A stretch of DNA of 64,000 nt, taken from NCBI RefSeq assembly GCF_004752005.1, contig NZ_CP038493.1, forward strand, positions 124,001-188,000. The letters are read 5' to 3'. The notes under the pieces were generated by a model. It was not told where the DNA came from. It saw nothing but the letters and a program-made list of their open reading frames with translations, and made no database searches. This DNA comes from Thalassotalea sp. HSM 43. GTDB lineage: Bacteria > Pseudomonadota > Gammaproteobacteria > Enterobacterales > Alteromonadaceae. A program made the translations under genes and the position numbers. Below, piece by piece: positions 1 through 64,000 of the stretch (its first letter is position 1; the number at the start of each line of letters is the position of its first letter).

Positions 1-1
1 G

Positions 2-538
2 GTGCTAAGTAACGCCCGTCAAGGCTACTTAAGCGTGAAATACAAATCTGATTTAACCCAGTTGCGTACGCCAACTCATGTCGCCCTCATCATCAGTTTG
101 CCTTTAGTGTCGGCCGCGCTAATGTATATCGGCATATTGACGATGCAACCGCTTTTCTTAATATTTGCTGTGGTTGGCTTAGGCAATGGTATTGGCATGA
201 TAAGGTTTGTCATGCAACGCCAACACCAGTCAAAAGATTGGCTGATTTGTCATCTTAACAATCTTATTGGTACCGGTATCGGCATCTATACCGCATTCTT
301 CGCTTTCGGTGCACGTCAGTTTTTAAGCCAACTATTGCCTGGTCTATGGATGCTCGTGCCATGGATATTACCCGCGGTTATCGGTATCGCCGTGACTCGT
401 AGATTGACGAAACGTTATCAGCAGTCAAAACCGCAAACACAAACACAAAACCAAACACTACCTAGTGCACAACAACGAGTCAGTAAAAAAGACACGGCGG
501 TCATTTCCAATCAACCACTACCGCAGAAAAGCTCCTAA
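2..538 (+). CDS. C-terminal part of an integral membrane protein (5' end cut by window)
   Basis: The frame is open from the window edge, so the GTG at position 2 is probably an internal codon and the gene is truncated. The visible 178 residues hold about four hydrophobic segments (roughly residues 27-45, 47-66, 86-107 and 112-130), followed by a polar Gln/Thr/Lys-rich cytosolic tail. The stretch around the third and fourth segments, with a His-x-x-x-(L/M)-I/G-x-G-x-Y pattern and a W-x-L-P-x-V-I-G motif, recalls the last helices of DUF2306-like bacterial membrane proteins, but this is only a resemblance. The function is unknown. The next gene starts 86 bp downstream on the same strand. Confidence 0.6.
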   Translation: MLSNARQGYLSVKYKSDLTQLRTPTHVALIISLPLVSAALMYIGILTMQPLFLIFAVVGLGNGIGMIRFVMQRQHQSKDWLICHLNNLIGTGIGIYTAFFAFGARQFLSQLLPGLWMLVPWILPAVIGIAVTRRLTKRYQQSKPQTQTQNQTLPSAQQRVSKKDTAVISNQPLPQKSS

Positions 539-624
539 CAAAAGCAAGTAACACTAATTACGTCAAACTAATAACGTCAAATGAGCGTTGATAAGCAATT
601 AAAGTAACGAATTAAGGATTTAAG

Positions 625-1620
625 ATGTTAAGAACAACCATTGGACTCACCCTGATTTTAGCAAGCTCTGCGATTGCAACCGAAGCCATTGATGCATTGC
701 ATTTAAAGCAATATGACAAAGCCAAGACATTGTTGCTGCAGCAGCCTGATAGCCTCGATAAGCTATTTTATCTTGGTCAGATAGCCTATTTTGAAAAAGA
801 TTTAGATAAAGCTGAGCAATATTTTCAACAAGTTGTTGATAATGACAACGCCAATGCAGAACAACACTATTGGCTTGCCAAAGTGTCACTGAGCCAAGCC
901 GCTAATGCATCAATATTTTCGGCACCAGGGTATGCGCGCACTGCCAAACAACATTTTGAAGAATCACTGCATATCAACCCTAAACACCAAGGCAGTTTAA
1001 AAGGTCTTATTCGATTTTATCTGCATGTCCCTGGGATAGCCGGCGGCTCTGTCGATAAAGCGGAGCAATATGCGCGACGACTGCAAAATGTTGACCAAAT
1101 AGAAGGCAGCATGGCATTGCTTAACATCTATGAGCATGATGACAATGAACAAGCACTTACGACAACATTGGCGCACACGCTACAACAACACCCGAACAAC
1201 GCCAGAGTGCTAACCAAAGCAGGTTTTATTTACCAACAGCGCCAAGACTATCGCTTAGCATTCGACTATTTTAGCCAAGCAAGTGCGCAATATAATCAAA
1301 GCCAAGAGAGCAGCTATGCCCTATCCGCTTTATACCAATTAGGCAAAACGGCGGTGTTATCAGGACAAAACTTGAGTGCTGGACAACAAGCATTGCAATC
1401 CTATTTAAAACAGCCTGAGTCGCCAGTGACGAGCGATTTATCAATTGAGTTACCCAGTGCTGCTTGGGCGCATTATCGCTTAGCACAAGTGTTGGCGTTA
1501 ACGGATCAAACACATCGCGCGCAAGCACATCTGCGTCAATCAAAATTGCGCAATAGTGACGACAAGGCGCTTGAAAAGCGATTAAAACAAGAAGCTAAAA
1601 AATTAAACATCAGCTTATGA
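625..1620 (+). CDS. Exported tetratricopeptide-repeat protein
   Basis: This 331-residue protein starts with a typical signal peptide (hydrophobic core about residues 4-17, Ala-rich cleavage zone near residue 19). It is then built of helical TPR units: residues 35-75 (K-L-F-Y-L-G-Q-I-A-Y), 80-125, 190-235 and 275-310 show the alternating small/aromatic TPR pattern. The C-terminus is a charged Lys/Leu helix. A periplasmic scaffold or chaperone role fits the domain type, but no substrate can be deduced. The start codon follows an AAGGATTTAAG ribosome-binding site. The neighbouring P-loop gene starts 84 bp downstream and may be co-transcribed. Confidence 0.7.
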   Translation: MLRTTIGLTLILASSAIATEAIDALHLKQYDKAKTLLLQQPDSLDKLFYLGQIAYFEKDLDKAEQYFQQVVDNDNANAEQHYWLAKVSLSQAANASIFSAPGYARTAKQHFEESLHINPKHQGSLKGLIRFYLHVPGIAGGSVDKAEQYARRLQNVDQIEGSMALLNIYEHDDNEQALTTTLAHTLQQHPNNARVLTKAGFIYQQRQDYRLAFDYFSQASAQYNQSQESSYALSALYQLGKTAVLSGQNLSAGQQALQSYLKQPESPVTSDLSIELPSAAWAHYRLAQVLALTDQTHRAQAHLRQSKLRNSDDKALEKRLKQEAKKLNISL

Positions 1621-1704
1621 TCAAAGCTATGGTGTACAATTGAACAGCACAAGGAGTATGAGGAATAACAAGTTTGATGACGCAAGTATGGCAGCCTAAA
1701 GACA

Positions 1705-2196
1705 ATGAGTAGTGAGCACAATCAACAACAAATAACCTTGCTTATTGGTCCACCTGGTTGTGGTAAATCGACCTTTGCGAAAAAGCTGCATGGCTTTCAC
1801 ATCTCCTCAGACACCATTGTCGAGAGGCTCTGCAGACAGCACCATATTAACTACCGCCAGTTTTTTGAGCTTGCGACGAACCACCCGATACGCATTCGCC
1901 ATCAGCACTTGTTTCAAAAACGTATTGCCCAGTCAAAACACCATGATTTAGTGGTGTGGGATTTAACCAATTTAACTCGCTCAGATCGACAACGCGCGAT
2001 TGGCTATTACCCCGGCGCCCAATATATCGCGATATGTTTCAAAAACAGTGACAATCCAGCTTACCTGCGAGAGGTTAATCACAATAGGCAGCAGGCAGAA
2101 CAAAAGTTTATTCCTGACACGGTACTCGATGATATGTTAAGACGTTATCAAGCACCGACAAAAGCGGAAGGATTTAGCGATATTATTTCGGTTTAG
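1705..2196 (+). CDS. P-loop ATPase / polynucleotide-kinase-like protein
   Basis: The protein has 163 residues and a clear Walker A motif, GPPGCGKST, at residues 15-23, followed by a short Zeta-toxin/T4-PNK-like kinase fold. A Walker B-like strand, LVVWDLTNLTR, lies around residue 86 and an Arg-rich lid segment follows. Proteins of this kind phosphorylate nucleic-acid ends or small molecules. Neither the substrate nor a partner antitoxin is visible here. The ribosome-binding site is weak; a short upstream reading frame ending in the overlap ATGAGTAG may couple translation. Its 3' end overlaps the convergent small gene at 2183-2392 by 14 bp. Confidence 0.65.
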   Translation: MSSEHNQQQITLLIGPPGCGKSTFAKKLHGFHISSDTIVERLCRQHHINYRQFFELATNHPIRIRHQHLFQKRIAQSKHHDLVVWDLTNLTRSDRQRAIGYYPGAQYIAICFKNSDNPAYLREVNHNRQQAEQKFIPDTVLDDMLRRYQAPTKAEGFSDIISV

Positions 2197-2392
2197 AGTG
2201 TGTCTTGTTAGTCGGTGTTTTATGGTGTCGATAGATATTACTTTTTGGAAAGCTTTTCGAGCGTCCGGTAAATAAAGTGCGAATGATATCAAACAAGCAA
2301 ATAAGGGTGATCGGCAATGCCAGCAGTATCAGTTTGACAAGGTCGAACATCTGCGCATTTTTAGGTGCCGTTATGACTTGTTTTTCTTTCAT
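2183..2392 (-). CDS. Small single-span membrane protein, function unknown
   Basis: I place the start at the ATG at 2392 because GGGAG lies six bases upstream; the longer frame beginning at 2443 lacks such a site. The 69-residue product has one strong hydrophobic segment at about residues 16-38 and a very basic tail rich in Lys, His and Thr, which suggests an inner-membrane protein with a cytosolic basic tail. I do not recognise the family. It converges with, and overlaps by 14 bp, the P-loop gene on the other strand. It is separated by a minus-strand terminator from the tiny gene upstream at 2600-2677. Confidence 0.55.
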   Translation of the reverse strand: MKEKQVITAPKNAQMFDLVKLILLALPITLICLFDIIRTLFTGRSKSFPKSNIYRHHKTPTNKTHSKPK

Positions 2393-2543
2393 GTAATCTC
2401 CCTCAAAGAACGGGGCTGACTCGCTCAGTGAATAAGTGGTCAAGTTAGTTCAGTTTGTTTTGCTAATTGCCACTATTCACTTCGCGCTAACCAAGGCTGA
2501 CTTAGTGGCGCAATTCTCATCTCTCAACGCTCAACGCTTAACG

Positions 2544-2570
2544 CAAAAAAAACGAGCACCGAAGTGCTCG
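2544..2570 (-). terminator. Rho-independent terminator after the 25-codon gene
   Basis: On the minus strand, a 7-bp stem CGAGCAC/GTGCTCG with a TTCG tetraloop is followed by eight T residues. It sits 30 bp after the stop of the small gene at 2600-2677 and supports that gene being a real transcription unit. Confidence 0.85.
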
Positions 2571-2599
2571 AAACATTAGCGTCAGAGTCCGGAAATTTT

Positions 2600-2677
2600 C
2601 TATTTCCTAAACCATTTGATTTCATTGCAACAAACAACGCCTATCACTAACGCCAATAGTCCGATAAAAATCGTCAT
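2600..2677 (-). CDS. Very small membrane protein (25 residues)
   Basis: The frame starts with ATG at 2677, has a strong ribosome-binding site (GGGGAGGA, six to seven bases upstream) and ends in TAG at 2600-2602. The product begins MTIFIGLLALVIGVV, then has two Cys residues and ends with a polar, basic segment (NEIKWFRK). This is the layout of a one-helix inner-membrane microprotein with a cytosolic positive tail. A strong terminator follows at once on the same strand. I do not recognise a family. The combination of Shine-Dalgarno, hydrophobic product and dedicated terminator makes it likely to be expressed. Confidence 0.6.
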   Translation of the reverse strand: MTIFIGLLALVIGVVCCNEIKWFRK

Positions 2678-2878
2678 ATCGTTATCCTCCCCAGACAGCT
2701 ATTTGACAAAACAATTAAATGGTGTGGTTACATTAAATTACAATTAGCGAGAAAAATAGAGATGATTACAAAGTGCAAACATGTGTTAATACGCTGTTTC
2801 CTCAGCTTAAATATGCCGTGTTAAATAGCCTAATTTAACGTTAATATACGTCGTAGGTAGGCAATATAGTAACGACAC

Positions 2879-3304
2879 ATGGAAATCTATTTAACAACCA
2901 GTCCTAAACCTGAAGAGTTAAAAACCATCAGCTTAGGCATTCAATCATTCAACGAGCAGCATCTTGCCAAAGACGTTGTTTATGAACCAGACAGTAAGTT
3001 TGCGGTTTTTGCTAAAGACAGCGACGGCCAAATTATTGGCGGGATCCGTGCCAATGCGTTTTGGAACTATTGCATTATTGAGTTGCTTTGGCTCAGCGAC
3101 CAAGCGCGCGGCCAAGGTGTGGGCAGTAAGCTTATGAAGCAAGCACACCAATTCGCTAAACAACAAGGCTTTGCCTACGTACGTACCGAAACAGTGGACT
3201 TTCAAGCCAAGCCGTTTTATGAAAAGCTGGGATATCAGGTATATGGAGAGCTAGTCGACTGCCCCATGGGTCATACGACCTATTGTTTGCTGAAAAAGCT
3301 CTAG
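2879..3304 (+). CDS. GNAT-family N-acetyltransferase
   Basis: The 141-residue protein fits a single GNAT domain. The acetyl-CoA-binding loop RGQGVGSKL lies at residues 79-87, after the beta strand IIELLWLSDQA. The final strand/helix pair contains the FYEKLGYQVYG motif typical of the family C-terminus. It should transfer an acetyl group from acetyl-CoA to an amine; the substrate cannot be read from sequence. No strong ribosome-binding site is visible. The gene stands alone between the minus-strand small genes and the convergent greA-car operon, and its stop codon abuts a short tandem heptamer repeat. Confidence 0.85.
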   Translation: MEIYLTTSPKPEELKTISLGIQSFNEQHLAKDVVYEPDSKFAVFAKDSDGQIIGGIRANAFWNYCIIELLWLSDQARGQGVGSKLMKQAHQFAKQQGFAYVRTETVDFQAKPFYEKLGYQVYGELVDCPMGHTTYCLLKKL

Positions 3305-3352
3305 GGCTAAGTGCTAAGGGCTAAGTGCTAAGGGCTAAGGGCTAAGGGCTAA
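3304..3352. repeat. Tandem heptamer repeat, GGGCTAA/GTGCTAA
   Basis: Seven consecutive 7-bp units (GGGCTAA, or its variant GTGCTAA) start in the base after the acetyltransferase stop codon. A slipped-strand origin is likely. No coding or regulatory role is evident. Confidence 0.9.
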
Positions 3353-3386
3353 GCATGGCAGCGTGCCGCGGGTTTGCTTTGGCTAT

Positions 3387-3415
3387 AAAAAAACGTGGCC
3401 AAGGCCACGTTTTTA
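3387..3415. terminator. Bidirectional rho-independent terminator
   Basis: Stem ACGTGGCC/GGCCACGT with an AA loop is flanked by an A-tract and a T-tract. It therefore can end both the rightward acetyltransferase transcript and the leftward carAB-greA transcript. Confidence 0.85.
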
Positions 3416-3448
3416 TTCAACAGTCATTTAACAGACGTCAATCACACA

Positions 3449-3925
3449 TTACTTGTGTTCAACCGCGATGACTTCATACTCTACTCGGCCACCTGGGGTG
3501 TTAACTTCCACTTCGGTGTCCACTTCTTTACCAATAATGGCACGAGCGATCGGTGAGTTGATGCTAATACGATTGTTTTTGATGTCAGCTTCATCATCAC
3601 CAACGATTTTATAAGTCACTTCGTCATCCGTATCGACATTCAATAAAGTCACTGTGACACCAAAAATCACTTTGTGATTATTTGGGATCTTAGTAATGTC
3701 AATTACTTGCGCATTACCCAGTTTACCCTCTATTTCTTGAATACGACCTTCACAAAACCCTTGCTCTTCGCGAGCGGCGTGATACTCAGCATTTTCTTTC
3801 AAATCGCCATGTTCACGAGCTTCCGCGATTGATTGCACAATCGCTGGACGCTTAACGGTTTTCAAATGATTTAATTCTTCTTTCAGAGCTTCCGCGCCCT
3901 GAACGGTCATTGGTATGTGACTCAT
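3449..3925 (-). CDS. greA: Transcription elongation factor GreA
   Basis: GreA enters the secondary channel of stalled RNA polymerase and stimulates cleavage of backtracked RNA. The 158-residue length matches the family. The N-terminal coiled-coil hairpin (about residues 8-75) carries the catalytic acidic tip in [14 protein letters not shown] near residues 38-51 (the conserved Asp and Glu). The C-terminal FKBP-like domain ends in a standard GGRVEYEV strand. The gene follows carB by only 2 bp and is last in the carA-carB-greA operon, ending at a bidirectional terminator. Confidence 0.97.
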
Positions 3926-3927
3926 TC

Positions 3928-6900
3928 TTATTTACACCTTTTATGTAATTCCTGGATAGAATTCACAGAGTTTCTATCATCTGCCGCATGAGCCATACAA
4001 GCTGCAAATGCCGCATTAAGTGTTGTTGTATAGGTTACTTTATAGCGAAGTGCGCTACCACGGATCTCTTTCGAGTCTTCGATCGCCTTGCGACCTTCTG
4101 TGGTGTTAATAATATAACTGTACTCGCCATTTTTAATTCTATCAACAATATGCGGTCGACCTTCGTGTACTTTGTTAACTAAACGCACTGGAATGTCAGC
4201 TTCGCCTAAAATAACTGCAGTACCGTGAGTCGCATCCAAACTAAAGCCCAAATCAATTAATTGACGAGCTAAGTCAACAACACGCTCTTTGTCTGAATTA
4301 CGCACTGAAATTAACGCTCGGCCTGTTTTAGGAAGTATTTCACCAGCACCTAAGTTTGCTTTTGCGTAAGCTTCTTCAAAGGTATCACCGGTACCCATAA
4401 CTTCACCCGTTGAACGCATTTCTGGACCAATAAGCGGGTCAGCACCGTGGAACTTATTAAACGGAATAACAACCTCTTTAACAGAGAAGTAATCCGGGAT
4501 AATTTCACGTTCAACGCCTTGCTCTTTCAATGACTTACCCGCCATTACTCGAGCCGCAACTTTTGCTAACGGAACACTGGTCGCTTTCGATACAAATGGT
4601 ACTGTACGAGCTGCGCGAGGGTTAACTTCGATTAAGTAAACCTTATCGCCTTTAACCGCCATTTGCGTATTCATCAAACCGATAACACCAAGTTCAAACG
4701 CTAATGCTTCCACTTGATCACGCATTACTTGTTGAATTTCATCGCTGATGCTATACGGCGGCAATGAACAGGCTGAATCACCAGAGTGAACACCGGCTTG
4801 TTCGATGTGCTGCATAACACCACCAAACACAACTTGCTCACCGTCACAAATAACATCGATATCAAATTCAATCGCGTCATCAAGGAAACGGTCAAGCAAT
4901 ACTGGTGCTTCATTTGATACGCTTACGGCTTCGTTCATGTAGCGACGTAAATCGTCTTCATCATAAACGATTTCCATCGCACGACCACCCAATACATACG
5001 ATGGACGAACAACCAATGGGAAGCCAATTTCTTTCGAACGGGCTACCGCTTCTTCTTGCGAGGTAACCGTGGCATTTTCTGGTTGTAGTAAACCTAAACG
5101 GTCAACCGCTGCTTGGAATCGCTCACGGTCTTCTGCACGGTCGATAGCGTCTGGAGACGTACCAATAATTGGCACACCTGCAGCTTCTAATGCACGGGCT
5201 AGTTTCAGTGGTGTTTGACCACCGTATTGCACGATAACGCCTTTTGGCTTCTCAACACGAACAATTTCCAATACGTCTTCAAGTGTAATCGGTTCGAAGT
5301 ACAAACGATCAGATGTATCGTAATCGGTAGAAACCGTTTCAGGGTTACAGTTAACCATGATGGTCTCGTAGCCGTCTTCACGTAACGCTAATGCCGCGTG
5401 TACACAACAATAATCGAACTCGATACCTTGACCGATGCGGTTAGGACCACCACCAATGATCATGATTTTTTCACGATCAGACGGGTTTGCTTCACATTCT
5501 TCATCGTAAGTTGAATACATGTAGGCAGTATCTGAACTGAATTCTGCAGCACACGTATCAACGCGCTTGTACACTGGGAAGATTTCACCAGCAACACGCT
5601 TACGACGAATTTCAGTCTCAGCAACACCGATGATGTCCGCTAAGCGCTTATCAGAGAAACCTTTACGCTTAAGACGACGCAATACGTCAGGTGTTAGAGA
5701 CGATAAACCGCCTTCAAATACTTTTTTCTCTTCTAGTACAATGTCTTCAATCTGTACAAGGAACCAACGATCGATTTTGGTTAGACGGAAAATATCGTCA
5801 ACCGTTAGACCTAGGCGGAAGCCGTCGGCAACGTACCAGATGCGATCAGAGCCTGCTTCTTGCAACTCGTGCATGATTTTGGTTTTCGCGCCTGGCTTGG
5901 CAACGTCAACCATAGGGTCGAAACCGTTCATACCGACTTCAAGACCACGCAATGCTTTTTGCATTGATTCTTGTTGGTTACGACCGATGGCCATAACTTC
6001 ACCAACAGATTTCATCTGTGTGGTTAAGCGATCTTCTGAACCGGCAAACTTCTCAAAGTTAAAACGAGGGATCTTAGTCACAACGTAATCAATGGTTGGC
6101 TCGAACGATGCTGGCGTTGCGCCGCCAGTGATGTCGTTGCTTAACTCATCTAAGGTGTAACCAACGGCAAGTTTGGCAGCGATTTTTGCAATCGGGAAGC
6201 CGGTTGCTTTTGACGCTAGCGCCGAAGAACGAGATACACGCGGGTTCATTTCGATGATAACCATACGACCGGTATCAGGACACACACCAAATTGCACATT
6301 TGAACCACCGGTTTCAACACCAATCTCACGCAGAACTGCAAGCGATGCGTTACGCATGATTTGGTATTCTTTATCGGTCAAGGTTTGTGCCGGCGCAACG
6401 GTAATCGAGTCACCGGTATGGATACCCATAGGGTCAAAGTTTTCAATTGAACAGATAATGATACAGTTGTCGTTTTTGTCACGAACAACTTCCATTTCGT
6501 ATTCTTTCCAACCAATCAAAGACTCATCAATCAACAACTCGTTAGTTGGTGAAAGGTCTAAACCACGTGTACAAATGGTTTCAAATTCTTCACGGTTATA
6601 AGCGATACCACCACCGGTACCACCCATAGTAAATGATGGACGAATAATACATGGGAAACCGATGCGTTCACTGGTTGCTATGGCTTCATCCATAGAGTGA
6701 ACAATCTCAGCACGTGGTGTTTCAAGACCAATACTCTTCATCGCTTTATCAAAGCGCGAACGATCTTCCGCTTTATCAATGGCATCAGCTGTCGCACCAA
6801 TCATCTCAACGTCGAATTCCGCTAGCACACCTTTGCTTTCAAGCTCGAGTGCACAGTTCAATGCGGTTTGACCACCCATGGTAGGTAGTACCGCATCAGG

Positions 6901-7146
6901 ACGCTCTTTTTCGATGATCTTACGCACAACTTCCCAATGAATTGGTTCAATGTAGGTGGCATCTGCCATTTCAGGGTCAGTCATGATCGTCGCAGGATTC
7001 GAGTTAACCAAGATAACTCGATAACCTTCTTCACGTAGCGCTTTACACGCTTGCGCGCCTGAATAGTCAAATTCACAAGCCTGACCAATAACGATCGGGC
7101 CGGCGCCTAAAATAAGAATACTTTTTATGTCAGTACGTTTTGGCAT
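3928..7146 (-). CDS. carB: Carbamoyl-phosphate synthase large subunit
   Basis: CarB makes carbamoyl phosphate from bicarbonate, ammonia (channelled from CarA) and two ATP, feeding arginine and pyrimidine synthesis. The 1072-residue length is normal. Two homologous ATP-grasp halves are present: each begins with a Gly-rich loop ([18 protein letters not shown] near residue 13, and [18 protein letters not shown] near residue 560) and contains an RPS(F/Y) strand with a Gly-rich segment (MGGTGGG; LGGRAM). The C-terminal methylglyoxal-synthase-like domain (about 935-1072) is the allosteric site for UMP and ornithine in the family. It lies 30 bp after carA and 2 bp before greA. Confidence 0.98.
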
Positions 7147-7176
7147 TTTATTACTCTATCTATTCAGTGGTTTAGC

Positions 7177-8304
7177 TTATTTGCGTTGTTCAATTAGTTC
7201 GATGAAATGATCGAACAGTGGTGCCGCATCGTGCGGACCAGGGCTTGCTTCAGGATGTCCTTGGAAGCTAAACGCCGGCTTGTCTGTACGGTGGATACCT
7301 TGTAAGGAACCGTCAAACAATGATTTATGCGTTGCTCTCAATGTCGCTGGTAACGTGTCTTCGTCTACCGCAAAGCCATGGTTTTGAGAGGTAATCATAA
7401 CGACATCTCTGTCCATATCTTTAACTGGATGGTTCGCACCGTGATGACCAAACTTCATTTTCACTGTGTTTGCACCACTTGCCAAACCAAGTAATTGGTG
7501 GCCTAAACAAATACCAAATACTGGAATGTCGGTTTCAAGGAATGACTTAATGGCGCTGATTGCGTAGTCACATGGCTCTGGGTCACCTGGGCCATTAGAT
7601 AAGAAAATACCATCTGGATTCATAGCTAACACCTCTTCTGCAGGCGTTTGTGCTGGAACAACGGTAAGTTTACAGCCGCGGTCAACCAACATGCGCAGGA
7701 TGTTACGCTTGGCGCCAAAATCATAGGCGACAACGTGATACTTGAATTGCTCTGGTGTGACATGGCCTTTACCAAGCTGCCAGCTACCTTCGGTCCATTC
7801 ATAGACCTCTTTGGTGCTTACAACTTTTGCTAAATCCATACCCTTAAGTCCTGGGAAGTCTTTAGCAAGTTCTAATGCTTTGTTTTCATCGATGGCGTCA
7901 CCGGCGATAATACAACCGTTTTGAGCACCCTTTTCACGCAAGATGCGAGTTAGTTTGCGTGTATCGATGTCTGCAATACCCAAAATATTATTGGCAACCA
8001 AGTATTCCGTGAGCGATTGCTCTGAACGGAAGTTGCTGGTCAGCAATGGTAGATCACGAATAACCAACCCTTTTGCAACGATGTCACCAGACTCTTCGTC
8101 TTCAGAGTTAGCACCGACGTTACCAATATGCGGGTATGTCAAAGTGACTATCTGTTCTGCATAAGAAGGGTCAGTTAGGATTTCCTGGTAACCGGTCATA
8201 GCGGTATTAAAAACCACCTCACCCACTGAAGTACCTTCAGCGCCGATGGCTGTCCCTTTAAATACGGTGCCGTCTTCGAGCACCAAAATGGCAGATTTAG
8301 TCAA
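7177..8304 (-). CDS. carA: Carbamoyl-phosphate synthase small (glutaminase) subunit
   Basis: CarA hydrolyses glutamine and passes ammonia to CarB. The class I amidotransferase triad is visible: nucleophile Cys in [10 protein letters not shown] near residue 266, and His and Glu in [10 protein letters not shown] near residues 349-351. I start at the TTG at 8304, not the ATG 12 bp upstream, because the ATG overlaps the GGAGG Shine-Dalgarno, which lies five bases before TTG; E. coli carA also uses UUG. This gives 375 residues beginning [12 protein letters not shown], aligned with known CarA N-termini. The 259-bp gap upstream of the gene should hold the carAB promoter; I could not pick out an ARG box in it. 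Confidence 0.96.
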
Positions 8305-8563
8305 TTTAACCTCCATAATGAAGAAATGTAGTATTAATAAGCAACTGTCTAAAACCTGAGCAGACAGTGGCTATTTTTAATCCGAAAATAAGCCGTTTAC
8401 GAAATTTTGGCAAATTCCGCGCATTTTACGCATTTAACGGCCTTGCGTCTATAACAATTTTATACATTTTAACGCTTTAATTTTCATTCCGGTGTTAAAC
8501 CCGAGAAAGCACACATTTCATATGGCTATAAAGCGTCGATATCACGAATCTATTACAGTAAAA

Positions 8564-9364
8564 CTATTTAAGCCCTAACACGTCTTGCATATCATAAAAA
8601 CCAGGCTCAGCGTTGACTAGCCATGACGCGGCGCGCATAGCACCTAACGCAAAGGTCATACGCGATGTGGCTTTATGGGTGATTTCAAGGCGTTCACCCA
8701 AATCCGCAAAAAACGCCGTATGTTCACCAATGATGTCGCCGGCGCGAACCGTGGCAAAACCTATCGTGTCTTTATCACGTTCACCGGTAATGCCTTCTCG
8801 GCCATAAACCGCAACTTTATTTAAATCGCGTCCGAGTGTATCAGCGATGACCTGGCCCATTTTTACTGCGGTGCCTGATGGCGCATCTTTTTTAAAGCGA
8901 TGATGTGCTTCAAAAATCTCAATATCGGTTTCATTACCAATAATTTGTGCGGTCATTTCCAACAACTTAAACAGCAAGTTAACACCAACACTGGTGTTTG
9001 GCGCCAATACCACGGCGGTATCTTTACCTATCTGCTGCAATTGTGCGACTTCATCATCACTAAAACCGGTGGTGCCGATAACAATGGCTTTATTATTGGC
9101 GTTACACCAAGCAACGTGCTGTTTGGTCGCTTCAATAGAAGTAAAGTCGATAAACACATCAGCCGCTAATAAATCCTCGATGTTGTCGGTTATAGGCGCA
9201 TGTTGCAGGCCCAGTCCGCACAACTCTCCAGCATCAATACCTTTTAAGGTTGAAGAAGCACGAACGGTACCACCAATCAGTTCAATTGATTGGTGCTCAA
9301 TCGCAGCTTGCAACAAGTTTCGGCCCATGCGGCCACCACATCCTAAAATAGCGACTTTTGTCAT
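8564..9364 (-). CDS. dapB: 4-hydroxy-tetrahydrodipicolinate reductase
   Basis: DapB performs the NAD(P)H-dependent reduction step of the diaminopimelate/lysine pathway in the cytosol. The N-terminal Rossmann loop is [14 protein letters not shown]. The catalytic/substrate region is [15 protein letters not shown] near residue 155 (His pair, Lys, and the SGT substrate-binding triad). I use the ATG at 9364 (266 residues) because it matches the family start; the in-frame TTG 18 bp upstream has no better Shine-Dalgarno. It precedes carA on the same strand, separated by about 260 bp. Confidence 0.97.
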
Positions 9365-9478
9365 TGTTATTCTCTTACTCAATATTGTCGTTTTTAAACT
9401 TACTTTGGCACATCATCTAACGTCGATAATAAGGTTGTAAATTATCCGCCAAAATAATCTATGGGTTATTTACTTAGA

Positions 9479-9508
9479 TCAAAAAAAACGGGGTTAAAAA
9501 CCCCGTTT
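9479..9508 (-). terminator. Rho-independent terminator of the FklB-type gene
   Basis: On the minus strand, stem AAACGGGG/CCCCGTTT with a 7-nt loop is followed by a run of eight or more T, starting 8 bp after the stop at 9516. The symmetrical A/T flanks could also let it act on plus-strand transcripts. Confidence 0.85.
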
Positions 9509-9515
9509 CTTAATA

Positions 9516-10130
9516 CTAGATGATAGCTAACAACTCTACGTCGAAAACTAAGGTCGCGTAAGGAGGAATAGCACCTTGCGAACCACGCTCACCGTATGCC
9601 AAGCCGTATGGCACGTGTAAACGCCATTTAGAGCCTACTGACATCATTTGTAGCGCTTCAGTCCAGCCAGCGATAACGCCTTGTACTGGGAATTCAGCTG
9701 GTTGACCGCGATCGTATGACGAGTCAAATACTTTACCGTCAATGAACGTACCGTGGTAGTGTGTACGAACGTTGCTTTCTGCAGTTGGCTTCTCACCGTC
9801 ACCTTCGACTAATACTTCAAATTGAAGACCAGATTCAGTAACTGTAACTTCGTCACGCTTAGCGTTGTCGGCCAAGTATGCTTCACCTTCAGCTGCAGCT
9901 TCTTTTGCTGCTGCGGCTTCTTGCTCTTGAAGTTTTTGAGAAACGACAGTGAATGCTTCTTGTAGGTCTTCTTGAGAAACCTGGCTAGCAGCATCCGCTA
10001 GAGCATCAGCAATACCTGCTTGTACAGCAGCTACATCGAATTCTTTAAATGGGTTGTTACGTAATTGGTCACCTAATTGGCGACCCACGCCGTAACTGAC
10101 GCGTTGTTCAATTGAAGTAAATTCAGACAT
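9516..10130 (-). CDS. fklB: FKBP-type peptidyl-prolyl cis-trans isomerase (FklB-like)
   Basis: The 204-residue protein fits FklB/FkpA-type isomerases, which catalyse proline cis-trans isomerisation. Residues 1-70 form the helical dimerisation domain (starts MSEFTSIEQRVSYGVGRQLG), residues 75-105 a linker helix rich in Ala/Glu, and 115-204 the FKBP domain, with the active-site strands VRTHYHGTFIDGKVFDSSY, FPVQGVIAGWTEAL and YGERG. No signal peptide is present, so it is cytosolic like FklB rather than FkpA. The longer frame starting at 10172 is rejected because the family begins at the MSEF methionine. Confidence 0.9.
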   Translation of the reverse strand: MSEFTSIEQRVSYGVGRQLGDQLRNNPFKEFDVAAVQAGIADALADAASQVSQEDLQEAFTVVSQKLQEQEAAAAKEAAAEGEAYLADNAKRDEVTVTESGLQFEVLVEGDGEKPTAESNVRTHYHGTFIDGKVFDSSYDRGQPAEFPVQGVIAGWTEALQMMSVGSKWRLHVPYGLAYGERGSQGAIPPYATLVFDVELLAII

Positions 10131-10295
10131 GTTTTGAATTATCCTTATAAAAATCGCGCGAAAGTTTACCATACAATGGCTCAGGCTTTAAGACCTAATA
10201 CTGAAAAGCCAGTGATATTTCAAAAAAATAATGTTCGACTTTGCAGCATATTGTGTTCAAACGAAACCCGATCACTTGCTATAGCTAGGCTATAC

Positions 10296-10320
10296 AAAAA
10301 AGGCGCCGTTAGCGCCCTTT
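10296..10320 (-). terminator. Rho-independent terminator of the M48 protease gene
   Basis: On the minus strand, stem GGCGC/GCGCC with a 5-nt loop is followed by AAGG-CTT flanks and a six-T tract. It lies about 15 bp downstream of the protease stop codon. Confidence 0.75.
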
Positions 10321-10334
10321 CGTTGCCGTAACCA

Positions 10335-11180
10335 TTAACCTTTCTCAGATTGCTTTGGCTTTTCCTGTTTTTTCGGTTCGGGGATCACAGGCTTTGGGCA
10401 ATTAGGGTTAACATTGCGTTGCGCGTACATCGGCTCAGACACCGTTAAATGTTCGCTTAATTTATTAATTCGCGTTGTGTGTGATGGGTGCGTCGACAAA
10501 AACTCAGGCGGCGCGCCATCGGATAACTTCGCCATATTTTGCCACAGTTTAACACTAGCCCGAGGGTCAAACCCAGATTGCGCCATCAGCTCCTGACCGA
10601 TGATATCCGCTTCACTTTCATGAGTACGGCTATAGGGCAATTGGAAAAACAATTGTGTGGCCGCGGCAGCGGCAGCAACGGCTACGACACGCTGATCTTT
10701 TGACGCTGCAGCACCCGCAGCAATAATGACACCGGTGCTAATGGTATTATTGGACAAGCGCTCATTAGAATGTTGAGCAATAACATGCCCTACCTCATGA
10801 CCAATAATAGCCGCCAGTTGGTCCGCATCATCGGTGACATTCAATATACCCGTATAGACACCAATTTTACCGCCTGGTAAGGCAAAAGCGTTAACCTGTT
10901 CAGAATCGAATACGACGACTTCCCACTCACCTTCGAAGGTCTTGCTGCTAACATTAGGTGTAATAAAATCGGCAACGCAATGAACAAATTCATTCACCGC
11001 TTTATCTGTCGAGATTGGCACTTCTTTTTTCATTTCTTCAAAAGAAGTCGCGCCCATTTTATCGAGTTCGGCACTTGAGCGTAGCAAAACCTGCGAGCGC
11101 CCTGTAGGTGATGTTGTACAAGCCACTAACGTCACAAAGACAGTTGTGGCAATCGCGATAGTTTTAAGTTGTTTGTTCAT
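10335..11180 (-). CDS. M48-family metalloprotease lipoprotein
   Basis: This 281-residue protein has an N-terminal lipoprotein signal with lipobox LVAC near residue 20. The residue after Cys is Thr, so outer-membrane sorting is expected. The zinc-protease motif HEVGH is near residue 130, with a downstream Glu in the SEADIIG segment as third ligand. It resembles the LoiP/YcaL group of periplasmic M48 proteases, which act in outer-membrane protein quality control. A Pro/Lys-rich tail ends the protein. The ATG at 11180 follows AAGGAAG; the GTG directly before it is less likely. It diverges from the DUF885 gene across 75 bp. Confidence 0.9.
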   Translation of the reverse strand: MNKQLKTIAIATTVFVTLVACTTSPTGRSQVLLRSSAELDKMGATSFEEMKKEVPISTDKAVNEFVHCVADFITPNVSSKTFEGEWEVVVFDSEQVNAFALPGGKIGVYTGILNVTDDADQLAAIIGHEVGHVIAQHSNERLSNNTISTGVIIAAGAAASKDQRVVAVAAAAAATQLFFQLPYSRTHESEADIIGQELMAQSGFDPRASVKLWQNMAKLSDGAPPEFLSTHPSHTTRINKLSEHLTVSEPMYAQRNVNPNCPKPVIPEPKKQEKPKQSEKG

Positions 11181-11255
11181 CACGACTTCCTTTTCAAAAT
11201 TCGATATATATACTGATAATATATCAATAAGTTAGCGTGTGGTTAAGGATTATTT

Positions 11256-13163
11256 ATGACAACAAGGTCGCCATTTGGCTGCAAATTACTGCCTATTGCT
11301 CTGGCCGTAACAGCATTACTCAACCTAGGGGCTTGTTCTGACGAAGAAACAGTCACCATTAAAGTTGAGACCAAACAAAAGCCTAAGTTAGATGTCCTTG
11401 GTGTTAATCAACAACCGCAACTCCCCAGTGTCGAGACGTTAATGAATAACGGCACCAAAGCCTTTTTCCAAATGCGCCCGCAGTATGCGGCATTGTCTGG
11501 TTTAAAAAGTAGCCAAACCTTAGTCGTCACACAAGATAAACTCGACAACTTCGCACCAGACGTTAACGATGATTATCGCCAATATATGCGTGAACAAGCG
11601 GTATTATTATTAAAACATGAGCCATTTGCTGACAAAAAAGCCGAAAGTTCAAGACTGATCATGGCCAATATCTTCTTGCATTTGGCGGGCTCTGAAAAAC
11701 ATAAACAAGGCTTTATCGAGGGATACTTTGGTCATCAACCTTATATTATTAATCAAATCAATGGTCCTTTGGTTGATATTATCTATCGCTTTAGCGACGC
11801 ATTTGAAATTAACTCAAGCGCTGACGTTAAAAGCTACTTAAGCTTATTAAAAGAGGTGCCTGCGCAGGTACAACAAATAAAAGCGAAATTCATTAGAGAC
11901 GCAAAATCCGGCTGGGTACCACCAAAATCGCTGATGGTGTCGTCGATTAATTTTCTCCAAGGCTTCAGTCTAGTCGAGCCTAAAGACCATATCGTTTATC
12001 GCCGATTAAAACAGTTAATGGCGCAATCAAACATAGATAAGGCCGAACAAAAGCGCCTCCTGCAGCAAACCGCAGACACATTAAACGAACATGTATTCCC
12101 TGCCTATCAAAAAGTCATTGACACCATGACCGAATACTTACCGCAAGCCGCACCAGGCGATGGGATATGGGCGCAACCTGGTGGCAAGACTTTTTATACA
12201 TTTGCTATAAAGGATCAGGCTGATAGTGACTTTAGTGCTGACGAAATTCATAAAATAGGTTTGGATGAAGTGGCACGCATCAGTGCCGATATGGATTCGA
12301 TTTTATCGCAACTTGGCTACAAATACGGCACCATATCTGAGCGTATGGCGGCCTTGGCTCACGAATCGCGCTTTAGTTATGAGAATAACGACAAAGGTCG
12401 AGAGAAAATCATCGCCGATTTAACAGGCTACATTGAAAAAATTAACAAGCGTATGCCGGAGCAATTTAAAACCCCGATAAAATACGATGTTATCGTCAAA
12501 CCGTTCGCCAAAGAAATAGAAGACACCGCCTCAGGTGGGCAATATTACCCGCCGTTTCCTGATGGCAGTAAACCTGGAGTATTTTTAGTCAATTTACGCG
12601 ACATCCCTTCTATTGCAAAATTTGATTTGCCAAGTTTAACCTATCATGAAACCAACCCAGGGCATCACTGGCAAGCGTCACTAAATATGGATATAGCCAA
12701 TATACCAGCGCTGCGTTCATTAGCACCATACAACTCTTACGTTGAAGGTTGGGCGCTTTATAGCGAATTGGTGGCCTATGAGATGGGCATGTATGACGAT
12801 GATGCATATGGAAATTTAGGTCGTTTAAAACAAGAGTTATTCCGCTCGGTACGGCTAGTTGTTGATACCGGTATTCATGCCAAACGCTGGACAAGAGAAA
12901 AAGCCATTACCTACATGATGGAACATGCGGGTAGTGCCGAATCGGAAGCCACTGCCGAAGTTGAACGTTATATGGCGTGGCCTGGTCAAGCGCTTGGCTA
13001 TAAATTAGGTATGATGAAAATCGTTGAGCTGCGCAAGCAAGCACAGAAATTGCTAGGCCCGAATTTTGATATTGCTGAGTTTCATGATGTGGTGTTGCTC
13101 TCTGGTGCTCTGCCATTAGACATGCTCGAGCAAAATGTAAATGACTGGATAGCCTCGAAATAA
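11256..13163 (+). CDS. DUF885-family lipoprotein, putative metallopeptidase
   Basis: The 635-residue protein begins with a lipoprotein signal ending in LGAC near residue 27, so it is membrane-anchored in the envelope. The long helical body matches the DUF885 family. The hallmark motif HETNPGHHWQ (about residues 465-474) gives an HExxPGH arrangement, which looks like a zincin-type metal site, and a conserved YVEGWALYSE follows. Family members are treated as carboxypeptidase-like enzymes, but the substrate is unknown. It diverges from the M48 protease gene; a degenerate repeat tract lies downstream. Confidence 0.88.
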   Translation: MTTRSPFGCKLLPIALAVTALLNLGACSDEETVTIKVETKQKPKLDVLGVNQQPQLPSVETLMNNGTKAFFQMRPQYAALSGLKSSQTLVVTQDKLDNFAPDVNDDYRQYMREQAVLLLKHEPFADKKAESSRLIMANIFLHLAGSEKHKQGFIEGYFGHQPYIINQINGPLVDIIYRFSDAFEINSSADVKSYLSLLKEVPAQVQQIKAKFIRDAKSGWVPPKSLMVSSINFLQGFSLVEPKDHIVYRRLKQLMAQSNIDKAEQKRLLQQTADTLNEHVFPAYQKVIDTMTEYLPQAAPGDGIWAQPGGKTFYTFAIKDQADSDFSADEIHKIGLDEVARISADMDSILSQLGYKYGTISERMAALAHESRFSYENNDKGREKIIADLTGYIEKINKRMPEQFKTPIKYDVIVKPFAKEIEDTASGGQYYPPFPDGSKPGVFLVNLRDIPSIAKFDLPSLTYHETNPGHHWQASLNMDIANIPALRSLAPYNSYVEGWALYSELVAYEMGMYDDDAYGNLGRLKQELFRSVRLVVDTGIHAKRWTREKAITYMMEHAGSAESEATAEVERYMAWPGQALGYKLGMMKIVELRKQAQKLLGPNFDIAEFHDVVLLSGALPLDMLEQNVNDWIASK

Positions 13164-13256
13164 TCAACAAGCGATTTTAAACGCAGCAGATAAACAAAGG
13201 TCAGAACCATGAAATTAACTCATGCATTCTGACCCAGATTGATTGTTTCCGCTTCG

Positions 13257-13358
13257 ACTAAGCGTTTACTTAGCGTTTAACTTAAGCTTTTACTTAGCGT
13301 TTAACTTAAGCTTTTATCTAAGCTTTTGCCTAAGTTTTTGCCTAAGCTGTCACCTAAA
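13257..13358. repeat. Degenerate tandem repeat of about 12 bp
   Basis: About eight imperfect units of the type AAGCTTTTACCT (variants AGCGTTTAACTT, AAGTTTTTGCCT) run head to tail, with a longer 24-bp period at the start of the tract. The tract lies between the convergent DUF885 and yceI genes. No terminator with a T-tract is obvious inside it. Confidence 0.75.
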
Positions 13359-13378
13359 TTGTCTAGCTTAAAACCTGC

Positions 13379-13939
13379 TTATTTACGGATGCCTTCAATG
13401 TGCAGGTCAAATATGATCTCGCCAAAGTCCATTTTATAGCCAAAGTCTTTCATCGCTATAGATGTTGTACCCGCGAAACCGGCACGATAACCACCCCAAG
13501 GATCGTCACCTTCACCAATTTTTTCGGCATCAATGATTAATTCTTTGGTGATGCCCTGCAACGTAATATCGCCGATGATTTTTAATTTACCATCGCCCAT
13601 ATCCATCACTTTTTTACTGACAAATTTGGCATTTGCAAACTTGCTTACATCCAAAAAGTCGGTGTCGCGTAAGTGTTTGTCTCGTTCAGCGTGATTTGAA
13701 TCAACGCTGGCGGTGTCAATATTGACCGTAATTTGTGATGCTTCGATGTTTTTTTCATCATAGCTGAATTGACCGTCAAATTTATTAAAGCGGCCTGTTA
13801 ACCAACTATAACCAAGGTGTTTAACTTTAAAGTTAATCGAGGCATGTGCACCTTGATAATCAATTTGATAATCCGCAGCGTGTGCTGATGTCATCGCTGT
13901 TGATGCCAGCAACAAGCTCGATAGCAATAATTTTTTCAT
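13379..13939 (-). CDS. yceI: YceI-family periplasmic lipid-binding protein
   Basis: The 186-residue protein carries a signal peptide (residues 1-21, cleavage after AHA). The mature part is a YceI lipocalin-like beta barrel, recognised by YQIDYQGAHASINFKVKHLG at the start and the SVDSNHAERDKHLRDTDFLD segment near residue 85. YceI proteins bind isoprenoid-type lipids in the periplasm. The gene directly upstream on the same strand encodes cytochrome b561, the usual YceI partner, which supports a shared redox or quinone-related role. The two are 44 bp apart. Confidence 0.93.
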   Translation of the reverse strand: MKKLLLSSLLLASTAMTSAHAADYQIDYQGAHASINFKVKHLGYSWLTGRFNKFDGQFSYDEKNIEASQITVNIDTASVDSNHAERDKHLRDTDFLDVSKFANAKFVSKKVMDMGDGKLKIIGDITLQGITKELIIDAEKIGEGDDPWGGYRAGFAGTTSIAMKDFGYKMDFGEIIFDLHIEGIRK

Positions 13940-13983
13940 TTTAACTCTCTCTGTTTAAGCGCTAATAGTATTAGGTTTACGGT

Positions 13984-14523
13984 TTATAACATGCGTTTTA
14001 ACGTTTCGTCTTTATCAATAACATGGTGTTTTATCGCTGCAGCAGCATGCAATACCACCAATCCTATCAAGCTATACGCAACATACTCATGAACAGTCCC
14101 AGCAATATCTTCTTGATTGCTAAATAATTCACCCAAAGATGGAATGACAAACCAATCAAAGACTTCAATACCACGGCCGTCAGCGGTAGATATTAAATAG
14201 CCCGAAGTAAATAACGTCAGCAATAAAACATACAAAATAAAATGTGTCGCTTTAGCTGATATTTTCACAATTTTGCTGTGACTTTCAATCGGTTGAACTG
14301 CAGGCTTAAGATATTTATAGACCATACGCAGTACAATCAACAAAGCCAATAATATGCCAACACTTTTATGATAAGTCGGAGCCGTACGATACCAACTTGA
14401 ATAGTAATCGAGCTCAACCATCCATAGGCCAACACCAAACAAGGCGAAGACCACGACTGCGGTTAGCCAATGCATGAGTTTCGCGACTGTTGGATACGCT
14501 TGTTGTGATTGCTTTGTGTTCAT
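13984..14523 (-). CDS. Cytochrome b561
   Basis: The 179-residue protein has four transmembrane helices. Histidines sit where b561 haem ligands are expected: LMHWLTA near residue 18, YHKSVG near 53, THFILY near 95 and HEYVAYSLIGLVVLHAAAAIKHH near 140. The family transfers electrons across or within the inner membrane, using quinol in bacteria. I start at the ATG at 14523, which begins MNTKQSQQAYPTVAKLMHW like other b561 proteins; the longer frame adds 31 unlikely residues. It lies just upstream of yceI, in the classical b561-YceI arrangement. Confidence 0.92.
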   Translation of the reverse strand: MNTKQSQQAYPTVAKLMHWLTAVVVFALFGVGLWMVELDYYSSWYRTAPTYHKSVGILLALLIVLRMVYKYLKPAVQPIESHSKIVKISAKATHFILYVLLLTLFTSGYLISTADGRGIEVFDWFVIPSLGELFSNQEDIAGTVHEYVAYSLIGLVVLHAAAAIKHHVIDKDETLKRML

Positions 14524-14695
14524 TTTAAAAGTAACTGTTGTTCGTATAAATGTTAGGGAAAGGCTATTGTAGTGAATATAAACAGAATTAAAATAACGAA
14601 AAACGACACATATCATTCTAAAAAACAGAACGAAGGCGATAATGCGTTATCGCCTTTAATGGTTTTATCGGCTAATGCTCATATCAGGCTTTAAT

Positions 14696-15454
14696 TTAAA
14701 CTGGGTTGTCTATATCGATAAAGCGCACATCGAGCTGATACTGCTGCTCTAGGTATTCGCCGAGTGCTTTGGCACCATAACGCTCTGTTGCATGATGACC
14801 CGCTGCAAAAAAATGGATATCCATTTCTCTGGCTATATGCGTCGTTTGCTCAGAAACCTCACCGGTTATAAACGCATCAATGCCCTGCTCTGCAGCCATT
14901 TCAACATACCCCTGACCTCCGCCAGTGCACCAAGCGACTGTTTTAATAGGTTTGTTTGACGGTGCAGCGATATGCAAGCATTGGCGATTTAGCCGAGCAC
15001 TGATTTTATTCGCAACTTTTTCAGCCGGTGTCGCTGCACTCAACTGCCCTTTCATGCTTACCGATAGTGGATTGCCCAGCTCTAGTGGTTCTACCTCGTG
15101 GATATCCAACAGCTTAGCTAATTGCGCATTGTTGCCTAAGGTTTCATGAATATCTAACGGTAAATGATAGGCAAACAAATTAATGTTGTGATCGAGCAAC
15201 GCTTTGATTCGATTATATTTCATGCCAGTAATGGCATAGGATTCATTTTTCCAAAAATAGCCGTGATGGACAATGATGGTATCCGCACCGGCAGCGATAG
15301 CGGCATCAATCAATGCTTGACTGGCAGTAACACCGGTAACGATTTTTTCAACCTTTTCTGCACCTTGTACTTGTAAGCCATTAGGGCAGTAATCTTTGAT
15401 ACGCTCAGGTTGTAAAATACCATTAAGGAGATGTAAAAATTCAAGTCTTTGCAT
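14696..15454 (-). CDS. Nif3-like dinuclear metal centre protein
   Basis: This 252-residue protein belongs to the Nif3/YbgI (GTP cyclohydrolase 1 type 2 homologue) family. The metal-ligand motifs are visible: IIVHHGYFWK near residue 65, AYHLPLDIH near residue 97 and FFAAGHHATERYG near residue 215. The family forms hexameric toroids with two metals per site; the cellular role is still debated. The start ATG at 15454 follows AAGGAG. The gene is probably monocistronic, about 100 bp from the FGGY-kinase stop. Confidence 0.93.
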   Translation of the reverse strand: MQRLEFLHLLNGILQPERIKDYCPNGLQVQGAEKVEKIVTGVTASQALIDAAIAAGADTIIVHHGYFWKNESYAITGMKYNRIKALLDHNINLFAYHLPLDIHETLGNNAQLAKLLDIHEVEPLELGNPLSVSMKGQLSAATPAEKVANKISARLNRQCLHIAAPSNKPIKTVAWCTGGGQGYVEMAAEQGIDAFITGEVSEQTTHIAREMDIHFFAAGHHATERYGAKALGEYLEQQYQLDVRFIDIDNPV

Positions 15455-15558
15455 AATGAAGTTCTATTAATTTAAATGAAAAACCAACGGACTGAGACAA
15501 TCAGTTACCGCTATAATATGTGTAGCATATTACCTTGCCCACGCATTGAAAACACCTT

Positions 15559-17148
15559 TTATTCAACAGCGTCGTCTGTTGCTGAATCTACCTCAATGGG
15601 TAATTGGCACATATTGGTGACCGCAGATTCTAAACTCGGGTAATGTCCTTGAAAGTACGCCAAACAAATTGCCGCCCCTAAAGCACCGGCTTGTTTGGAT
15701 TGACTGACAAACAGCGGTTTCGCCAAGCGCCGCTTTATTTGATGGCACAAATAACGGCTGTTGCTGCCACCACCACTCACATACACTTGCTGCACGTCAC
15801 GATTTAATCGAGTCGTTAATCGCGAAACCGTCATGACAATGCTATCGGCAATGGCATCCAGTAGTGCGCGATAATGGGCGATGCCAATAGCCAGGTCATT
15901 AGAGCCTTCCGCATCAAAACCTTCGCCTTCAAAACCTGCCGCATCAAAACCTTTACCTGCAAAGTCATCGAGAGCAACATTAAAACCGTCTTGCCAGCGA
16001 TAGTGTTGGCAATAGGCGTCGATATCAAACCGAGTCTCAGGTGCTTGAGATTCATCCAACAACATGAGTTGTTGGTCCAATCTCGCCAGCAACTCGTCAC
16101 GGCTTACATCACAGTTTGAATCATCTTGCCGTAAATTCGCTGGTAAACAATCAGCGAATTGTTCGATAAAGTCGCTGATTAATTGCATACCTATGGCAAG
16201 CATCAATTCACAGACGTACAGACCAGACTCAACAAATGGAAATGCTGGATAAAATGGTTTAGGACCTTTAAAGCGCCGGGTCAGCATGGATACACTGATG
16301 GCTGTACCAAGGCTTATATGTAAATGTCCCGCGCGATAACAGCCACTGCCTATAAGCTCGCTGACCTTGTCACTGGCAAGCGCCACTAAAGGCATTGTTT
16401 GTTTAAAACCGATAGACTGGCTAAGTTCAGGTTTCACATTGGCAATGACATCACCGACATCGCATATCGATGGCAGCCACTGTGGTTTAGTGGCAAACGC
16501 TTGATGATACCAATGCCATTTGGGCTGCCATTTTCCGTGTTTAAAATTAAACGGCAGATGACCAATAAGGTTGGCACGGCTATCGATATCGATGCCGGTA
16601 AATCGGTAATGTAAATAGCCTGTCAGATAACATACATGGGCGATGTTGCGGTATTGCTGTTGATGTCTTTGCCGAATTTTATTGATAGCTGCCTGTTGCT
16701 GTAATTCGGCGATGTCTTTTTTTAGTGGCACAAACCAATCGGCAATAGCAAACGCCAAGCGGTAAAAGAGATTCAATGCAGGCACGCACTCAGCGTCTTT
16801 TCGATCTTGCCAGACGATGGCGTCAACAACAGCTTGGTGTTTGTCATCAAGGGCAATAAGCGTATTTCGCATGCTGGTGATGCCCATACAGGCAATATCA
16901 GTGGTTTGAAACCCTTGCTGCCTGTAATCGGCGATAAGCGGCGACAATGCGTGCATACATTGTTGAAAAAACCACTCGGGTTGTTGGCTGACAACGCCTT
17001 GCTCGGTGCGCTTATAGTGAAATTGATCGACGACCACTTTGCTCACAGTCTGACCGAGGTTATTAATGATCAATGCGCGAAGTGACTGGCTACCAAAATC
17101 TAACACTAAATAATGCGGTAAAGACGAGGTTGATACAGAATTGCTCAA
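15559..17148 (-). CDS. FGGY-family carbohydrate kinase
   Basis: The 529-residue protein has the two actin-like ATPase domains of FGGY kinases: YLVLDFGSQSLRA at the N-terminus (phosphate 1 loop), IACMGITSMRNTLIALD near residue 85, AIVWQDRKD near residue 110, and the C-terminal adenosine motif QVYVSGGGSNSRYLCHQIKRR near residue 460. It should phosphorylate a sugar or polyol, but the closest substrate class (xylulose-like) is a guess. An unusual Gly/Phe/Asp/Glu-rich repeat lies near residues 395-415. It overlaps the upstream methyltransferase gene by 4 bp (ATGA), so the two are translationally coupled. Confidence 0.85.
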   Translation of the reverse strand: MSNSVSTSSLPHYLVLDFGSQSLRALIINNLGQTVSKVVVDQFHYKRTEQGVVSQQPEWFFQQCMHALSPLIADYRQQGFQTTDIACMGITSMRNTLIALDDKHQAVVDAIVWQDRKDAECVPALNLFYRLAFAIADWFVPLKKDIAELQQQAAINKIRQRHQQQYRNIAHVCYLTGYLHYRFTGIDIDSRANLIGHLPFNFKHGKWQPKWHWYHQAFATKPQWLPSICDVGDVIANVKPELSQSIGFKQTMPLVALASDKVSELIGSGCYRAGHLHISLGTAISVSMLTRRFKGPKPFYPAFPFVESGLYVCELMLAIGMQLISDFIEQFADCLPANLRQDDSNCDVSRDELLARLDQQLMLLDESQAPETRFDIDAYCQHYRWQDGFNVALDDFAGKGFDAAGFEGEGFDAEGSNDLAIGIAHYRALLDAIADSIVMTVSRLTTRLNRDVQQVYVSGGGSNSRYLCHQIKRRLAKPLFVSQSKQAGALGAAICLAYFQGHYPSLESAVTNMCQLPIEVDSATDDAVE

Positions 17149-17891
17149 GAACGATTTTGCCCTAATGTTGAAACTTTAATGGGTCGAAATTTGGGACGTA
17201 TTTGCCACTTAGGGCGAATAGGCGTTAATGGGTGAACCCGTTTTTTAGCGACAATAACGTAAACCGAGCCAATCGAGCTTAAATATTTTCCAGCAAAACG
17301 TTGGCACATTTTAAACCACCAGCCATCCGCATTTATCTTCGGATGTAATGACGAAAACAACATACGTTTGTCATCCAACACTTCATAACCGAGCAAGTTA
17401 AGCCAATCTTTAACACGCATTGGTGTAAAGAAGCGCCCTTGCCATGGCAGTACCTGTCGACGATAGGGAATGATTTGGTTTAAGCCTGCCAATGAAATTG
17501 GGTTAAAGCCGGAAATAATTAAATAGCCATTGGGGATCAATACTCTATCGGCTTCACGCAAGATATGATGTGGATCGACCGCAAATTCTAACTGTTGGGT
17601 CAGTAAGCAGGCATCAACGCTGCTATCTAAAAACGGTAAATCGTCTATCTCAGCAATCACATTGGCACTGTTTTTATCTTCATTAACGCTCACTTGGTGA
17701 GAGATTTTTGACGCACTGCAATCAATTTCACCACTTAAATCACCTAGCTTTAATAAATGATAACCAAACATTCTCGGCCACCAATTGGCCAAATGTTGGT
17801 TTATTTGTTCAGCAATCAATTCACCGCAAGCCATATCATGCCAACGCATGGGCTTTTTCGGATTATCAAATGCTAATGCCGGTTTCATCAT
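17145..17891 (-). CDS. yafS: YafS-like SAM-dependent methyltransferase
   Basis: The 248-residue protein is a class I methyltransferase. The acidic end of strand 2 (EIDCSASK), a DDLPFLDSSVDACLLTQQLEF motif IV-like segment near residue 90 and the LIPNGYLIISGFNP strand near residue 125 are visible. The N-terminal RWHDMACGE and later SLAGL...PWQGRFFT resemble YafS, whose gene sits beside gloB in E. coli too. The substrate is unknown. It diverges from gloB over 175 bp and overlaps the FGGY kinase by 4 bp. Confidence 0.85.
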   Translation of the reverse strand: MMKPALAFDNPKKPMRWHDMACGELIAEQINQHLANWWPRMFGYHLLKLGDLSGEIDCSASKISHQVSVNEDKNSANVIAEIDDLPFLDSSVDACLLTQQLEFAVDPHHILREADRVLIPNGYLIISGFNPISLAGLNQIIPYRRQVLPWQGRFFTPMRVKDWLNLLGYEVLDDKRMLFSSLHPKINADGWWFKMCQRFAGKYLSSIGSVYVIVAKKRVHPLTPIRPKWQIRPKFRPIKVSTLGQNRS

Positions 17892-18066
17892 AGTGTGTTT
17901 GCTTTTACCAAAGTGATTGCCCTGCCCGTGTACTTATTTATGTACCGCCACAACGGATTTTCGTTAATTAATCGCCGGCCAATCTTTAGTTCACCTTTGA
18001 CACAAGGTATACTGCATTTTGCCGCTTAAATCGGCAAGATTACCGATAAAGTCTAAGGAGACTTGA

Positions 18067-18852
18067 ATGTTTCAAGTGCACGCGATTGCCGCATTTAACG
18101 ATAACTATATATGGTGTATAACCGACAGTGCAAGTGCCAAGTGTGCTTTGGTTGACCCAGGCGATGGCGATGTATGTATTGAATTTATAAAGAAAAATAA
18201 CTTGATCCTTAGTGACATTTTAGTCACTCATCACCACAAAGACCATACCGGTGGTATTAACAAGTTAAAGCAATTTGCACACGAGCAAGACTGGCCAGTG
18301 ACGGTTTATGGCCCAACGCAAGAAGCACAACAATTTTCTGATGTGCATGTTGTTGAAGGCGAGGCTGTACAAATATTGACCAATCAGATTCATTTTAGTG
18401 TCATTGAGTTACCCGGCCATACTTTAGGCCATATCGCTTTTCATAATGATCAATGGTTGTTTTGTGGTGATACACTGTTTTCTGGTGGTTGTGGTCGCCT
18501 ATTTGAAGGCAGTGCGCAACAAATGCTCAACTCATTGCAAAAATTGAGCACGCTTAATGAGCAAACAAAAGTATTTTGTGCTCACGAGTATACGCTGGCA
18601 AACTTAAAATTTGCTCGAACTATTGAACCAAATAATGGTCAATTAAAAGATTATTTAAATAAAGCAACGGAGCTTCGCGCCAGTAATATCGCGACCATCC
18701 CCAGTACCATAGGTTTGGAAAAGCAAATAAACCCGTTTCTACGCAGTCACTTAGATTCAGTAAGAGTGGGCGCACAACAACAAAGTGGTCTAGAATTAGA
18801 CAATACTGTCGATGTGTTTGCAGCTGTTCGCGAACTAAAAGACAATTTTTAG
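18067..18852 (+). CDS. gloB: Hydroxyacylglutathione hydrolase (glyoxalase II)
   Basis: GloB hydrolyses S-lactoylglutathione to lactate and glutathione, the second step of methylglyoxal detoxification. The metallo-beta-lactamase motif THHHKDHTGG is at residues 55-64, with further ligands in LPGHTLGH near residue 120, CGDTLFSGGCGRLFEG near residue 140 and CAHEYT near residue 178. The 261-residue length is typical. AAGGAG precedes the ATG by six bases. The neighbours (yafS divergent, mltD downstream) match the conserved gammaproteobacterial order. Confidence 0.97.
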   Translation: MFQVHAIAAFNDNYIWCITDSASAKCALVDPGDGDVCIEFIKKNNLILSDILVTHHHKDHTGGINKLKQFAHEQDWPVTVYGPTQEAQQFSDVHVVEGEAVQILTNQIHFSVIELPGHTLGHIAFHNDQWLFCGDTLFSGGCGRLFEGSAQQMLNSLQKLSTLNEQTKVFCAHEYTLANLKFARTIEPNNGQLKDYLNKATELRASNIATIPSTIGLEKQINPFLRSHLDSVRVGAQQQSGLELDNTVDVFAAVRELKDNF

Positions 18853-18916
18853 CAGGATAAAATATAACTGTTTTATCTTGAATTATAATAACCCTAAAAC
18901 TGCTAACTGTTTATTC

Positions 18917-20518
18917 ATGAAGAAAATTTTATTTCCCCTGTCGCTGACCGTTTTGGTGGGATGCCAAAACCTAAATCAGCCAGAGCAAGAACAACAAAGT
19001 GCGAACATAGTTACTGCGTCAAACAACGATGTTTTTGAAGCACTACATGCAGACGAATCCGTAGCTGTTATCCACCCTAAGGAAGATGTGGAAATACCGT
19101 TAACTGAGCAAGATGACATTCAAGTCATCGATAACATCTGGGTACGTATCCAATCGCAACTTGAATTTGATATTCCAGACAACAGCAAAGTTAGAGCCCA
19201 TCGTGATTGGTACGCCAAGCATCAACGCTATTTAGATCGTGTTGCTAAACGCTCCGAGCCTTTTCTTTTCCATATCACCGAAGAACTGGAAAAACACAAC
19301 ATGCCAATGGAATTGGTGCTGTTGCCTGTTGTCGAAAGTGCTTACGATCCGTTTGCCTACTCGCACGGCAGTGCCTCAGGCATGTGGCAATTTTTGTCGG
19401 GCACCGGAAAGCAATTTGGTTTAAAACAAGATTGGTGGTACGACGGCAGACGCGATGTTGCCGCCTCGACTCAAGCAGCAATCAAATTCCTAAAATATTT
19501 ACACAAGCGCTTTGATGGCGATTGGTTACTGGCACTTGCCGCCTATAACTCAGGTGAAGGTCGCGTCGCCAGAGCAATGAAAGCCAATGCTCGTAAAGGT
19601 CGCCCTACCGATTTTTGGAACTTGAAACTGCCAAAAGAAACTCGTGATTACGTGCCTAAACTACTGGGCTTGGCCGCACTAGTTAAAGAACCTGAAAAAT
19701 ATGGTGTGACCTTATATGCGATAAATAATGAGCCGGTGATCAGCCATGTTGATATTGGCTCACAATTGGATTTATCTTTGGCAGCAAAATTATCCGGCTT
19801 AACCGTGGATGAATTGCACGCACTTACCCCTGGTTTCAATCGTTGGGCAACTCCGCCAAATGGACCGCACCAACTGTTGCTGCCAAATAGCAAAATAGAA
19901 CAATTTAAGAAAAGTCTTTCGTCATTAGATGAAAAAGATCGCTTAAGTTGGCAACGCTATAAAATTAAAAGCGGCGATAGCTTATCGGTGATTGCCAAAC
20001 GCTTTAATACCACAGTGTCGGTTATTAGAGAAACCAACGATCTAAACAACAGTGTTATTGTTGCCGGTAATTACCTGTTGATCCCTACCGCCACACAAAG
20101 CCTTGATCGCTACGCAACCTATGAGCAAGTGCGCCAAAGCAAGCTAAGCAAAAAAGGTACCGGTAATAAAGTCATTCATGTTGTCAAAAATGGCGATAAC
20201 CTGTGGGATATCGGCAGAACGTACAAAGTGAGTGGTAAGGACATTGCCAAATGGAATGGCTTTGCCCCGAAAGACATGCTTAGACTGGGTCAAAAGTTAA
20301 CGATTTGGACCGCAAACGACAGTGCCGCATCAGGCTCTGGTAATACCGTTATGCGCAATATTCAATATAAAGTGAAATCAGGCGACTCACTGGCACGCAT
20401 TGCCAGCAAGTTTAAAGTTAAAATTGCCGATATTGAAAAGTGGAACAACCTAAATCGCAGTAAATACCTGCAACCAGGTCAAATTTTAAAACTGTCCGTT
20501 AATATCACCTCTATCTAG
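18917..20518 (+). CDS. mltD: Membrane-bound lytic murein transglycosylase D
   Basis: MltD cleaves peptidoglycan glycan strands, leaving 1,6-anhydromuramyl ends. The start at 18917 gives a lipoprotein signal with lipobox LVGC near residue 15 (533 residues in all). The SLT domain (about residues 100-235) has the catalytic Glu in LPVVESAYDPFAYS and GMWQFLSGTGKQFGL. Three LysM domains follow: YKIKSGDSLSVIAKRFN, HVVKNGDNLWDIGRTY and YKVKSGDSLARIASKFK, which bind glycan. A frame extending upstream to a TTG at 18878 is rejected because it would spoil the lipobox position. Confidence 0.95.
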   Translation: MKKILFPLSLTVLVGCQNLNQPEQEQQSANIVTASNNDVFEALHADESVAVIHPKEDVEIPLTEQDDIQVIDNIWVRIQSQLEFDIPDNSKVRAHRDWYAKHQRYLDRVAKRSEPFLFHITEELEKHNMPMELVLLPVVESAYDPFAYSHGSASGMWQFLSGTGKQFGLKQDWWYDGRRDVAASTQAAIKFLKYLHKRFDGDWLLALAAYNSGEGRVARAMKANARKGRPTDFWNLKLPKETRDYVPKLLGLAALVKEPEKYGVTLYAINNEPVISHVDIGSQLDLSLAAKLSGLTVDELHALTPGFNRWATPPNGPHQLLLPNSKIEQFKKSLSSLDEKDRLSWQRYKIKSGDSLSVIAKRFNTTVSVIRETNDLNNSVIVAGNYLLIPTATQSLDRYATYEQVRQSKLSKKGTGNKVIHVVKNGDNLWDIGRTYKVSGKDIAKWNGFAPKDMLRLGQKLTIWTANDSAASGSGNTVMRNIQYKVKSGDSLARIASKFKVKIADIEKWNNLNRSKYLQPGQILKLSVNITSI

Positions 20519-20526
20519 TGTTTATG

Positions 20527-20551
20527 CGGGCAACGGTCCTACCGTTGCCCG
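20527..20551 (+). terminator. Terminator-like hairpin after mltD
   Basis: A perfect 11-bp stem, CGGGCAACGGT/ACCGTTGCCCG with a 3-nt loop, lies just after the mltD stop. No T-tract follows, so intrinsic termination is uncertain; it may mainly protect the 3' end. Confidence 0.45.
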
Positions 20552-20673
20552 TAACACATCTCTATTCATATTTTACACTTGAGTAACGGCATACTTTTGC
20601 CGAATCCTTATAATACGCCCTTTAAAATTCAGCTGACCTTCAGCAATCTATTTTGCTTAAAAATAAGGCGTTT

Positions 20674-20784
20674 ATGTTTGTAATTCGACACCATCGCAGC
20701 TTTTCTGAGTTATATGCTAGCTCTTTAGTCATGCTTGGCTCTGCCCTAACCTTAATGGTCATACTGAATCAATTCTTGTCATAA
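20674..20784 (+). CDS. Small putative membrane protein (36 residues) upstream of a lysine riboswitch
   Basis: ATG at 20674 is preceded by AATAAGGCG (AAGG about six bases upstream) and the frame ends in TAA at 20782-20784. The product starts MFVIRHHRSFSELY and continues with one hydrophobic segment (about residues 15-34). A consensus -10 element TATAAT lies at 20609-20614, which would place the ORF near the start of the same leader transcript that carries the lysine riboswitch. It could be a free microprotein or a leader ORF. I do not recognise a family. Confidence 0.45.
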   Translation: MFVIRHHRSFSELYASSLVMLGSALTLMVILNQFLS

Positions 20785-20827
20785 GCTGGCAAGACATTAT
20801 CTGCCGCCAGCAGTCTAAAACAGGCCA

Positions 20828-21013
20828 AAAGTAGAGGTGCGATTAATATCAGTATCGTTTTATCAGGGTGATGCCGAAGACAAAACGAGAAAGGATTAAT
20901 TGCCGAAGTAAGATTGAAGATCGCTTCATCTTGCTGGTGTTATTGTCGAAAGAGATAACACTGCCATAGTCAAACCAGTTACGCTGGTAACAAATAACTA
21001 TGGAGCGCTACCA
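20828..21013 (+). promoter_or_regulatory. Lysine riboswitch (L box)
   Basis: The aptamer core is recognisable against known lysC leaders: AGAGGTGCGA after the 5' P1 strand GTAG (20831-20834), then AGTAT, GCCGAAG at about 20873 and again near 20901, GCTGGTGTTA near 20933-20942, and closing core GGAGCGCTACC at 21002-21012, whose CTAC pairs with the 5' GTAG. The 3' P1 strand GCGCTAC can instead pair with GTAGTGC at 21052-21058, which suggests an alternative fold just before the transporter start; no clear T-tract terminator is seen, so translational control is likely. It regulates the NhaC-family gene at 21083. Confidence 0.88.
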
Positions 21014-21082
21014 TGAAGTTCTGTCCCTTCGATACAGCATATTCATTTTAAGTAGTGCTTTATAAAACTGAAGTAGTTACAC

Positions 21083-22657
21083 ATGAATTTAATTGATTTT
21101 TCATCATCCTTTGTTTCTTTATTACCCGCTGTCATCGCCTTGACACTGGCAATATTGACTCGCCGCGTTTTATTGTCGCTTGGGGTTGGTATCTTGCTTG
21201 GTGCCGTCTTACTTAATGACATGTCGATTACCGGTACGCTTGCTTATGTTGGCGCCTCGGTGAGCGGTGTGTTTATTGAAGACGGTGGCATAAACAGCTG
21301 GAATATGTCGATTGTGGCATTTTTAATTTTACTTGGCGTGATCACCGCTTTGTTAAGTGTCAGCGGTGCCACCTTAGCCTTTGCTAATTGGGCTATGGGT
21401 AAAGTTAAAAATCGCCGAGGCTCACAGCTGTTAGCGGCATTTTTAGGGGTCTTTATTTTTATCGATGACTACTTTAATTCCTTAGCCGTTGGTACCGTTT
21501 CAAGACCGGTAACCGATCGATATAAAGTATCTCGTGCCAAATTGGCCTATATCTTAGACTCTACCGCAGCACCTATGTGTGTGTTAATGCCAATATCTAG
21601 TTGGGGCGCATACATCATGGCCTTGATGGCAGGTATATTAGCAAGCCATGGCATCAGTGAATACACCCCGCTTGCAGCTTATGTTGCGTCGATCCCAATG
21701 AACTTTTACGCGTTATTTGCCTTACTAATGGTGTTTGCGGTGATCTACTTCGATCTAAATGTCGGTGCCATGACTCGCCATGAACAACAAGCCAGTGACG
21801 GCGACGATCAGAGCAAACAAGAAAGCCATGAATTACCGATGGCCATTGAAGGCGTTCAAGCAAAAGCACGCGACCTTATCACGCCCATTGTCGTTTTAAT
21901 TATCGCCACCATAAGCTTTATGGTTTATACCGGTGGACAAGCGCTTAGTGCCGATAATAAAGCATTTAATATCTTTGCCGCATTTGAAAATACCGATGTA
22001 GGTATGTCGCTGGTTTATGGTGGTTTAGTCGGCTTGGCGATGACGCTATTTACTGTAATTAAACGTGGCATAGGCTTTGCTGACATCTCAAAAGCGGCAA
22101 TCAATGGTGCAAAATCAATGCTTGGCGCGATTTTAATATTGCTGTTCGCTTGGACCATAGGCACGGTGATTGGCGATATGAAAACCGGTAGTTATCTATC
22201 GACGTTAGCCACAGGTAATATCGACATTGCTTGGTTTCCTGTGTTGTTATTTTTACTGTCAGGCTTTATGGCGTTCGCCACAGGCACATCTTGGGGTACA
22301 TTTGGTATCATGTTACCTATCGCTGGTGATATGGCGGCAGCGAGTGATATAGCGCTTATGTTGCCTATGCTATCAGCAGTCTTAGCGGGGTCAGTATTTG
22401 GTGATCATTGTTCACCGATTTCAGATACCACCATACTGTCGTCCACCGGTGCACGCTGTAATCACATCGATCATGTGGCTACACAACTACCGTATTCTTT
22501 GTCGATTGCGGCAATATCAGCGATTGGCTTTATCATTATTGGCTTTACCGGTTCAAGCAGTTTGGCGTTGCTGGTAACCAGCCTATTCTTTATCGGCCTT
22601 ATTGGTTTGTTGCGAATGATTTGTATTGAGCAGTCACGCAGTACCGCCCTAGCTTAA
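21083..22657 (+). CDS. lysW: NhaC-family transporter under lysine riboswitch, predicted lysine permease (LysW type)
   Basis: The 524-residue polytopic membrane protein (about 11-12 helices) belongs to the NhaC Na+/H+ antiporter superfamily. Conserved features include GVFIFIDDYFNSLAVG near residue 130, DSTAAPMCVLMPISSWGAY near residue 160 and GDHCSPISDTTILSSTGA near residue 440. A cytosolic loop rich in Gln/Asp/Glu lies at residues 230-265. Comparative genomics has linked NhaC-type genes behind L boxes with lysine uptake (called lysW). The riboswitch directly upstream makes that assignment much more likely than simple sodium/proton exchange. A strong terminator follows. Confidence 0.85.
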   Translation: MNLIDFSSSFVSLLPAVIALTLAILTRRVLLSLGVGILLGAVLLNDMSITGTLAYVGASVSGVFIEDGGINSWNMSIVAFLILLGVITALLSVSGATLAFANWAMGKVKNRRGSQLLAAFLGVFIFIDDYFNSLAVGTVSRPVTDRYKVSRAKLAYILDSTAAPMCVLMPISSWGAYIMALMAGILASHGISEYTPLAAYVASIPMNFYALFALLMVFAVIYFDLNVGAMTRHEQQASDGDDQSKQESHELPMAIEGVQAKARDLITPIVVLIIATISFMVYTGGQALSADNKAFNIFAAFENTDVGMSLVYGGLVGLAMTLFTVIKRGIGFADISKAAINGAKSMLGAILILLFAWTIGTVIGDMKTGSYLSTLATGNIDIAWFPVLLFLLSGFMAFATGTSWGTFGIMLPIAGDMAAASDIALMLPMLSAVLAGSVFGDHCSPISDTTILSSTGARCNHIDHVATQLPYSLSIAAISAIGFIIIGFTGSSSLALLVTSLFFIGLIGLLRMICIEQSRSTALA

Positions 22658-22674
22658 GTAAAACAAGCGCACAG

Positions 22675-22717
22675 TAAAATAAAAGCCCAGTCGCTATCGC
22701 CACTGGGCTTTTATTTT
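22675..22717. terminator. Strong bidirectional terminator after lysW
   Basis: Stem AAAATAAAAGCCCAGT with its complement, around a 10-nt loop, has A- and T-rich flanks on both sides. It ends the transporter transcript and can also serve the convergent PII-like operon. Confidence 0.9.
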
Positions 22718-22803
22718 GTCTATAACACGTTAAGTCAGTCATGTGCGAATATCAGACTGTCTCTCTTGTCAGTAAAAACAATCACCTCAACAAAAAGAAA
22801 CTC

Positions 22804-23196
22804 TTAAGCACCGGTCTCCTCGTCCGCAACATCGGTCGGTAATTCGTAGGGAGTACAGCTTGTTATTCTCTGTTGCCAAACCACCCCGCGACCCGGCTTG
22901 TCCACTTCGGCGAACCAGAATATAAAATCGAAGATATCCTTTGCCTGCTCTTCTGCGCACGTTATAAATAAAATTTTGACCAGTTCCGACTCAGGTAATT
23001 TCCCTTGCTTGGTTTTAACTTCAGCAAGAGCACCGATGCCTCGGCAAGCCGAGCTGCCAGCGCTGGTGACACCAAACTTTTCACGCAGTTCTGCCAGCAG
23101 GCGTTTGTCCGTGCCATCGTCCGGCAAATAACAGTAAATGGCCTTACAAACCGGAAAGTTCGCCATGTGCGCAGCTAAATCGGCTGAGAGACTCAT
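22804..23196 (-). CDS. Second PII-like protein of the DUF1538 operon
   Basis: The 130-residue protein resembles the PII fold: strand KAIYCYLPDDG at residue 18, a helix with LLAELREKFGV, strand LVKILFITCAEEQAKDIFDFIFWFAEV near residue 68, and the PGRG turn that matches the PII C-loop region (D-K-P-G-R-G). The canonical T-loop with its uridylylated Tyr is absent. It contains Cys residues near positions 22, 50, 75 and 113. It overlaps the preceding PII-like gene by 4 bp, so it is coupled to it. I infer a regulatory, ligand-sensing partner of the DUF1538 membrane protein; its ligand is unknown. Confidence 0.6.
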   Translation of the reverse strand: MSLSADLAAHMANFPVCKAIYCYLPDDGTDKRLLAELREKFGVTSAGSSACRGIGALAEVKTKQGKLPESELVKILFITCAEEQAKDIFDFIFWFAEVDKPGRGVVWQQRITSCTPYELPTDVADEETGA

Positions 23197-23555
23197 TCTG
23201 GGTTCACGCCCAATTCTTTGCGAACGGCCTCAGGTACATAGGTCGCCACTCTTTCCACTGGGCTGACGAACATATAGCCAATACCGGGCACATTCAGTTC
23301 AGCGGCTTTATAAATTGCCTCAAACATTAAATCTTGCTGATCCGAAGACACCATAAACACAATCACGTCTTTCTCAGATTCTACAGCAACACCTAAGGCT
23401 CCAAATCGTTCTCGAACGCCCCAGCCGTGCACCGCGTGAACACTGGCAACGCGGGCTCCTACATTACGAGCCGCGAGTAACACAGACTCTGTACGTTTTT
23501 TATCTAACACGCAGGTGATAAGGGCTACATCGGTTAGGTAGATTATTTCACTCAT
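23193..23555 (-). CDS. PII-like signalling protein
   Basis: The 120-residue protein follows the PII pattern (two beta-alpha-beta units): ALITCVLDKKRTESVLLAARN at the N-terminus, GWGVRERFG in the place of the T-loop, EKDVIVFMVSSDQQDLMFEAIYKAAEL near residue 63, then PGIGYMFVSPVERVATYVPE as the C-loop. In PII proteins the turn before the T-loop and the C-loop bind nucleotides. The Tyr51 uridylylation site of GlnB/GlnK is not present, so regulation by GlnD is not expected. It overlaps both neighbours by 4 bp (ATGA), a tight three-gene operon with the DUF1538 protein. Confidence 0.78.
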   Translation of the reverse strand: MSEIIYLTDVALITCVLDKKRTESVLLAARNVGARVASVHAVHGWGVRERFGALGVAVESEKDVIVFMVSSDQQDLMFEAIYKAAELNVPGIGYMFVSPVERVATYVPEAVRKELGVNPE

Positions 23556-25339
23556 ATGATTGTTTGCGCCTCTTGTTCTTTTGAAACCATTTTCGCTTCT
23601 TTTGCTGCACGTATCTCAACATTCACCTTGTAGCGCGCCCAAAGCCCTGTAATCATCACGGTGATGATTGGGCCAATCGACGCCAGGCAAAGAATACCAA
23701 AACCTTCCACCGCATCGGTGGCGTTACCAAATCCAATCCCCATTGCCAGAACCAATGGTACTGTTATAGGCCCAGTTGTCACGCCCGCTGAGTCCCAGGC
23801 GACATTAACGAAGGTTTCGCTCGATAACATGGTCAGTACAATAGCGAGCAAATACCCGGGAACGATCAGCCATACCAACGGCCAATTAAATATCAACTTA
23901 GCAAGGCCAAGGGCAATACCAAAGGCAACCCCCACAGATACGGCAGTGATCAAGGTTTTCTTTTTAAATACGCCTTCTGTCAGCGTCTCTGCCGTGACGC
24001 CTAGCGCATTCAAAGCAGGCTCAGCAACCGTTGCGCCAAAACCGAGCATCCATGCAAATGCCAACGAAATGACCAGCCCGACCCCGTAAACGTAGATTGG
24101 TGAATTGGCAATACTGTTTATTTCCATGAATGCCCCTGGAACCAGACCACCAGCATTGCCACCCAGCTTCGATAATCCATACGTCAAACCGATATTAAAA
24201 ATGCACATGCCGATAATGGTGAGCGCAATGCCGTAGAATATCTCGCCTGGATGAGCCAGCCGCTCACGCAAGACGACGATAAGCACCAAAAAAAGAAAAA
24301 CCACCAACGGCGCTATGGCACGCACGCCGGAAATGATCTCCACGCCAGGGCTCTGCTCAAACCAGGACAACGGCGCCTGTTGAGCGGCGCTGGCTGTTAG
24401 CGTCGCTGCCTCAATGATCTCAGCCGTTGTTACGGTACTTGAAACATAAATGGCTAGTAGCATTACGCCAAGAACCGGAAACAGCGAGGCAAGTGTGACA
24501 ATGCCAAAGCCGGATAACCCGGATTCGCTTTTACCCGCAGCGCTAGCGATACCAATGCCAAGAGACAGCACCAACGGAACCGTTACAGGTCCTGTCGTCA
24601 CCGCGCCAGCATCCCACGCAAGCCCAAGCGTATTGCGCAGATCCAGGTCCATAGAACAATAGACTGTCAGCGCTAACATGGGCACGAGCGCACAATAGAT
24701 CAGCGGTTTCAGGCTCCAACCATAAAGAAAACGAACGGTACCAAGTACGGCAGCCATACCAACACTTACCCCCACAACCAAGACCAATGTATCGGCCCAT
24801 TCAGTGAGCAACGCATACAGATACGGGGCACGCTCAACAGAGATGTTTTGACCTGCCGCCTGCAGAGCACCAATTGCGGGCTCGGCAAAAGTAACGCCAA
24901 TCCCTAGAAGCAGCGTAATGAATAAAACCAGCGGTAATGGCGATTTACGAGGCAAGGTACTGCCGATGATCTCACCGAACGGCATCAGGCCTTTAGCCAG
25001 TCCTTCCATAAAGATCATCAGACCGACAATAACAGCAATCAGACCTCCTGTAATAACAAGCGAGTCTTCAACCACCTGATTAAGAATCAATAATTGAAAC
25101 AGTGCTAAATAGAGTGCAAGCGGCACCACTGCCCTGACTTGTTCCATCAACCGGGGAGACATATAGGACTGGATCAAGCTGAGCACTTCCATCGGCGTGA
25201 ATTTAGTGGGCACCACAGGAATAGCAATCAGATTGCCGTCACTATCAAAATTAGGCGTTGATATAAGACGATTTGCACTGTACTCGTTTTTTACCGAGCG
25301 TTGTGCACGCGTATAGTTAGCGTATGGGATTTCTGGCAT
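23552..25339 (-). CDS. DUF1538-family integral membrane protein
   Basis: The 595-residue protein has at least twelve hydrophobic segments and an internal duplication: DAGAVTTGPVTVPLVLSLGIG near residue 245 and DSAGVTTGPITVPLVLAMGIG near residue 530. Each is preceded by a TFAEPAI or TVAEPAL motif in its half (near residues 150 and 440). This two-repeat design is the DUF1538 family, which looks like a transporter with inverted or parallel halves; no substrate has been assigned to my knowledge. The N-terminal 60 residues are cytosolic and polar. It is first in an operon with two PII-like genes. The region is visibly richer in G+C than its neighbours. Confidence 0.85.
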   Translation of the reverse strand: MPEIPYANYTRAQRSVKNEYSANRLISTPNFDSDGNLIAIPVVPTKFTPMEVLSLIQSYMSPRLMEQVRAVVPLALYLALFQLLILNQVVEDSLVITGGLIAVIVGLMIFMEGLAKGLMPFGEIIGSTLPRKSPLPLVLFITLLLGIGVTFAEPAIGALQAAGQNISVERAPYLYALLTEWADTLVLVVGVSVGMAAVLGTVRFLYGWSLKPLIYCALVPMLALTVYCSMDLDLRNTLGLAWDAGAVTTGPVTVPLVLSLGIGIASAAGKSESGLSGFGIVTLASLFPVLGVMLLAIYVSSTVTTAEIIEAATLTASAAQQAPLSWFEQSPGVEIISGVRAIAPLVVFLFLVLIVVLRERLAHPGEIFYGIALTIIGMCIFNIGLTYGLSKLGGNAGGLVPGAFMEINSIANSPIYVYGVGLVISLAFAWMLGFGATVAEPALNALGVTAETLTEGVFKKKTLITAVSVGVAFGIALGLAKLIFNWPLVWLIVPGYLLAIVLTMLSSETFVNVAWDSAGVTTGPITVPLVLAMGIGFGNATDAVEGFGILCLASIGPIITVMITGLWARYKVNVEIRAAKEAKMVSKEQEAQTII

Positions 25340-25451
25340 TCCAGACTCAATAATTCGTTTTTTTTCAGCCTAGTACATTATTTTCAATAACGAAAGTTAG
25401 GCGCACGATAAGAATGGACAGTAAGAGGTAGCTTTACATAATTTACAAGGC

Positions 25452-26603
25452 TCACTCATCTAACATAGCTTTAAACTCATCTAAGTATTTCTGGTGCTGA
25501 TTTTGATGCCATTGCACCATAATGCGCGACTTTTCCAACGCCACAGTTTGAACTTCTATGGCTTTTTTAATGTTGCCCATGTCGGCATAGGCTTTTGCCA
25601 GAGACGCATGAGCATACGCAGAATCAGGGTATAATTCGGCAGTTTTTTGGTATATCGCTAATGCTTGTTTTGGCTCTTTTGTTTTAGCTAAATTTTTTAA
25701 TGAACCTTCTGCAGAGATATCAAAGCCATACTTTTCCCTCGACAAGGTTTGGTAATATTCAATAATAGCGTCGGCGCCTCGTTGAGAAATATCAGAATCT
25801 GCTGGTAAGTTGCTATGAATGTCGTCAAATAACACTTCTATACCGTTTACAAGCGAAATGATTGGCCGCGACATGTAGTAGTGCTTTTCATCGAAATCGG
25901 CAGTCCAATGCAACTGTGTCGTCGCTTTTTCATCAAGCAAAGCTTTAAACTGTTTAAATTCATCTGCATGCGATTTTTCATAAGCGTGATCGCCAATACT
26001 CATATACAAGGTTTTAATGCCATCGTAAGGCTGAGCCAATTTATCAGGAGCATCTGACATAACATTGGCGAAGTTATCATTTAGGCTTGGGCTTGAAATG
26101 ATGTAGGCATCAAACATACTGGGTCGATTTAACAGGGTATAAATGCCTAAAGCCCCGTTGCCCATAAAGCCGGTATAAATGCGAAAACCATTGGTGCGAT
26201 AACGTTTATCGACTTGGGTTAACACACCATTTTGCAAGATATCCAAAATCGTTTGATTATCCGGTTGTTGCACTAAATCATTAAAAACAGTTGCAAATTC
26301 AGCGTGATAATCGGCAGGGTTAACAATAATGGTTTCTAACCAGGGCCATTCACCATTATGACTTAACCAATCTTGCATACCGCTGATAAAGGTTTGACTT
26401 CTTGGGTGTAAATCGAAGAGAACGAAATAGGTTTTATCCGATTTGGTAGAGTAACTTTGTGGCAGGGTTACATGATAGGTGAGTGGCTCTTTAAATCCTT
26501 TATGAACCACTTCTATCGTTTCGATTTGATTTAGCTCGGTGATATCAACAGCTGATGCGTATGTAGAACATACAAAAACCAGTAAAGCGACAATCTGTTT
26601 CAT
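25452..26603 (-). CDS. Exported esterase-fold protein with TPR tail, catalytic Ser apparently lost
   Basis: After a signal peptide (residues 1-18) the 383-residue protein follows the Fes/esterase-D alpha/beta-hydrolase fold: YHVTLPQSYSTKSDKTYFVLFDLH, VDKRYRTNGFRIYTGFMGNGALG, YIISSPSLNDN, LYMSIGDHAYEKSH and DFDEKHYYMSRP. The usual nucleophile elbow G-x-S-x-G-G reads G-F-M-G-N-G near residue 150, so Met stands in the Ser position; the expected Asp and His are kept. Residues 310-375 form two TPR units. It may bind rather than hydrolyse its ligand. The ATG follows GGGAAGT. No promoter was identified. Confidence 0.78.
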   Translation of the reverse strand: MKQIVALLVFVCSTYASAVDITELNQIETIEVVHKGFKEPLTYHVTLPQSYSTKSDKTYFVLFDLHPRSQTFISGMQDWLSHNGEWPWLETIIVNPADYHAEFATVFNDLVQQPDNQTILDILQNGVLTQVDKRYRTNGFRIYTGFMGNGALGIYTLLNRPSMFDAYIISSPSLNDNFANVMSDAPDKLAQPYDGIKTLYMSIGDHAYEKSHADEFKQFKALLDEKATTQLHWTADFDEKHYYMSRPIISLVNGIEVLFDDIHSNLPADSDISQRGADAIIEYYQTLSREKYGFDISAEGSLKNLAKTKEPKQALAIYQKTAELYPDSAYAHASLAKAYADMGNIKKAIEVQTVALEKSRIMVQWHQNQHQKYLDEFKAMLDE

Positions 26604-26704
26604 ACTACTTCCCTGTCAGGTTTCCAGCATATTTGTCTATGCCAGAACGAGGTCTATTGTTAATTGAATAAAGACAGTAACCTTTTCAGAGAGTTATCGT
26701 CAAC

Positions 26705-27070
26705 CTAACCGGCATTTATGTCTTTTAGCCATTCGTATTTTTCACCTAACTGCTCTTTATATTCAGGGCATTTTTCACCAACAGGGGCTTCGACTTTAAT
26801 TTTGCCATAGCCTTCATGCGCCATTTTAGTGACCTTTTCCCAATCCACGTTGTCGGTATTGCCATAGCCTTCCATCATGGCTTTTAAGGCCGCCAAATCT
26901 TTAAATTTTTCAGCATCAATTGGCATATCACAATCTCTGCTGAGATAGATCAATTTACTGGCATCATCCGCCAGTAATGCTTCTAATTCTGCCGTGCGTT
27001 CATCTGATGCCTGAGCTGCCATGGCAACAGTCAATCCAATCGCGGTAAACAAGGTCATTGCTTTGTGCAT
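26705..27070 (-). CDS. Small exported protein, function unknown
   Basis: The 121-residue product has a signal peptide (residues 1-21, cleavage after QA). The mature 100 residues are acidic and helical, with two Cys (in RDCDMP and EKCPEY) that could form a disulfide bond in the periplasm. I do not recognise the family. The start is supported by AGGAGT about eight bases upstream. It lies between the esterase-like gene and purC on the same strand, downstream of the purC terminator, so it has its own transcript. Confidence 0.6.
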   Translation of the reverse strand: MHKAMTLFTAIGLTVAMAAQASDERTAELEALLADDASKLIYLSRDCDMPIDAEKFKDLAALKAMMEGYGNTDNVDWEKVTKMAHEGYGKIKVEAPVGEKCPEYKEQLGEKYEWLKDINAG

Positions 27071-27176
27071 AGTAACTCCTATTTTTGTGGTTACTATTAA
27101 CCTTAATAGAAATCATCTATAAGTAAAATTTTACCTATAAATTGAGACGGTTATCTATAGTGCAAATCGATAGACA

Positions 27177-27208
27177 ATAAAAAAGCCACAATGAGTGTGG
27201 CTTTTTTC
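27177..27208 (-). terminator. Rho-independent terminator after purC
   Basis: Stem AAAAAGCCACA/TGTGGCTTTTT with a short loop and T-tracts on both strands lies about 30 bp past the purC stop codon. Confidence 0.85.
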
Positions 27209-27238
27209 TTCGGTGGAAATCTAAAAGTGACAAGCAAG

Positions 27239-28342
27239 TTAGTCGACTAAGTCGTACTGCTCTCGCAAAATGTTGATGATTTGCGCTTTTGGATCGTCAC
27301 TGATGACGATTTTCTCACCAGTGATTTTCTCAGCAATACCCGTGTAAGTAGCGGATACTGCCATCAATACCGACTCAGGCAATGCGTTGTCACGAGCCAA
27401 TGCTTCACGTTCATCCATACGATCTTTATTGAGTAAAATGTCTGGATCAGGGAAGTGGTTTAACAGTAACTGACGGAAGCCTTCTTTCGAATTCTCAACA
27501 ACCTTACCTTGTCGATATTGCTCACCATCCCAAATACGAGATGAATCAGGGGTGCCAACTTCATCCATATAGATAAGTTTGTCATTACCTTGGGCATCTT
27601 TAACGTAACCAAACTCAAACTTGGTATCGACAAAGATTTGATCGATGTTAGCAAGCTCGTTCGAGATGACATCGAAGCCTTCTTTAAGCAGCTTTTCATA
27701 TAACGCAATGTCGTCTTTCGCTTTAAAGTTAAACGCCTCGAAGTTATCGACGATATTGTCACGGGTAATATTGACGTCATCTTGCGCAGGAACGCCAGGG
27801 ATACCTTCGAGAATTCCTTTGGTCGATGGCGTAATCAACAGATCATTAAGTTTTTGATCACGTTGTAAGCCTTCTTCAATCTCGATACCACAGAACTCGC
27901 GTTCGCCTTTTTCATAGGCGCGCCACATAGAGCCTGTGATGTAACTGCGACAAATCGCTTCTATTTTCACCGGTACCGCTTTTTGTACGATCCATACGAA
28001 TGGATGTGGGATATCAAGAATATGACTGTCAGCTAAACCGTTTTCTTTAAACAATCTAAACCAGTGGTTTGATATGGCATTTAATGCTGCACCTTTACCC
28101 GGTACACCACGCATATCGTTTTCACCGTGCCAGATGCAGTCAAAGGCTGAGATACGATCGGAAATAACCATAATCGCAAGCGGTGTATCGTCGCTTACGT
28201 TATAGCCTTTTTCTTTAATCAGGCGTTGGCTATCTTCTTCAGTTAACCAGTATACAGAGCGCACTTTACCGCTATGGACAGGTAAGTTAGTACGAATAGG
28301 TAAATCGTTATTTACGGCAAGAACTTTATTGGCAATGCTCAT
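27239..28342 (-). CDS. purC: Phosphoribosylaminoimidazole-succinocarboxamide synthase, long type
   Basis: PurC joins CAIR and aspartate with ATP to give SAICAR in purine synthesis. The 367-residue length matches the long form found in Vibrio, Shewanella and relatives, not the 237-residue E. coli form. Visible signatures are [11 protein letters not shown] at the N-terminus, [32 protein letters not shown] near residue 65, [16 protein letters not shown] near residue 115 and [11 protein letters not shown] near residue 240. The start at 28342 begins [15 protein letters not shown]; a frame with 19 further residues is rejected. Confidence 0.95.
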
Positions 28343-28433
28343 AATTTTTCCCAGCAAAAAATGGTATCTTTTATATTTATTGCGCAAAAATTTTAGCAAA
28401 ATTTCTCAGCAATAAATACAGATTTAGAATAAG

Positions 28434-28457
28434 AAAAGGACGCCGAAGCGTCCTTTT
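28434..28457 (-). terminator. Terminator of the infC-rpmI-rplT operon
   Basis: A perfect 10-bp stem, AAAAGGACGC/GCGTCCTTTT with a TTCG loop on the minus strand, starts 20 bp after the rplT stop. Confidence 0.88.
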
Positions 28458-28476
28458 CAAAAGTCATCGCACTGAA

Positions 28477-28830
28477 TTATAGAGCCGCTTGCGCTTTTTC
28501 TACAAGTACAGTGAATGCTGCTTTATCGTATACAGCGATATCAGCAAGGATCTTACGATCGATCTCGATTGATGCTTTCTTAAGACCGTTGATGAAACGG
28601 CTGTAAGATAGACCATTTTGACGAGATGCTGCGTTGATACGAGCAATCCAAAGTTGACGGAACTGACGCTTACGTTGACGACGGTCACGGTATGCGTATT
28701 GACCCGCTTTGGTTACAGCTTGGAAAGCAACACGATATACGCGACTACGAGCACCGTAGTAACCTTTCGCTTGCTTAAGAACTTTTTTATGAGAACGACG
28801 TGCAACTACACCGCGTTTTACTCTAGCCAT
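28477..28830 (-). CDS. rplT: 50S ribosomal protein L20
   Basis: The 117-residue, very basic protein is L20, needed for early 50S assembly. The N-terminal extension [29 protein letters not shown] and the globular C-terminal part (about residues 60-117) are both standard. In E. coli, L20 represses translation of rpmI-rplT by binding the leader of this operon. It lies 16 bp after rpmI and ends at a strong terminator. Confidence 0.98.
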
Positions 28831-28846
28831 TATCTACTCTCCTCTA

Positions 28847-29044
28847 TTAAGCGTAAGGCAACATTGCTACAACTGATTTAATATCAGATTTAGCAACCAT
28901 TGATTTAGCACGTAAGTGACGCTTAACTTTGGTACGTCTCTTAGTTAAGATGTGACGTAGACCGGCTTGTTTGCATTTAAAACCGCCAGAAGCAGTCTTT
29001 TTAAAGCGCTTTGCAGCACCTTTATTGCTTTTCATTTTAGGCAT
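28847..29044 (-). CDS. rpmI: 50S ribosomal protein L35
   Basis: The 65-residue protein begins [20 protein letters not shown], the invariant L35 N-terminus, and is strongly basic throughout. It is located between infC and rplT in the conserved order. GGAG precedes the ATG. The 183-bp gap to infC contains a terminator-like hairpin, so part of rpmI-rplT expression must come from read-through or from a promoter in this gap. Confidence 0.98.
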
Positions 29045-29177
29045 GGAAAACTCCGCATTTATTATGCCAAAACTTAAGTAACATGGGGCGAACTCAAAGA
29101 GTTACTTGTTGAGCCTCTGTTACCGACTAATTGTTATCCGCAAAACTACGACAGATAACGAAAAGATAACAATGGTG

Positions 29178-29211
29178 AAAAAGGCCAGACTCATAAGAGA
29201 ATGGCCTTTTT
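29178..29211 (-). terminator. Terminator/attenuator between infC and rpmI
   Basis: On the minus strand, stem AAAAAGGCCA/TGGCCTTTTT with a 14-nt loop begins 17 bp after the infC stop and is followed by T residues. It may attenuate read-through from infC into rpmI-rplT or separate two transcripts. Confidence 0.7.
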
Positions 29212-29227
29212 ACTTTCAGACCAGAAG

Positions 29228-29770
29228 TTATCTTTTAATTGGAGCCAGTACCATTACCATTTGGCGACCTTCAACCCTTGACGGGAAAGATTCACACTGG
29301 GCAATATCCTGCAGATCCGCTTTAACACGATTTAGCAGTTCGATACCTAACTCCTGGTGGGCCATTTCACGACCACGGAAACGTAATGTTACCTTAGCCT
29401 TGTCACCACCTTCTAAGAAGCGCTTCAGGTTGCGTAGTTTTACCTGATAGTCGCCTTCATCAGTTCCAGGTCGGAATTTAATTTCCTTAACCTGAATCTG
29501 TTTTTGCTTTTTACGTTGTTCTTTCTGTTCTTTCGACTTTTCGTATAAGAACTTACCGTAATCCATTACACGGCAGACTGGCGGTTTTGCCGTAGGGCTG
29601 ATTTCTACTAAATCAACACCTGCAGTTTCAGCTGCATCAAGGGCTTCACGAAGGGAAACAACACCTGCTGCCTCGCCATCTACGCCAATTAAACGAATTT
29701 CCTGAGCGGTAATTTCGCCATTTAACTTGTGTTGCGGCTCTTTACGACCGCCTCTTTGACCACCTTTAAT
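29228..29770 (-). CDS. infC: Translation initiation factor IF-3
   Basis: IF-3 binds the 30S subunit and rejects non-canonical start codons. I start at the ATT codon at 29770: GGAGG lies eight bases upstream and the protein then has 180 residues (IKGGQRGG..., with fMet first), as in E. coli. An apparent TTG start 15 bp upstream overlaps the Shine-Dalgarno itself. The AUU start is the basis of IF-3 autoregulation in E. coli. The N-domain (with INGEI-like [14 protein letters not shown]), Lys-rich linker and C-domain are complete. It is downstream of thrS by about 50 bp. Confidence 0.97.
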
Positions 29771-29819
29771 AGTCTGTTCCTCCAAAAGAACTAACGTAAA
29801 TCCATTGATAATTCATTGT

Positions 29820-31730
29820 TTATGAACGGGAATTAACTTCTTCCGTCATTTTTGCAATAAAATCATCAACAGACAATTTTCCTAAATCTTCACCACTGCG
29901 TGTACGGATTGCGATTTCACCCGCTTCCATTTCTTTATCACCGGCAACCAGTAAATAAGGAACACGCTTTAAGGTATGCTCGCGAATTTTAAAGCCAATC
30001 TTTTCATTACGCAAGTCTGCTTTAGCTCTAAACCCATTTTCTTTCAGTTTTTTTACAACTTGTTGACAATATTCCGCTTGTTTGTCGGTAATATTCATCA
30101 TAATAGCTTGGGTTGGTGCTAACCATGTTGGGAATTTGCCTTCAAACTCTTCAATCAAAATACCGATGAAACGTTCAATAGAGCCCAAAATGGCACGGTG
30201 AATCATAACGGGTACATGGCGTTCGCCATCTTCGCCTACGTAAGTTGCGCCTAAACGCCCTGGTAGTGCGAAATCTAACTGTACAGTACCACATTGCCAA
30301 TGGCGACCTAAACAGTCAAGTAAGGTAAATTCAATCTTCGGGCCGTAAAACGCGCCCTCACCTGGTTGATATTCAAACTCAATATCATTGGCTTTTAATG
30401 CGTTTGCCAAACCAAGCTCTGCTTTATCCCAAATATCATCGCTACCGATTCGTTTTTCAGGACGTGTCGACAATTTAACCATGATGTCGCTAAAGCCGAA
30501 TGATGAGTATACATCGTATACCATCTTTATACACTTACTAACTTCATCTTGTACTTGTTCATCGGTACAAAATACGTGAGCATCATCTTGGGTAAAACCA
30601 CGTACGCGCATCAATCCATGTAATGCACCACTTGGTTCATTACGGTGACAACAACCAAATTCCGCCATACGTAACGGTAAATCGCGATAAGATTTCAAAC
30701 CTTGGTTAAAGATTTGAACATGACCAGGACAGTTCATCGGTTTAATCGCATATTCACGTTTTTCCGACTCGGTAGTGAACATATTATCGGCGTACTTTTC
30801 CCAATGACCTGATTTTTCCCACAAGGTGCGATCCATCATCATTGGACCTTTTACTTCATCGTAGTCATATTCATGAAGTTTTTCACGAACAAACTTTTCA
30901 AGTTCAGTATAGATAGTCCAACCGTCATTGTGCCAAAACACCATGCCCGGCGCTTCTTCTTGCCAGTGGAATAAATCAAGAGACTTACCTATCTTACGAT
31001 GATCGCGTTTTTCCGCTTCCGCAAGACGTTGAATATAGGCTTTAAGCTGTTTCTTATCTGTCCACGCTGTACCGTAGATACGCTGCAACATTTTGTTGTC
31101 AGAATCACCACGCCAATAAGCACCGGCAACATTCATCAATTTGAAATGATGGCAATGGCGCATGTTTGGTACGTGTGGTCCACGACACATGTCTAGGTAC
31201 TCTTCGTGATGATATAAGCCAGGCGTGTCATCACGAGAAATATTCTCATCTAGAATTTCAATTTTGTACGTTTCACCACGCGCGGCAAAGGCTTCACGTG
31301 CTTCTTGCCATGAAACGGTTTTCTTAACAACGTCGTAGTTTTTCTTAGCAAGCTCTTGCATACGCTTTTCAAGCTTGGCTAAGTCTTCATCATTTAATTT
31401 GTGCTCAAGATCGACATCATAATAAAAGCCATTGTCGATAGTTGGGCCTATGGCCATTTTGGTATCAGGCCACAATTGTTTAATTGCATGACCTAATAAA
31501 TGAGCGCAAGAGTGACGAATAATCTCTAGACCTTCGGCGTCTTTATTGGTGATAAGCTGCAGTTCGCTGTTATCGGTGATAAGTTCGCAAGCATCTTTTA
31601 GCTTGCCATTGACACGACCAGCAATGGTGGCTTTTGCCAAACCTGGGCCAATATCTTGAGCCACTTGCATGATAGTTACGTCGTTTTCGAAACTGCGCTG
31701 ACTGCCGTCAGGAAGAGTAATGATAGGCAT
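29820..31730 (-). CDS. thrS: Threonyl-tRNA synthetase
   Basis: ThrS charges tRNA-Thr. The 636-residue protein has the N-terminal TGS domain (1-62), the editing domain with [10 protein letters not shown] near residue 73 and a downstream DMCRGPHVP segment near residue 180, the class II catalytic core with [12 protein letters not shown] near residue 332 (zinc-binding Cys), and a C-terminal anticodon-binding domain (about 535-636). It is the first gene of the thrS-infC-rpmI-rplT cluster. GAGGAAATATT precedes the ATG. The leader may carry a tRNA-like operator as in E. coli, but I can show only short hairpins. Confidence 0.98.
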
Positions 31731-32093
31731 AATATTTCCTCAACAGTGGTGACACATACGAAATGCCACATGTTATATCTAATGTTAGTTGAGCCTGACC
31801 ATACAGGGTCAAGCGGATGTTTTAGTTTATTGCATCTAATTGTTGCTTTCGATTCGCGCCAACAAACATTGATTTTTATGTGTAAATTCAACACACTTAA
31901 ATCAAGCATTAACGCCAACAAAGGCAGTAAAGCGTGCAATCTTAGGGTAATTTAAGCGCATTTGCAACTTTGAGTTAAGGGATAAACACAGGCAAAAACG
32001 ACAATATTTAACATATAACCTTAGGTTATTCGATGTAGTCGAGCACCAGGTTATTGCCAGCGTCATTTTCAATCATGGATCATATAAGCAACG
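31731..32093. other. Divergent intergenic region, thrS leader
   Basis: This 363-bp gap has no credible gene. On the minus strand, the thrS leader contains a small hairpin TGACC-N6-GGTCA (about 31787-31802) and an imperfect arm whose loop includes CGT, which might mimic the tRNA-Thr anticodon arm as in the E. coli thrS operator; this is speculative. Near the plus-strand gene there is a 6-bp inverted repeat, ATAACC-TTA-GGTTAT, at 32015-32029, a possible operator. Confidence 0.4.
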
Positions 32094-32720
32094 ATGTTTA
32101 ATTTACTGCCACCACTGATGCTCTGTATCGTGCTATTTACGACGATGAATTGTATTGCTAAATCGCCTGATGATGGCAACGATGATGACTGGCAATTATA
32201 TGAACAGCAAGACCAGCTGTTAATCGAATATAAAGAAGAGAAAAACGCGCCATTCATTACCATTCGAGCTGAAATTATTATAAACCGAGACATCGACTTA
32301 TTTTACTTTCAACTGACCGACGCCAGCACGGTAAGTCGTTGGTTAGACTCTGTCGACCAGTGCCGCTTTTTGCAGGTAAATGAACAAGGCCAAGCCATGG
32401 TCTATACACGTTTTGCCGGTTTTACGTTGATAGCGAGTCGTCACATGATTACCCAAACCAAAATTACCGAGCAGAGTAAGCAACACTTTGTTCTGCATGT
32501 TGAAGACGTACCGAGTTACCCCATCGATAATTCAGAGCACGTACAAGTCACACATGTCGACGTAACATGGCAGGCGCAACAACTGACCGAGCAGCAGCTT
32601 AGAGTGCGATACATCGGCACCATGAACCCTGCAGGAAACTTACCCGCTTGGTTGTCTAATCACCAGTCCTTACGGTCGATAAAACAGAGCTTGCTTAATT
32701 TGAAAAATTTAAGGCCTTAA
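32094..32720 (+). CDS. Exported START-domain-like protein
   Basis: The 208-residue protein has an N-terminal signal peptide (residues 1-22) followed by a single START/SRPBCC-type domain, recognised by WQLYEQQDQLLIEYKEEK, a DLFYFQLTDASTVSRWLD segment near residue 68 and WQAQQLTEQQLRVRYIGTMNPAGNLPAWL near residue 157, typical of bacterial START proteins. These domains hold hydrophobic ligands such as lipids. The ligand is unknown. No clear Shine-Dalgarno is seen before the ATG. It precedes the fructosamine-kinase-like gene by 150 bp of A/C-rich degenerate repeats. Confidence 0.72.
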   Translation: MFNLLPPLMLCIVLFTTMNCIAKSPDDGNDDDWQLYEQQDQLLIEYKEEKNAPFITIRAEIIINRDIDLFYFQLTDASTVSRWLDSVDQCRFLQVNEQGQAMVYTRFAGFTLIASRHMITQTKITEQSKQHFVLHVEDVPSYPIDNSEHVQVTHVDVTWQAQQLTEQQLRVRYIGTMNPAGNLPAWLSNHQSLRSIKQSLLNLKNLRP

Positions 32721-32870
32721 ATACCTAAAAACAGTCCTCCCCCCTCTAAAAACCGGCCTAAAAACAGGACTAAAAAATAGCCCTGAAAAATACGCCTAAA
32801 AAACAACCAACAACCAAGTTTTAGCTATAATTAGCAATTATTCGATAATGTGTCTTTTTGCGGGTAACCC

Positions 32871-33746
32871 ATGTGGCAATCTATCAGCAAAGATATCGCT
32901 AACACCACCAAGACAGATTTTCAAATGAGTCAGACCGAGGAACTTAGTGGTGGCGATATCAATCGCGCCTTTCGCATTCGCAGCGATGGCAAAATGTACT
33001 TTGTTAAAGTCAATGACAAACAGAACTTTGCCAACTTTGAAGCGGAAGCGCTTAATCTCGACATTTTAAATTGTCGTAGCGATATTGTTGTGCCCAAAGT
33101 GATCACCTTAGGCACCACCGTTGCCAACAGTTATTTGGTGCTCGAATACATTGAAATGCATACCTCACCATTACCAAGCAGTGATTCCGATTTCTTTCAA
33201 TTAGGCGTCGCGTTGGCACGAATGCACAGCGAAAATCAACAAGCCGAATTTGGCTGGCCAGAAGATAACTATATTGGTCATACGCCTCAACCGAATAATT
33301 ACCAACATAATTGGGCAACGTTTTTTAGCGAAAACCGAATACGGCATCAATTGCAGCTGTTAGATGCCAAGGTGAAAAATATAGACGTCAATGGCGTCAC
33401 TCGCATGTGCAAAGATGTGTTAGGCGATCATCAACCGATTCCCTCTTTACTGCATGGCGACTTATGGCAAGGCAATGTCGCATTCACCCACCATTACCCT
33501 TGCTTGTTTGATCCCGCATGTTATTACGGTGATCGGGAAGTGGATTTGGCTATGACCGAATTATTCGGTCGTTTTGAACAAAGCTTCTATGACGGCTATC
33601 AGGCAACGTCAGCCATTGATTCGGGCTATGAGCAGCGCAAACTCATCTACAACTTTTATCATATAATCAACCACGCCAATATGTTTGGTGGTATCTATGT
33701 TGATCAGGTTCACACCTTTATTAAGCAAATTCAAAAGCTTACCTAG
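32871..33746 (+). CDS. Fructosamine kinase family protein
   Basis: The 291-residue protein belongs to the FN3K/YniA family, small-molecule kinases that phosphorylate ketosamines and so help repair glycated proteins. Signatures are LSGGDINRAFRI near residue 25 (Gly-rich loop), YFVKVN with the ATP-contact Lys near residue 46, the catalytic HGDLWQGNV near residue 196 and the metal-binding region FDPACYYGDREVDLAM near residue 207. The length is typical. It is followed by the Cys-rich gene at 33859 after 112 bp. Confidence 0.92.
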   Translation: MWQSISKDIANTTKTDFQMSQTEELSGGDINRAFRIRSDGKMYFVKVNDKQNFANFEAEALNLDILNCRSDIVVPKVITLGTTVANSYLVLEYIEMHTSPLPSSDSDFFQLGVALARMHSENQQAEFGWPEDNYIGHTPQPNNYQHNWATFFSENRIRHQLQLLDAKVKNIDVNGVTRMCKDVLGDHQPIPSLLHGDLWQGNVAFTHHYPCLFDPACYYGDREVDLAMTELFGRFEQSFYDGYQATSAIDSGYEQRKLIYNFYHIINHANMFGGIYVDQVHTFIKQIQKLT

Positions 33747-33858
33747 AGGTGATTTTTTGTCGTAAAAAATCCCCCTGTTTTGTCGTCGAAATATCAGGCA
33801 AATTCGCGATAAATGTTCATACTGTATATATGACATTTTGATGAAGGAGGCTGTCGCT

Positions 33859-34065
33859 ATGGCGCAGGACATTAGTAGAAAAACCATCAACTGTCCTCAC
33901 TGTGCCCACACCATGCACATCGAGCTAGATACCACTCAGGGCGATCAGAATTACTATGATACCTGCCCTAATTGTTGTGCTGAATTGCACCTCAACATGC
34001 ACATCGATGATTACAACCAAGTGATCCAGTTAACCATTGACGCAGACGACGAACAGGTATTTTAA
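33859..34065 (+). CDS. CPXCG-type Cys-rich small protein
   Basis: The 68-residue protein has two Cys pairs, CPHC near residue 12 and CPNC near residue 41, the latter followed directly by another Cys, which suggests a zinc ribbon as in the CPXCG-motif family of small cytosolic proteins. The first motif has Ala rather than Gly after the second Cys. I start at the ATG at 33859 because AAGGAGG lies eight bases upstream; the ATG at 33841 overlaps that site. Its function is unknown. It converges with the riboflavin synthase gene, 9 bp apart. Confidence 0.7.
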   Translation: MAQDISRKTINCPHCAHTMHIELDTTQGDQNYYDTCPNCCAELHLNMHIDDYNQVIQLTIDADDEQVF

Positions 34066-34074
34066 AACCACATA

Positions 34075-34713
34075 TTAGCCGTTCGTCGACGCCAATCTTT
34101 CGGCCATGATACGTTCAATGGATTCGACTATGGTCATGGTTTGTTGATCAATTTCTATATTAACCGCATCATTGACTTGCAGTGCCGTCAAATTTGTACG
34201 TTGCAATGTCTCTGGGATCAAATGTAAAGAAAACTGCCCCGGAGTTACTTCCCCTAAGGTTAGGCTGCAACCATTTACGGCAATAAAACCTTTCGCAAAC
34301 AGGTATTTTTGCCATTGTTCAGCCAGCGAAAACGTCATCTTGCAATTATCTTCACTATCAATTCGCTCAACCAGCGTGGCGGTGCAATGCACATGACCAG
34401 AGACAAGATGACCACCAACTTCATCACCTGCTTTCATCGACCGTTCAATATTGACCTCACTACCCACCTCAAGTTGGCCAAGGTTGGTTAAGCGCAATGT
34501 TTCATCGATGACATCAAACGCGATAACGCCATCGCTTTCGTTTAAAGCGTCAAAGGCGACAGCGGTCAAACACACGCCGTTGTTGGCAACACTGGCACCA
34601 AGCTGTAGGTTATCTAACAATTCAACAGGCATTTGCATTTCAAAATGACGAAAGTTTTTACCTTCTTTTATCGATTTTACCTGCGCTGTAGATTGCACTA
34701 TTCCTGTAAACAT
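34075..34713 (-). CDS. ribE: Riboflavin synthase, alpha subunit
   Basis: The enzyme dismutates two 6,7-dimethyl-8-ribityllumazine molecules to riboflavin. Its 212 residues form two similar beta barrels: MFTGIVQSTAQV and GASVANNGVCLTAV in the first, VSGHVHCTATL and GFIAVNGCSLTLGEV in the second. The N-terminal MFTGIV and the SGHVH motif carry conserved active-site residues. The gene is ribC in E. coli and ribE in many other genomes. It diverges from a MATE pump gene over 50 bp, as ribC and mdtK do in E. coli. Confidence 0.96.
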   Translation of the reverse strand: MFTGIVQSTAQVKSIKEGKNFRHFEMQMPVELLDNLQLGASVANNGVCLTAVAFDALNESDGVIAFDVIDETLRLTNLGQLEVGSEVNIERSMKAGDEVGGHLVSGHVHCTATLVERIDSEDNCKMTFSLAEQWQKYLFAKGFIAVNGCSLTLGEVTPGQFSLHLIPETLQRTNLTALQVNDAVNIEIDQQTMTIVESIERIMAERLASTNG

Positions 34714-34763
34714 ATATTATCTCTGTTCAAATTCATGATCTGCATTATCGTATCATTGCCAAT

Positions 34764-36140
34764 ATGACATTAGCGAAATTTTTCTCCGATACAAAAGATT
34801 TACTTAAGTTGGCGTATCCAATACTGATTGCCCAACTTATTCAGACTCTAATGGGCTTCGCCGATACGGTGATGGCAGGTCGTGTCAGTTCTACCGATAT
34901 GGCCGCAGTCGCGGTTGCAAGCAGTATCTGGTTACCTATATTCATCTCTATCCAAGGCATCACTATGGCTTTGAGCGCCATCGTGTCGCAAGCCAGAGGC
35001 GAGAAGAACGATGAAAAAATTGCCTCCTCAACAGTACAATGCGGCTGGATAACACTGTTTCTCTCCTGCTTGGTTATTGTCCTGTTTTATTTAGTAGAGC
35101 CTGTTATTGCCGAGCATGCCAGTTTAGAGCCTGAACTAAAACGCTTAATGCTAGAGTATTTAAGCTACATTGTCTGGGGTGGTCCGGGCTTTTGTTTGTA
35201 CTTCGTACTGCGAAATTATGTCGAAGGTATGGGCATTACTAAACCGACCATGCTCATTGCCGTCATTGGCTTAATCGTTAATATACCGGCCAACTATATC
35301 TTTATTTACGGTGCGTTCGGTGCGCCAGAACTTGGTGGTGCCGGTTGCGGTATTGCAACGGCAATCGTCTACTGGGCCATGTTTGCCGGTATGTTTCTAT
35401 ACGCTAAGTTTTCTAAAAAGCTCAGTCGCATTAACTTTAGCCAAGCGTTTGCCAAGCCGAATAAACGAGAGATCTATTACATCCTAACACTCGGCGTGCC
35501 CATCGCTTTGTCACTGCTATTTGAGGTGTCCTTGTTTAGTGTGGTGGCAATTATTTTGGCGCCCCTCGGCGCAGACATCGTTGCCAGTCATCAAATCGCC
35601 ATCAACTTTTCATCGCTGGTATTTATGGTGCCCTTATCTATTGCCATGGCAGTGACGATTAAAGTCGGTTTTGCGGTCGGTGAAAAACAGCTGCAAAATG
35701 CCAAAGACATGTGTAAAAGCTCAATGATAGTTGGCTTTTTGATTGCTATATTTACCGCTACCATTACCGTGGTATTTCGTGAACCGATAGCGCGAATATA
35801 CACCACAGAAGACAATGTCATTGTCATGGCTGCGCAGTTAATGTTCCTCGCGGCAATGTTTCAATTTTCCGATTTCATCCAAGTAATATCGGCGGGCGCC
35901 CTGCGCGGCTACAAAGATACCAAATCAATTTTGTACATTACCTTTATCTCATATTGGGTAGTCGGCCTGACACTTGGCCTGGTACTCGGCATGACCGATA
36001 TACTTATGCCAAAATTAGGTGCCGCAGGCTTTTGGATAGGTTTTATTTCAGGCCTGACTACAGCCGCCATACTATTGGCTTGGCGACTTAACATTGTACA
36101 AAAACGAGTGGACCAACAAATACTGGCAAGCGGCGTATAA
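34764..36140 (+). CDS. norM: MATE-family multidrug efflux transporter (NorM/MdtK type)
   Basis: The 458-residue protein has twelve predicted helices in two halves. MATE signatures include YPILIAQLIQTLMGFADTVMAGR near residue 20 and a C-half counterpart GVPIALSLLFEVSLFSVVAIIL near residue 245. NorM/MdtK proteins expel cationic drugs in exchange for Na+ or H+. The conserved Asp in FADTVMAGR at the first helix is present. Its position next to riboflavin synthase matches E. coli mdtK. Confidence 0.93.
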   Translation: MTLAKFFSDTKDLLKLAYPILIAQLIQTLMGFADTVMAGRVSSTDMAAVAVASSIWLPIFISIQGITMALSAIVSQARGEKNDEKIASSTVQCGWITLFLSCLVIVLFYLVEPVIAEHASLEPELKRLMLEYLSYIVWGGPGFCLYFVLRNYVEGMGITKPTMLIAVIGLIVNIPANYIFIYGAFGAPELGGAGCGIATAIVYWAMFAGMFLYAKFSKKLSRINFSQAFAKPNKREIYYILTLGVPIALSLLFEVSLFSVVAIILAPLGADIVASHQIAINFSSLVFMVPLSIAMAVTIKVGFAVGEKQLQNAKDMCKSSMIVGFLIAIFTATITVVFREPIARIYTTEDNVIVMAAQLMFLAAMFQFSDFIQVISAGALRGYKDTKSILYITFISYWVVGLTLGLVLGMTDILMPKLGAAGFWIGFISGLTTAAILLAWRLNIVQKRVDQQILASGV

Positions 36141-36248
36141 AACAACATTACAAGCTCGACTGAATAAGAAATAAGCAAACTCATCGAATTTGCAAAAAAA
36201 CTTAAGAAAAGACCTTGCATCAATAAATGCAACTGGTTAACATAGCCG

Positions 36249-36267
36249 CCGTTGTCATCGACAACGG
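36249..36267. other. Perfect hairpin just upstream of the tRNA
   Basis: An 8-bp stem, CCGTTGTC/GACAACGG with a 3-nt loop, ends 12 bp before the tRNA gene. No T-tract follows, so a processing or leader signal is more plausible than a terminator. Confidence 0.4.
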
Positions 36268-36279
36268 ACCACAAGATGT

Positions 36280-36356
<77 letters not shown>

Positions 36357-36380
36357 TTCTCTTCAAATGAGAATACATCA

Positions 36381-36404
36381 ATCAGCCCTGAGCTGATTTT
36401 TTTG
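36381..36404 (+). terminator. Terminator of the tRNA-Val transcript
   Basis: Stem ATCAGC/GCTGAT with a 5-nt loop is followed by seven T, 25 bp after the tRNA. Confidence 0.85.
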
Positions 36405-36678
36405 TGCCTATTTTTTGTGATAACAAGGTTTAGATTAAGATAGAAAGCCAAAGAAAAAGTGCAGTTCAGGCACTCGCAATGCTAATAAGATAGCACCGTC
36501 ATTGCGGCGAACGACTCCATGGATGGAGGAAGTAAACACAGCACTGGTGCAAGGATGCGCGTAGGTAGAACAATGCAGCAACGATTGTCGAGGATGCAAG
36601 AACCGAGGCCGCAACCTCTATCAGGTTCGAAGTGACTCTAACAACAAGAAAAACGCTGTAACCATCATTATAATTAAT
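36405..36678. other. Non-coding stretch with several small hairpins, possible dispersed repeat
   Basis: No gene is seen. The stretch carries three compact inverted repeats: CTCCATGGATGGAG (36515-36528), GCACTGGTGC (36541-36550) and AACCT-N5-AGGTT (36613-36627). The sequence GGATG occurs three times (36521, 36553, 36592). It looks like a structured element or a dispersed intergenic repeat rather than a promoter. Confidence 0.4.
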
Positions 36679-37680
36679 TTATGACTGCAAATTAGCTGCC
36701 TTGTGTTTTCGATATTGCTTAGGCGTTAAGCCTGTCCACTCTTTAAATGCACGAGCAAAGTTACTTGGATTTTTGTAGCCAAGCATGGTTGCAATATCTA
36801 TAATTTTATCATCACTATTTAACAGTGAGTCTATAGCCAAATCAAAGCGCATTTGCTGTATAACCTCTTTAAAGCTCGTATTCTCATTCGCTAAGTAGCG
36901 CTGAATTGTCCTTACCGGTAAGCCAACTTTAGTGGGCACATCTACCAATTGAGGTAGCTTTTCTTTGCCATACGGCATTAGTGCATAGCGCAGATTTGAC
37001 TTAAATGTAGGGGGGATGATTTTTTGTTGTTTACTTGCATCAATATAACGTTCAACCTCGTCGCTAATACGTCCTAGCTTTTCATTTGGAATAAAGAAAC
37101 CTAGGTTTTTTGAATTGTCTGTTATCGAGGCTTCAGGAAAATACCGGTTAAACACGTTATGGCTATCTTTGTGCTGCACATTGATTAATTCTGGCTGCCA
37201 ATTAGAGCCAACAAATAGTTGTACAAACTTTAGCATATCGGCGAATACAGCTTGTTGCATAGGAACCAGTCCGTCGATAAAGTGCGACTGCGATTGAGCG
37301 ATAAACCAACTACCGTGCCATTGGTGAGTCAACATAAATGCAGCATGCGACGATATTGTTGCTAAATAATCAAGTAATAAACATATGCCATCATGGGCAC
37401 TTTGAGCAATGGGCAACACGTCATCGATAAAGACGCTTAAACCTGCAAGATTCGAACTTTCTGATATATGAAATCCAAGCGCTTGATCTTCACTATAATC
37501 ATAAGCAACTTGCATCAATTTCCACCACGAATAGGTGGCGATAATTCGATGTTTTCCTTCTAGAACTTCAACCGGAAAATTAGCCTCTTCTAATAATTGG
37601 TATACCGGTGCATTTATACCTTGCAGAAATCGCACAACAGGCATAACGGCTTGCGTATTTACTAGATGAATATTTTGCAT
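36679..37680 (-). CDS. AraC-family transcriptional regulator
   Basis: The 333-residue protein has the N-terminal ligand-binding domain of the OruR/ArgR-like AraC group (about residues 20-200) and a C-terminal double helix-turn-helix: PTKVGLPVRTIQRYLANENTSF and IIDIATMLGYKNPSNFARAFKEWTGLTPKQYR. It diverges from the M19-like dipeptidase gene at 37838 with a 157-bp region between them, so it probably controls that gene, perhaps also the flavoprotein gene beyond it. The inducer is unknown. Confidence 0.9.
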   Translation of the reverse strand: MQNIHLVNTQAVMPVVRFLQGINAPVYQLLEEANFPVEVLEGKHRIIATYSWWKLMQVAYDYSEDQALGFHISESSNLAGLSVFIDDVLPIAQSAHDGICLLLDYLATISSHAAFMLTHQWHGSWFIAQSQSHFIDGLVPMQQAVFADMLKFVQLFVGSNWQPELINVQHKDSHNVFNRYFPEASITDNSKNLGFFIPNEKLGRISDEVERYIDASKQQKIIPPTFKSNLRYALMPYGKEKLPQLVDVPTKVGLPVRTIQRYLANENTSFKEVIQQMRFDLAIDSLLNSDDKIIDIATMLGYKNPSNFARAFKEWTGLTPKQYRKHKAANLQS

Positions 37681-37837
37681 ACTAAAATTGGTTTACCTAG
37701 ATTACTACCATGTAATTAAAGTGTAAAAAATCTAATTGTGGCGCCTAATGATGCTTTTTTAATAGAAGTAATACTAGAATTGTTTTAATCAGTTTGCGAA
37801 CAACAACGTTTAATCTCAACCTTTGATGGAAGTATTT

Positions 37838-39088
37838 ATGCAACTTAAAGCGATTTCTTTAGCAGTATTGACCACCTTTGCTTATTCGGCGACAGCACAT
37901 GACATTGGACTGGAGCATAAACATGTTGAGGGTGGCCATATCGCAGGTACTAAGTTTGTATCGAACAATGACATCAAAGCGACTCTTTGGGATCCTAGAG
38001 GGAAATCCGAAGCAGAAATAAATAAACGAGCGGAATATGTCGCAGCATTTTTTGATGCTGGACGAACTGATGAAGACAGAAAACAAGATGACAAAATAAA
38101 AGCACGTTATAAAGACGCTATCGTCATTAATGCGTTAATGCCTTCAGGAGTAGGTATTCAAGGAGTGCCAAACGAAAAGTATGCCGAAGCAATAAAGAAA
38201 AACCAAGATAACCAGGTCTCTTTAATTTCAACATCAGTATGGGCTTTTGAAGGCGTAAATGACGTATCTTTTGAAGATACTCTAAAGCGTTCGGATCAAG
38301 TGCATAAAGAACTAGGTGTTGTAAAAGTATCAACCACTAAAGAAATTCGCCAAGCGAAAAAAGATGGCAAAATGGCGGCTATGTATAATTCGCAAGGTGC
38401 CGATTTTGTCATTGAAGATTTAGATAAAGTTGCTTGGGCAAAAGAGCAAGGTATTGGGGTTATGAATTTTACTTATAACAACGACAATGCCTTAGCGGGA
38501 GGCGGTCAAAATCCAGAAAATAACGGTGTTACTGATCTAGGCTATAAGTTTATTGAACGAATGAATAAAGAGCGAGTTATTATCGATTGCTCACATTCTT
38601 CAGATCAAACATGTATTGATATGGCAAAGCACTCAAAACTTCCTGTTATAGCAAGCCATTCAGGTGTCTACAAACTTTATGAACATGGACGCAATCTAAG
38701 TGATGAGGCAATAAAGGCAATTGCAGCAACCGACGGCGCTGTTTGTACCGTCGCTTTGGGGCTTTTCCTGAATGTCAGCGGAACAGCGTCTATGGAAGAT
38801 ATTGCTACACACGTGCAATATGTTGGCCAGCTCGTCGGTCGTGATCATACGTGTTATGCATCAGATTACTCTCATATGTATGGCGACTTCTTAAAAGCCT
38901 TTATTGGTGTGGTCGACAAGTACCCACCAGAGAAAGGTTTTGGAGCACCCGCACAAAACGCCGGTGGCGGCGATATCTGGGGTGTAGCGCGCATACTTGA
39001 AACCAAATATAACTGGAAAGAAGATGAAATTCGCGGCTTTTTAGGCGAAAACCTAATGCGCGTCTATAAAGCGAATTGGGGTAAATAA
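37838..39088 (+). CDS. Exported membrane-dipeptidase-like protein (peptidase family M19)
   Basis: The 416-residue protein has a signal peptide (residues 1-20, ending TAH). The M19 fold is clear: GIGVMNFTYNNDNALAGGG near residue 207, IIDCSHSSDQTCID near residue 248, PVIASHSGVYKLYEHGRNLSDEAI near residue 270 and CYASDYSHMYGD near residue 345. However, the N-terminal His-x-Asp metal pair is replaced (VINALMPSG), and the bridging Glu position reads Gln (NSQGAD). A one-metal or altered activity is possible. The ATG at 37838 follows GGAAG. It is divergent from an AraC regulator. Confidence 0.85.
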   Translation: MQLKAISLAVLTTFAYSATAHDIGLEHKHVEGGHIAGTKFVSNNDIKATLWDPRGKSEAEINKRAEYVAAFFDAGRTDEDRKQDDKIKARYKDAIVINALMPSGVGIQGVPNEKYAEAIKKNQDNQVSLISTSVWAFEGVNDVSFEDTLKRSDQVHKELGVVKVSTTKEIRQAKKDGKMAAMYNSQGADFVIEDLDKVAWAKEQGIGVMNFTYNNDNALAGGGQNPENNGVTDLGYKFIERMNKERVIIDCSHSSDQTCIDMAKHSKLPVIASHSGVYKLYEHGRNLSDEAIKAIAATDGAVCTVALGLFLNVSGTASMEDIATHVQYVGQLVGRDHTCYASDYSHMYGDFLKAFIGVVDKYPPEKGFGAPAQNAGGGDIWGVARILETKYNWKEDEIRGFLGENLMRVYKANWGK

Positions 39089-39359
39089 CCTCTAAAAACG
39101 GATATGATATTTGTCATTGGGGCGGTAATGATGCGGTGCCAATGACAGTGTTATTTTTATAGCTATTTTTAAGAGCATAAGTATAGCAACCGCTCGAACA
39201 ACACTCCCCTTAATAAAGCCATCGTTTTATATCTCAGCAATCCAAACATATTTTTAATTCGTACTAGTTAATACTGTTCTATTTTCGTCTGCTATTACCT
39301 TTTTAAACCGCAAAAAAGCGTCTAAAGTGAAAGTAGAGGAACAAAAAAAAGAAGCCCGT

Positions 39360-40493
39360 ATGAGTGATGAACTTCCCACTGTTGTAGTTGGTGCCGGTGT
39401 TATAGGCATTGCCATAGCCCGCGAGTTGGCCATGGCAGGCAAACAGGTGATTATTTTAGAGCAAACGGAAAGTTTTGGCACTCAAGTATCCAGTCGCAAT
39501 TCAGGTGTAATTCACGCCGGCCTTTATTATTCGACCAACAGTCTAAAAGCACAACTGTGCGTTAGAGGTAAGCAGTTATTATATGACTATTGCCAACAAC
39601 GCCATATCCAGCATAAACGTATTGGCAAATTAGTGGTTGCTACCAATCAACAAGACATGGTTAAACTCGATAGATTAACCAGTCAAGGTATGGTCAATGG
39701 CGTGACCGATCTAAACATCATTCGCTCTGAGCAGATCAAAGAGCTCGAACCTAACATCACCGCCATCGCCGCTTTGCACTCTCCGTCGACCGGCATTATC
39801 GACGTGCATGATTTATTGGTCAATTTGTTGTCTGATGTTGAACGTCACGATGGCATTATTGCCTACCATAGTCGCGTCGAGAGCGTAGAAAAAACCAAGC
39901 AAGGTTTTCTCATGCACATTTCAGTGAAAGATGAGTTATCTGATACCTATGAGGATTACCCATTAGAATGCCAACAACTGGTCAATGCAGCAGGTTTAGG
40001 GGCGCAATCGTTAGCTCGAACAATAACCGATTTCCCACAATCCTTGATCCCCAATCAATTTTTAGCCAAAGGCAACTATTTTGCCTTGGAAGGTAAATCT
40101 CCTTTCAATCACCTGATCTATCCACTGCCAAATAGCGCCGGGTTAGGCGCTCACTCATTAGTCGACTTTCAAGGACGAGTAAGGTTTGGCCCTGATGTTG
40201 AATGGGTAGACCATATAAACTACGACGTCAGTGAGGATAGGAAAGCGATGTTTATCGAACAGATTCAGCGCTACTATCCAGCCCTTGACCCCAGTAAATT
40301 ACACGCTGACTTTGCTGGTATTCGCCCGAAAATTGTTGGCCCCGATACCGGCACCACCGATTTTATGATCCAATCCGAGACTGAGCATGGCTTTGCTGGA
40401 CTGGTTAATTTATTTGGCATAGAAAGCCCAGGGCTCACCTCATCTTTAGCCATCGCTGAATATTGTAAAAATCTACTATTATCAGCTAATTAA
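39360..40493 (+). CDS. FAD-dependent oxidoreductase, L-2-hydroxyglutarate oxidase-like
   Basis: The 377-residue DAO-family flavoprotein has the dinucleotide loop VGAGVIGIAIAREL near residue 8, followed by SSRNSGVIHAGLYY, the signature of LhgO/L2HGDH proteins (the conserved Arg-Asn-Ser and His). The C-terminal IRPKIVGPDTGTTDFMIQ and NLFGIESPGLTSSLAIAEY segments also fit that group. It should oxidise L-2-hydroxyglutarate, or a related 2-hydroxy acid, and pass electrons to the quinone pool. The start at 39360 (MSDELPTVVVGAG) follows AAAGAAG; a frame beginning 33 bp upstream is less likely. Confidence 0.85.
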   Translation: MSDELPTVVVGAGVIGIAIARELAMAGKQVIILEQTESFGTQVSSRNSGVIHAGLYYSTNSLKAQLCVRGKQLLYDYCQQRHIQHKRIGKLVVATNQQDMVKLDRLTSQGMVNGVTDLNIIRSEQIKELEPNITAIAALHSPSTGIIDVHDLLVNLLSDVERHDGIIAYHSRVESVEKTKQGFLMHISVKDELSDTYEDYPLECQQLVNAAGLGAQSLARTITDFPQSLIPNQFLAKGNYFALEGKSPFNHLIYPLPNSAGLGAHSLVDFQGRVRFGPDVEWVDHINYDVSEDRKAMFIEQIQRYYPALDPSKLHADFAGIRPKIVGPDTGTTDFMIQSETEHGFAGLVNLFGIESPGLTSSLAIAEYCKNLLLSAN

Positions 40494-40634
40494 ATGCATT
40501 TGGCAGTTAGCAAAGTTAGCAAACTCGTTCTATTATTAATTTATTCAACAAGCGTTGTAATCTAAAGCCGTGTTTACATCAAATTTAACTACTCAATTGT
40601 CGAACAAAAATAATCGATAACAAGGGAGTCAAAC

Positions 40635-42536
40635 ATGACCTTTAACTACTCGTTATTGGCTGCGTCGCTGGTTTTATGTCTATCGCAAAGTGTGCAGGCC
40701 GCTAACAAAGATGAAAATGCCAAGTCGTTCTCTCCTCCTGCCAATTCAGATATGCCACGCAATGTGTACTGGGGTGATTCCCATTTGCATACGGGTTTAT
40801 CGCTCGATGCCGGTTTATTCGGTAATACCGTGGGATTGGACGAAGCATACCGCTTAGCCAAAGGCGAGGAAATTACATCATCTACGGGCTTACCGGTAAA
40901 ACTCGCGCGACCTTTAGATTGGTTGATTGTTACTGACCACACCGATTTGATGGGTATAGCCACCGATATAAAATCCGGTACCGATAACATCCTTGCGGAT
41001 CCAAAAGGCAAAGAGTGGCACGAAGGCTTTAAAAAAGGCGGCCGCGAAGCAGGTAAAGCGGCGTTCGATTTGATCACTAACTTTGCGCAAATGACCTTAC
41101 CTGAACAAATCCTTGAAGATTACAGCCCTGGCTCTGAAGTATTTGACGGTGTATGGAAAGATATCGTTGAAGCCGCCGACAGACACAACGAACCGGGTCT
41201 ATTCACAGCGTTTATAGGTTTTGAGTGGACATCAGTGCCTAAAGGTTTCAATTTGCACCGCAATGTCATTATTAGAGACAATGCCGACAAAGCATTGCAA
41301 GTGGTTCCTGCGGTGACGCAAAAACCCAAAGGTAGCACCGACCCAAAATCATTGTACAAGTGGCTTGAAGACTACCAAAACACCACAGGCGGTAAAGCAT
41401 TCGCTTTCGCCCACAACGGTAACCTATCAAATGGTTGGATGTTTCCTACAGAGAAAACCTATCATGGCGGCGAAGTTGACATGGAATACGTCAGCGCTCG
41501 AGCTAAATGGGAACCGCATTATGAAATCACCCAAATTAAAGGTGATGGGGAGACTCACCCTTATTTGTCACCAGATGACGAGTTTGCAGATTATGAAACC
41601 TGGGATGTCGGTAATTTAGATATTACCGAGTTGAAAAAACCAGAAATGTTAAAAGGCGAATATGGCCGAGAAGCCCTAAAACAAGGCTTGTTGTTAGAGA
41701 AGAAATTTGGTGTTAATCCATACAAGTTTGGTATTGGTGGTGCAACAGACAGCCACACATCATTAGCAACCGCTGATGAAGATAACTTTTTCAGCAAATC
41801 GGTTAGCGTAGAGCCAAGCAAAGAGCGTATTAACCACCCATTTATTGAATCAAAATTAGGTGCCATTGAAGGCTACATGATTACCGCGTCCGGTTATACC
41901 GGAGTATGGGCCTCAGATAACACCCGAGAAGCCATATACGATGCCATTGAGCGTAAAGAAACCTACGCCACAACCGGTCCTCGTATGACAGTAAGATTTT
42001 TCGGTGGCTGGCAATATGCACAAGACGATGCCAATGCCAGCAATGTTGCTGAAATAGGCTATGCCAAAGGTGTGCCTATGGGCGGTGATTTACTCGGTGC
42101 AGATGGTAAAGCACCAAACTTCATCATCTCCGCATTAAAAGATCCGATGAGCGGCAACCTTGACCGTATACAGGTCATAAAAGGTTGGGTAGACAAAGAC
42201 GGTAAAGCACATGAACGCATCTTTGATGTTGCCGTATCAGATGGTCGCAAGATTGACAGCAATGGTCGTTGTAAAACGCCGGTCGGTAATACCGTTGATG
42301 CCGACACCGCGACGTACAGCAACAGCATTGGTGATACCCAATTGGCAACAGTGTGGACAGATCCTGATTTTGATGCCTCAGAATCGGCGTTTTATTATGT
42401 CCGTGTTCTGGAAATCCCAACACCGCGTTGGGTGCTATATGACAAAGTTCGACTGGGCGCTGAAATCCCTGATGAGTCAGAAGTATTTACCCAAGAGCGT
42501 GCGTACACATCACCTATTTGGTATTCACCAAAATAA
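40635..42536 (+). CDS. Exported DUF3604-family protein
   Basis: The 633-residue protein starts with a signal peptide (cleavage after QAA at about residue 23). The domain is DUF3604, related to PHP-type metal hydrolases: [11 protein letters not shown] near residue 45, [10 protein letters not shown] near residue 95, [11 protein letters not shown] near residue 194, [13 protein letters not shown] near residue 257 and GATDSHTS near residue 370 supply the expected His and Asp ligands. Its substrate is unknown. Downstream lie a parvulin-type isomerase and a HupE/UreJ protein, a recurring trio in marine bacteria. GGGAG lies eight bases before the ATG. Confidence 0.88.
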
Positions 42537-42547
42537 TAACAAAATAA

Positions 42548-42579
42548 CACCATGACCAGCTTAAACTCTGGTCATGGTG
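42548..42579 (+). other. Intercistronic 12-bp hairpin
   Basis: Perfect stem CACCATGACCAG/CTGGTCATGGTG with an 8-nt loop lies between the DUF3604 and isomerase genes. There is no T-tract, so it may stabilise the upstream mRNA or reduce read-through only partly. Confidence 0.6.
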
Positions 42580-42594
42580 ATACGTGGTAGCTAT

Positions 42595-43425
42595 ATGTTA
42601 AAAAGAATAATTCGCGATCCCCTACTCCATTTCCTCCTTCTTTCAGCAACAATATTGCTGGCTTATCAGTGGCGTAATCAGCAACAAAACGATGATTACA
42701 TGATTGTGGTAAGCGAAGGCCGTGTACAACAACTTAAAAATGACATTGTTGATCGCAAGCAACGCCAACCTGTCGCACAAGAACTCGATATCGCCATTCA
42801 AAGCTATGCGCTGAACGAAATATACCTTAAAGAGGCGCGAGAACTTGGTTTGAATAAAGGCGATAGAGTCATTGACCGTCGATTAAGACAAAAGATGGAG
42901 TACTTGCTCGAAGAAATGGCGTTAGTGCAATCACCATCAGAGCAAGAATTAAAAGCATATTATCAGGAGCATAGTGACCGATATCTTGCAGAAGAAACCT
43001 ACAGTTTTAGCCAAGTCTATATCTCCATAGATCGCAGCGAGCAAGAGCTTAATAACGCATTAAAACAACAGCAACAACGAATTGCCCAAGGACTGTTGCC
43101 GCAAGGTGATGCAAGTATGCTAACCAAGAAATTTGAACAACGCTCTAGTGCTCAAATACAACGCCAATTTGGTGCACAATTTAGCGATAAGCTAAAACAG
43201 CTGCCACTCAACACGTGGAGTGAGGCGATAGATTCTGGCTACGGTAAGCACTTTGTTATGGTTCGTGAACACACACCGGCGGCGCCGCGCGACTATGAAG
43301 CAGTGAAAGAAACTGTCTTGTACGATTGGCAATATGATATGGCACAAAGCTTCAAACAAGCCTACGAAAGTGAATTGCTCGAGCGATATCAAATCAATAT
43401 TGAGAAACCACAGGGCGATTCATAA
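42595..43425 (+). CDS. Membrane-anchored parvulin-type peptidyl-prolyl isomerase
   Basis: The 276-residue protein has an N-terminal membrane segment (about residues 9-24) and a periplasmic body. The first half resembles the SurA N-like helical chaperone module (AIQSYALNEIYLKEARELGL), and the segment from residue 115 (YYQEHSDRYLAEETYSFSQVYIS) starts a parvulin/PpiC-like domain that appears divergent. I start at 42595 (MLKRIIRDPLLHF) because the positively charged start and membrane helix fit. The stop overlaps the next start codon by one base (TAATG), so it is translationally coupled to the HupE/UreJ gene. Confidence 0.8.
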   Translation: MLKRIIRDPLLHFLLLSATILLAYQWRNQQQNDDYMIVVSEGRVQQLKNDIVDRKQRQPVAQELDIAIQSYALNEIYLKEARELGLNKGDRVIDRRLRQKMEYLLEEMALVQSPSEQELKAYYQEHSDRYLAEETYSFSQVYISIDRSEQELNNALKQQQQRIAQGLLPQGDASMLTKKFEQRSSAQIQRQFGAQFSDKLKQLPLNTWSEAIDSGYGKHFVMVREHTPAAPRDYEAVKETVLYDWQYDMAQSFKQAYESELLERYQINIEKPQGDS

Positions 43426-44411
43426 TGCTGCGTTATCTACTAGCAAGTTGGTGTTTATTGGCAAGCTTTGTCAGTGTTGCTGATGATTTTCGCCCTGCAT
43501 CGTTGACCATACAAGCCATTGACCAATCTCAATATGAAGTGCTTTGGAAAGTGCCTATTAAAAATAACAAGGCGCCAGCGTTTGCAATAATCTTCGATGA
43601 TCAAACAATACAACAGTCACCGATTCGTACTCGCAGTCTCGGCTCTGCGTATATCCAGTCATGGAAAATCAGCAGAGCGCATGGCATTGGCGGATTAACC
43701 CTAACCATTGAAGGATTAAAAGGCTCTAACTACGAGGCTATCTTGCGCATCATCACCCCTGACGGTAACTTATTGTCGACGGTATTGAACACCGAAAATG
43801 ATCAGTATGCCGTGCCTACAACCTTGACCATGGCCAAATTCGATGTGTTTAGCAGTTACACCATACTTGGCTTTGAACACATATTAATTGGTTTGGATCA
43901 TTTGCTGTTTGTATTGGCTCTGATTTTGTTGGTTGTTGGTTGGAAGAAACTCATTTGGACCATTACCTTCTTCACCCTAGCTCACAGTATTACCCTCGCA
44001 GCGGTGACTCTTAATTGGTTTACTTTACCTGGTCCGCCAGTTGAGGCGATCATCGCCCTGTCTATCGTCTTTCTTGCCAGAGAATTAATTTATGTTTATC
44101 GCGGCAATGACAGCATTACCGCGCGCTATCCATGGATCGTTGCATTCACCTTTGGTTTATTACACGGCATGGGCTTTGCGGGTGCTCTGGGGGATATCGG
44201 ATTACCGCAAAATGAAGTCTTACTGGCGCTATTGTCCTTTAATATTGGCGTAGAGCTTGGTCAATTGACTTTCGTATGTGCGATGCTGGTGGTCATTACG
44301 GCAGCTAAAAAGTGGTTGTCGTCATTGCCCAAATGGAGTCAGCAAGTACCTGCGTATGGCATTGGTACTCTGGCGAGTTTTTGGTTAATTGAACGGTTAA
44401 TGCTGTTTTAA
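43425..44411 (+). CDS. HupE/UreJ-family membrane protein
   Basis: The 328-residue protein has a signal peptide, a beta-rich exported domain (about residues 20-130), then six or seven helices that carry the HupE/UreJ motif: GFEHILIGLDHLLFVLALILL near residue 145, FTLAHSITLAA near residue 182 and FGLLHGMGFAGAL near residue 245, with several conserved His residues. Related proteins are thought to handle nickel or cobalt, but this exported-domain subgroup is uncharacterised. It is coupled to the isomerase gene. Confidence 0.85.
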   Translation: MLRYLLASWCLLASFVSVADDFRPASLTIQAIDQSQYEVLWKVPIKNNKAPAFAIIFDDQTIQQSPIRTRSLGSAYIQSWKISRAHGIGGLTLTIEGLKGSNYEAILRIITPDGNLLSTVLNTENDQYAVPTTLTMAKFDVFSSYTILGFEHILIGLDHLLFVLALILLVVGWKKLIWTITFFTLAHSITLAAVTLNWFTLPGPPVEAIIALSIVFLARELIYVYRGNDSITARYPWIVAFTFGLLHGMGFAGALGDIGLPQNEVLLALLSFNIGVELGQLTFVCAMLVVITAAKKWLSSLPKWSQQVPAYGIGTLASFWLIERLMLF

Positions 44412-44433
44412 CTCGGGCTTAATTAGATTGGAC

Positions 44434-44462
44434 ACAAAAAAAAGGCCAGCCCGAAGGCCGGC
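44434..44462 (-). terminator. Minus-strand terminator with no annotated gene upstream
   Basis: Read on the minus strand, stem GCCGGCC/GGCTGGC (one G-U pair, loop TTCG) is followed by eight T. No minus-strand protein gene precedes it for 600 bp, which points to an RNA gene. Confidence 0.75.
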
Positions 44463-44560
44463 ACTCAGAGTTTACTCTCCCCTAAGAGTTCTTTGCTAAT
44501 TGCCGATAAATGGCAATTACAGCTTGTGGCAACGATATAGTTAATAGAGCTGTGCACAGG
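44436..44560 (-). ncRNA. Candidate intergenic small RNA
   Basis: Upstream of the terminator, the minus strand carries two further hairpins: AATTGCC-N7-GGCAATT (about 44499-44519) and ACTCT-N6-AGAGT (about 44473-44488), the latter exposing AGGGGA. The 600-bp gap between hupE and the regulator gene contains no good protein frame. The 5' end is not defined; the span given is an estimate. The rest of the gap (44560-45019) should hold the promoter of the gene at 45020. Confidence 0.4.
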
Positions 44561-45019
44561 CTTACACTGGTTTAGATAATGCAGCGCGCTGTGTTCAGTG
44601 TTCGTATGCTGTGATTTACGATCTATAACCGTCAACTGACATACCTAACCCAGCTCTATCAATGTAGGGCGTTTTCGATCAACCCCGCAATCAATACTGC
44701 TATCCATATCAGCAGCTTTTAATACATGCCGCGGTGCCAACAAGACGTTCAATTCAAATTATGCGGCGAATAGTAAGGATTTTGTTAAGTTTTCGCTAAT
44801 GAATTACATACATATGCATTATGTAAAAAAGGCATAGGTTTGTAACAACAATGACTTAATCGAACATTGTTGCTCAATTGATAAGATATATTTGTGAAAA
44901 ATTTGAATAAAGTTGTTAACTTAGGCGAAAATAATTGAATAAATTTGTCATATTGGGCACTATACATGTCCTTAATTTTTGAACATAGGTCTAATTATTC
45001 TGCGTAAGGGTTTACAAAC

Positions 45020-47119
45020 ATGATTGAGCTTGAGAGTAAGCAATACAAACTTGGTCATTTTACCGTGGATTGCCAGTCTAATGCGATCTCCTACGACGGT
45101 GAAACCGTTGTCCTACCGGTCAAGGTATTTCAGTTACTGAAGTTATTTATATCTGAGCCGTCACATCAAGTTGATGTCGATAAAGCGATTGAACGCATAT
45201 GGCAAGGTAATATCGGTGTTGGTAAGCGAGGCTTTACCAATGCGATGTGGCACCTAAGAAAGTCTTTTTCAGATCTAGATAATGGCAAATTAGAAGTATT
45301 TCGTACCATACGCAAAGTAGGTTACGTATTACTGATAGAGCCAGAGTCAGATTGTGCAAACCCGGTTCGAGAACAAGCCGAACCTATTCAAGAAGTCAAT
45401 GATAATCAAGGAGTTAACACTCCTAAGTATATGTTGATAGGTATTTGTATTGCACTATTACTGCCAATAACACTGATCATTCACTACCTCACTAAAGGTG
45501 ACTCAAAAACGCAGTTATCGCAATTAGAAAAACCGAAAGAAATCACCATCTTTCAAGGTATCGAAAATCACCCTGCGATAGACAGTAAAGGCGAAAAACT
45601 GGCATTTAGCTGGCGCCAATTTAATCGCCCAGGCCAAATTTATATTAAAAATCTCGCCGATCGAGATACCCCTATCCGCTTGCTGTCGAACTCAAACAAC
45701 GATCAGATAGCACCGGCATGGTCACCTGATAATGAGCGTATCGCGTTTATTGAGAAAACCGCGACTAACGGCTGTCAAATTGTCATTCAAGACTTAGCGT
45801 CGGTGCGCCGCGACATCATCACAGATGACTGTGTTTATTCTGGCAATCGCAGTAACCTTGACTGGAGTAAAGACGGTCGTTATCTGCTATTTGGCAAAGC
45901 GGTGGCTGAAGCACAAGCACTGTTTCGTTTCGATCTGCAAAGCAAACACATGCAACAAATGAGTTTCCCAGAAAACTCAGAAAAAGATGTACTTGCGCGT
46001 TTCTCAAAAAATAGTGACGAAATTGTATTTATCCGACAAGGCTACCAGCAGGCACAAATTATTCATGTTGCCATGAATACGCCTGAGCGAATCGTTGTTG
46101 ATAATAAAGATTCTATTATTGGTCTAGCATGGGACGCAAAAGGCGAACGTATTTATACCAACATTCTTGAGAAAGGCAGTTATCACTTATATAAACTGAA
46201 CGTCGATAGTCTAGAACATACGGTGTTAAAGCAGATACTGTCGCCTGCTAATTTGAGCTTTGATAGTAATAATAACCGTCTGTTCTATGCCCAGTACAAT
46301 ACTAAAGAACACATCAGTCAGCGTACAATCAGCGACGGTCAAGAAATTAACCGTGTTTCGTCGTCTTATCGAGACATGTACGGTTCATACTCGGTAGCCA
46401 GTTCCGACATCATTTTTATGTCAAATCGCGATAAGAACTGGGACGTTTGGCGAAGATCAGGTAATAAGTCGATGAACTTGACCAAAGGTCTCGGCACCAC
46501 ATTACAGCCTAAGATATCACCATCTGGTGACCGATTTATCGCGACGATAAAGCCAAAGCATGAAAGTATCTATTCGCTATATATAGGCGATGTTGAAGGT
46601 AAGACCCTCAACCCTATTGTGCTACCTGGTATGGAGCCAACAGCCCTTACCTGGGGACAAACAGATAATGACGTTTACTTTGCCAATGTTACTGGCAATA
46701 GCCCTGGAATTTATCATTTGCAACTTAGTACAGGCACGTTAACCAAAGTCAGTGACCAACAAGTTAAGAGCCTGTTTTTTGAAAATCAATCCTTGTACGT
46801 CAGTAAAGAAACTGCTGTTGGTGTTTGGAAAATTGATCTAATAAGCCAAACAGAAAGCCAAGTAAATGATACCTTGGCGCAAGCTGATTATGGCAGCTAT
46901 TTCATCTTGGATGACAATTTGTATTATCTAAAGCGAGATAACGAATACGACTACGTGATAAGACAAAATCAAGATGCGACGGAGTCGATTATTAATCGCT
47001 TCCCAAGAGGCAGCGTGCGCAAATACTTTGGCTTATCGCCAGCAGATGAGCACAGTTACTTATTAACCTTAAGTAATATTCCTGATGCGGATATTAATAT
47101 GATCCAATTTAGCGGCTAA
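45020..47119 (+). CDS. Transmembrane winged-helix regulator with TolB-like beta-propeller sensor
   Basis: The 699-residue protein has an OmpR/ToxR-type winged-helix domain (residues 8-112; LPVKVFQLLKLFISEP, NAMWHLRKSF and RTIRKVGYVLL mark the recognition helix and wing). One membrane helix follows at about residues 137-158 (YMLIGICIALLLPITLIIHYL region), then a periplasmic domain with repeated PD40/TolB-like blades, such as IAPAWSPDNERIAFIEK near residue 230 and LTKGLGTTLQPKISPSGDRF near residue 490. It is organised like CadC but with a propeller sensor. The target genes are unknown. AAGGG lies upstream of ATG. Confidence 0.85.
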   Translation: MIELESKQYKLGHFTVDCQSNAISYDGETVVLPVKVFQLLKLFISEPSHQVDVDKAIERIWQGNIGVGKRGFTNAMWHLRKSFSDLDNGKLEVFRTIRKVGYVLLIEPESDCANPVREQAEPIQEVNDNQGVNTPKYMLIGICIALLLPITLIIHYLTKGDSKTQLSQLEKPKEITIFQGIENHPAIDSKGEKLAFSWRQFNRPGQIYIKNLADRDTPIRLLSNSNNDQIAPAWSPDNERIAFIEKTATNGCQIVIQDLASVRRDIITDDCVYSGNRSNLDWSKDGRYLLFGKAVAEAQALFRFDLQSKHMQQMSFPENSEKDVLARFSKNSDEIVFIRQGYQQAQIIHVAMNTPERIVVDNKDSIIGLAWDAKGERIYTNILEKGSYHLYKLNVDSLEHTVLKQILSPANLSFDSNNNRLFYAQYNTKEHISQRTISDGQEINRVSSSYRDMYGSYSVASSDIIFMSNRDKNWDVWRRSGNKSMNLTKGLGTTLQPKISPSGDRFIATIKPKHESIYSLYIGDVEGKTLNPIVLPGMEPTALTWGQTDNDVYFANVTGNSPGIYHLQLSTGTLTKVSDQQVKSLFFENQSLYVSKETAVGVWKIDLISQTESQVNDTLAQADYGSYFILDDNLYYLKRDNEYDYVIRQNQDATESIINRFPRGSVRKYFGLSPADEHSYLLTLSNIPDADINMIQFSG

Positions 47120-47283
47120 CAATCTATAGCCGCTCAGTTATTTCCGGTCAGTATATATAAGCTGTTGATAACGCCCATAATGTAACATTTTGACGATAAC
47201 CCTTGCTGCTTCATTGGAAATAGCCCTTTTTGCCGTCCATACTCTATACTCAAAATATTAAATCAAAATTAATAGGGTGAAAT

Positions 47284-47556
47284 ATGGACCTAAATCAAAA
47301 AGATCATGGCGTCATTGCGGTACTTCTAAAACGTTTTGAAACCGAGCGCTACCCTAAAATGCAGGCTCTGCAAAAGAAAGTAGATGACGGTGGTGTGCTT
47401 GATGAGCGTGATCTGGAATATTTAGAACAAATTCTTCACGACAGCCATCAAGTCATGGCGTTGGTCAAACGTCACCCTGAATACGGCTCGTTAGCGAAAA
47501 AAGTTTTGGAGTCTTATCAAGGTATTATGACCAAATCACAAGAAAATAATAAGTAG
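47284..47556 (+). CDS. Small conserved cytosolic protein, function unknown
   Basis: The 90-residue protein is all-helical by its pattern, acidic and basic in turn, with no membrane segment or signal. Its core, DERDLEYLEQILHDSHQVMALVKRHPEY (residues 40-67, shown here in part), suggests a helical hairpin. I do not assign it to a named family. The ATG follows AGGGTGAAAT. It stands alone between the regulator gene and the convergent TonB2 operon. Confidence 0.65.
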   Translation: MDLNQKDHGVIAVLLKRFETERYPKMQALQKKVDDGGVLDERDLEYLEQILHDSHQVMALVKRHPEYGSLAKKVLESYQGIMTKSQENNK

Positions 47557-47622
47557 TAAACAATACATAATAGCGTTCACTACACAAACGACGACAAGCT
47601 AAATTGGTGTTGATTTGTACCG

Positions 47623-47668
47623 CAAAAAATAAGCACCGCCGGCAATATTAATTTTGCAAACGGTGCTT
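47623..47668 (-). terminator. Terminator of the TonB2 operon
   Basis: On the minus strand, stem AAGCACCG/CGGTGCTT encloses 22 nt, and ATTTTTTG follows. It lies 83 bp after the stop of the TPR gene, the last gene of the operon. Confidence 0.65.
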
Positions 47669-47750
47669 AAATCGATAGTGTGACTACTTGGTATTTGTCT
47701 GCCCCAAGCTAGGGTTAGAGCAGAACAGCTAAATAGCAAAAAAGCGCCAA

Positions 47751-49100
47751 CTAATTAATCACTTCCTTATGGTTTTCTATCTTTGCTAATTGCATTTGAT
47801 AGCCTTTCTCTCGCTCAACATAATTAGACCATTGTTTAGCCATTTTTGCTGATGACTCAATACGTTGTGCGTTTTTAAAAGCAAGTAATGATGAGTCAAA
47901 CTGTTTTAAGTTAAAGTAACTTATACCAAGTGCTAAATGCATATCACCGATATTATCAAAACCGCCACGTTCTAGTGCTTTTTCTGCTGCCTTTATAGCC
48001 TCAGGCCATTTTTCAAGGTTAACGTATACTTGCGCGAGTTGTGCATCAAATTGACCGTTGTCTGATATTTCTGAGGCCTTTACCAATACAGGTAATGCTT
48101 TTTCATCCTCTTTGGCCAACATATAGGCTTGTGATAGCAATTCTAAACGACGCACATTGACCAACAATGTGCCGTCATCGATGTTGTTTTGCATCAGTAC
48201 AGCAGCTTTAAATGGCAATTGATGATAAATGTACAATTGCGCAAGGGTCATCAGATCATCTTGCTTTTCAATATAGCCTGCGTGATATGCCGCTTCCATT
48301 ACCGCCAATTGTTTTTTCTCTTCGCCTATTTCACCGTACATACCGCTAAGCTGTAACCAATATTGTGGCTTGTTAAACAGGCGAACCATATCTTCTAAAA
48401 CTTCGGTAACCATTTTAGGTTGCTTAAGTTCATAATGGGCGGCGCGCTTTAATACCAACCAGTTCTCTTTTATCGGCTCTGCCTTTGCTGTTTGCACATC
48501 AATGGCACTATCAATAGCCGTTAACGCCTTAGAAAATTTCTTTTGTTGATAATAAATTTGAGCAAACAAGATATGCTGATTAGCTGATAACGGTTTGGTA
48601 TTCGCTTGCTGCCATGCCATTAATGCCTGCTCGGATTTGCTGTAATCCTGTTGTTGCATGTAAAGCTGGGCTAATGAAAATTGAGTCGACAAATACAACG
48701 CATCAGAAATACCGTCTTTTTCGGCAACAACTTTTGCAAAGTTATTTATCGCTAGTTCAACCTCATCGGCACCATAATGCATAAAGCCATAGAAATTAAA
48801 CAGCATGGCACGCTCATAACTGTTTAAGCTCGACAGACGCTCTTTAACCTCATCAAGGATGGCAAAGCCCCCTTTCACATCCCCAGCATCTGCTGTATTT
48901 TGTGCTCGTGCCAACTGGCTATATACCCGCTCACGCATCGCCGGTACGCGTTTGGTCTTTTTATTAGCCTGATCACTTTGTGCGGCATGAGCCGTGCTAA
49001 ACAGATGACCTTGGTTAACGACCGACGCTTCAACAACAAACAATGAGCTGACTATCAAAGCAGGTATACCGAGCTGTTTAAATGGTTTGAATGTTTTCAT
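47751..49100 (-). CDS. Exported TPR protein of the TonB2 operon
   Basis: The 449-residue protein has a signal-like N-terminus (hydrophobic residues 12-30; Ala-rich AHAA near 38) and then about eight tetratricopeptide repeats through to residue 430. TPR proteins of this kind commonly close TonB2 clusters in Vibrio and Shewanella relatives, perhaps holding the energising complex together in the periplasm. It is 14 bp after tonB and last in the operon, ahead of the terminator at 47623-47668. Confidence 0.85.
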   Translation of the reverse strand: MKTFKPFKQLGIPALIVSSLFVVEASVVNQGHLFSTAHAAQSDQANKKTKRVPAMRERVYSQLARAQNTADAGDVKGGFAILDEVKERLSSLNSYERAMLFNFYGFMHYGADEVELAINNFAKVVAEKDGISDALYLSTQFSLAQLYMQQQDYSKSEQALMAWQQANTKPLSANQHILFAQIYYQQKKFSKALTAIDSAIDVQTAKAEPIKENWLVLKRAAHYELKQPKMVTEVLEDMVRLFNKPQYWLQLSGMYGEIGEEKKQLAVMEAAYHAGYIEKQDDLMTLAQLYIYHQLPFKAAVLMQNNIDDGTLLVNVRRLELLSQAYMLAKEDEKALPVLVKASEISDNGQFDAQLAQVYVNLEKWPEAIKAAEKALERGGFDNIGDMHLALGISYFNLKQFDSSLLAFKNAQRIESSAKMAKQWSNYVEREKGYQMQLAKIENHKEVIN

Positions 49101-49114
49101 AGTTTATCTCCAAC

Positions 49115-49720
49115 TTAGCCGTCAATTTCAAAGGTGATCTTATTTTGAACACCGGCCACTTCCTGAGGCATACCATCGACAACACGTGGCTTGTATTTAA
49201 ATTTAAGCGCCGCGTCCATAGCAGCACGGTCAAAAATATTTTGCGGCTCAGATTGCACCACAATCGGATCTCTTACTGAACCATTGGTGGTTACCGTAAA
49301 CTCAACAATAACAAAGCCTTCGATACCGCGAGACTGTGCTCGACGGGGGTAAATTGGCGCAACTTTAACGATTGGCAAATACTCTCCATCACCACTGTCT
49401 AAGCTTAGGCCGCTGCCAATACTCACATCCGCTTCGATGTCGGCACTAAACGTATTGGTCGACGCACCAGCATTTGGGTTTGCTTTGGCAATGTTAGGCT
49501 GCATACTTTGCGGCGGCGGTGTCTTAGGTTTTTGTGGCTTTTGCGGTTTGCGTTTTTTTTTCACCACCTGCTCATCGGGCTTTAATCGAATAAAGTCCAA
49601 CATTCGCCCTTTCGGCGGTTCGCTTAACGCATCGTTACCACCTGATATTAGAGTCTGCATGCCCCAAAACAACAGGAACGTTACAGCAATAGCGATAGCA
49701 AATGAAATTAGGTATCTCAT
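49115..49720 (-). CDS. tonB2: Energy transducer TonB (TonB2 type)
   Basis: TonB spans the periplasm and passes proton-motive energy to outer-membrane receptors. The 201-residue protein has an N-terminal anchor helix (residues 4-24), a Lys/Pro-rich stretch (VKKKRKPQKPQKPKTPPP, near 53-70) and a TonB C-terminal domain with YPRRAQSRGIEGFVIVEFTV near residue 124 and the final AGVQNKITFEI strand. The short length is typical of TonB2. It lies between exbD and a TPR gene, spaced 24 and 14 bp. Confidence 0.93.
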   Translation of the reverse strand: MRYLISFAIAIAVTFLLFWGMQTLISGGNDALSEPPKGRMLDFIRLKPDEQVVKKKRKPQKPQKPKTPPPQSMQPNIAKANPNAGASTNTFSADIEADVSIGSGLSLDSGDGEYLPIVKVAPIYPRRAQSRGIEGFVIVEFTVTTNGSVRDPIVVQSEPQNIFDRAAMDAALKFKYKPRVVDGMPQEVAGVQNKITFEIDG

Positions 49721-49744
49721 GTTCCTTCCTCTCGCATCTATCGA

Positions 49745-50158
49745 TTAAGCATCTTGAGCAGCAATAGATACATCAAATACACCCGCAGCCCTTGCTGAGT
49801 CCATCACTTTAATAAGGACGTCTGTTGTGGCTTTTTTATCCGCTTGAATAACCACAGTACCTTGTGGATTTTCCGCTTTAAGACGTTCTATATTCGCCTG
49901 TACTGCGCGCACATCAATGCGACGTTTATTTATCCAAATCTCGCCCTTATCACTTATTGCGACTAAAATGTTAGCCCGCTCTTTTTTCACAGCAGTTGCC
50001 GCTTCAGGGCGATTCACCTCAATGCCCGCCTCTTTTACAAATGACGCGGTAACAATAAAGAAAATAAGTAAGATAAACACGACATCTAGCATAGGAGTCA
50101 TGTTGATTTCTTCGTTATCTTCCTGTTCGGTTAAGACTTTGGTTAATTGATTTCTCAT
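49745..50158 (-). CDS. exbD2: ExbD/TolR-family proton channel subunit
   Basis: The 137-residue protein has one membrane helix near residues 20-42 with the essential Asp in NMTPMLDVVFILLIFF, then a periplasmic domain. It works with ExbB/TtpC to harvest the proton gradient for TonB. The ribosome-binding site is AAGGAACC upstream of the ATG. It is 21 bp after exbB. Confidence 0.95.
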   Translation of the reverse strand: MRNQLTKVLTEQEDNEEINMTPMLDVVFILLIFFIVTASFVKEAGIEVNRPEAATAVKKERANILVAISDKGEIWINKRRIDVRAVQANIERLKAENPQGTVVIQADKKATTDVLIKVMDSARAAGVFDVSIAAQDA

Positions 50159-50179
50159 AATGGTTCCTTGATGCTGCCA

Positions 50180-50719
50180 TTAGTGAACTAATGGCATGGC
50201 ATCTTCTAATAATTCTGTTTCACGTTTGGCTCGGCGCTGTAAAAACGTTGCCGCAAAAACACCGGACAAACTGCCCACCATTCCCGCCATTGTTGGAATC
50301 GTTGCTTTCGATACACCTGACGCCATAGAACGGGCATTACCGCTGCCGGAAATAGCCATGACATCGAACACTTCGATCATTCCAGTCACGGTGCCCATCA
50401 GACCTAACAGAGGACATAAAACAACAAGTGCTTGTATCAAAGCTAGGTTTTGCGTCAGGCTTAAATTCCCTTTCGATATTTGCGCTTGGCGAATGTGTTC
50501 GCTGTTCCAACAACTGACTTTGTCGTTTGCTTCAGAACGTGCATTCCATCGAGTTAAAATGTCTTTTTTAAGCGCTTTAAACTTGATAAAGAAAAACATA
50601 AAGCGCTCAATTATCAGTAGCCACATAAACAGGACAACAAAGGCGATAACAGTAAGAACCTGACCGCCAGTTTCCATAAACTCGCGGATGTCGTTCATCA
50701 TTTCGATGAATAACAACAT
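50180..50719 (-). CDS. exbB2: ExbB/TolQ/MotA-family proton channel subunit
   Basis: The 179-residue protein has three membrane helices (about 20-40, 90-112 and 142-165). The channel region GLMGTVTGMIEVFDVMAISG, near residue 112, is the standard MotA/ExbB signature. It pairs with ExbD. It is placed 3 bp after the long ExbB paralogue TtpC, so the operon has two members of this family. GAGG precedes the ATG. Confidence 0.94.
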   Translation of the reverse strand: MLLFIEMMNDIREFMETGGQVLTVIAFVVLFMWLLIIERFMFFFIKFKALKKDILTRWNARSEANDKVSCWNSEHIRQAQISKGNLSLTQNLALIQALVVLCPLLGLMGTVTGMIEVFDVMAISGSGNARSMASGVSKATIPTMAGMVGSLSGVFAATFLQRRAKRETELLEDAMPLVH

Positions 50720-50722
50720 GGT

Positions 50723-52099
50723 TTATGCCTCTTTCTCAGAGCGCTCGGCAATAATGCCTGCGCTTTGTTGTTGTAAAATACTGATGATGTTGCGGCTACG
50801 GGTATTAAGCCACGCGAATAAGAACACCATAGGAATTGCAACAACCAAACCTAACACAGTTGTCACTAGGGCTTGGGATATACCCCCCGCCATAAGTTTA
50901 GGGTCACCTGTACCAAATAATGTAATTGCCTGGAAGGTGTTGATCATACCGGTTACCGTACCAAGTAAACCGATAAGTGGTGCCACCACAGAGATGATCT
51001 TAATCATGGTTAATCGTGAGGTAAGCTTAGGTAATTCACCTAATACCGATTCGGATAACCTTAACTCGAGAGTATCGACATCTGCATTAGGGTTATTGTC
51101 TTTAACCAGCATCACACGACCTAAAGGGTTGTCGTCGCTGGCGACATCAGATTTCAACTGACGCGAGACCTTGTTGCCAATTAAAAACAAGGCAATAAAA
51201 CGTTCTAACGCTATAAGTAGTCCAATCGCACCGATAGCCAGAATGATGTAACCAACGGTACCACCTTGGTCAGTACGCTCTTGCAGATTTGGCGCCTGCA
51301 CTAATAACGCAAGGATCGAACCACCTGTAGGGTCAAGAGCAAAAGATACTTGCTCACCGTTTGCTGCACTCAAGGTTGCAGCACTCGCTAGATGTCGTGA
51401 AACCGGTTGGCGTTGCAATTCGGCAACCGAGCCTGTTTCAAAGATATATTCTAGATATTGGCCATTAGCCACTAAGTTAAAGTTACCAACACGAGTAACT
51501 TCACTGTTTTGTTTTTGACCGTTTGCTAGTACAACCTCACGCTCAAACTTAACGACTTTACCGCTTTCCGTCATTTCACGTTGTAACTCAAACCAAACGC
51601 GTTCAATTTCTTCAATTGAAGCAAGCTTGCTTGACGCCCCCATAGATTGGGCAAATTCGTCAAGAAATTGTTCACGACCTGGTATTTGTGCTGATACGAC
51701 AGAGGTTTGGAATTTAGATTTAGTATCACCAGCCACTTGTTGCAGCACACCAAACAATTCTTTTAGCTCACCCATGCGTTTATTTAACGCATCGGTTTGG
51801 TTTGCTAGTTTTACTTCGTTTTCTTGATAACCAAGCTCTAGACGTTCCGATAAACCAATGGCTTGTTGACGACGATCATCTGCCGCTTTTAGCATCGCGT
51901 CTTGCTCAGACTTTTTCGCAGCAAACTCAGCCTCACGCTGACGATTTTGCGCATTTTGAGCCACTTTACCTTTTTCCAATTGGCTCAAAAGTTGATCAAG
52001 GTTTGCCGCTTCTTGAGCAACAGTAACGTTTATCGACAATGCAGAAACTAGCGCAGCACCTGCTATTGAAATGAATTTACGTGTATTTTTAATAGTCAT
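50723..52099 (-). CDS. ttpC: TtpC-like long ExbB/MotA-family protein
   Basis: The 458-residue protein begins with a signal peptide (residues 1-28) and a long coiled-coil periplasmic region (about 30-130), followed by a further periplasmic domain. The C-terminal third carries three helices with the MotA/ExbB channel signature GLLGTVTGMINTFQAITLFG near residue 380. TtpC is an extra component needed for TonB2 function in Vibrio. Its gene lies between DUF3450 and exbB2, the same order as in that genus. Confidence 0.9.
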   Translation of the reverse strand: MTIKNTRKFISIAGAALVSALSINVTVAQEAANLDQLLSQLEKGKVAQNAQNRQREAEFAAKKSEQDAMLKAADDRRQQAIGLSERLELGYQENEVKLANQTDALNKRMGELKELFGVLQQVAGDTKSKFQTSVVSAQIPGREQFLDEFAQSMGASSKLASIEEIERVWFELQREMTESGKVVKFEREVVLANGQKQNSEVTRVGNFNLVANGQYLEYIFETGSVAELQRQPVSRHLASAATLSAANGEQVSFALDPTGGSILALLVQAPNLQERTDQGGTVGYIILAIGAIGLLIALERFIALFLIGNKVSRQLKSDVASDDNPLGRVMLVKDNNPNADVDTLELRLSESVLGELPKLTSRLTMIKIISVVAPLIGLLGTVTGMINTFQAITLFGTGDPKLMAGGISQALVTTVLGLVVAIPMVFLFAWLNTRSRNIISILQQQSAGIIAERSEKEA

Positions 52100-52114
52100 T
52101 ATTCTTATGTCCTA

Positions 52115-52882
52115 TTACTTAGCAGATTGCATAGGCACAACAATCAAATCTGGTGCCAATTGTTTACGGGCAATGCGCAGACCTTTATTTATGTCAGTAC
52201 GCATACTTTGCGGTAGCTCGTCCCAACGACGAGTTTCTTGGTTCCATAAGCCCATTTGGCTTCCGTCACGAGTTTGGTAAATAAGGCTGACGCGTCCTAT
52301 ACGCAGAAAGTCGACGTTGCTCTCATTACCGTCAATATCGAGCATGCCGGTATAAGCTTCAATCGTGCGACCGTAATCGGTTTCAACTTGATATGCTTCA
52401 AGTACGCGGCGGAATTTTTCTGAAACCGCAACATCAGCTCTGTCCATCATCTCTTTCAAATTTGCGACACGTTGCGTACGCTCTTCGACTAAAAACGGAA
52501 CATCCAATGCGACAAATTGCTCCAGTGTGGCAATCATACGACTCATCAATGGTGAGATTTGGCGTTCAATAACCGACACCTGTTGCATCGATTCTTGTAG
52601 TTCAACAAGCTCTTCAACTTGGCTATTGATTTGACGTTGCATCTGCCCATTGTAAATATCCAGACCTGCTACTTCTTTGTTTATGGCTTTAAATTGTTGC
52701 AGCTTAGATTGAATATCTTGGTTAACTTTATTAATGCGTTGTTGTGATTGTTCTGCAGATTGGTTGATTTCTTCACCTGCTTTTACAACCTGTTTTAATT
52801 GTTGATCAGCCGCAATACCAGCAGTTGCAAAAAGCGAACCACCTAAAACGACACTGGCCAGTACAGACTTGGAAAATTTCAT
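52115..52882 (-). CDS. DUF3450-family periplasmic protein
   Basis: The 255-residue protein has a signal peptide (residues 1-24, AGIAA) and a long coiled coil (about 30-130), then a globular end with IGRVSLIYQTRDGSQMGLWN, a mark of DUF3450. Such proteins begin TonB2/TtpC operons in several gammaproteobacteria; their role is untested to my knowledge. The start at 52882 follows AAGGATCG; the longer frame from 52981 covers the leader and is rejected. It is the first gene of the operon, behind a leader hairpin and two Pho-box-like sites. Confidence 0.88.
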   Translation of the reverse strand: MKFSKSVLASVVLGGSLFATAGIAADQQLKQVVKAGEEINQSAEQSQQRINKVNQDIQSKLQQFKAINKEVAGLDIYNGQMQRQINSQVEELVELQESMQQVSVIERQISPLMSRMIATLEQFVALDVPFLVEERTQRVANLKEMMDRADVAVSEKFRRVLEAYQVETDYGRTIEAYTGMLDIDGNESNVDFLRIGRVSLIYQTRDGSQMGLWNQETRRWDELPQSMRTDINKGLRIARKQLAPDLIVVPMQSAK

Positions 52883-52942
52883 AACGATCCTTTGGCTTGT
52901 GCTGTCATCCCTATTGAAAGATGACAATAATGGGTTGAAAGT

Positions 52943-52996
52943 CTGTTTACGCCTCTTATAAACAATGAGTGGAAAGCTCATAATTGACGTAAACAG
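52943..52996 (-). other. Leader hairpin of the TonB2 operon
   Basis: Outer stem CTGTTTACG/CGTAAACAG (9 bp) encloses 36 nt with an inner stem ATGAG/CTCAT. It lies in the predicted 5' UTR of the DUF3450 gene, between the -10 element at 53010-53015 and the start codon. A role in RNA stability or translation is possible. Confidence 0.55.
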
Positions 52997-53009
52997 CTCT
53001 TTAAAATTT

Positions 53010-53039
53010 GTTATAAATTGTAATGACCATTTGTGACAC
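53010..53039 (-). promoter_or_regulatory. PhoB-box-like site and -10 element before the TonB2 operon
   Basis: On the minus strand, GTGTCAC-AAAT-GGTCATT (53039-53022) has two 7-mers with the 11-bp period of PhoB boxes, followed after 6 bp by TATAAC (53015-53010). Confidence 0.6.
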
Positions 53040-53070
53040 TTTAGTTAAAGCAATGTGTCAGTTTTTTGAA

Positions 53071-53090
53071 GATGACAATAAGGTGACAAG
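53071..53090 (-). promoter_or_regulatory. PhoB-box-like site upstream of the TonB2 operon
   Basis: On the minus strand, TTGTCAC-CTTA-TTGTCAT (53089-53072) closely matches the E. coli Pho box (two TGTCA half-sites, 11-bp period). It is 50 bp farther from the gene than the site at 53020-53039. Confidence 0.65.
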
Positions 53091-53122
53091 TTTGTGTGGC
53101 TTAAATGACGGTATGTTTACAG

Positions 53123-53140
53123 TTGTCATAAACTCGTCAT
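53123..53140 (+). promoter_or_regulatory. PhoB-box-like site in opposite orientation
   Basis: On the plus strand, TTGTCAT-AAAC-TCGTCAT has the same 7+4+7 structure. No plus-strand gene follows; it may be part of a cluster of PhoB sites. Confidence 0.45.
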
Positions 53141-53167
53141 AATCAACCAACACTATGCGGGTGACAG

Positions 53168-53189
53168 TAAAAAGGCGCCGAAGCGCCTT
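53168..53189 (-). terminator. Terminator of the TonB-dependent receptor transcript
   Basis: On the minus strand, stem AAGGCGC/GCGCCTT with a TTCG loop is followed by TTTTAC. It lies about 400 bp after the receptor stop, so the repeat array between them is part of the receptor 3' UTR. Confidence 0.75.
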
Positions 53190-53222
53190 ATCTATAGGTA
53201 TCTACCTGATATTTAACAAGCA

Positions 53223-53598
53223 TTGCGTCCCTGCTACCTGACCGAAACTTTGCGTCCCTGCTACCTGACCGAAACTTTGCATCCCTGCTACCTGACCGAA
53301 ACTTTGCTCCATGCAGTTTCGATACGAGTACATCCTTGTTACCTGACCGAAACTTTGCTCCATGCAGTTTCGGTACGAGTACATCCTTGTTACCTGACCG
53401 AAACTTTGCTCCATGCAGTTTCGGTACGAGTACGTCCTGCTACCTGACCGAAACTTTGCTCCATGCGGTTTCGGTACGAGTACGTCCCTGCTACCTGACC
53501 GAAACTTTGCATCCCTGCAGTTTCGGTACGAGTACGTCCCTGCTACCTGACCGAAACTTTGCATCCCTGCAGTTTCGGTACGAGTACGTCCCTGCTAC
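53223..53598. repeat. Tandem array of palindromic repeats (27-bp and about 51-bp units)
   Basis: Three 27-bp units (53227-53253, 53254-53280, 53281-53307) are followed by longer units at 53308, 53359, 53410, 53460 and 53511 (50-52 bp each) and a partial one to about 53598. Each unit shares CTACCTGACCGAAACTTTGC or the near variant TTACCTGACCG. The long units add CAGTTTCGGTACGAGTAC, so ACCGAAACT and AGTTTCGGT form a 9-bp inverted repeat around an 11- or 12-nt loop. The last partial unit contains the receptor stop codon. Frames open across the array are a by-product of the 51-bp period. Confidence 0.92.
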
Positions 53599-56267
53599 TC
53601 GAAATCCCATTTGAATGAGATGTCAAAACCGATACCTTGTGTACTTGAACGGTACAGCTGATCATCAAATTCGATCTCTTTCTTCTCATCAAGCACATTG
53701 TTTACTTTAAACTTCAACGTAGATGAATACGTTGGGTAGTAGGTGTAAACTAAATCCACTGAATGGAAAGGTTGTTCGAATTTGTCATCTTCACCTTCGA
53801 TTCCAGGGAAAATGATGCGCTCACCAAATACGTTGTAGGCAAGTGTTGCACTATGGTTACCATTTGGCGCATCCCAGCCAAGGTTTAAGTTAACAACATA
53901 CTCAGAATGTCCCGTCAATCGACGCTCGGTATTGGTGATTGCCGCTGACACACCGGTTTGCTCAACAACTTTTTGGGTATCAATGGTCACTTCAGAATCA
54001 CTGATGGTAACGTTTCCTGATAAGAAAAAGTCTTGACCGTAACCACCTAAGAAAGTGAAGTCTTTCAAGAACTCTGCTTCAATACCGTATACTTCACCTT
54101 CTTCGGCGTTAGCAATACGAATCAGAGCCGGACCATCTTGTGCTGGTGATTGTATCGATTCAATCGGGTCGATCATGTCTTTATAGAATAAACCAACAGA
54201 CAAGTTTTCACCGGTATCTAAGTACCACTCCCAACGCGCATCATAGTTTTTGATTTCCGTTGAACGAACACCTGGTGTACCACCAATAGGTTGCCCCGTT
54301 AATGGATCCAAGTATGTCGCTGGCGCAATTTCACGAATATCCGGGCGAACTACCGTTTCACCATAAGACACCCTAAACTGAACTGAATCATCCATCACAT
54401 AGGTTAGTGCCAATGCAGGGAAATAATCTTCTTCTTTACGAGTAAGCTCTTCAAGGTCTTCAGCGGTAGGCTCTTCCGGCAAATCAAATGAACCATCGGT
54501 TTTTAACGGCGCAACAACTTGTCTATAGTCTTCCCAACGAATACCTGCCGCCACGCGCCAAGTGTTATCGTAAAACCAGTCAACCTCACCATACCAGGCA
54601 TCAATTTTTTGACCAGAGTAGTAATCATCACCATCAACCGTGGTATCACGTATAATTTGCTGATTACCAACCAATGGCCAGTTAAGCATGACATCATCGG
54701 TTAAGATGTCGTTGATTTTATCACCCGACATATCTAGTTCATCGAATGCTAGGGTATTGACGTCTACTCGACGTGCAAATGCATCACGGGCTTTTTCAAC
54801 GAAATTACCACCAGCTTTCAGTTCAATCTCGCTTTTATCCCATGTTAATGGCAATGATACATTAAACCCTGAATTTTCTACGTCATCGTTTAAATCCTGA
54901 AAGGTATAACGAGACGCGGTGGTACCACGACGTAAATTACTTTCGTTTTCAAGATCAAACTCACCATCGTTATTGGCATCAAATAAAATGAAACGAGTAG
55001 AAACGTTGCCTGGTGCGTAACGATTAGAGCGGGAGTCTGAATAGAACCAATCTAGCCCTAAATACATTAACTCAGGAAAATTATGGGTACCACGAACTTG
55101 GTTGGCAATAAGTTCACGTTCTTCATAAATGGTCTCATTATCACGAATACGCAGACCATCTGATATCAATACGTTATTTGAATTACCTAACTTGATTGAC
55201 GTTTCATCAATAGTGTCATTTAAGATCATGGTAGATAAGTCAATGCGATGATCACGGTTGTATTCAACACCAAAGTTAAACATTCCCGACCACTTAACGG
55301 TGTGTTCTGTGGTTTGGATATCATCAAAGCCACGGATCATCTTATAACTACCATCACCATTGTTGGTGAAATCCTGACCTTCAAACTCTTCTTTGAATTG
55401 GTATTCGTTATCGTAAGATACCGCCGCTAAATAACCATAACGCCAATCACCATTGTCTGAATCAAAACGATCACCTATGGTGAAATCCACACCGAAATCT
55501 GGATCGACATTTTGTTGCACGGGATCGTAATCACGATTTAAATCAGCGGCAATTTGACGATTTTCTTGTTGTGTTAGATCTTGCAAACGATCGTAGTTAT
55601 TCCATACTGATTTTAGTGAACTTGGTGCACCACGAGTGCCATCGTCACGCCCATACCAGTCGTCATCACCACCGTTGTATTCAAAGCCTTCACCAAAGTT
55701 ATCAGTGTTTCCACCAATATTGGCACCAACTTGCAATGTAAAATCTGAAGGGATGGTCTTAATTCGAATATCGACATTACCACCACCAAAGTGGGCTGGC
55801 ATTGATGCCGAATACGATTTTTGTACAGACAAAGATTCAACGATTGACGATGGGAATAAATCCAGTGGAATAACGGTACGTGTTGGATCAGGGCTTGGTA
55901 CTTGTGCACCATTTAATAACGTCGATGAATAACGTTCACCAAGACCGCGTACGTAAATAAATTTACCATCAACAAGCGTTAGACCTGTCACACGTTTAAG
56001 GGCGGCAGCTGCATCGCTGTCACCGGTGCGGGCAATTTGCTCAGCACCTAAAATATCCGCAACGAAGGCTTGGTTTTTACGTTCTTGTAAAACCGCTGTC
56101 GCCGTACCTTTAAGGCGACTTGCCTTAACAACGACTTCTTCAATGGCCTCATCTTCAATGTCTGATTCTTGAGCTAGAGCAGTATTTGCGGTCATTGCCG
56201 CAACCAAAGCTAGGCTCAAACTAGACAATCGAAAAGCGCCTTTAGTTGCATTAGTATTATTATTCAT
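53595..56267 (-). CDS. TonB-dependent outer-membrane receptor
   Basis: The 890-residue protein has a signal peptide (ending ALAQ near residue 33), a plug domain (about 60-180; QAFVADILGAEQIARTGDSDAAAALK, then IYVRGLGERYSSTLLNGAQVPSPDP) and a 22-strand barrel. A TonB-box-like EEVVVKA lies near residue 45. The ATG at 56267 follows GAGG seven bases upstream; the ATG at 56279 is rejected. The last residues are WDFE: the usual terminal aromatic is followed by one Glu encoded at the repeat boundary. It lies 106 bp after the lipoprotein gene, across an attenuator-like hairpin. Confidence 0.93.
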   Translation of the reverse strand: MNNNTNATKGAFRLSSLSLALVAAMTANTALAQESDIEDEAIEEVVVKASRLKGTATAVLQERKNQAFVADILGAEQIARTGDSDAAAALKRVTGLTLVDGKFIYVRGLGERYSSTLLNGAQVPSPDPTRTVIPLDLFPSSIVESLSVQKSYSASMPAHFGGGNVDIRIKTIPSDFTLQVGANIGGNTDNFGEGFEYNGGDDDWYGRDDGTRGAPSSLKSVWNNYDRLQDLTQQENRQIAADLNRDYDPVQQNVDPDFGVDFTIGDRFDSDNGDWRYGYLAAVSYDNEYQFKEEFEGQDFTNNGDGSYKMIRGFDDIQTTEHTVKWSGMFNFGVEYNRDHRIDLSTMILNDTIDETSIKLGNSNNVLISDGLRIRDNETIYEERELIANQVRGTHNFPELMYLGLDWFYSDSRSNRYAPGNVSTRFILFDANNDGEFDLENESNLRRGTTASRYTFQDLNDDVENSGFNVSLPLTWDKSEIELKAGGNFVEKARDAFARRVDVNTLAFDELDMSGDKINDILTDDVMLNWPLVGNQQIIRDTTVDGDDYYSGQKIDAWYGEVDWFYDNTWRVAAGIRWEDYRQVVAPLKTDGSFDLPEEPTAEDLEELTRKEEDYFPALALTYVMDDSVQFRVSYGETVVRPDIREIAPATYLDPLTGQPIGGTPGVRSTEIKNYDARWEWYLDTGENLSVGLFYKDMIDPIESIQSPAQDGPALIRIANAEEGEVYGIEAEFLKDFTFLGGYGQDFFLSGNVTISDSEVTIDTQKVVEQTGVSAAITNTERRLTGHSEYVVNLNLGWDAPNGNHSATLAYNVFGERIIFPGIEGEDDKFEQPFHSVDLVYTYYPTYSSTLKFKVNNVLDEKKEIEFDDQLYRSSTQGIGFDISFKWDFE

Positions 56268-56323
56268 TGTTAACCTCATATGATTGGGATCAGCCTTAAG
56301 CCGATGCTATTAGCAGGTCGTAA

Positions 56324-56364
56324 TAAAAAGCCTGGCTAAACTAAATCTCATGCCTAGCCAGGCT
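56324..56364 (-). terminator. Terminator/attenuator between lipoprotein and receptor genes
   Basis: On the minus strand, stem AGCCTGGCTA/TAGCCAGGCT with a 16-nt loop is followed by TTTTATTA. It starts 10 bp after the lipoprotein stop. Partial read-through would set the lipoprotein:receptor ratio. Confidence 0.8.
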
Positions 56365-56373
56365 ATTCGTTTA

Positions 56374-59190
56374 TTACTTAAGACCTACCGTCCAACCAGC
56401 TGTCCAATCGTTATCAGCAGATACCGCACCGATATGGTCAGCATTGTCGAAAAACGAATCGCCAGAGAAGTCTTTTGGTTGTGTTGCATCGATGGTGTAA
56501 ATACCGTCTAGTACGTCCATCATGCTTGCAGCTGTAGAGTTGTCGCTTAGACCAAGAACCCATGCACCTAAGTCGAAGTTAGCATTGGCATCTTCGTTAC
56601 CCGCTTGCGACTTGAAGTTTTCACCACATGCAAATACAGAGTTAGTAATAACCGTATCGCCAGCCGCAGCTTGGTCAACCGTTAGACCCGATTCAAGCTC
56701 TAAACACTCGCCCATACCGTCATAACCGGTTACCACAAAGTTATGAAGTTGCGCTCGAGTACCTTCTCGTAAGTAGATACCTTCAGAATCTTTATCTGAT
56801 GTGTCAAAGCCGTTACCTATGATGGTCATATTGGCAATGGTAGGGTTAGATTGTGGTTGCTTGCCTGGGTTAGAACCATCGTTATCTGCTTCGATAGCGC
56901 GGTTAGCTTCACCGTTTTCATCAGCGTGCTTAACAAGCACGTATTGAAGCTTACCTTTAAAGCCGTTATCCCAGTCAACTGAATCGTCTTTATTTGCCGT
57001 AAGAACAACATATTTAGCGTTTACAGTACCGCCAAAGAACTCGATACCGTCATCAGCATTTTCGTGAACTTGGATATATTCAACAACCGTGTTTGAACCA
57101 ACGCCACCAAAGGTAATACCGTTTAGCTCGTTATCTGGGGCAATTTCGTAACCAGCGTGTTTAACCACAACGTAGCGCAGTGTACCTGAACTATCTTGTG
57201 CATCCGTACCACCGAATACAGCGCCCTCTTCTACACCTTCAACTTGAAGTGCACATGCACTGCCGTCAGAAGGACACTTGTTAGATGGTGCATTACCTAG
57301 TAGTACAATACCGCCCCATTGACCTGAGCCTGTTGTTGCACCCGTTACATCTTGAGAAGACGTGAATGTGATTGGTGCAGATGAGGTACCATTTGCTTCG
57401 ATTTTTGAACCACGGCTAACCACTAAGTAATCATTACCTGATTGACCGTAAATGGTTGCACCCGCTTCAACCGACAAGGTTGCTGAGTTTGCATTGTCAC
57501 CACCAACAAATACCGCACCCGATAGAGAGTAGATATTGTTCGCAGTTAGGTTCATATCTTCACGAATGCTTCCTGAGATTTCACAGGTACGAGTGAAGCC
57601 GTCAACTGGGCTGATTTCTGATGTGCCTTCAGGACAACCGACTATCGGTGCTTGTGATACTTCTGCACCACCGAAACCGTAAGCCCAACCTTCACGCCAA
57701 TCGTTTACACCGTCGAATGCACCAACATATTCGGTTGCATCAAAGAAGGTGTCTTTGGCAGATGCATCTTGACCTGCGCCATCTTCTACTAACGCAGAAT
57801 TTGCTGAAGGAACACCCGTTGATGATACTGAAATTGACTCTTTCACCATATTGGTTTGATTCGCTAGGAACCATGTTTGTAAATCAAAATCGGTGTTGGT
57901 GTCGCCCGCTTGCGATTTGAAGTTTTCGCCGTTATTACATGCCATGAAAGTGTTTTCAAATACCACTTTACCAGCAACGGCTTGATCAACGGTAACACCC
58001 GCTTCTAGCTCTAAACACTCACCCATACCATCAGGACCGGTAACCACCGTATTGACGATAGTCGCAGCAGTACCTTCACGTAGGTAAATACCTTCTGAGT
58101 CTTTATCTTCAGTATCGAAGTTATTACCAATGATGGTCATGTTTGCAATCATAGGGTTTGATTGCGGATCTTTGGTTGGGTTTTTACCGTCATTATCGGC
58201 TTCGATTGCACGGTTTGCTTCGCCTTTGTTTTCAGCGTGGGCAACATAAACGTGTTGTAGCATACCTTTATAACCGTTATCCCAGTCAATCGAGTCATCT
58301 TTGTTACCCGTCAACACAAGATGCTTAACGTTTACCGCGCCACCGAAAAACTCAACACCGTCATCAGCGTTAGCATGAACTTGAATGTAATCAACGGTTG
58401 TACCAGAGCCTACACCACCAAACGTGATACCGTTTAATTCATTATCTGGTGCGATTTCGTAACCAGCGTATTTAACAACAACGTATTTAAGGATACCTGA
58501 AGAATCTTCCCAGTTTGTACCACCAAACACGGCACCTTCTTCAACACCTTCAACTTGCAACGCACACTCAGTGCCGTCTGAAGGACATTTGTTTGACGGT
58601 GCATTACCAAGAATTACGATACCGCCCCATTGACCAGCGGCAGTTTCTTCACCTTTAACGTCTTGCAACGACGTGAATACGATAGGCTGTGCTTTGGTAC
58701 CTTCAGCGATGATTTGTGCATCACGATTAACTAACACATAATCATTACCCGATTGGCCAAAGATAACCGCACCAGGTTCAATGGTTAGCGATACTTTGCC
58801 TTCTGCAACAGAGTTGATGTTAGATGAGCTTGCTGCAACACCTGAACCAACTTTTAATGGACCATTGATAGCGTACATTACTGGTACACCATTGGCATTT
58901 GATATTAATGTCGTATCTTCACTAATTTCAGAACCAAGTTGTTGCACTTGAACTTGAATACCTAACTTAGCTGACAGTTCAGCCGATAAGGTTGCGTTTG
59001 GTGCACCTGGCAGTTCTACGTCAGGGTTAGTTGGTGTGCTAGGCGTTGATGGGTTATTTGTGACCGTATCACCAACCGATTTATCTACATTAGACTCAAG
59101 GTTGATATCACCTCCACAACCAGCAAGCATAAGGCTTGCAGTAATAGCGCTTACTTTAAAAATATTTTTAATTGTTATTTGTGTTTGCAT
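56374..59190 (-). CDS. Large duplicated lipoprotein, probable beta-helix, partner of the receptor
   Basis: The 938-residue protein has a lipoprotein signal with lipobox LAGC near residue 24, a Thr/Pro-rich linker (residues 45-60), then two homologous halves (about 70-525 and 530-938). Both contain GQWGGIV, NAPSNKCPSDG, ALQVEGVEEGAVFGGT, NELNGITFGGVG, NADDG(V/I)EFFGG and DSEGIYLREGT. The Gly-rich, short-strand pattern suggests a parallel beta-helix. A Cys pair occurs in each half. It is followed by the TonB receptor gene and preceded by a Pho-like promoter, so I infer a surface substrate-binding partner. Binding specificity is unknown. Confidence 0.8.
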   Translation of the reverse strand: MQTQITIKNIFKVSAITASLMLAGCGGDINLESNVDKSVGDTVTNNPSTPSTPTNPDVELPGAPNATLSAELSAKLGIQVQVQQLGSEISEDTTLISNANGVPVMYAINGPLKVGSGVAASSSNINSVAEGKVSLTIEPGAVIFGQSGNDYVLVNRDAQIIAEGTKAQPIVFTSLQDVKGEETAAGQWGGIVILGNAPSNKCPSDGTECALQVEGVEEGAVFGGTNWEDSSGILKYVVVKYAGYEIAPDNELNGITFGGVGSGTTVDYIQVHANADDGVEFFGGAVNVKHLVLTGNKDDSIDWDNGYKGMLQHVYVAHAENKGEANRAIEADNDGKNPTKDPQSNPMIANMTIIGNNFDTEDKDSEGIYLREGTAATIVNTVVTGPDGMGECLELEAGVTVDQAVAGKVVFENTFMACNNGENFKSQAGDTNTDFDLQTWFLANQTNMVKESISVSSTGVPSANSALVEDGAGQDASAKDTFFDATEYVGAFDGVNDWREGWAYGFGGAEVSQAPIVGCPEGTSEISPVDGFTRTCEISGSIREDMNLTANNIYSLSGAVFVGGDNANSATLSVEAGATIYGQSGNDYLVVSRGSKIEANGTSSAPITFTSSQDVTGATTGSGQWGGIVLLGNAPSNKCPSDGSACALQVEGVEEGAVFGGTDAQDSSGTLRYVVVKHAGYEIAPDNELNGITFGGVGSNTVVEYIQVHENADDGIEFFGGTVNAKYVVLTANKDDSVDWDNGFKGKLQYVLVKHADENGEANRAIEADNDGSNPGKQPQSNPTIANMTIIGNGFDTSDKDSEGIYLREGTRAQLHNFVVTGYDGMGECLELESGLTVDQAAAGDTVITNSVFACGENFKSQAGNEDANANFDLGAWVLGLSDNSTAASMMDVLDGIYTIDATQPKDFSGDSFFDNADHIGAVSADNDWTAGWTVGLK

Positions 59191-59234
59191 TTTAGCTGCT
59201 CCGCAGATGTATAAATATGAACTAAACGCTGGCT

Positions 59235-59279
59235 ATTCTACGGATGAAAAATGACACTTCTGTTTTAAATGGATGACAC
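59235..59279 (-). promoter_or_regulatory. Pho-like promoter of the lipoprotein gene
   Basis: On the minus strand, GTGTCAT occurs twice exactly 22 bp apart (59279-59273 and 59257-59251), each following ACAGAA or AACAGAA. After the second copy come 10 bp and then TAGAAT (59240-59235), a spacing like that of E. coli Pho promoters. The middle 11-bp position does not match, so the site is weaker evidence than that at 53071. Confidence 0.5.
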
Positions 59280-59615
59280 TTCTGTGTCGAAAAAATTACA
59301 AATTGATTACAACTTGTTACATAGAAACTGAAATACAGTTACTCAAATTCGACTATATAACGCGAGACATCCCTTGCTCTATCGCCTATTGCAGCGTATT
59401 CATTGCAGACCAAGATCTGTTCCCGCCGATGGCTAATTTTGATTAATGGGCTGCTAGTTAATATTAATAGCCATTAGTTTTTAGAAGGAATTAGCGGCAG
59501 CTCTATTCTTAACTAATACAGCTCAAGATATGTTTTAACAACCGACTATCACTATCCCCATCATTGCATTTTTAGTTTTGCTGATTGTTATTTAACAGCG
59601 CGAATAGGAAGACAT
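59280..59615. other. Intergenic stretch without recognisable features
   Basis: A/T-rich sequence between the lipoprotein promoter and the protease terminator. No good small ORF, repeat or RNA motif was seen on either strand. Confidence 0.6.
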
Positions 59616-59653
59616 AAAAAAAGCACCTGTGACATAGTCAACAGGTGCTTTTT
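59616..59653. terminator. Terminator of the subtilisin-like protease gene
   Basis: Stem AAAAAGCACCTGT/ACAGGTGCTTTTT with a short loop and A/T tracts on both sides lies 28 bp after the protease stop. Confidence 0.88.
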
Positions 59654-59680
59654 AATTAGCTTAACGATTTATCGTTATGA

Positions 59681-62600
59681 TTATTTGCGTTTTGCTAGTT
59701 TGCGGCCTAAACCAAGCATACCTAGTAACAACATAACCATTGATGTACTACCACCATCACCAGGCTTTTCTTCAACATCAACAGAGAAGTTAACAGGTTG
59801 ACTGTCTTTCTCACCGTTTGATGCCACCATAGCAAATTCAAGGGTAGTCAACTCATCAACTTTAGGTGCTTCAAAGCTCATGACGTTATCAGCCGTTGTG
59901 ATTTGTGCTGTAGGACCTGAGATTTGCATCCATCGGTAGCTGATTTGTGGGTTTTCAATAACCGCATCAACCATATTGGCTTGAACAGACACCATTTCGC
60001 CCTCTTCAATCAATGCAACCGTGTTAACCACTTCAGCCGTTGGACGACCAGCAATAAACACTGGACCTTCTTCTGACTCAACCACGTCAACTTGCTCTTG
60101 TGATGCACTATCAACCATAGAGTGAAGTACTGGTGTTGCATCTTGCATACCAATCACTTCGCTGGCGTTCAACACGACATTGAATACCGTTGTTGGTGCG
60201 CCTACTGGGTGAACATAGTCAAAGCTCAATTGATTTGATTCAACTTTGTATGCTAACTCATTCGCTGATTGCGACTGACCAACACCTTCGATGATTTGGT
60301 CAACAAGCAATAAGTCAACACCAATGTTGTCCGCTAAATCAACTGCGAAGTCATACTGACGGTCTTGACCACTATTGTTAGCAGCTAGGTGTACAGCAAA
60401 GGTGATCACATCACCAGACACAGATGCTTTCTTCACTTTAACGTCATCTGCACCGCGGGTCATGTTGACACGCACAGAACCGATGTTACGAGGAACTTCA
60501 GCATCAGTACCCAACCAGAATACACCGTGGTACTTATCGCCTTCAGTCATCATTTGATCCCACTCAACACGAGCGTCGATTTCTTCACGAGGTGCGGCAT
60601 CTGATGGTACGTGTACCATCATGTTGTCTTCATCGTAAAGGATGCTATTAACGGTAAGTGTTACGTTATCCATGATAGGTGCGTCAGCACATTCCATACC
60701 TTCAGCAGCTTCTTGACCTTCTTCACATACCATTTGATGCTCTTCAAGTGGCGCTGGACCTTCAGCCCAGTTATGCACAAGAATCCAGTAAGTATCTTGA
60801 ATAGGATCTAGAATATCAATCACTTCGTTTGAATCAGGACCCGCACTCATATAACGGATTAGATCCATTTCGATATGCGACAACTTACCATCAAGGTTTG
60901 CATCGATACCTACGAAGATATCCATATCTGGCGACGTAGTTTCATCAATTTTAACCAATAAGCGCTTAGTACCAGCCTGAACGTTTAAAGGAATGGTCTT
61001 GATGGTCTGATTGTCTTCATCCTGCCAATCAAAAATCACTCCATTGCTTGCATCACGCATTAGTTCGAATTCACGAACATCGGCTTTAACAATGCCAGAT
61101 TTTTCTAATTGTAAGTCACTTGTTCCAGAGGTGATGATGCCTTCAACGTTTACGGAGTCATTAGTACGATGAACATCGATATCGATTTGTTCAGGCACAA
61201 CACCGGCGATAAAGTTAATGGTTACTGGCAACGTAAGTGTAGGTAAAGACGCATCAGATGGTGTTAATACAACACGTGCATTTACCCACTCATCACGCAA
61301 GCCTTCACCTGCCATCGCCATAAACTTAACAACAGTCTCTTCACCTTCAACGGCGCTGAACGTCATCTTATCCGCTGACAATTCAAACCCTTCGTTGTAG
61401 TACTCGAAACTTACGCTGTAATCAGCTGTGGCTGTTGCTGTAAAGGTACGAGTCCAATCACAATCAATCAAACATTCGCCTTTTGACAAACTAGGCATGT
61501 TCATTTGATGTGGTTGACCGTGCCAGCCAGGTATTTCATCTTGCATACCATACTCTTCAGCGTATGGGTTAGCCGCTTCATAACCAGCGCGAGTCTCATT
61601 TAGCACAAGACCGGCTTTAACCGCTAAATCAACACGTGAACTACCGGCACCTGTGCGATGAAAATCAGCACGGTTTTTCTCACCGTCGAAATCATCGTCT
61701 TCTTTAACGTCGGTAAACGCCGTCATCATCAACGCCGATTGTGCTTCTGCAGGTGTCCAATCAGGCTGTGCCGCTTTCATCAGCAAGTACATACCAGCAA
61801 CATGAGGTGTCGCCATAGATGTACCACTCATGTATCTCCACTCACCATCAATTTGAGCGTATACTGGGTTGGCACGGCTATGCATACGACGACCTAGACC
61901 ACCGGCAACAATATCTACACCAGGTGCACCAACATCAGGGATTAAGTAATCGCCTGTGAAGTAATCAGGACCGCGTGAAGTAAAGCTTGCAGTAATATCA
62001 CCCGCTTCAGGGTTCATCTCTAGCTCAGAATCAGTAAAGCTCACTGCGTGACCTTCACCGCTTTCTAACCATGCTAGAACCGCGTCACCATCTTCTTTGC
62101 TCAAATGTACGGTTGGTAATACGTGCAAATCATTGGCTACATTATCGAACTCTTCTTCAGAGTTGATAAAAACCATACCCGCAGCACCAGCTCTTAACGC
62201 TTCAGCACCTTTAGATAAACGTGACAATGGCTCGCCATCGGCATCTACACCACCACGACGACAAACAACTACCTTGCCGCTAACATTCTCAGCAGCCCAT
62301 TTGCTCGGTAACGAGTTAGGACCACAATGGCCAAGACCACCAGATGTTTCAGCGCGTGTTGGATCTTCTACAGTAGCGGCATAAACCACTTCAAGTGGCG
62401 CGTCATGACCGACACCTGAAGTTGCACCTTTACCCATTAGATCGCCTAATTCGGTTTCACCACCGGTAAAGCTTGCTACCTTTTCTTCGGTAAAATCACG
62501 AGAATGAGATAGTGCAGCAACGGTTGTCACCCAAGGTGAGTTACCTGGAGAACCAACGGTTTTTTCACCTAAACGACCTGAGTTACCTGCCGCAACAGCG

Positions 62601-63823
62601 GTATGAATACCCGCTTCACGAGCAGACAAAAAGGCTAAGGCATCTGCTGAGAACCATGGTGATGACGCGCCACCACCTACAGAGTAGTTCAATACGTCAA
62701 CATTATTGGCAATAGCATGCTCAATAGAAGCAACGGCTGCATCGTCCCAACAACCATACATACCACAAGTTTGGTATGACATGATGTTAGCATGTGGTGC
62801 TACACCACTAAGGCTGACTTTCATTTCAGAGTTATAGTACTTATGCTTGTAGGTTTGTTCCATGTCTGGATAAACCGTCGGGTATTGCACGTCGTGCACA
62901 ACGTTACCAGCAATGGTCGAAGCAACGTGAGTACCGTGACCGTGACCATCTTGACCGGTTAAATAACGCATATCATAGCTTGGCCAAGCATGTGAAAAGC
63001 TAATATTTTCGTAGGCAATAATACCAACTAGCTTGTCATTACACCAAAATGATTGCTCAACACAGTCACCAAAGTACACGCCTTCACCGTATGGGTTGGT
63101 GTGGTCATAACCGTCACCACCGATATCGGCAAATGCTGGATGATGTGGTACGCCGTCAAACGCAGCGTCGCCGCGAGATGTATAGCCTACTTTCATGTAT
63201 GAGGCGACACCAGTATCCATCACACCGATAACCAGACCTTCACCTTTTGAACCGGCAACTTCCATATTGTCCCAAATCGTTGGCGCACCAACGTGTTGAG
63301 GACCAACATCGGTCATCAGTTGTTTAAGTTCGTTCTTTTGTACCGCTAAAACGCCAGGCATTTTACGCAGAGACAACACTTCATGTGGCTCTAATTCAAC
63401 CAATAAACCGTTTAGCGCCACTTGGTAGCGATCTAACATTTCAACGTTACGGTTAAGCTTACTTTGTACTTTCGCAAACACTTCATTTTGCTTAAGAGAC
63501 AAGTAGTTACGGTAAACTAATGATGCTGAGCTTTGTAAGTCAAGCTTACCACTTGCGTTCGCATTGACACCGTTTGATGCCGCGATATTGGTTGCTCGAA
63601 AGCCTTTAACGCCACCTTGGTATAAAGCAACAGGTTCATCTTCAAGTAATACGAAATAACGCGCTTTTTGTTTCTGAGCATGAACTTTTGACTCAGCGTT
63701 TTTATCAGCAATGTTAGCTTGCACTGTAGGGATATCATCTGGGTATTGTTGCGACGCGATAGCGCCCAACGTCATCATACCCAATGGCAATGCCATTGCT
63801 ATTTTATTTAATTTAAACTTCAC
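59681..63823 (-). CDS. Secreted subtilisin-like (S8) serine protease with GlyGly-CTERM-like tail
   Basis: The 1380-residue protein has a signal peptide (residues 1-24) and an inhibitor-I9-like propeptide (about 55-170). In the S8 domain the triad is visible: Asp203 in GVMDTGVAS, His296 in DGHGHGTHVAS and Ser in MSGTSMATPHVAG near residue 650. A PA domain is inserted (about 450-590, including SGKVVVCRRGG). Fn3-like and other beta domains follow. The C-terminus, GDGGSTSMVMLLLGMLGLGRKLAKRK in outline (Gly/Ser, helix, basic end), is a GlyGly-CTERM-like sorting signal processed by rhombosortase in type II secretion. It is a likely extracellular protease for peptide scavenging. Confidence 0.92.
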   Translation of the reverse strand: MKFKLNKIAMALPLGMMTLGAIASQQYPDDIPTVQANIADKNAESKVHAQKQKARYFVLLEDEPVALYQGGVKGFRATNIAASNGVNANASGKLDLQSSASLVYRNYLSLKQNEVFAKVQSKLNRNVEMLDRYQVALNGLLVELEPHEVLSLRKMPGVLAVQKNELKQLMTDVGPQHVGAPTIWDNMEVAGSKGEGLVIGVMDTGVASYMKVGYTSRGDAAFDGVPHHPAFADIGGDGYDHTNPYGEGVYFGDCVEQSFWCNDKLVGIIAYENISFSHAWPSYDMRYLTGQDGHGHGTHVASTIAGNVVHDVQYPTVYPDMEQTYKHKYYNSEMKVSLSGVAPHANIMSYQTCGMYGCWDDAAVASIEHAIANNVDVLNYSVGGGASSPWFSADALAFLSAREAGIHTAVAAGNSGRLGEKTVGSPGNSPWVTTVAALSHSRDFTEEKVASFTGGETELGDLMGKGATSGVGHDAPLEVVYAATVEDPTRAETSGGLGHCGPNSLPSKWAAENVSGKVVVCRRGGVDADGEPLSRLSKGAEALRAGAAGMVFINSEEEFDNVANDLHVLPTVHLSKEDGDAVLAWLESGEGHAVSFTDSELEMNPEAGDITASFTSRGPDYFTGDYLIPDVGAPGVDIVAGGLGRRMHSRANPVYAQIDGEWRYMSGTSMATPHVAGMYLLMKAAQPDWTPAEAQSALMMTAFTDVKEDDDFDGEKNRADFHRTGAGSSRVDLAVKAGLVLNETRAGYEAANPYAEEYGMQDEIPGWHGQPHQMNMPSLSKGECLIDCDWTRTFTATATADYSVSFEYYNEGFELSADKMTFSAVEGEETVVKFMAMAGEGLRDEWVNARVVLTPSDASLPTLTLPVTINFIAGVVPEQIDIDVHRTNDSVNVEGIITSGTSDLQLEKSGIVKADVREFELMRDASNGVIFDWQDEDNQTIKTIPLNVQAGTKRLLVKIDETTSPDMDIFVGIDANLDGKLSHIEMDLIRYMSAGPDSNEVIDILDPIQDTYWILVHNWAEGPAPLEEHQMVCEEGQEAAEGMECADAPIMDNVTLTVNSILYDEDNMMVHVPSDAAPREEIDARVEWDQMMTEGDKYHGVFWLGTDAEVPRNIGSVRVNMTRGADDVKVKKASVSGDVITFAVHLAANNSGQDRQYDFAVDLADNIGVDLLLVDQIIEGVGQSQSANELAYKVESNQLSFDYVHPVGAPTTVFNVVLNASEVIGMQDATPVLHSMVDSASQEQVDVVESEEGPVFIAGRPTAEVVNTVALIEEGEMVSVQANMVDAVIENPQISYRWMQISGPTAQITTADNVMSFEAPKVDELTTLEFAMVASNGEKDSQPVNFSVDVEEKPGDGGSTSMVMLLLGMLGLGRKLAKRK

Positions 63824-63839
63824 AATTTTTTCCTCGTAT

Positions 63840-63858
63840 GAGAGGCACGAGGCCTCTC
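63840..63858. other. Hairpin between two GlyGly-CTERM-like genes
   Basis: Stem GAGAGGC/GCCTCTC with a 5-nt loop lies between the end of the upstream gene and the protease start, close to its GAGG ribosome-binding site. No T-tract follows on the minus strand, so partial read-through or mRNA processing is plausible. Confidence 0.5.
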
Positions 63859-63866
63859 ACTTTTTC

Positions 63867-64000
63867 TTATTTGTACACGCGACGTGAGATAAGGCCGAAC
63901 AGGGTTAGCATGGCAAACACAATACCTGTGCTACCTGCAGATGAGTCATCAGCTTTTTCTGAAATCTCGTCCTGATTTTGCTCTTGTTTTTGTTCAGAGC
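63867..64000 (-). CDS. C-terminal end of a GlyGly-CTERM-like protein (gene cut by window)
   Basis: A minus-strand frame runs off the window and ends in TAA at 63867-63869. The visible end is an acidic/Gln-rich segment followed by SSAGSTG, a hydrophobic helix of about 14 residues and the basic end SRRVYK, again like a GlyGly-CTERM sorting tail. It lies 43 bp before the S8 protease start in the same direction, so it probably encodes another secreted protein, perhaps a second protease, in one transcription unit. Confidence 0.7.
   Translation of the reverse strand, partial: SEQKQEQNQDEISEKADDSSAGSTGIVFAMLTLFGLISRRVYK

Follow-up and report, generated by a model that had tools for sequence, protein, structure and literature searches.

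A conserved gene cassette of a fused DUF1538 membrane protein and two divergent PII-like proteins in Thalassotalea sp. HSM 43

Introduction

PII proteins have mainly been described as sensors of nitrogen and carbon. One report describes that the T-loop of PII enters the exit of the transporter AmtB in AmtB–GlnK, and that in SbtA–SbtB the T-loop of SbtB partly blocks the exit of SbtA; SbtB binds AMP/cAMP, and its in vivo role is given there as unsettled (PMC8352866). According to another report, NifI1 and NifI2 of methanogens are two PII homologues of one operon that regulate one target, and the title of a reference cited there places them under 2-oxoglutarate control (PMC8809328). As for DUF1538 proteins, the one characterised system that we found is UmpAB of Halomonas zhaodongensis, reported to be a Na+(Li+,K+)/H+ antiporter; everted vesicles prepared from E. 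coli KNabc served to measure the exchange of Na+, Li+ and K+ for H+ (PMC5484666). A first-pass annotation of the locus studied here, made from the sequence, knew of no described function for the gene set; in view of UmpAB, this has to be amended for DUF1538.

Here we report on three genes in the window, i.e. the whole stretch of 64,000 nucleotides that was analysed, which encode a DUF1538 protein (D) and two PII-like proteins (P2 and P3). As in AmtB–GlnK and SbtA–SbtB, a PII-like gene stands beside a transporter gene. In SbtA–SbtB, as in the trio, a transporter gene and a PII-like gene form one operon, but SbtA–SbtB has a single PII-like protein, AMP/cAMP binding and bicarbonate as substrate, whereas P2 and P3 are nearly without canonical nucleotide residues. 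AmtB–GlnK relies on a canonical PII, with one kind of PII per channel, whereas the two canonical PII genes of our host sit elsewhere. Like NifI1/NifI2, P2 and P3 are diverged PII paralogues encoded side by side, and the pair was present in 76 of 80 loci (the best 80 of 418); the NifI target, however, is nitrogenase and not a transporter. D and UmpAB have in common two DUF1538 repeats, together with Glu and Asp motifs common to UmpA- and UmpB-like relatives (the Halomonas sequence itself lies outside the alignment). They differ in that UmpAB consists of two separate proteins and D of one, which scores below the equivalog cut-offs. Moreover, the cloned 4.2-kb umpAB fragment has four ORFs in the published list, the last being umpB, with no PII gene among them (PMC5484666). 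The trio is a real, widely conserved transporter–PII cassette, and it is most likely a variant of PII-controlled transport.

Organization of the locus and the DUF1538 protein

All three genes lie on the minus strand. D (25339–23552) encodes a 595-aa membrane protein with two DUF1538 repeats, a fused, distantly UmpA–UmpB-like transporter; P2 (23555–23193) encodes a 120-aa PII-like protein, and P3 (23196–22804) a divergent PII-like protein of 130 aa. The D stop and the P2 start overlap in ATGA at 23552–23555, and the P2 stop and the P3 start at 23193–23196, both seen as TCAT on the plus strand. The first-pass annotation had read three genes with 4-bp ATGA overlaps at these coordinates, the first with two DUF1538 repeats and the third a more divergent PII-like gene with several Cys, and all of this was found to be correct: D matched Pfam DUF1538 (PF07556) in two stretches with 350 bits (gathering cut-off 22.6), and P3, with five Cys, matched PII by profile and fold as described below. 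A strong hairpin with A/T flanks (22675–22725; z of –8.85 and –8.88 on the two strands) forms the boundary between P3 and a convergent PF03553 antiporter gene. It was absent from the output of a consensus scan, and is probably a two-way terminator.

Repeat 1 of D (residues 63–297; 24449–25153, minus strand) contains E153 (codon 24881–24883) and D243 (codon 24611–24613), and repeat 2 (residues 346–566; 23642–24304, minus strand) contains E440 (codon 24020–24022) and D516 (codon 23792–23794). None of these four residues varied among the 36 sequences of alignment A4 (window included, members picked for diversity or clean reading frames). A Glu in an AEP motif and an Asp in an Asp-Gly-Gly-Val-Thr-Thr-like motif were also invariant columns of a 17-row alignment that included four UmpA-like and four UmpB-like halves; the AEP motif was missing from some repeat halves of the distant two-PII loci L171–L176. 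Against the NCBIfam equivalog models NF041627/NF041628 (UmpA/UmpB), D scored 219 and 171 bits, far below the cut-offs of 490 and 500, and its identity to two-gene relatives was 31–44% over one half in the comparisons listed. At the N-terminus, an extension of ∼58 residues (25166–25339, minus strand) with low pLDDT carries conserved Y-x-R and S-x-N-x-L positions. Such an extension, of at least 50 residues counted from the first possible start, was found in 75 of 75 two-PII relatives, and the conserved tail is a candidate docking segment for a PII partner.

P2 and P3 are PII homologues

P2 passed the Pfam P-II model (PF00543) with 28.6 versus 25 bits, and a search of the PDB with its profile returned PII chains with a best E value of 2.6 × 10–7. 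The single P3 sequence gave no match to the same Pfam model at E values up to 1. When a profile of 46 P3 sequences was used, PII proteins were found in the PDB with a best E value of 2.5 × 10–5, and comparison of the P2 and P3 profiles by hhalign gave a probability of 99.1%. The predicted structure of P3 had a mean pLDDT of 84.1, and 50 of the 50 PDB matches listed belonged to the PII family by title, so that the structure prediction proposed earlier as a check came out in favour of a PII fold. Judged by profile and predicted fold, P3 is a member of the PII superfamily with a ferredoxin-like PII fold. P2 and P3 each formed one clade, comprising 76 of 76 P2 sequences (support 0.85) and 75 of 75 P3 sequences (support 1.0), in agreement with the earlier view that the two PII-like proteins are not identical. 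As to the alignments, A1 keeps 11 of the 16 sequences first listed, and A2 and A3 have 46 and 44 members, window included, picked for diversity or clean reading frames.

Conservation of the trio

A scan of named genomes with the D alignment yielded 418 relatives, and we retained the 80 best-matching loci. D followed by two PII-like genes on the same strand was found in 76 of these 80, and this recurrence points to an association beyond chance. The four exceptions had one PII-like gene (L126, L148 and L149) or none (L101), and the contig left 3' of D in them measured 103 to 328 bp. The gene-neighbourhood search suggested for co-occurrence thus gave a positive answer, the remaining loci being cut by contig ends. 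Flanking genes mostly differed between the loci (best 80 of 418). The 4-bp overlap of D and P2 was observed in 68 of 75 relatives and an overlap of P2 and P3 in 38 of 75, under a start-codon rule that prefers an ATG at most 12 bases before the end of the previous gene and can favour overlaps; 75 of the 76 complete loci were counted, L095 (P3 cut, no start) being left out. Pairwise distances between loci were correlated, with r of 0.74 for D and P2 and of 0.86 for D and P3 (74 loci), and 500 permutations gave at most 0.14.

Two PII-like matches were also present in 24 of 29 further loci (L038–L066); of the other five, L051, L056, L058 and L061 reach the contig edge, and in L050 D is followed by 100 N. 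L171–L176, a more distant group of six loci from one genus, carry two PII genes as well. By record title, the trio hosts include Thiocapsa, Thiocystis, Allochromatium, Thiobacillus, Halothiobacillus, Nitrospira, Nitrospina, Sulfurovum, Desulfobulbaceae and several Pseudomonas; many of them are MAGs, whose bin names, e.g. Chloroflexi for L092, may be wrong.

PII-like genes beside DUF1538 in the wider family

DUF1538 was detected in 78 of 295 genomes of the host order, mostly as two genes of UmpA/UmpB size. From these 78 genomes 30 loci were compared, with the weak single matches in G152 and G209 left outside. For four two-gene pairs of the order, UmpA or UmpB was the best model with 328–376 bits, again short of the equivalog cut-offs. 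A PII-like gene adjoined DUF1538 in 29 of the 30 loci, and the sole exception (L007) is a 2259-base piece ending just after the first DUF1538 gene. The same neighbourhood was seen in 40 of 40 selected loci with longer flanks (eight of which repeat genomes of the 30-locus order set), in 5 of 5 genus loci, in 30 of 30 class loci (one also in the 40-locus selected set; in L258 the PII gene lies upstream) and in 8 of 8 plasmid-collection records compared, H5 being outside this count. Across all locus sets, DUF1538 lacked a PII-like neighbour only where the contig stopped or was interrupted by a gap.

In one draft genome of the order, DUF1538–DUF1538–P-II was found in a single frame of 650 codons, with both domains above the Pfam cut-offs. 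Clostridia were found to have a single long PII protein with a second, weaker PII-like domain. It was clear in Peptoclostridium, was picked up by the P2 profile in Paraclostridium, Subdoligranulum and, weakly, Acetoanaerobium, and was not significant in Vescimonas. Scored with the P2 profile, the first domain of these proteins reached 29 bits (Peptoclostridium), 21 (Paraclostridium), 20 (Subdoligranulum), 12 (Acetoanaerobium) and 4 (Vescimonas). Two PII stretches were recognized by Pfam in one of the five clostridial proteins (Peptoclostridium only).

Residues of P2 and P3 and the possible signal

The T-loop of P2 contains the motif R-E-R-F-G (23400–23414, minus strand), with R48 in 76, E49 in 75, R50 in 74 and G52 in 76 of 76 sequences, whereas the T-loop of P3 varies in length and sequence among relatives. 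Another motif, TFFG, occupies the T-loop in 25 of 29 single PII proteins of two-gene DUF1538 loci. In the first strand, Cys15 of P2 (codon 23511–23513, minus strand) is Cys in 69 of 76 sequences, and Cys22 of P3 (codon 23131–23133, minus strand) in 68 of 75. C51 of P3 is kept in 42 of 75, and its remaining three Cys are not conserved. Among the single PII proteins of two-gene loci, 4 of 29 had a Cys in the first-strand region. The window is included in these counts, alongside 75 relatives for P2 and, since L147 is cut, 74 for P3.

In GlnB, we take K90, R101 and R103 to be the phosphate (ATP) ligands, and Q39 and Y51 to be further canonical GlnB/GlnK residues; K58 fell into an alignment gap in all sequences and was left out of the comparison. 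At position 90, K or R was found in none of the 76 P2, 75 P3 and 180 DUF1538-associated PII sequences. R or K stood at position 101 in 2 of 76 P2, 3 of 75 P3 and 5 of 180 DUF1538-associated sequences, and at position 103 in 0 of 76 P2 (alignment gap there), 8 of 75 P3 and 11 of 180. The Q39 counterpart was found in no P2 or P3 sequence. That of Tyr51 occurred in 0 of 76 P2 sequences, as the first reading of a PII-like second gene without the GlnB T-loop Tyr had anticipated, and in 1 of 75 P3 sequences. By sequence, P2 and P3 lack the residue set of canonical GlnB/GlnK.

The first-pass annotation had proposed nucleotide-responsive, PII-gated transport. The coupling of PII-like proteins to a DUF1538 transporter is supported by conserved operons and by the fusion frame in the draft genome. 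Nucleotide gating of D is unsupported, as K90, R101 and R103 are nearly all absent. Such a residue pattern speaks against PII acting here in its usual ATP mode; candidates left for the signal are ions, pH, some other small molecule or the conserved Cys of the first strand.

Proposed regulation of D by P2 and P3

We give a probability of roughly 0.5 to the reading that the trio is one regulated transporter, a putative cation/proton antiporter that would be gated by a pair of PII-like proteins, possibly as a heteromer. D would be a distant DUF1538/UmpAB family member in which two repeats are fused, and would most likely carry out monovalent cation/proton exchange. P2 and P3, probably made from one message, would both be placed on the cytosolic side of D, gating it in response to ions, pH, another small molecule or through the first-strand Cys. 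That the two proteins are PII-like regulators of D is probable. Because the T-loop is conserved in P2 and variable in P3, we infer that P2 likely contacts the transporter through its Arg-Glu-Arg T-loop and that P3 is a likely modulating partner, perhaps within a mixed oligomer. Such a P2–P3 oligomer is proposed tentatively, at slightly less than even odds.

A different arrangement, which we hold to be rather unlikely, would have P2 and P3 as two separate homotrimers conveying two different signals to the same transporter. It agrees with P2 and P3 each having a complete PII domain in separate clades, with the homotrimeric state of canonical PII proteins and with the single PII at 33 of the 40 selected DUF1538 loci. 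However, both PII genes are retained in all 76 loci with enough contig, the first-strand Cys is kept in both proteins, and some Clostridia carry two PII-like domains in one chain, all of which speak against separate homotrimers.

It is conceivable, but doubtful, that DUF1538 transporters in general are PII-gated cation/proton antiporters and that here an obligate P2/P3 mixed oligomer reads a non-nucleotide signal (the transported ion, pH or Cys redox). PII signalling would then have a DUF1538 branch dedicated to the balance of ions and pH, overlooked because no PII gene was part of the description of the only example cloned.

Transport function

By analogy with UmpAB, the balance tips slightly towards D exchanging monovalent cations for protons. 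The scores of D and of the four two-gene relatives (328–376 bits) below the UmpA/UmpB cut-offs imply that the substrate of D may differ. A machine-learning paper (PMC13255231) includes DUF1538 in a table of pH-adaptation genes. A Na+/H+ exchanger gene (PF00999) directly adjoins the trio in 9 of 80 loci (best 80 of 418; related loci are not independent), lying upstream on the same strand in three, downstream on the same strand in four and divergent in two, and seven of the nine genes encode a cyclic-nucleotide-binding domain. As background, there are four PF00999 genes in the 4.0-Mb host genome, and the 80 loci span 0.97 Mb.

In 10 of the 80 loci (best 80 of 418), a SulP-like gene lay no more than 7 kb away, six of the ten being checked by Pfam, so another substrate for D is possible. 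We consider it improbable that PII-like gating is correct while D moves another solute, e.g. bicarbonate or another anion, for carbon metabolism. In four loci, of Thiocystis, Thiocapsa and Allochromatium, a SulP gene directly follows P3 downstream, and one neighbour gene had a sub-threshold match to an LCIB-type carbonic anhydrase. Many trio-host genera, named from the records, presumably live as sulfur or nitrite oxidisers. The PII-like SbtB acts on a bicarbonate transporter (PMC8352866). On the other hand, a Pfam search found no RuBisCO large chain in the host genome, which makes a CO2-concentrating role unlikely there, and the trio also occurs in Pseudomonas species; the adjoining Na+/H+ exchangers and the cation antiport by UmpAB (PMC5484666) likewise argue against another solute.

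Least probable of the readings considered is that P2 and P3 are constant structural or assembly subunits without switching, for which the tight DUF1538–PII linkage, the covalent fusion and the lost nucleotide-binding residues would speak, but class-specific conserved T-loop motifs fit a make-and-release contact and UmpAB antiport was measured with a clone in whose ORF list umpB comes last, so that its own PII gene, if any, seems dispensable (PMC5484666).

In the open-access main texts on DUF1538/UmpAB that were searched for it, cable-bacteria papers aside, PII was not discussed, the sole match being a sequence stretch. Nothing on a DUF1538–PII pairing was found among the matches listed by title or abstract start, a search with subscription literature mostly outside; an earlier mention in print is possible. 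These results suggest that a control part of the DUF1538 ion transporter has been overlooked so far. If the link to a cation/proton antiporter family is steady, the reach of PII would extend to ion and pH homeostasis. Genes next to DUF1538 that bear the annotation 'P-II family nitrogen regulator' would then gain a likely role, and the trio would be an example of a transporter under two PII-like proteins at once. Testing antiport by D is simple, since that of UmpAB has already been measured in E. coli.

Origin of the trio

The G+C content of the trio was 0.48–0.51, compared with 0.432 for the window. Of 15 genomes in the genus, the host alone had fused D, five had the two-gene type and nine had neither; P3 was found in 1 of 295 genomes of the order. 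Higher G+C and patchy occurrence make it likely that the trio was acquired by transfer, and the same suggestion of the first-pass annotation gains weight from them; no empty insertion site was found among the genus relatives in which one was looked for. The nearest relatives of D (among the best 80 of 418), with 80–81% identity, were three MAGs, which carry the label Woeseiaceae in one case and Alphaproteobacteria in another.

A transporter fusion and second PII-like domains

A transporter joined to a PII-like domain was found at L165, a DUF1538 locus of the order genome G029. There, a single reading frame of 650 codons (2494-4443, minus strand) encodes the arrangement DUF1538-DUF1538-PII, a natural fusion; it is the one example of this fusion, and it comes from a draft genome. 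In the clostridial loci, long PII proteins adjoin a two-repeat DUF1538 protein. A second PII-like domain was clear in that of L193 (4584-5276), weaker in those of L067 (5355-6023), L069 (4263-5264) and L192 (4338-5018), and not significant in that of L191 (4365-5054).

Genes adjoining the trio

At nine loci (L114, L117, L118, L122, L134, L136, L140, L141 and L144), the trio was directly adjoined by a Na+/H+ exchanger gene, in three different arrangements. Seven of these nine exchanger genes encoded a C-terminal cyclic-nucleotide-binding domain.

In the window, a PF03553 antiporter gene (21083-22657, plus strand) is convergent with the trio. Because its homologues (75-76% identity) occur in two genus relatives whose genomes lack the two-repeat DUF1538 protein, this pairing looks accidental. 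Just upstream of the trio, the minus-strand gene at 25452-26603 encodes a protein with C-terminal TPR matches; its N-terminal part, which had no match in Pfam, looks esterase-like when the sequence is read by eye.

SulP and PPK2 genes were observed near the trio in Thiocapsa and Allochromatium (L105, L110 and L112), together with a gene read from its sequence as HlyD-type membrane fusion protein-like, which was under the Pfam cut-offs as checked in a relative. Two adjacent DUF1538 systems were observed at each of L177 (2499-6714) and L262 (1462-4343).
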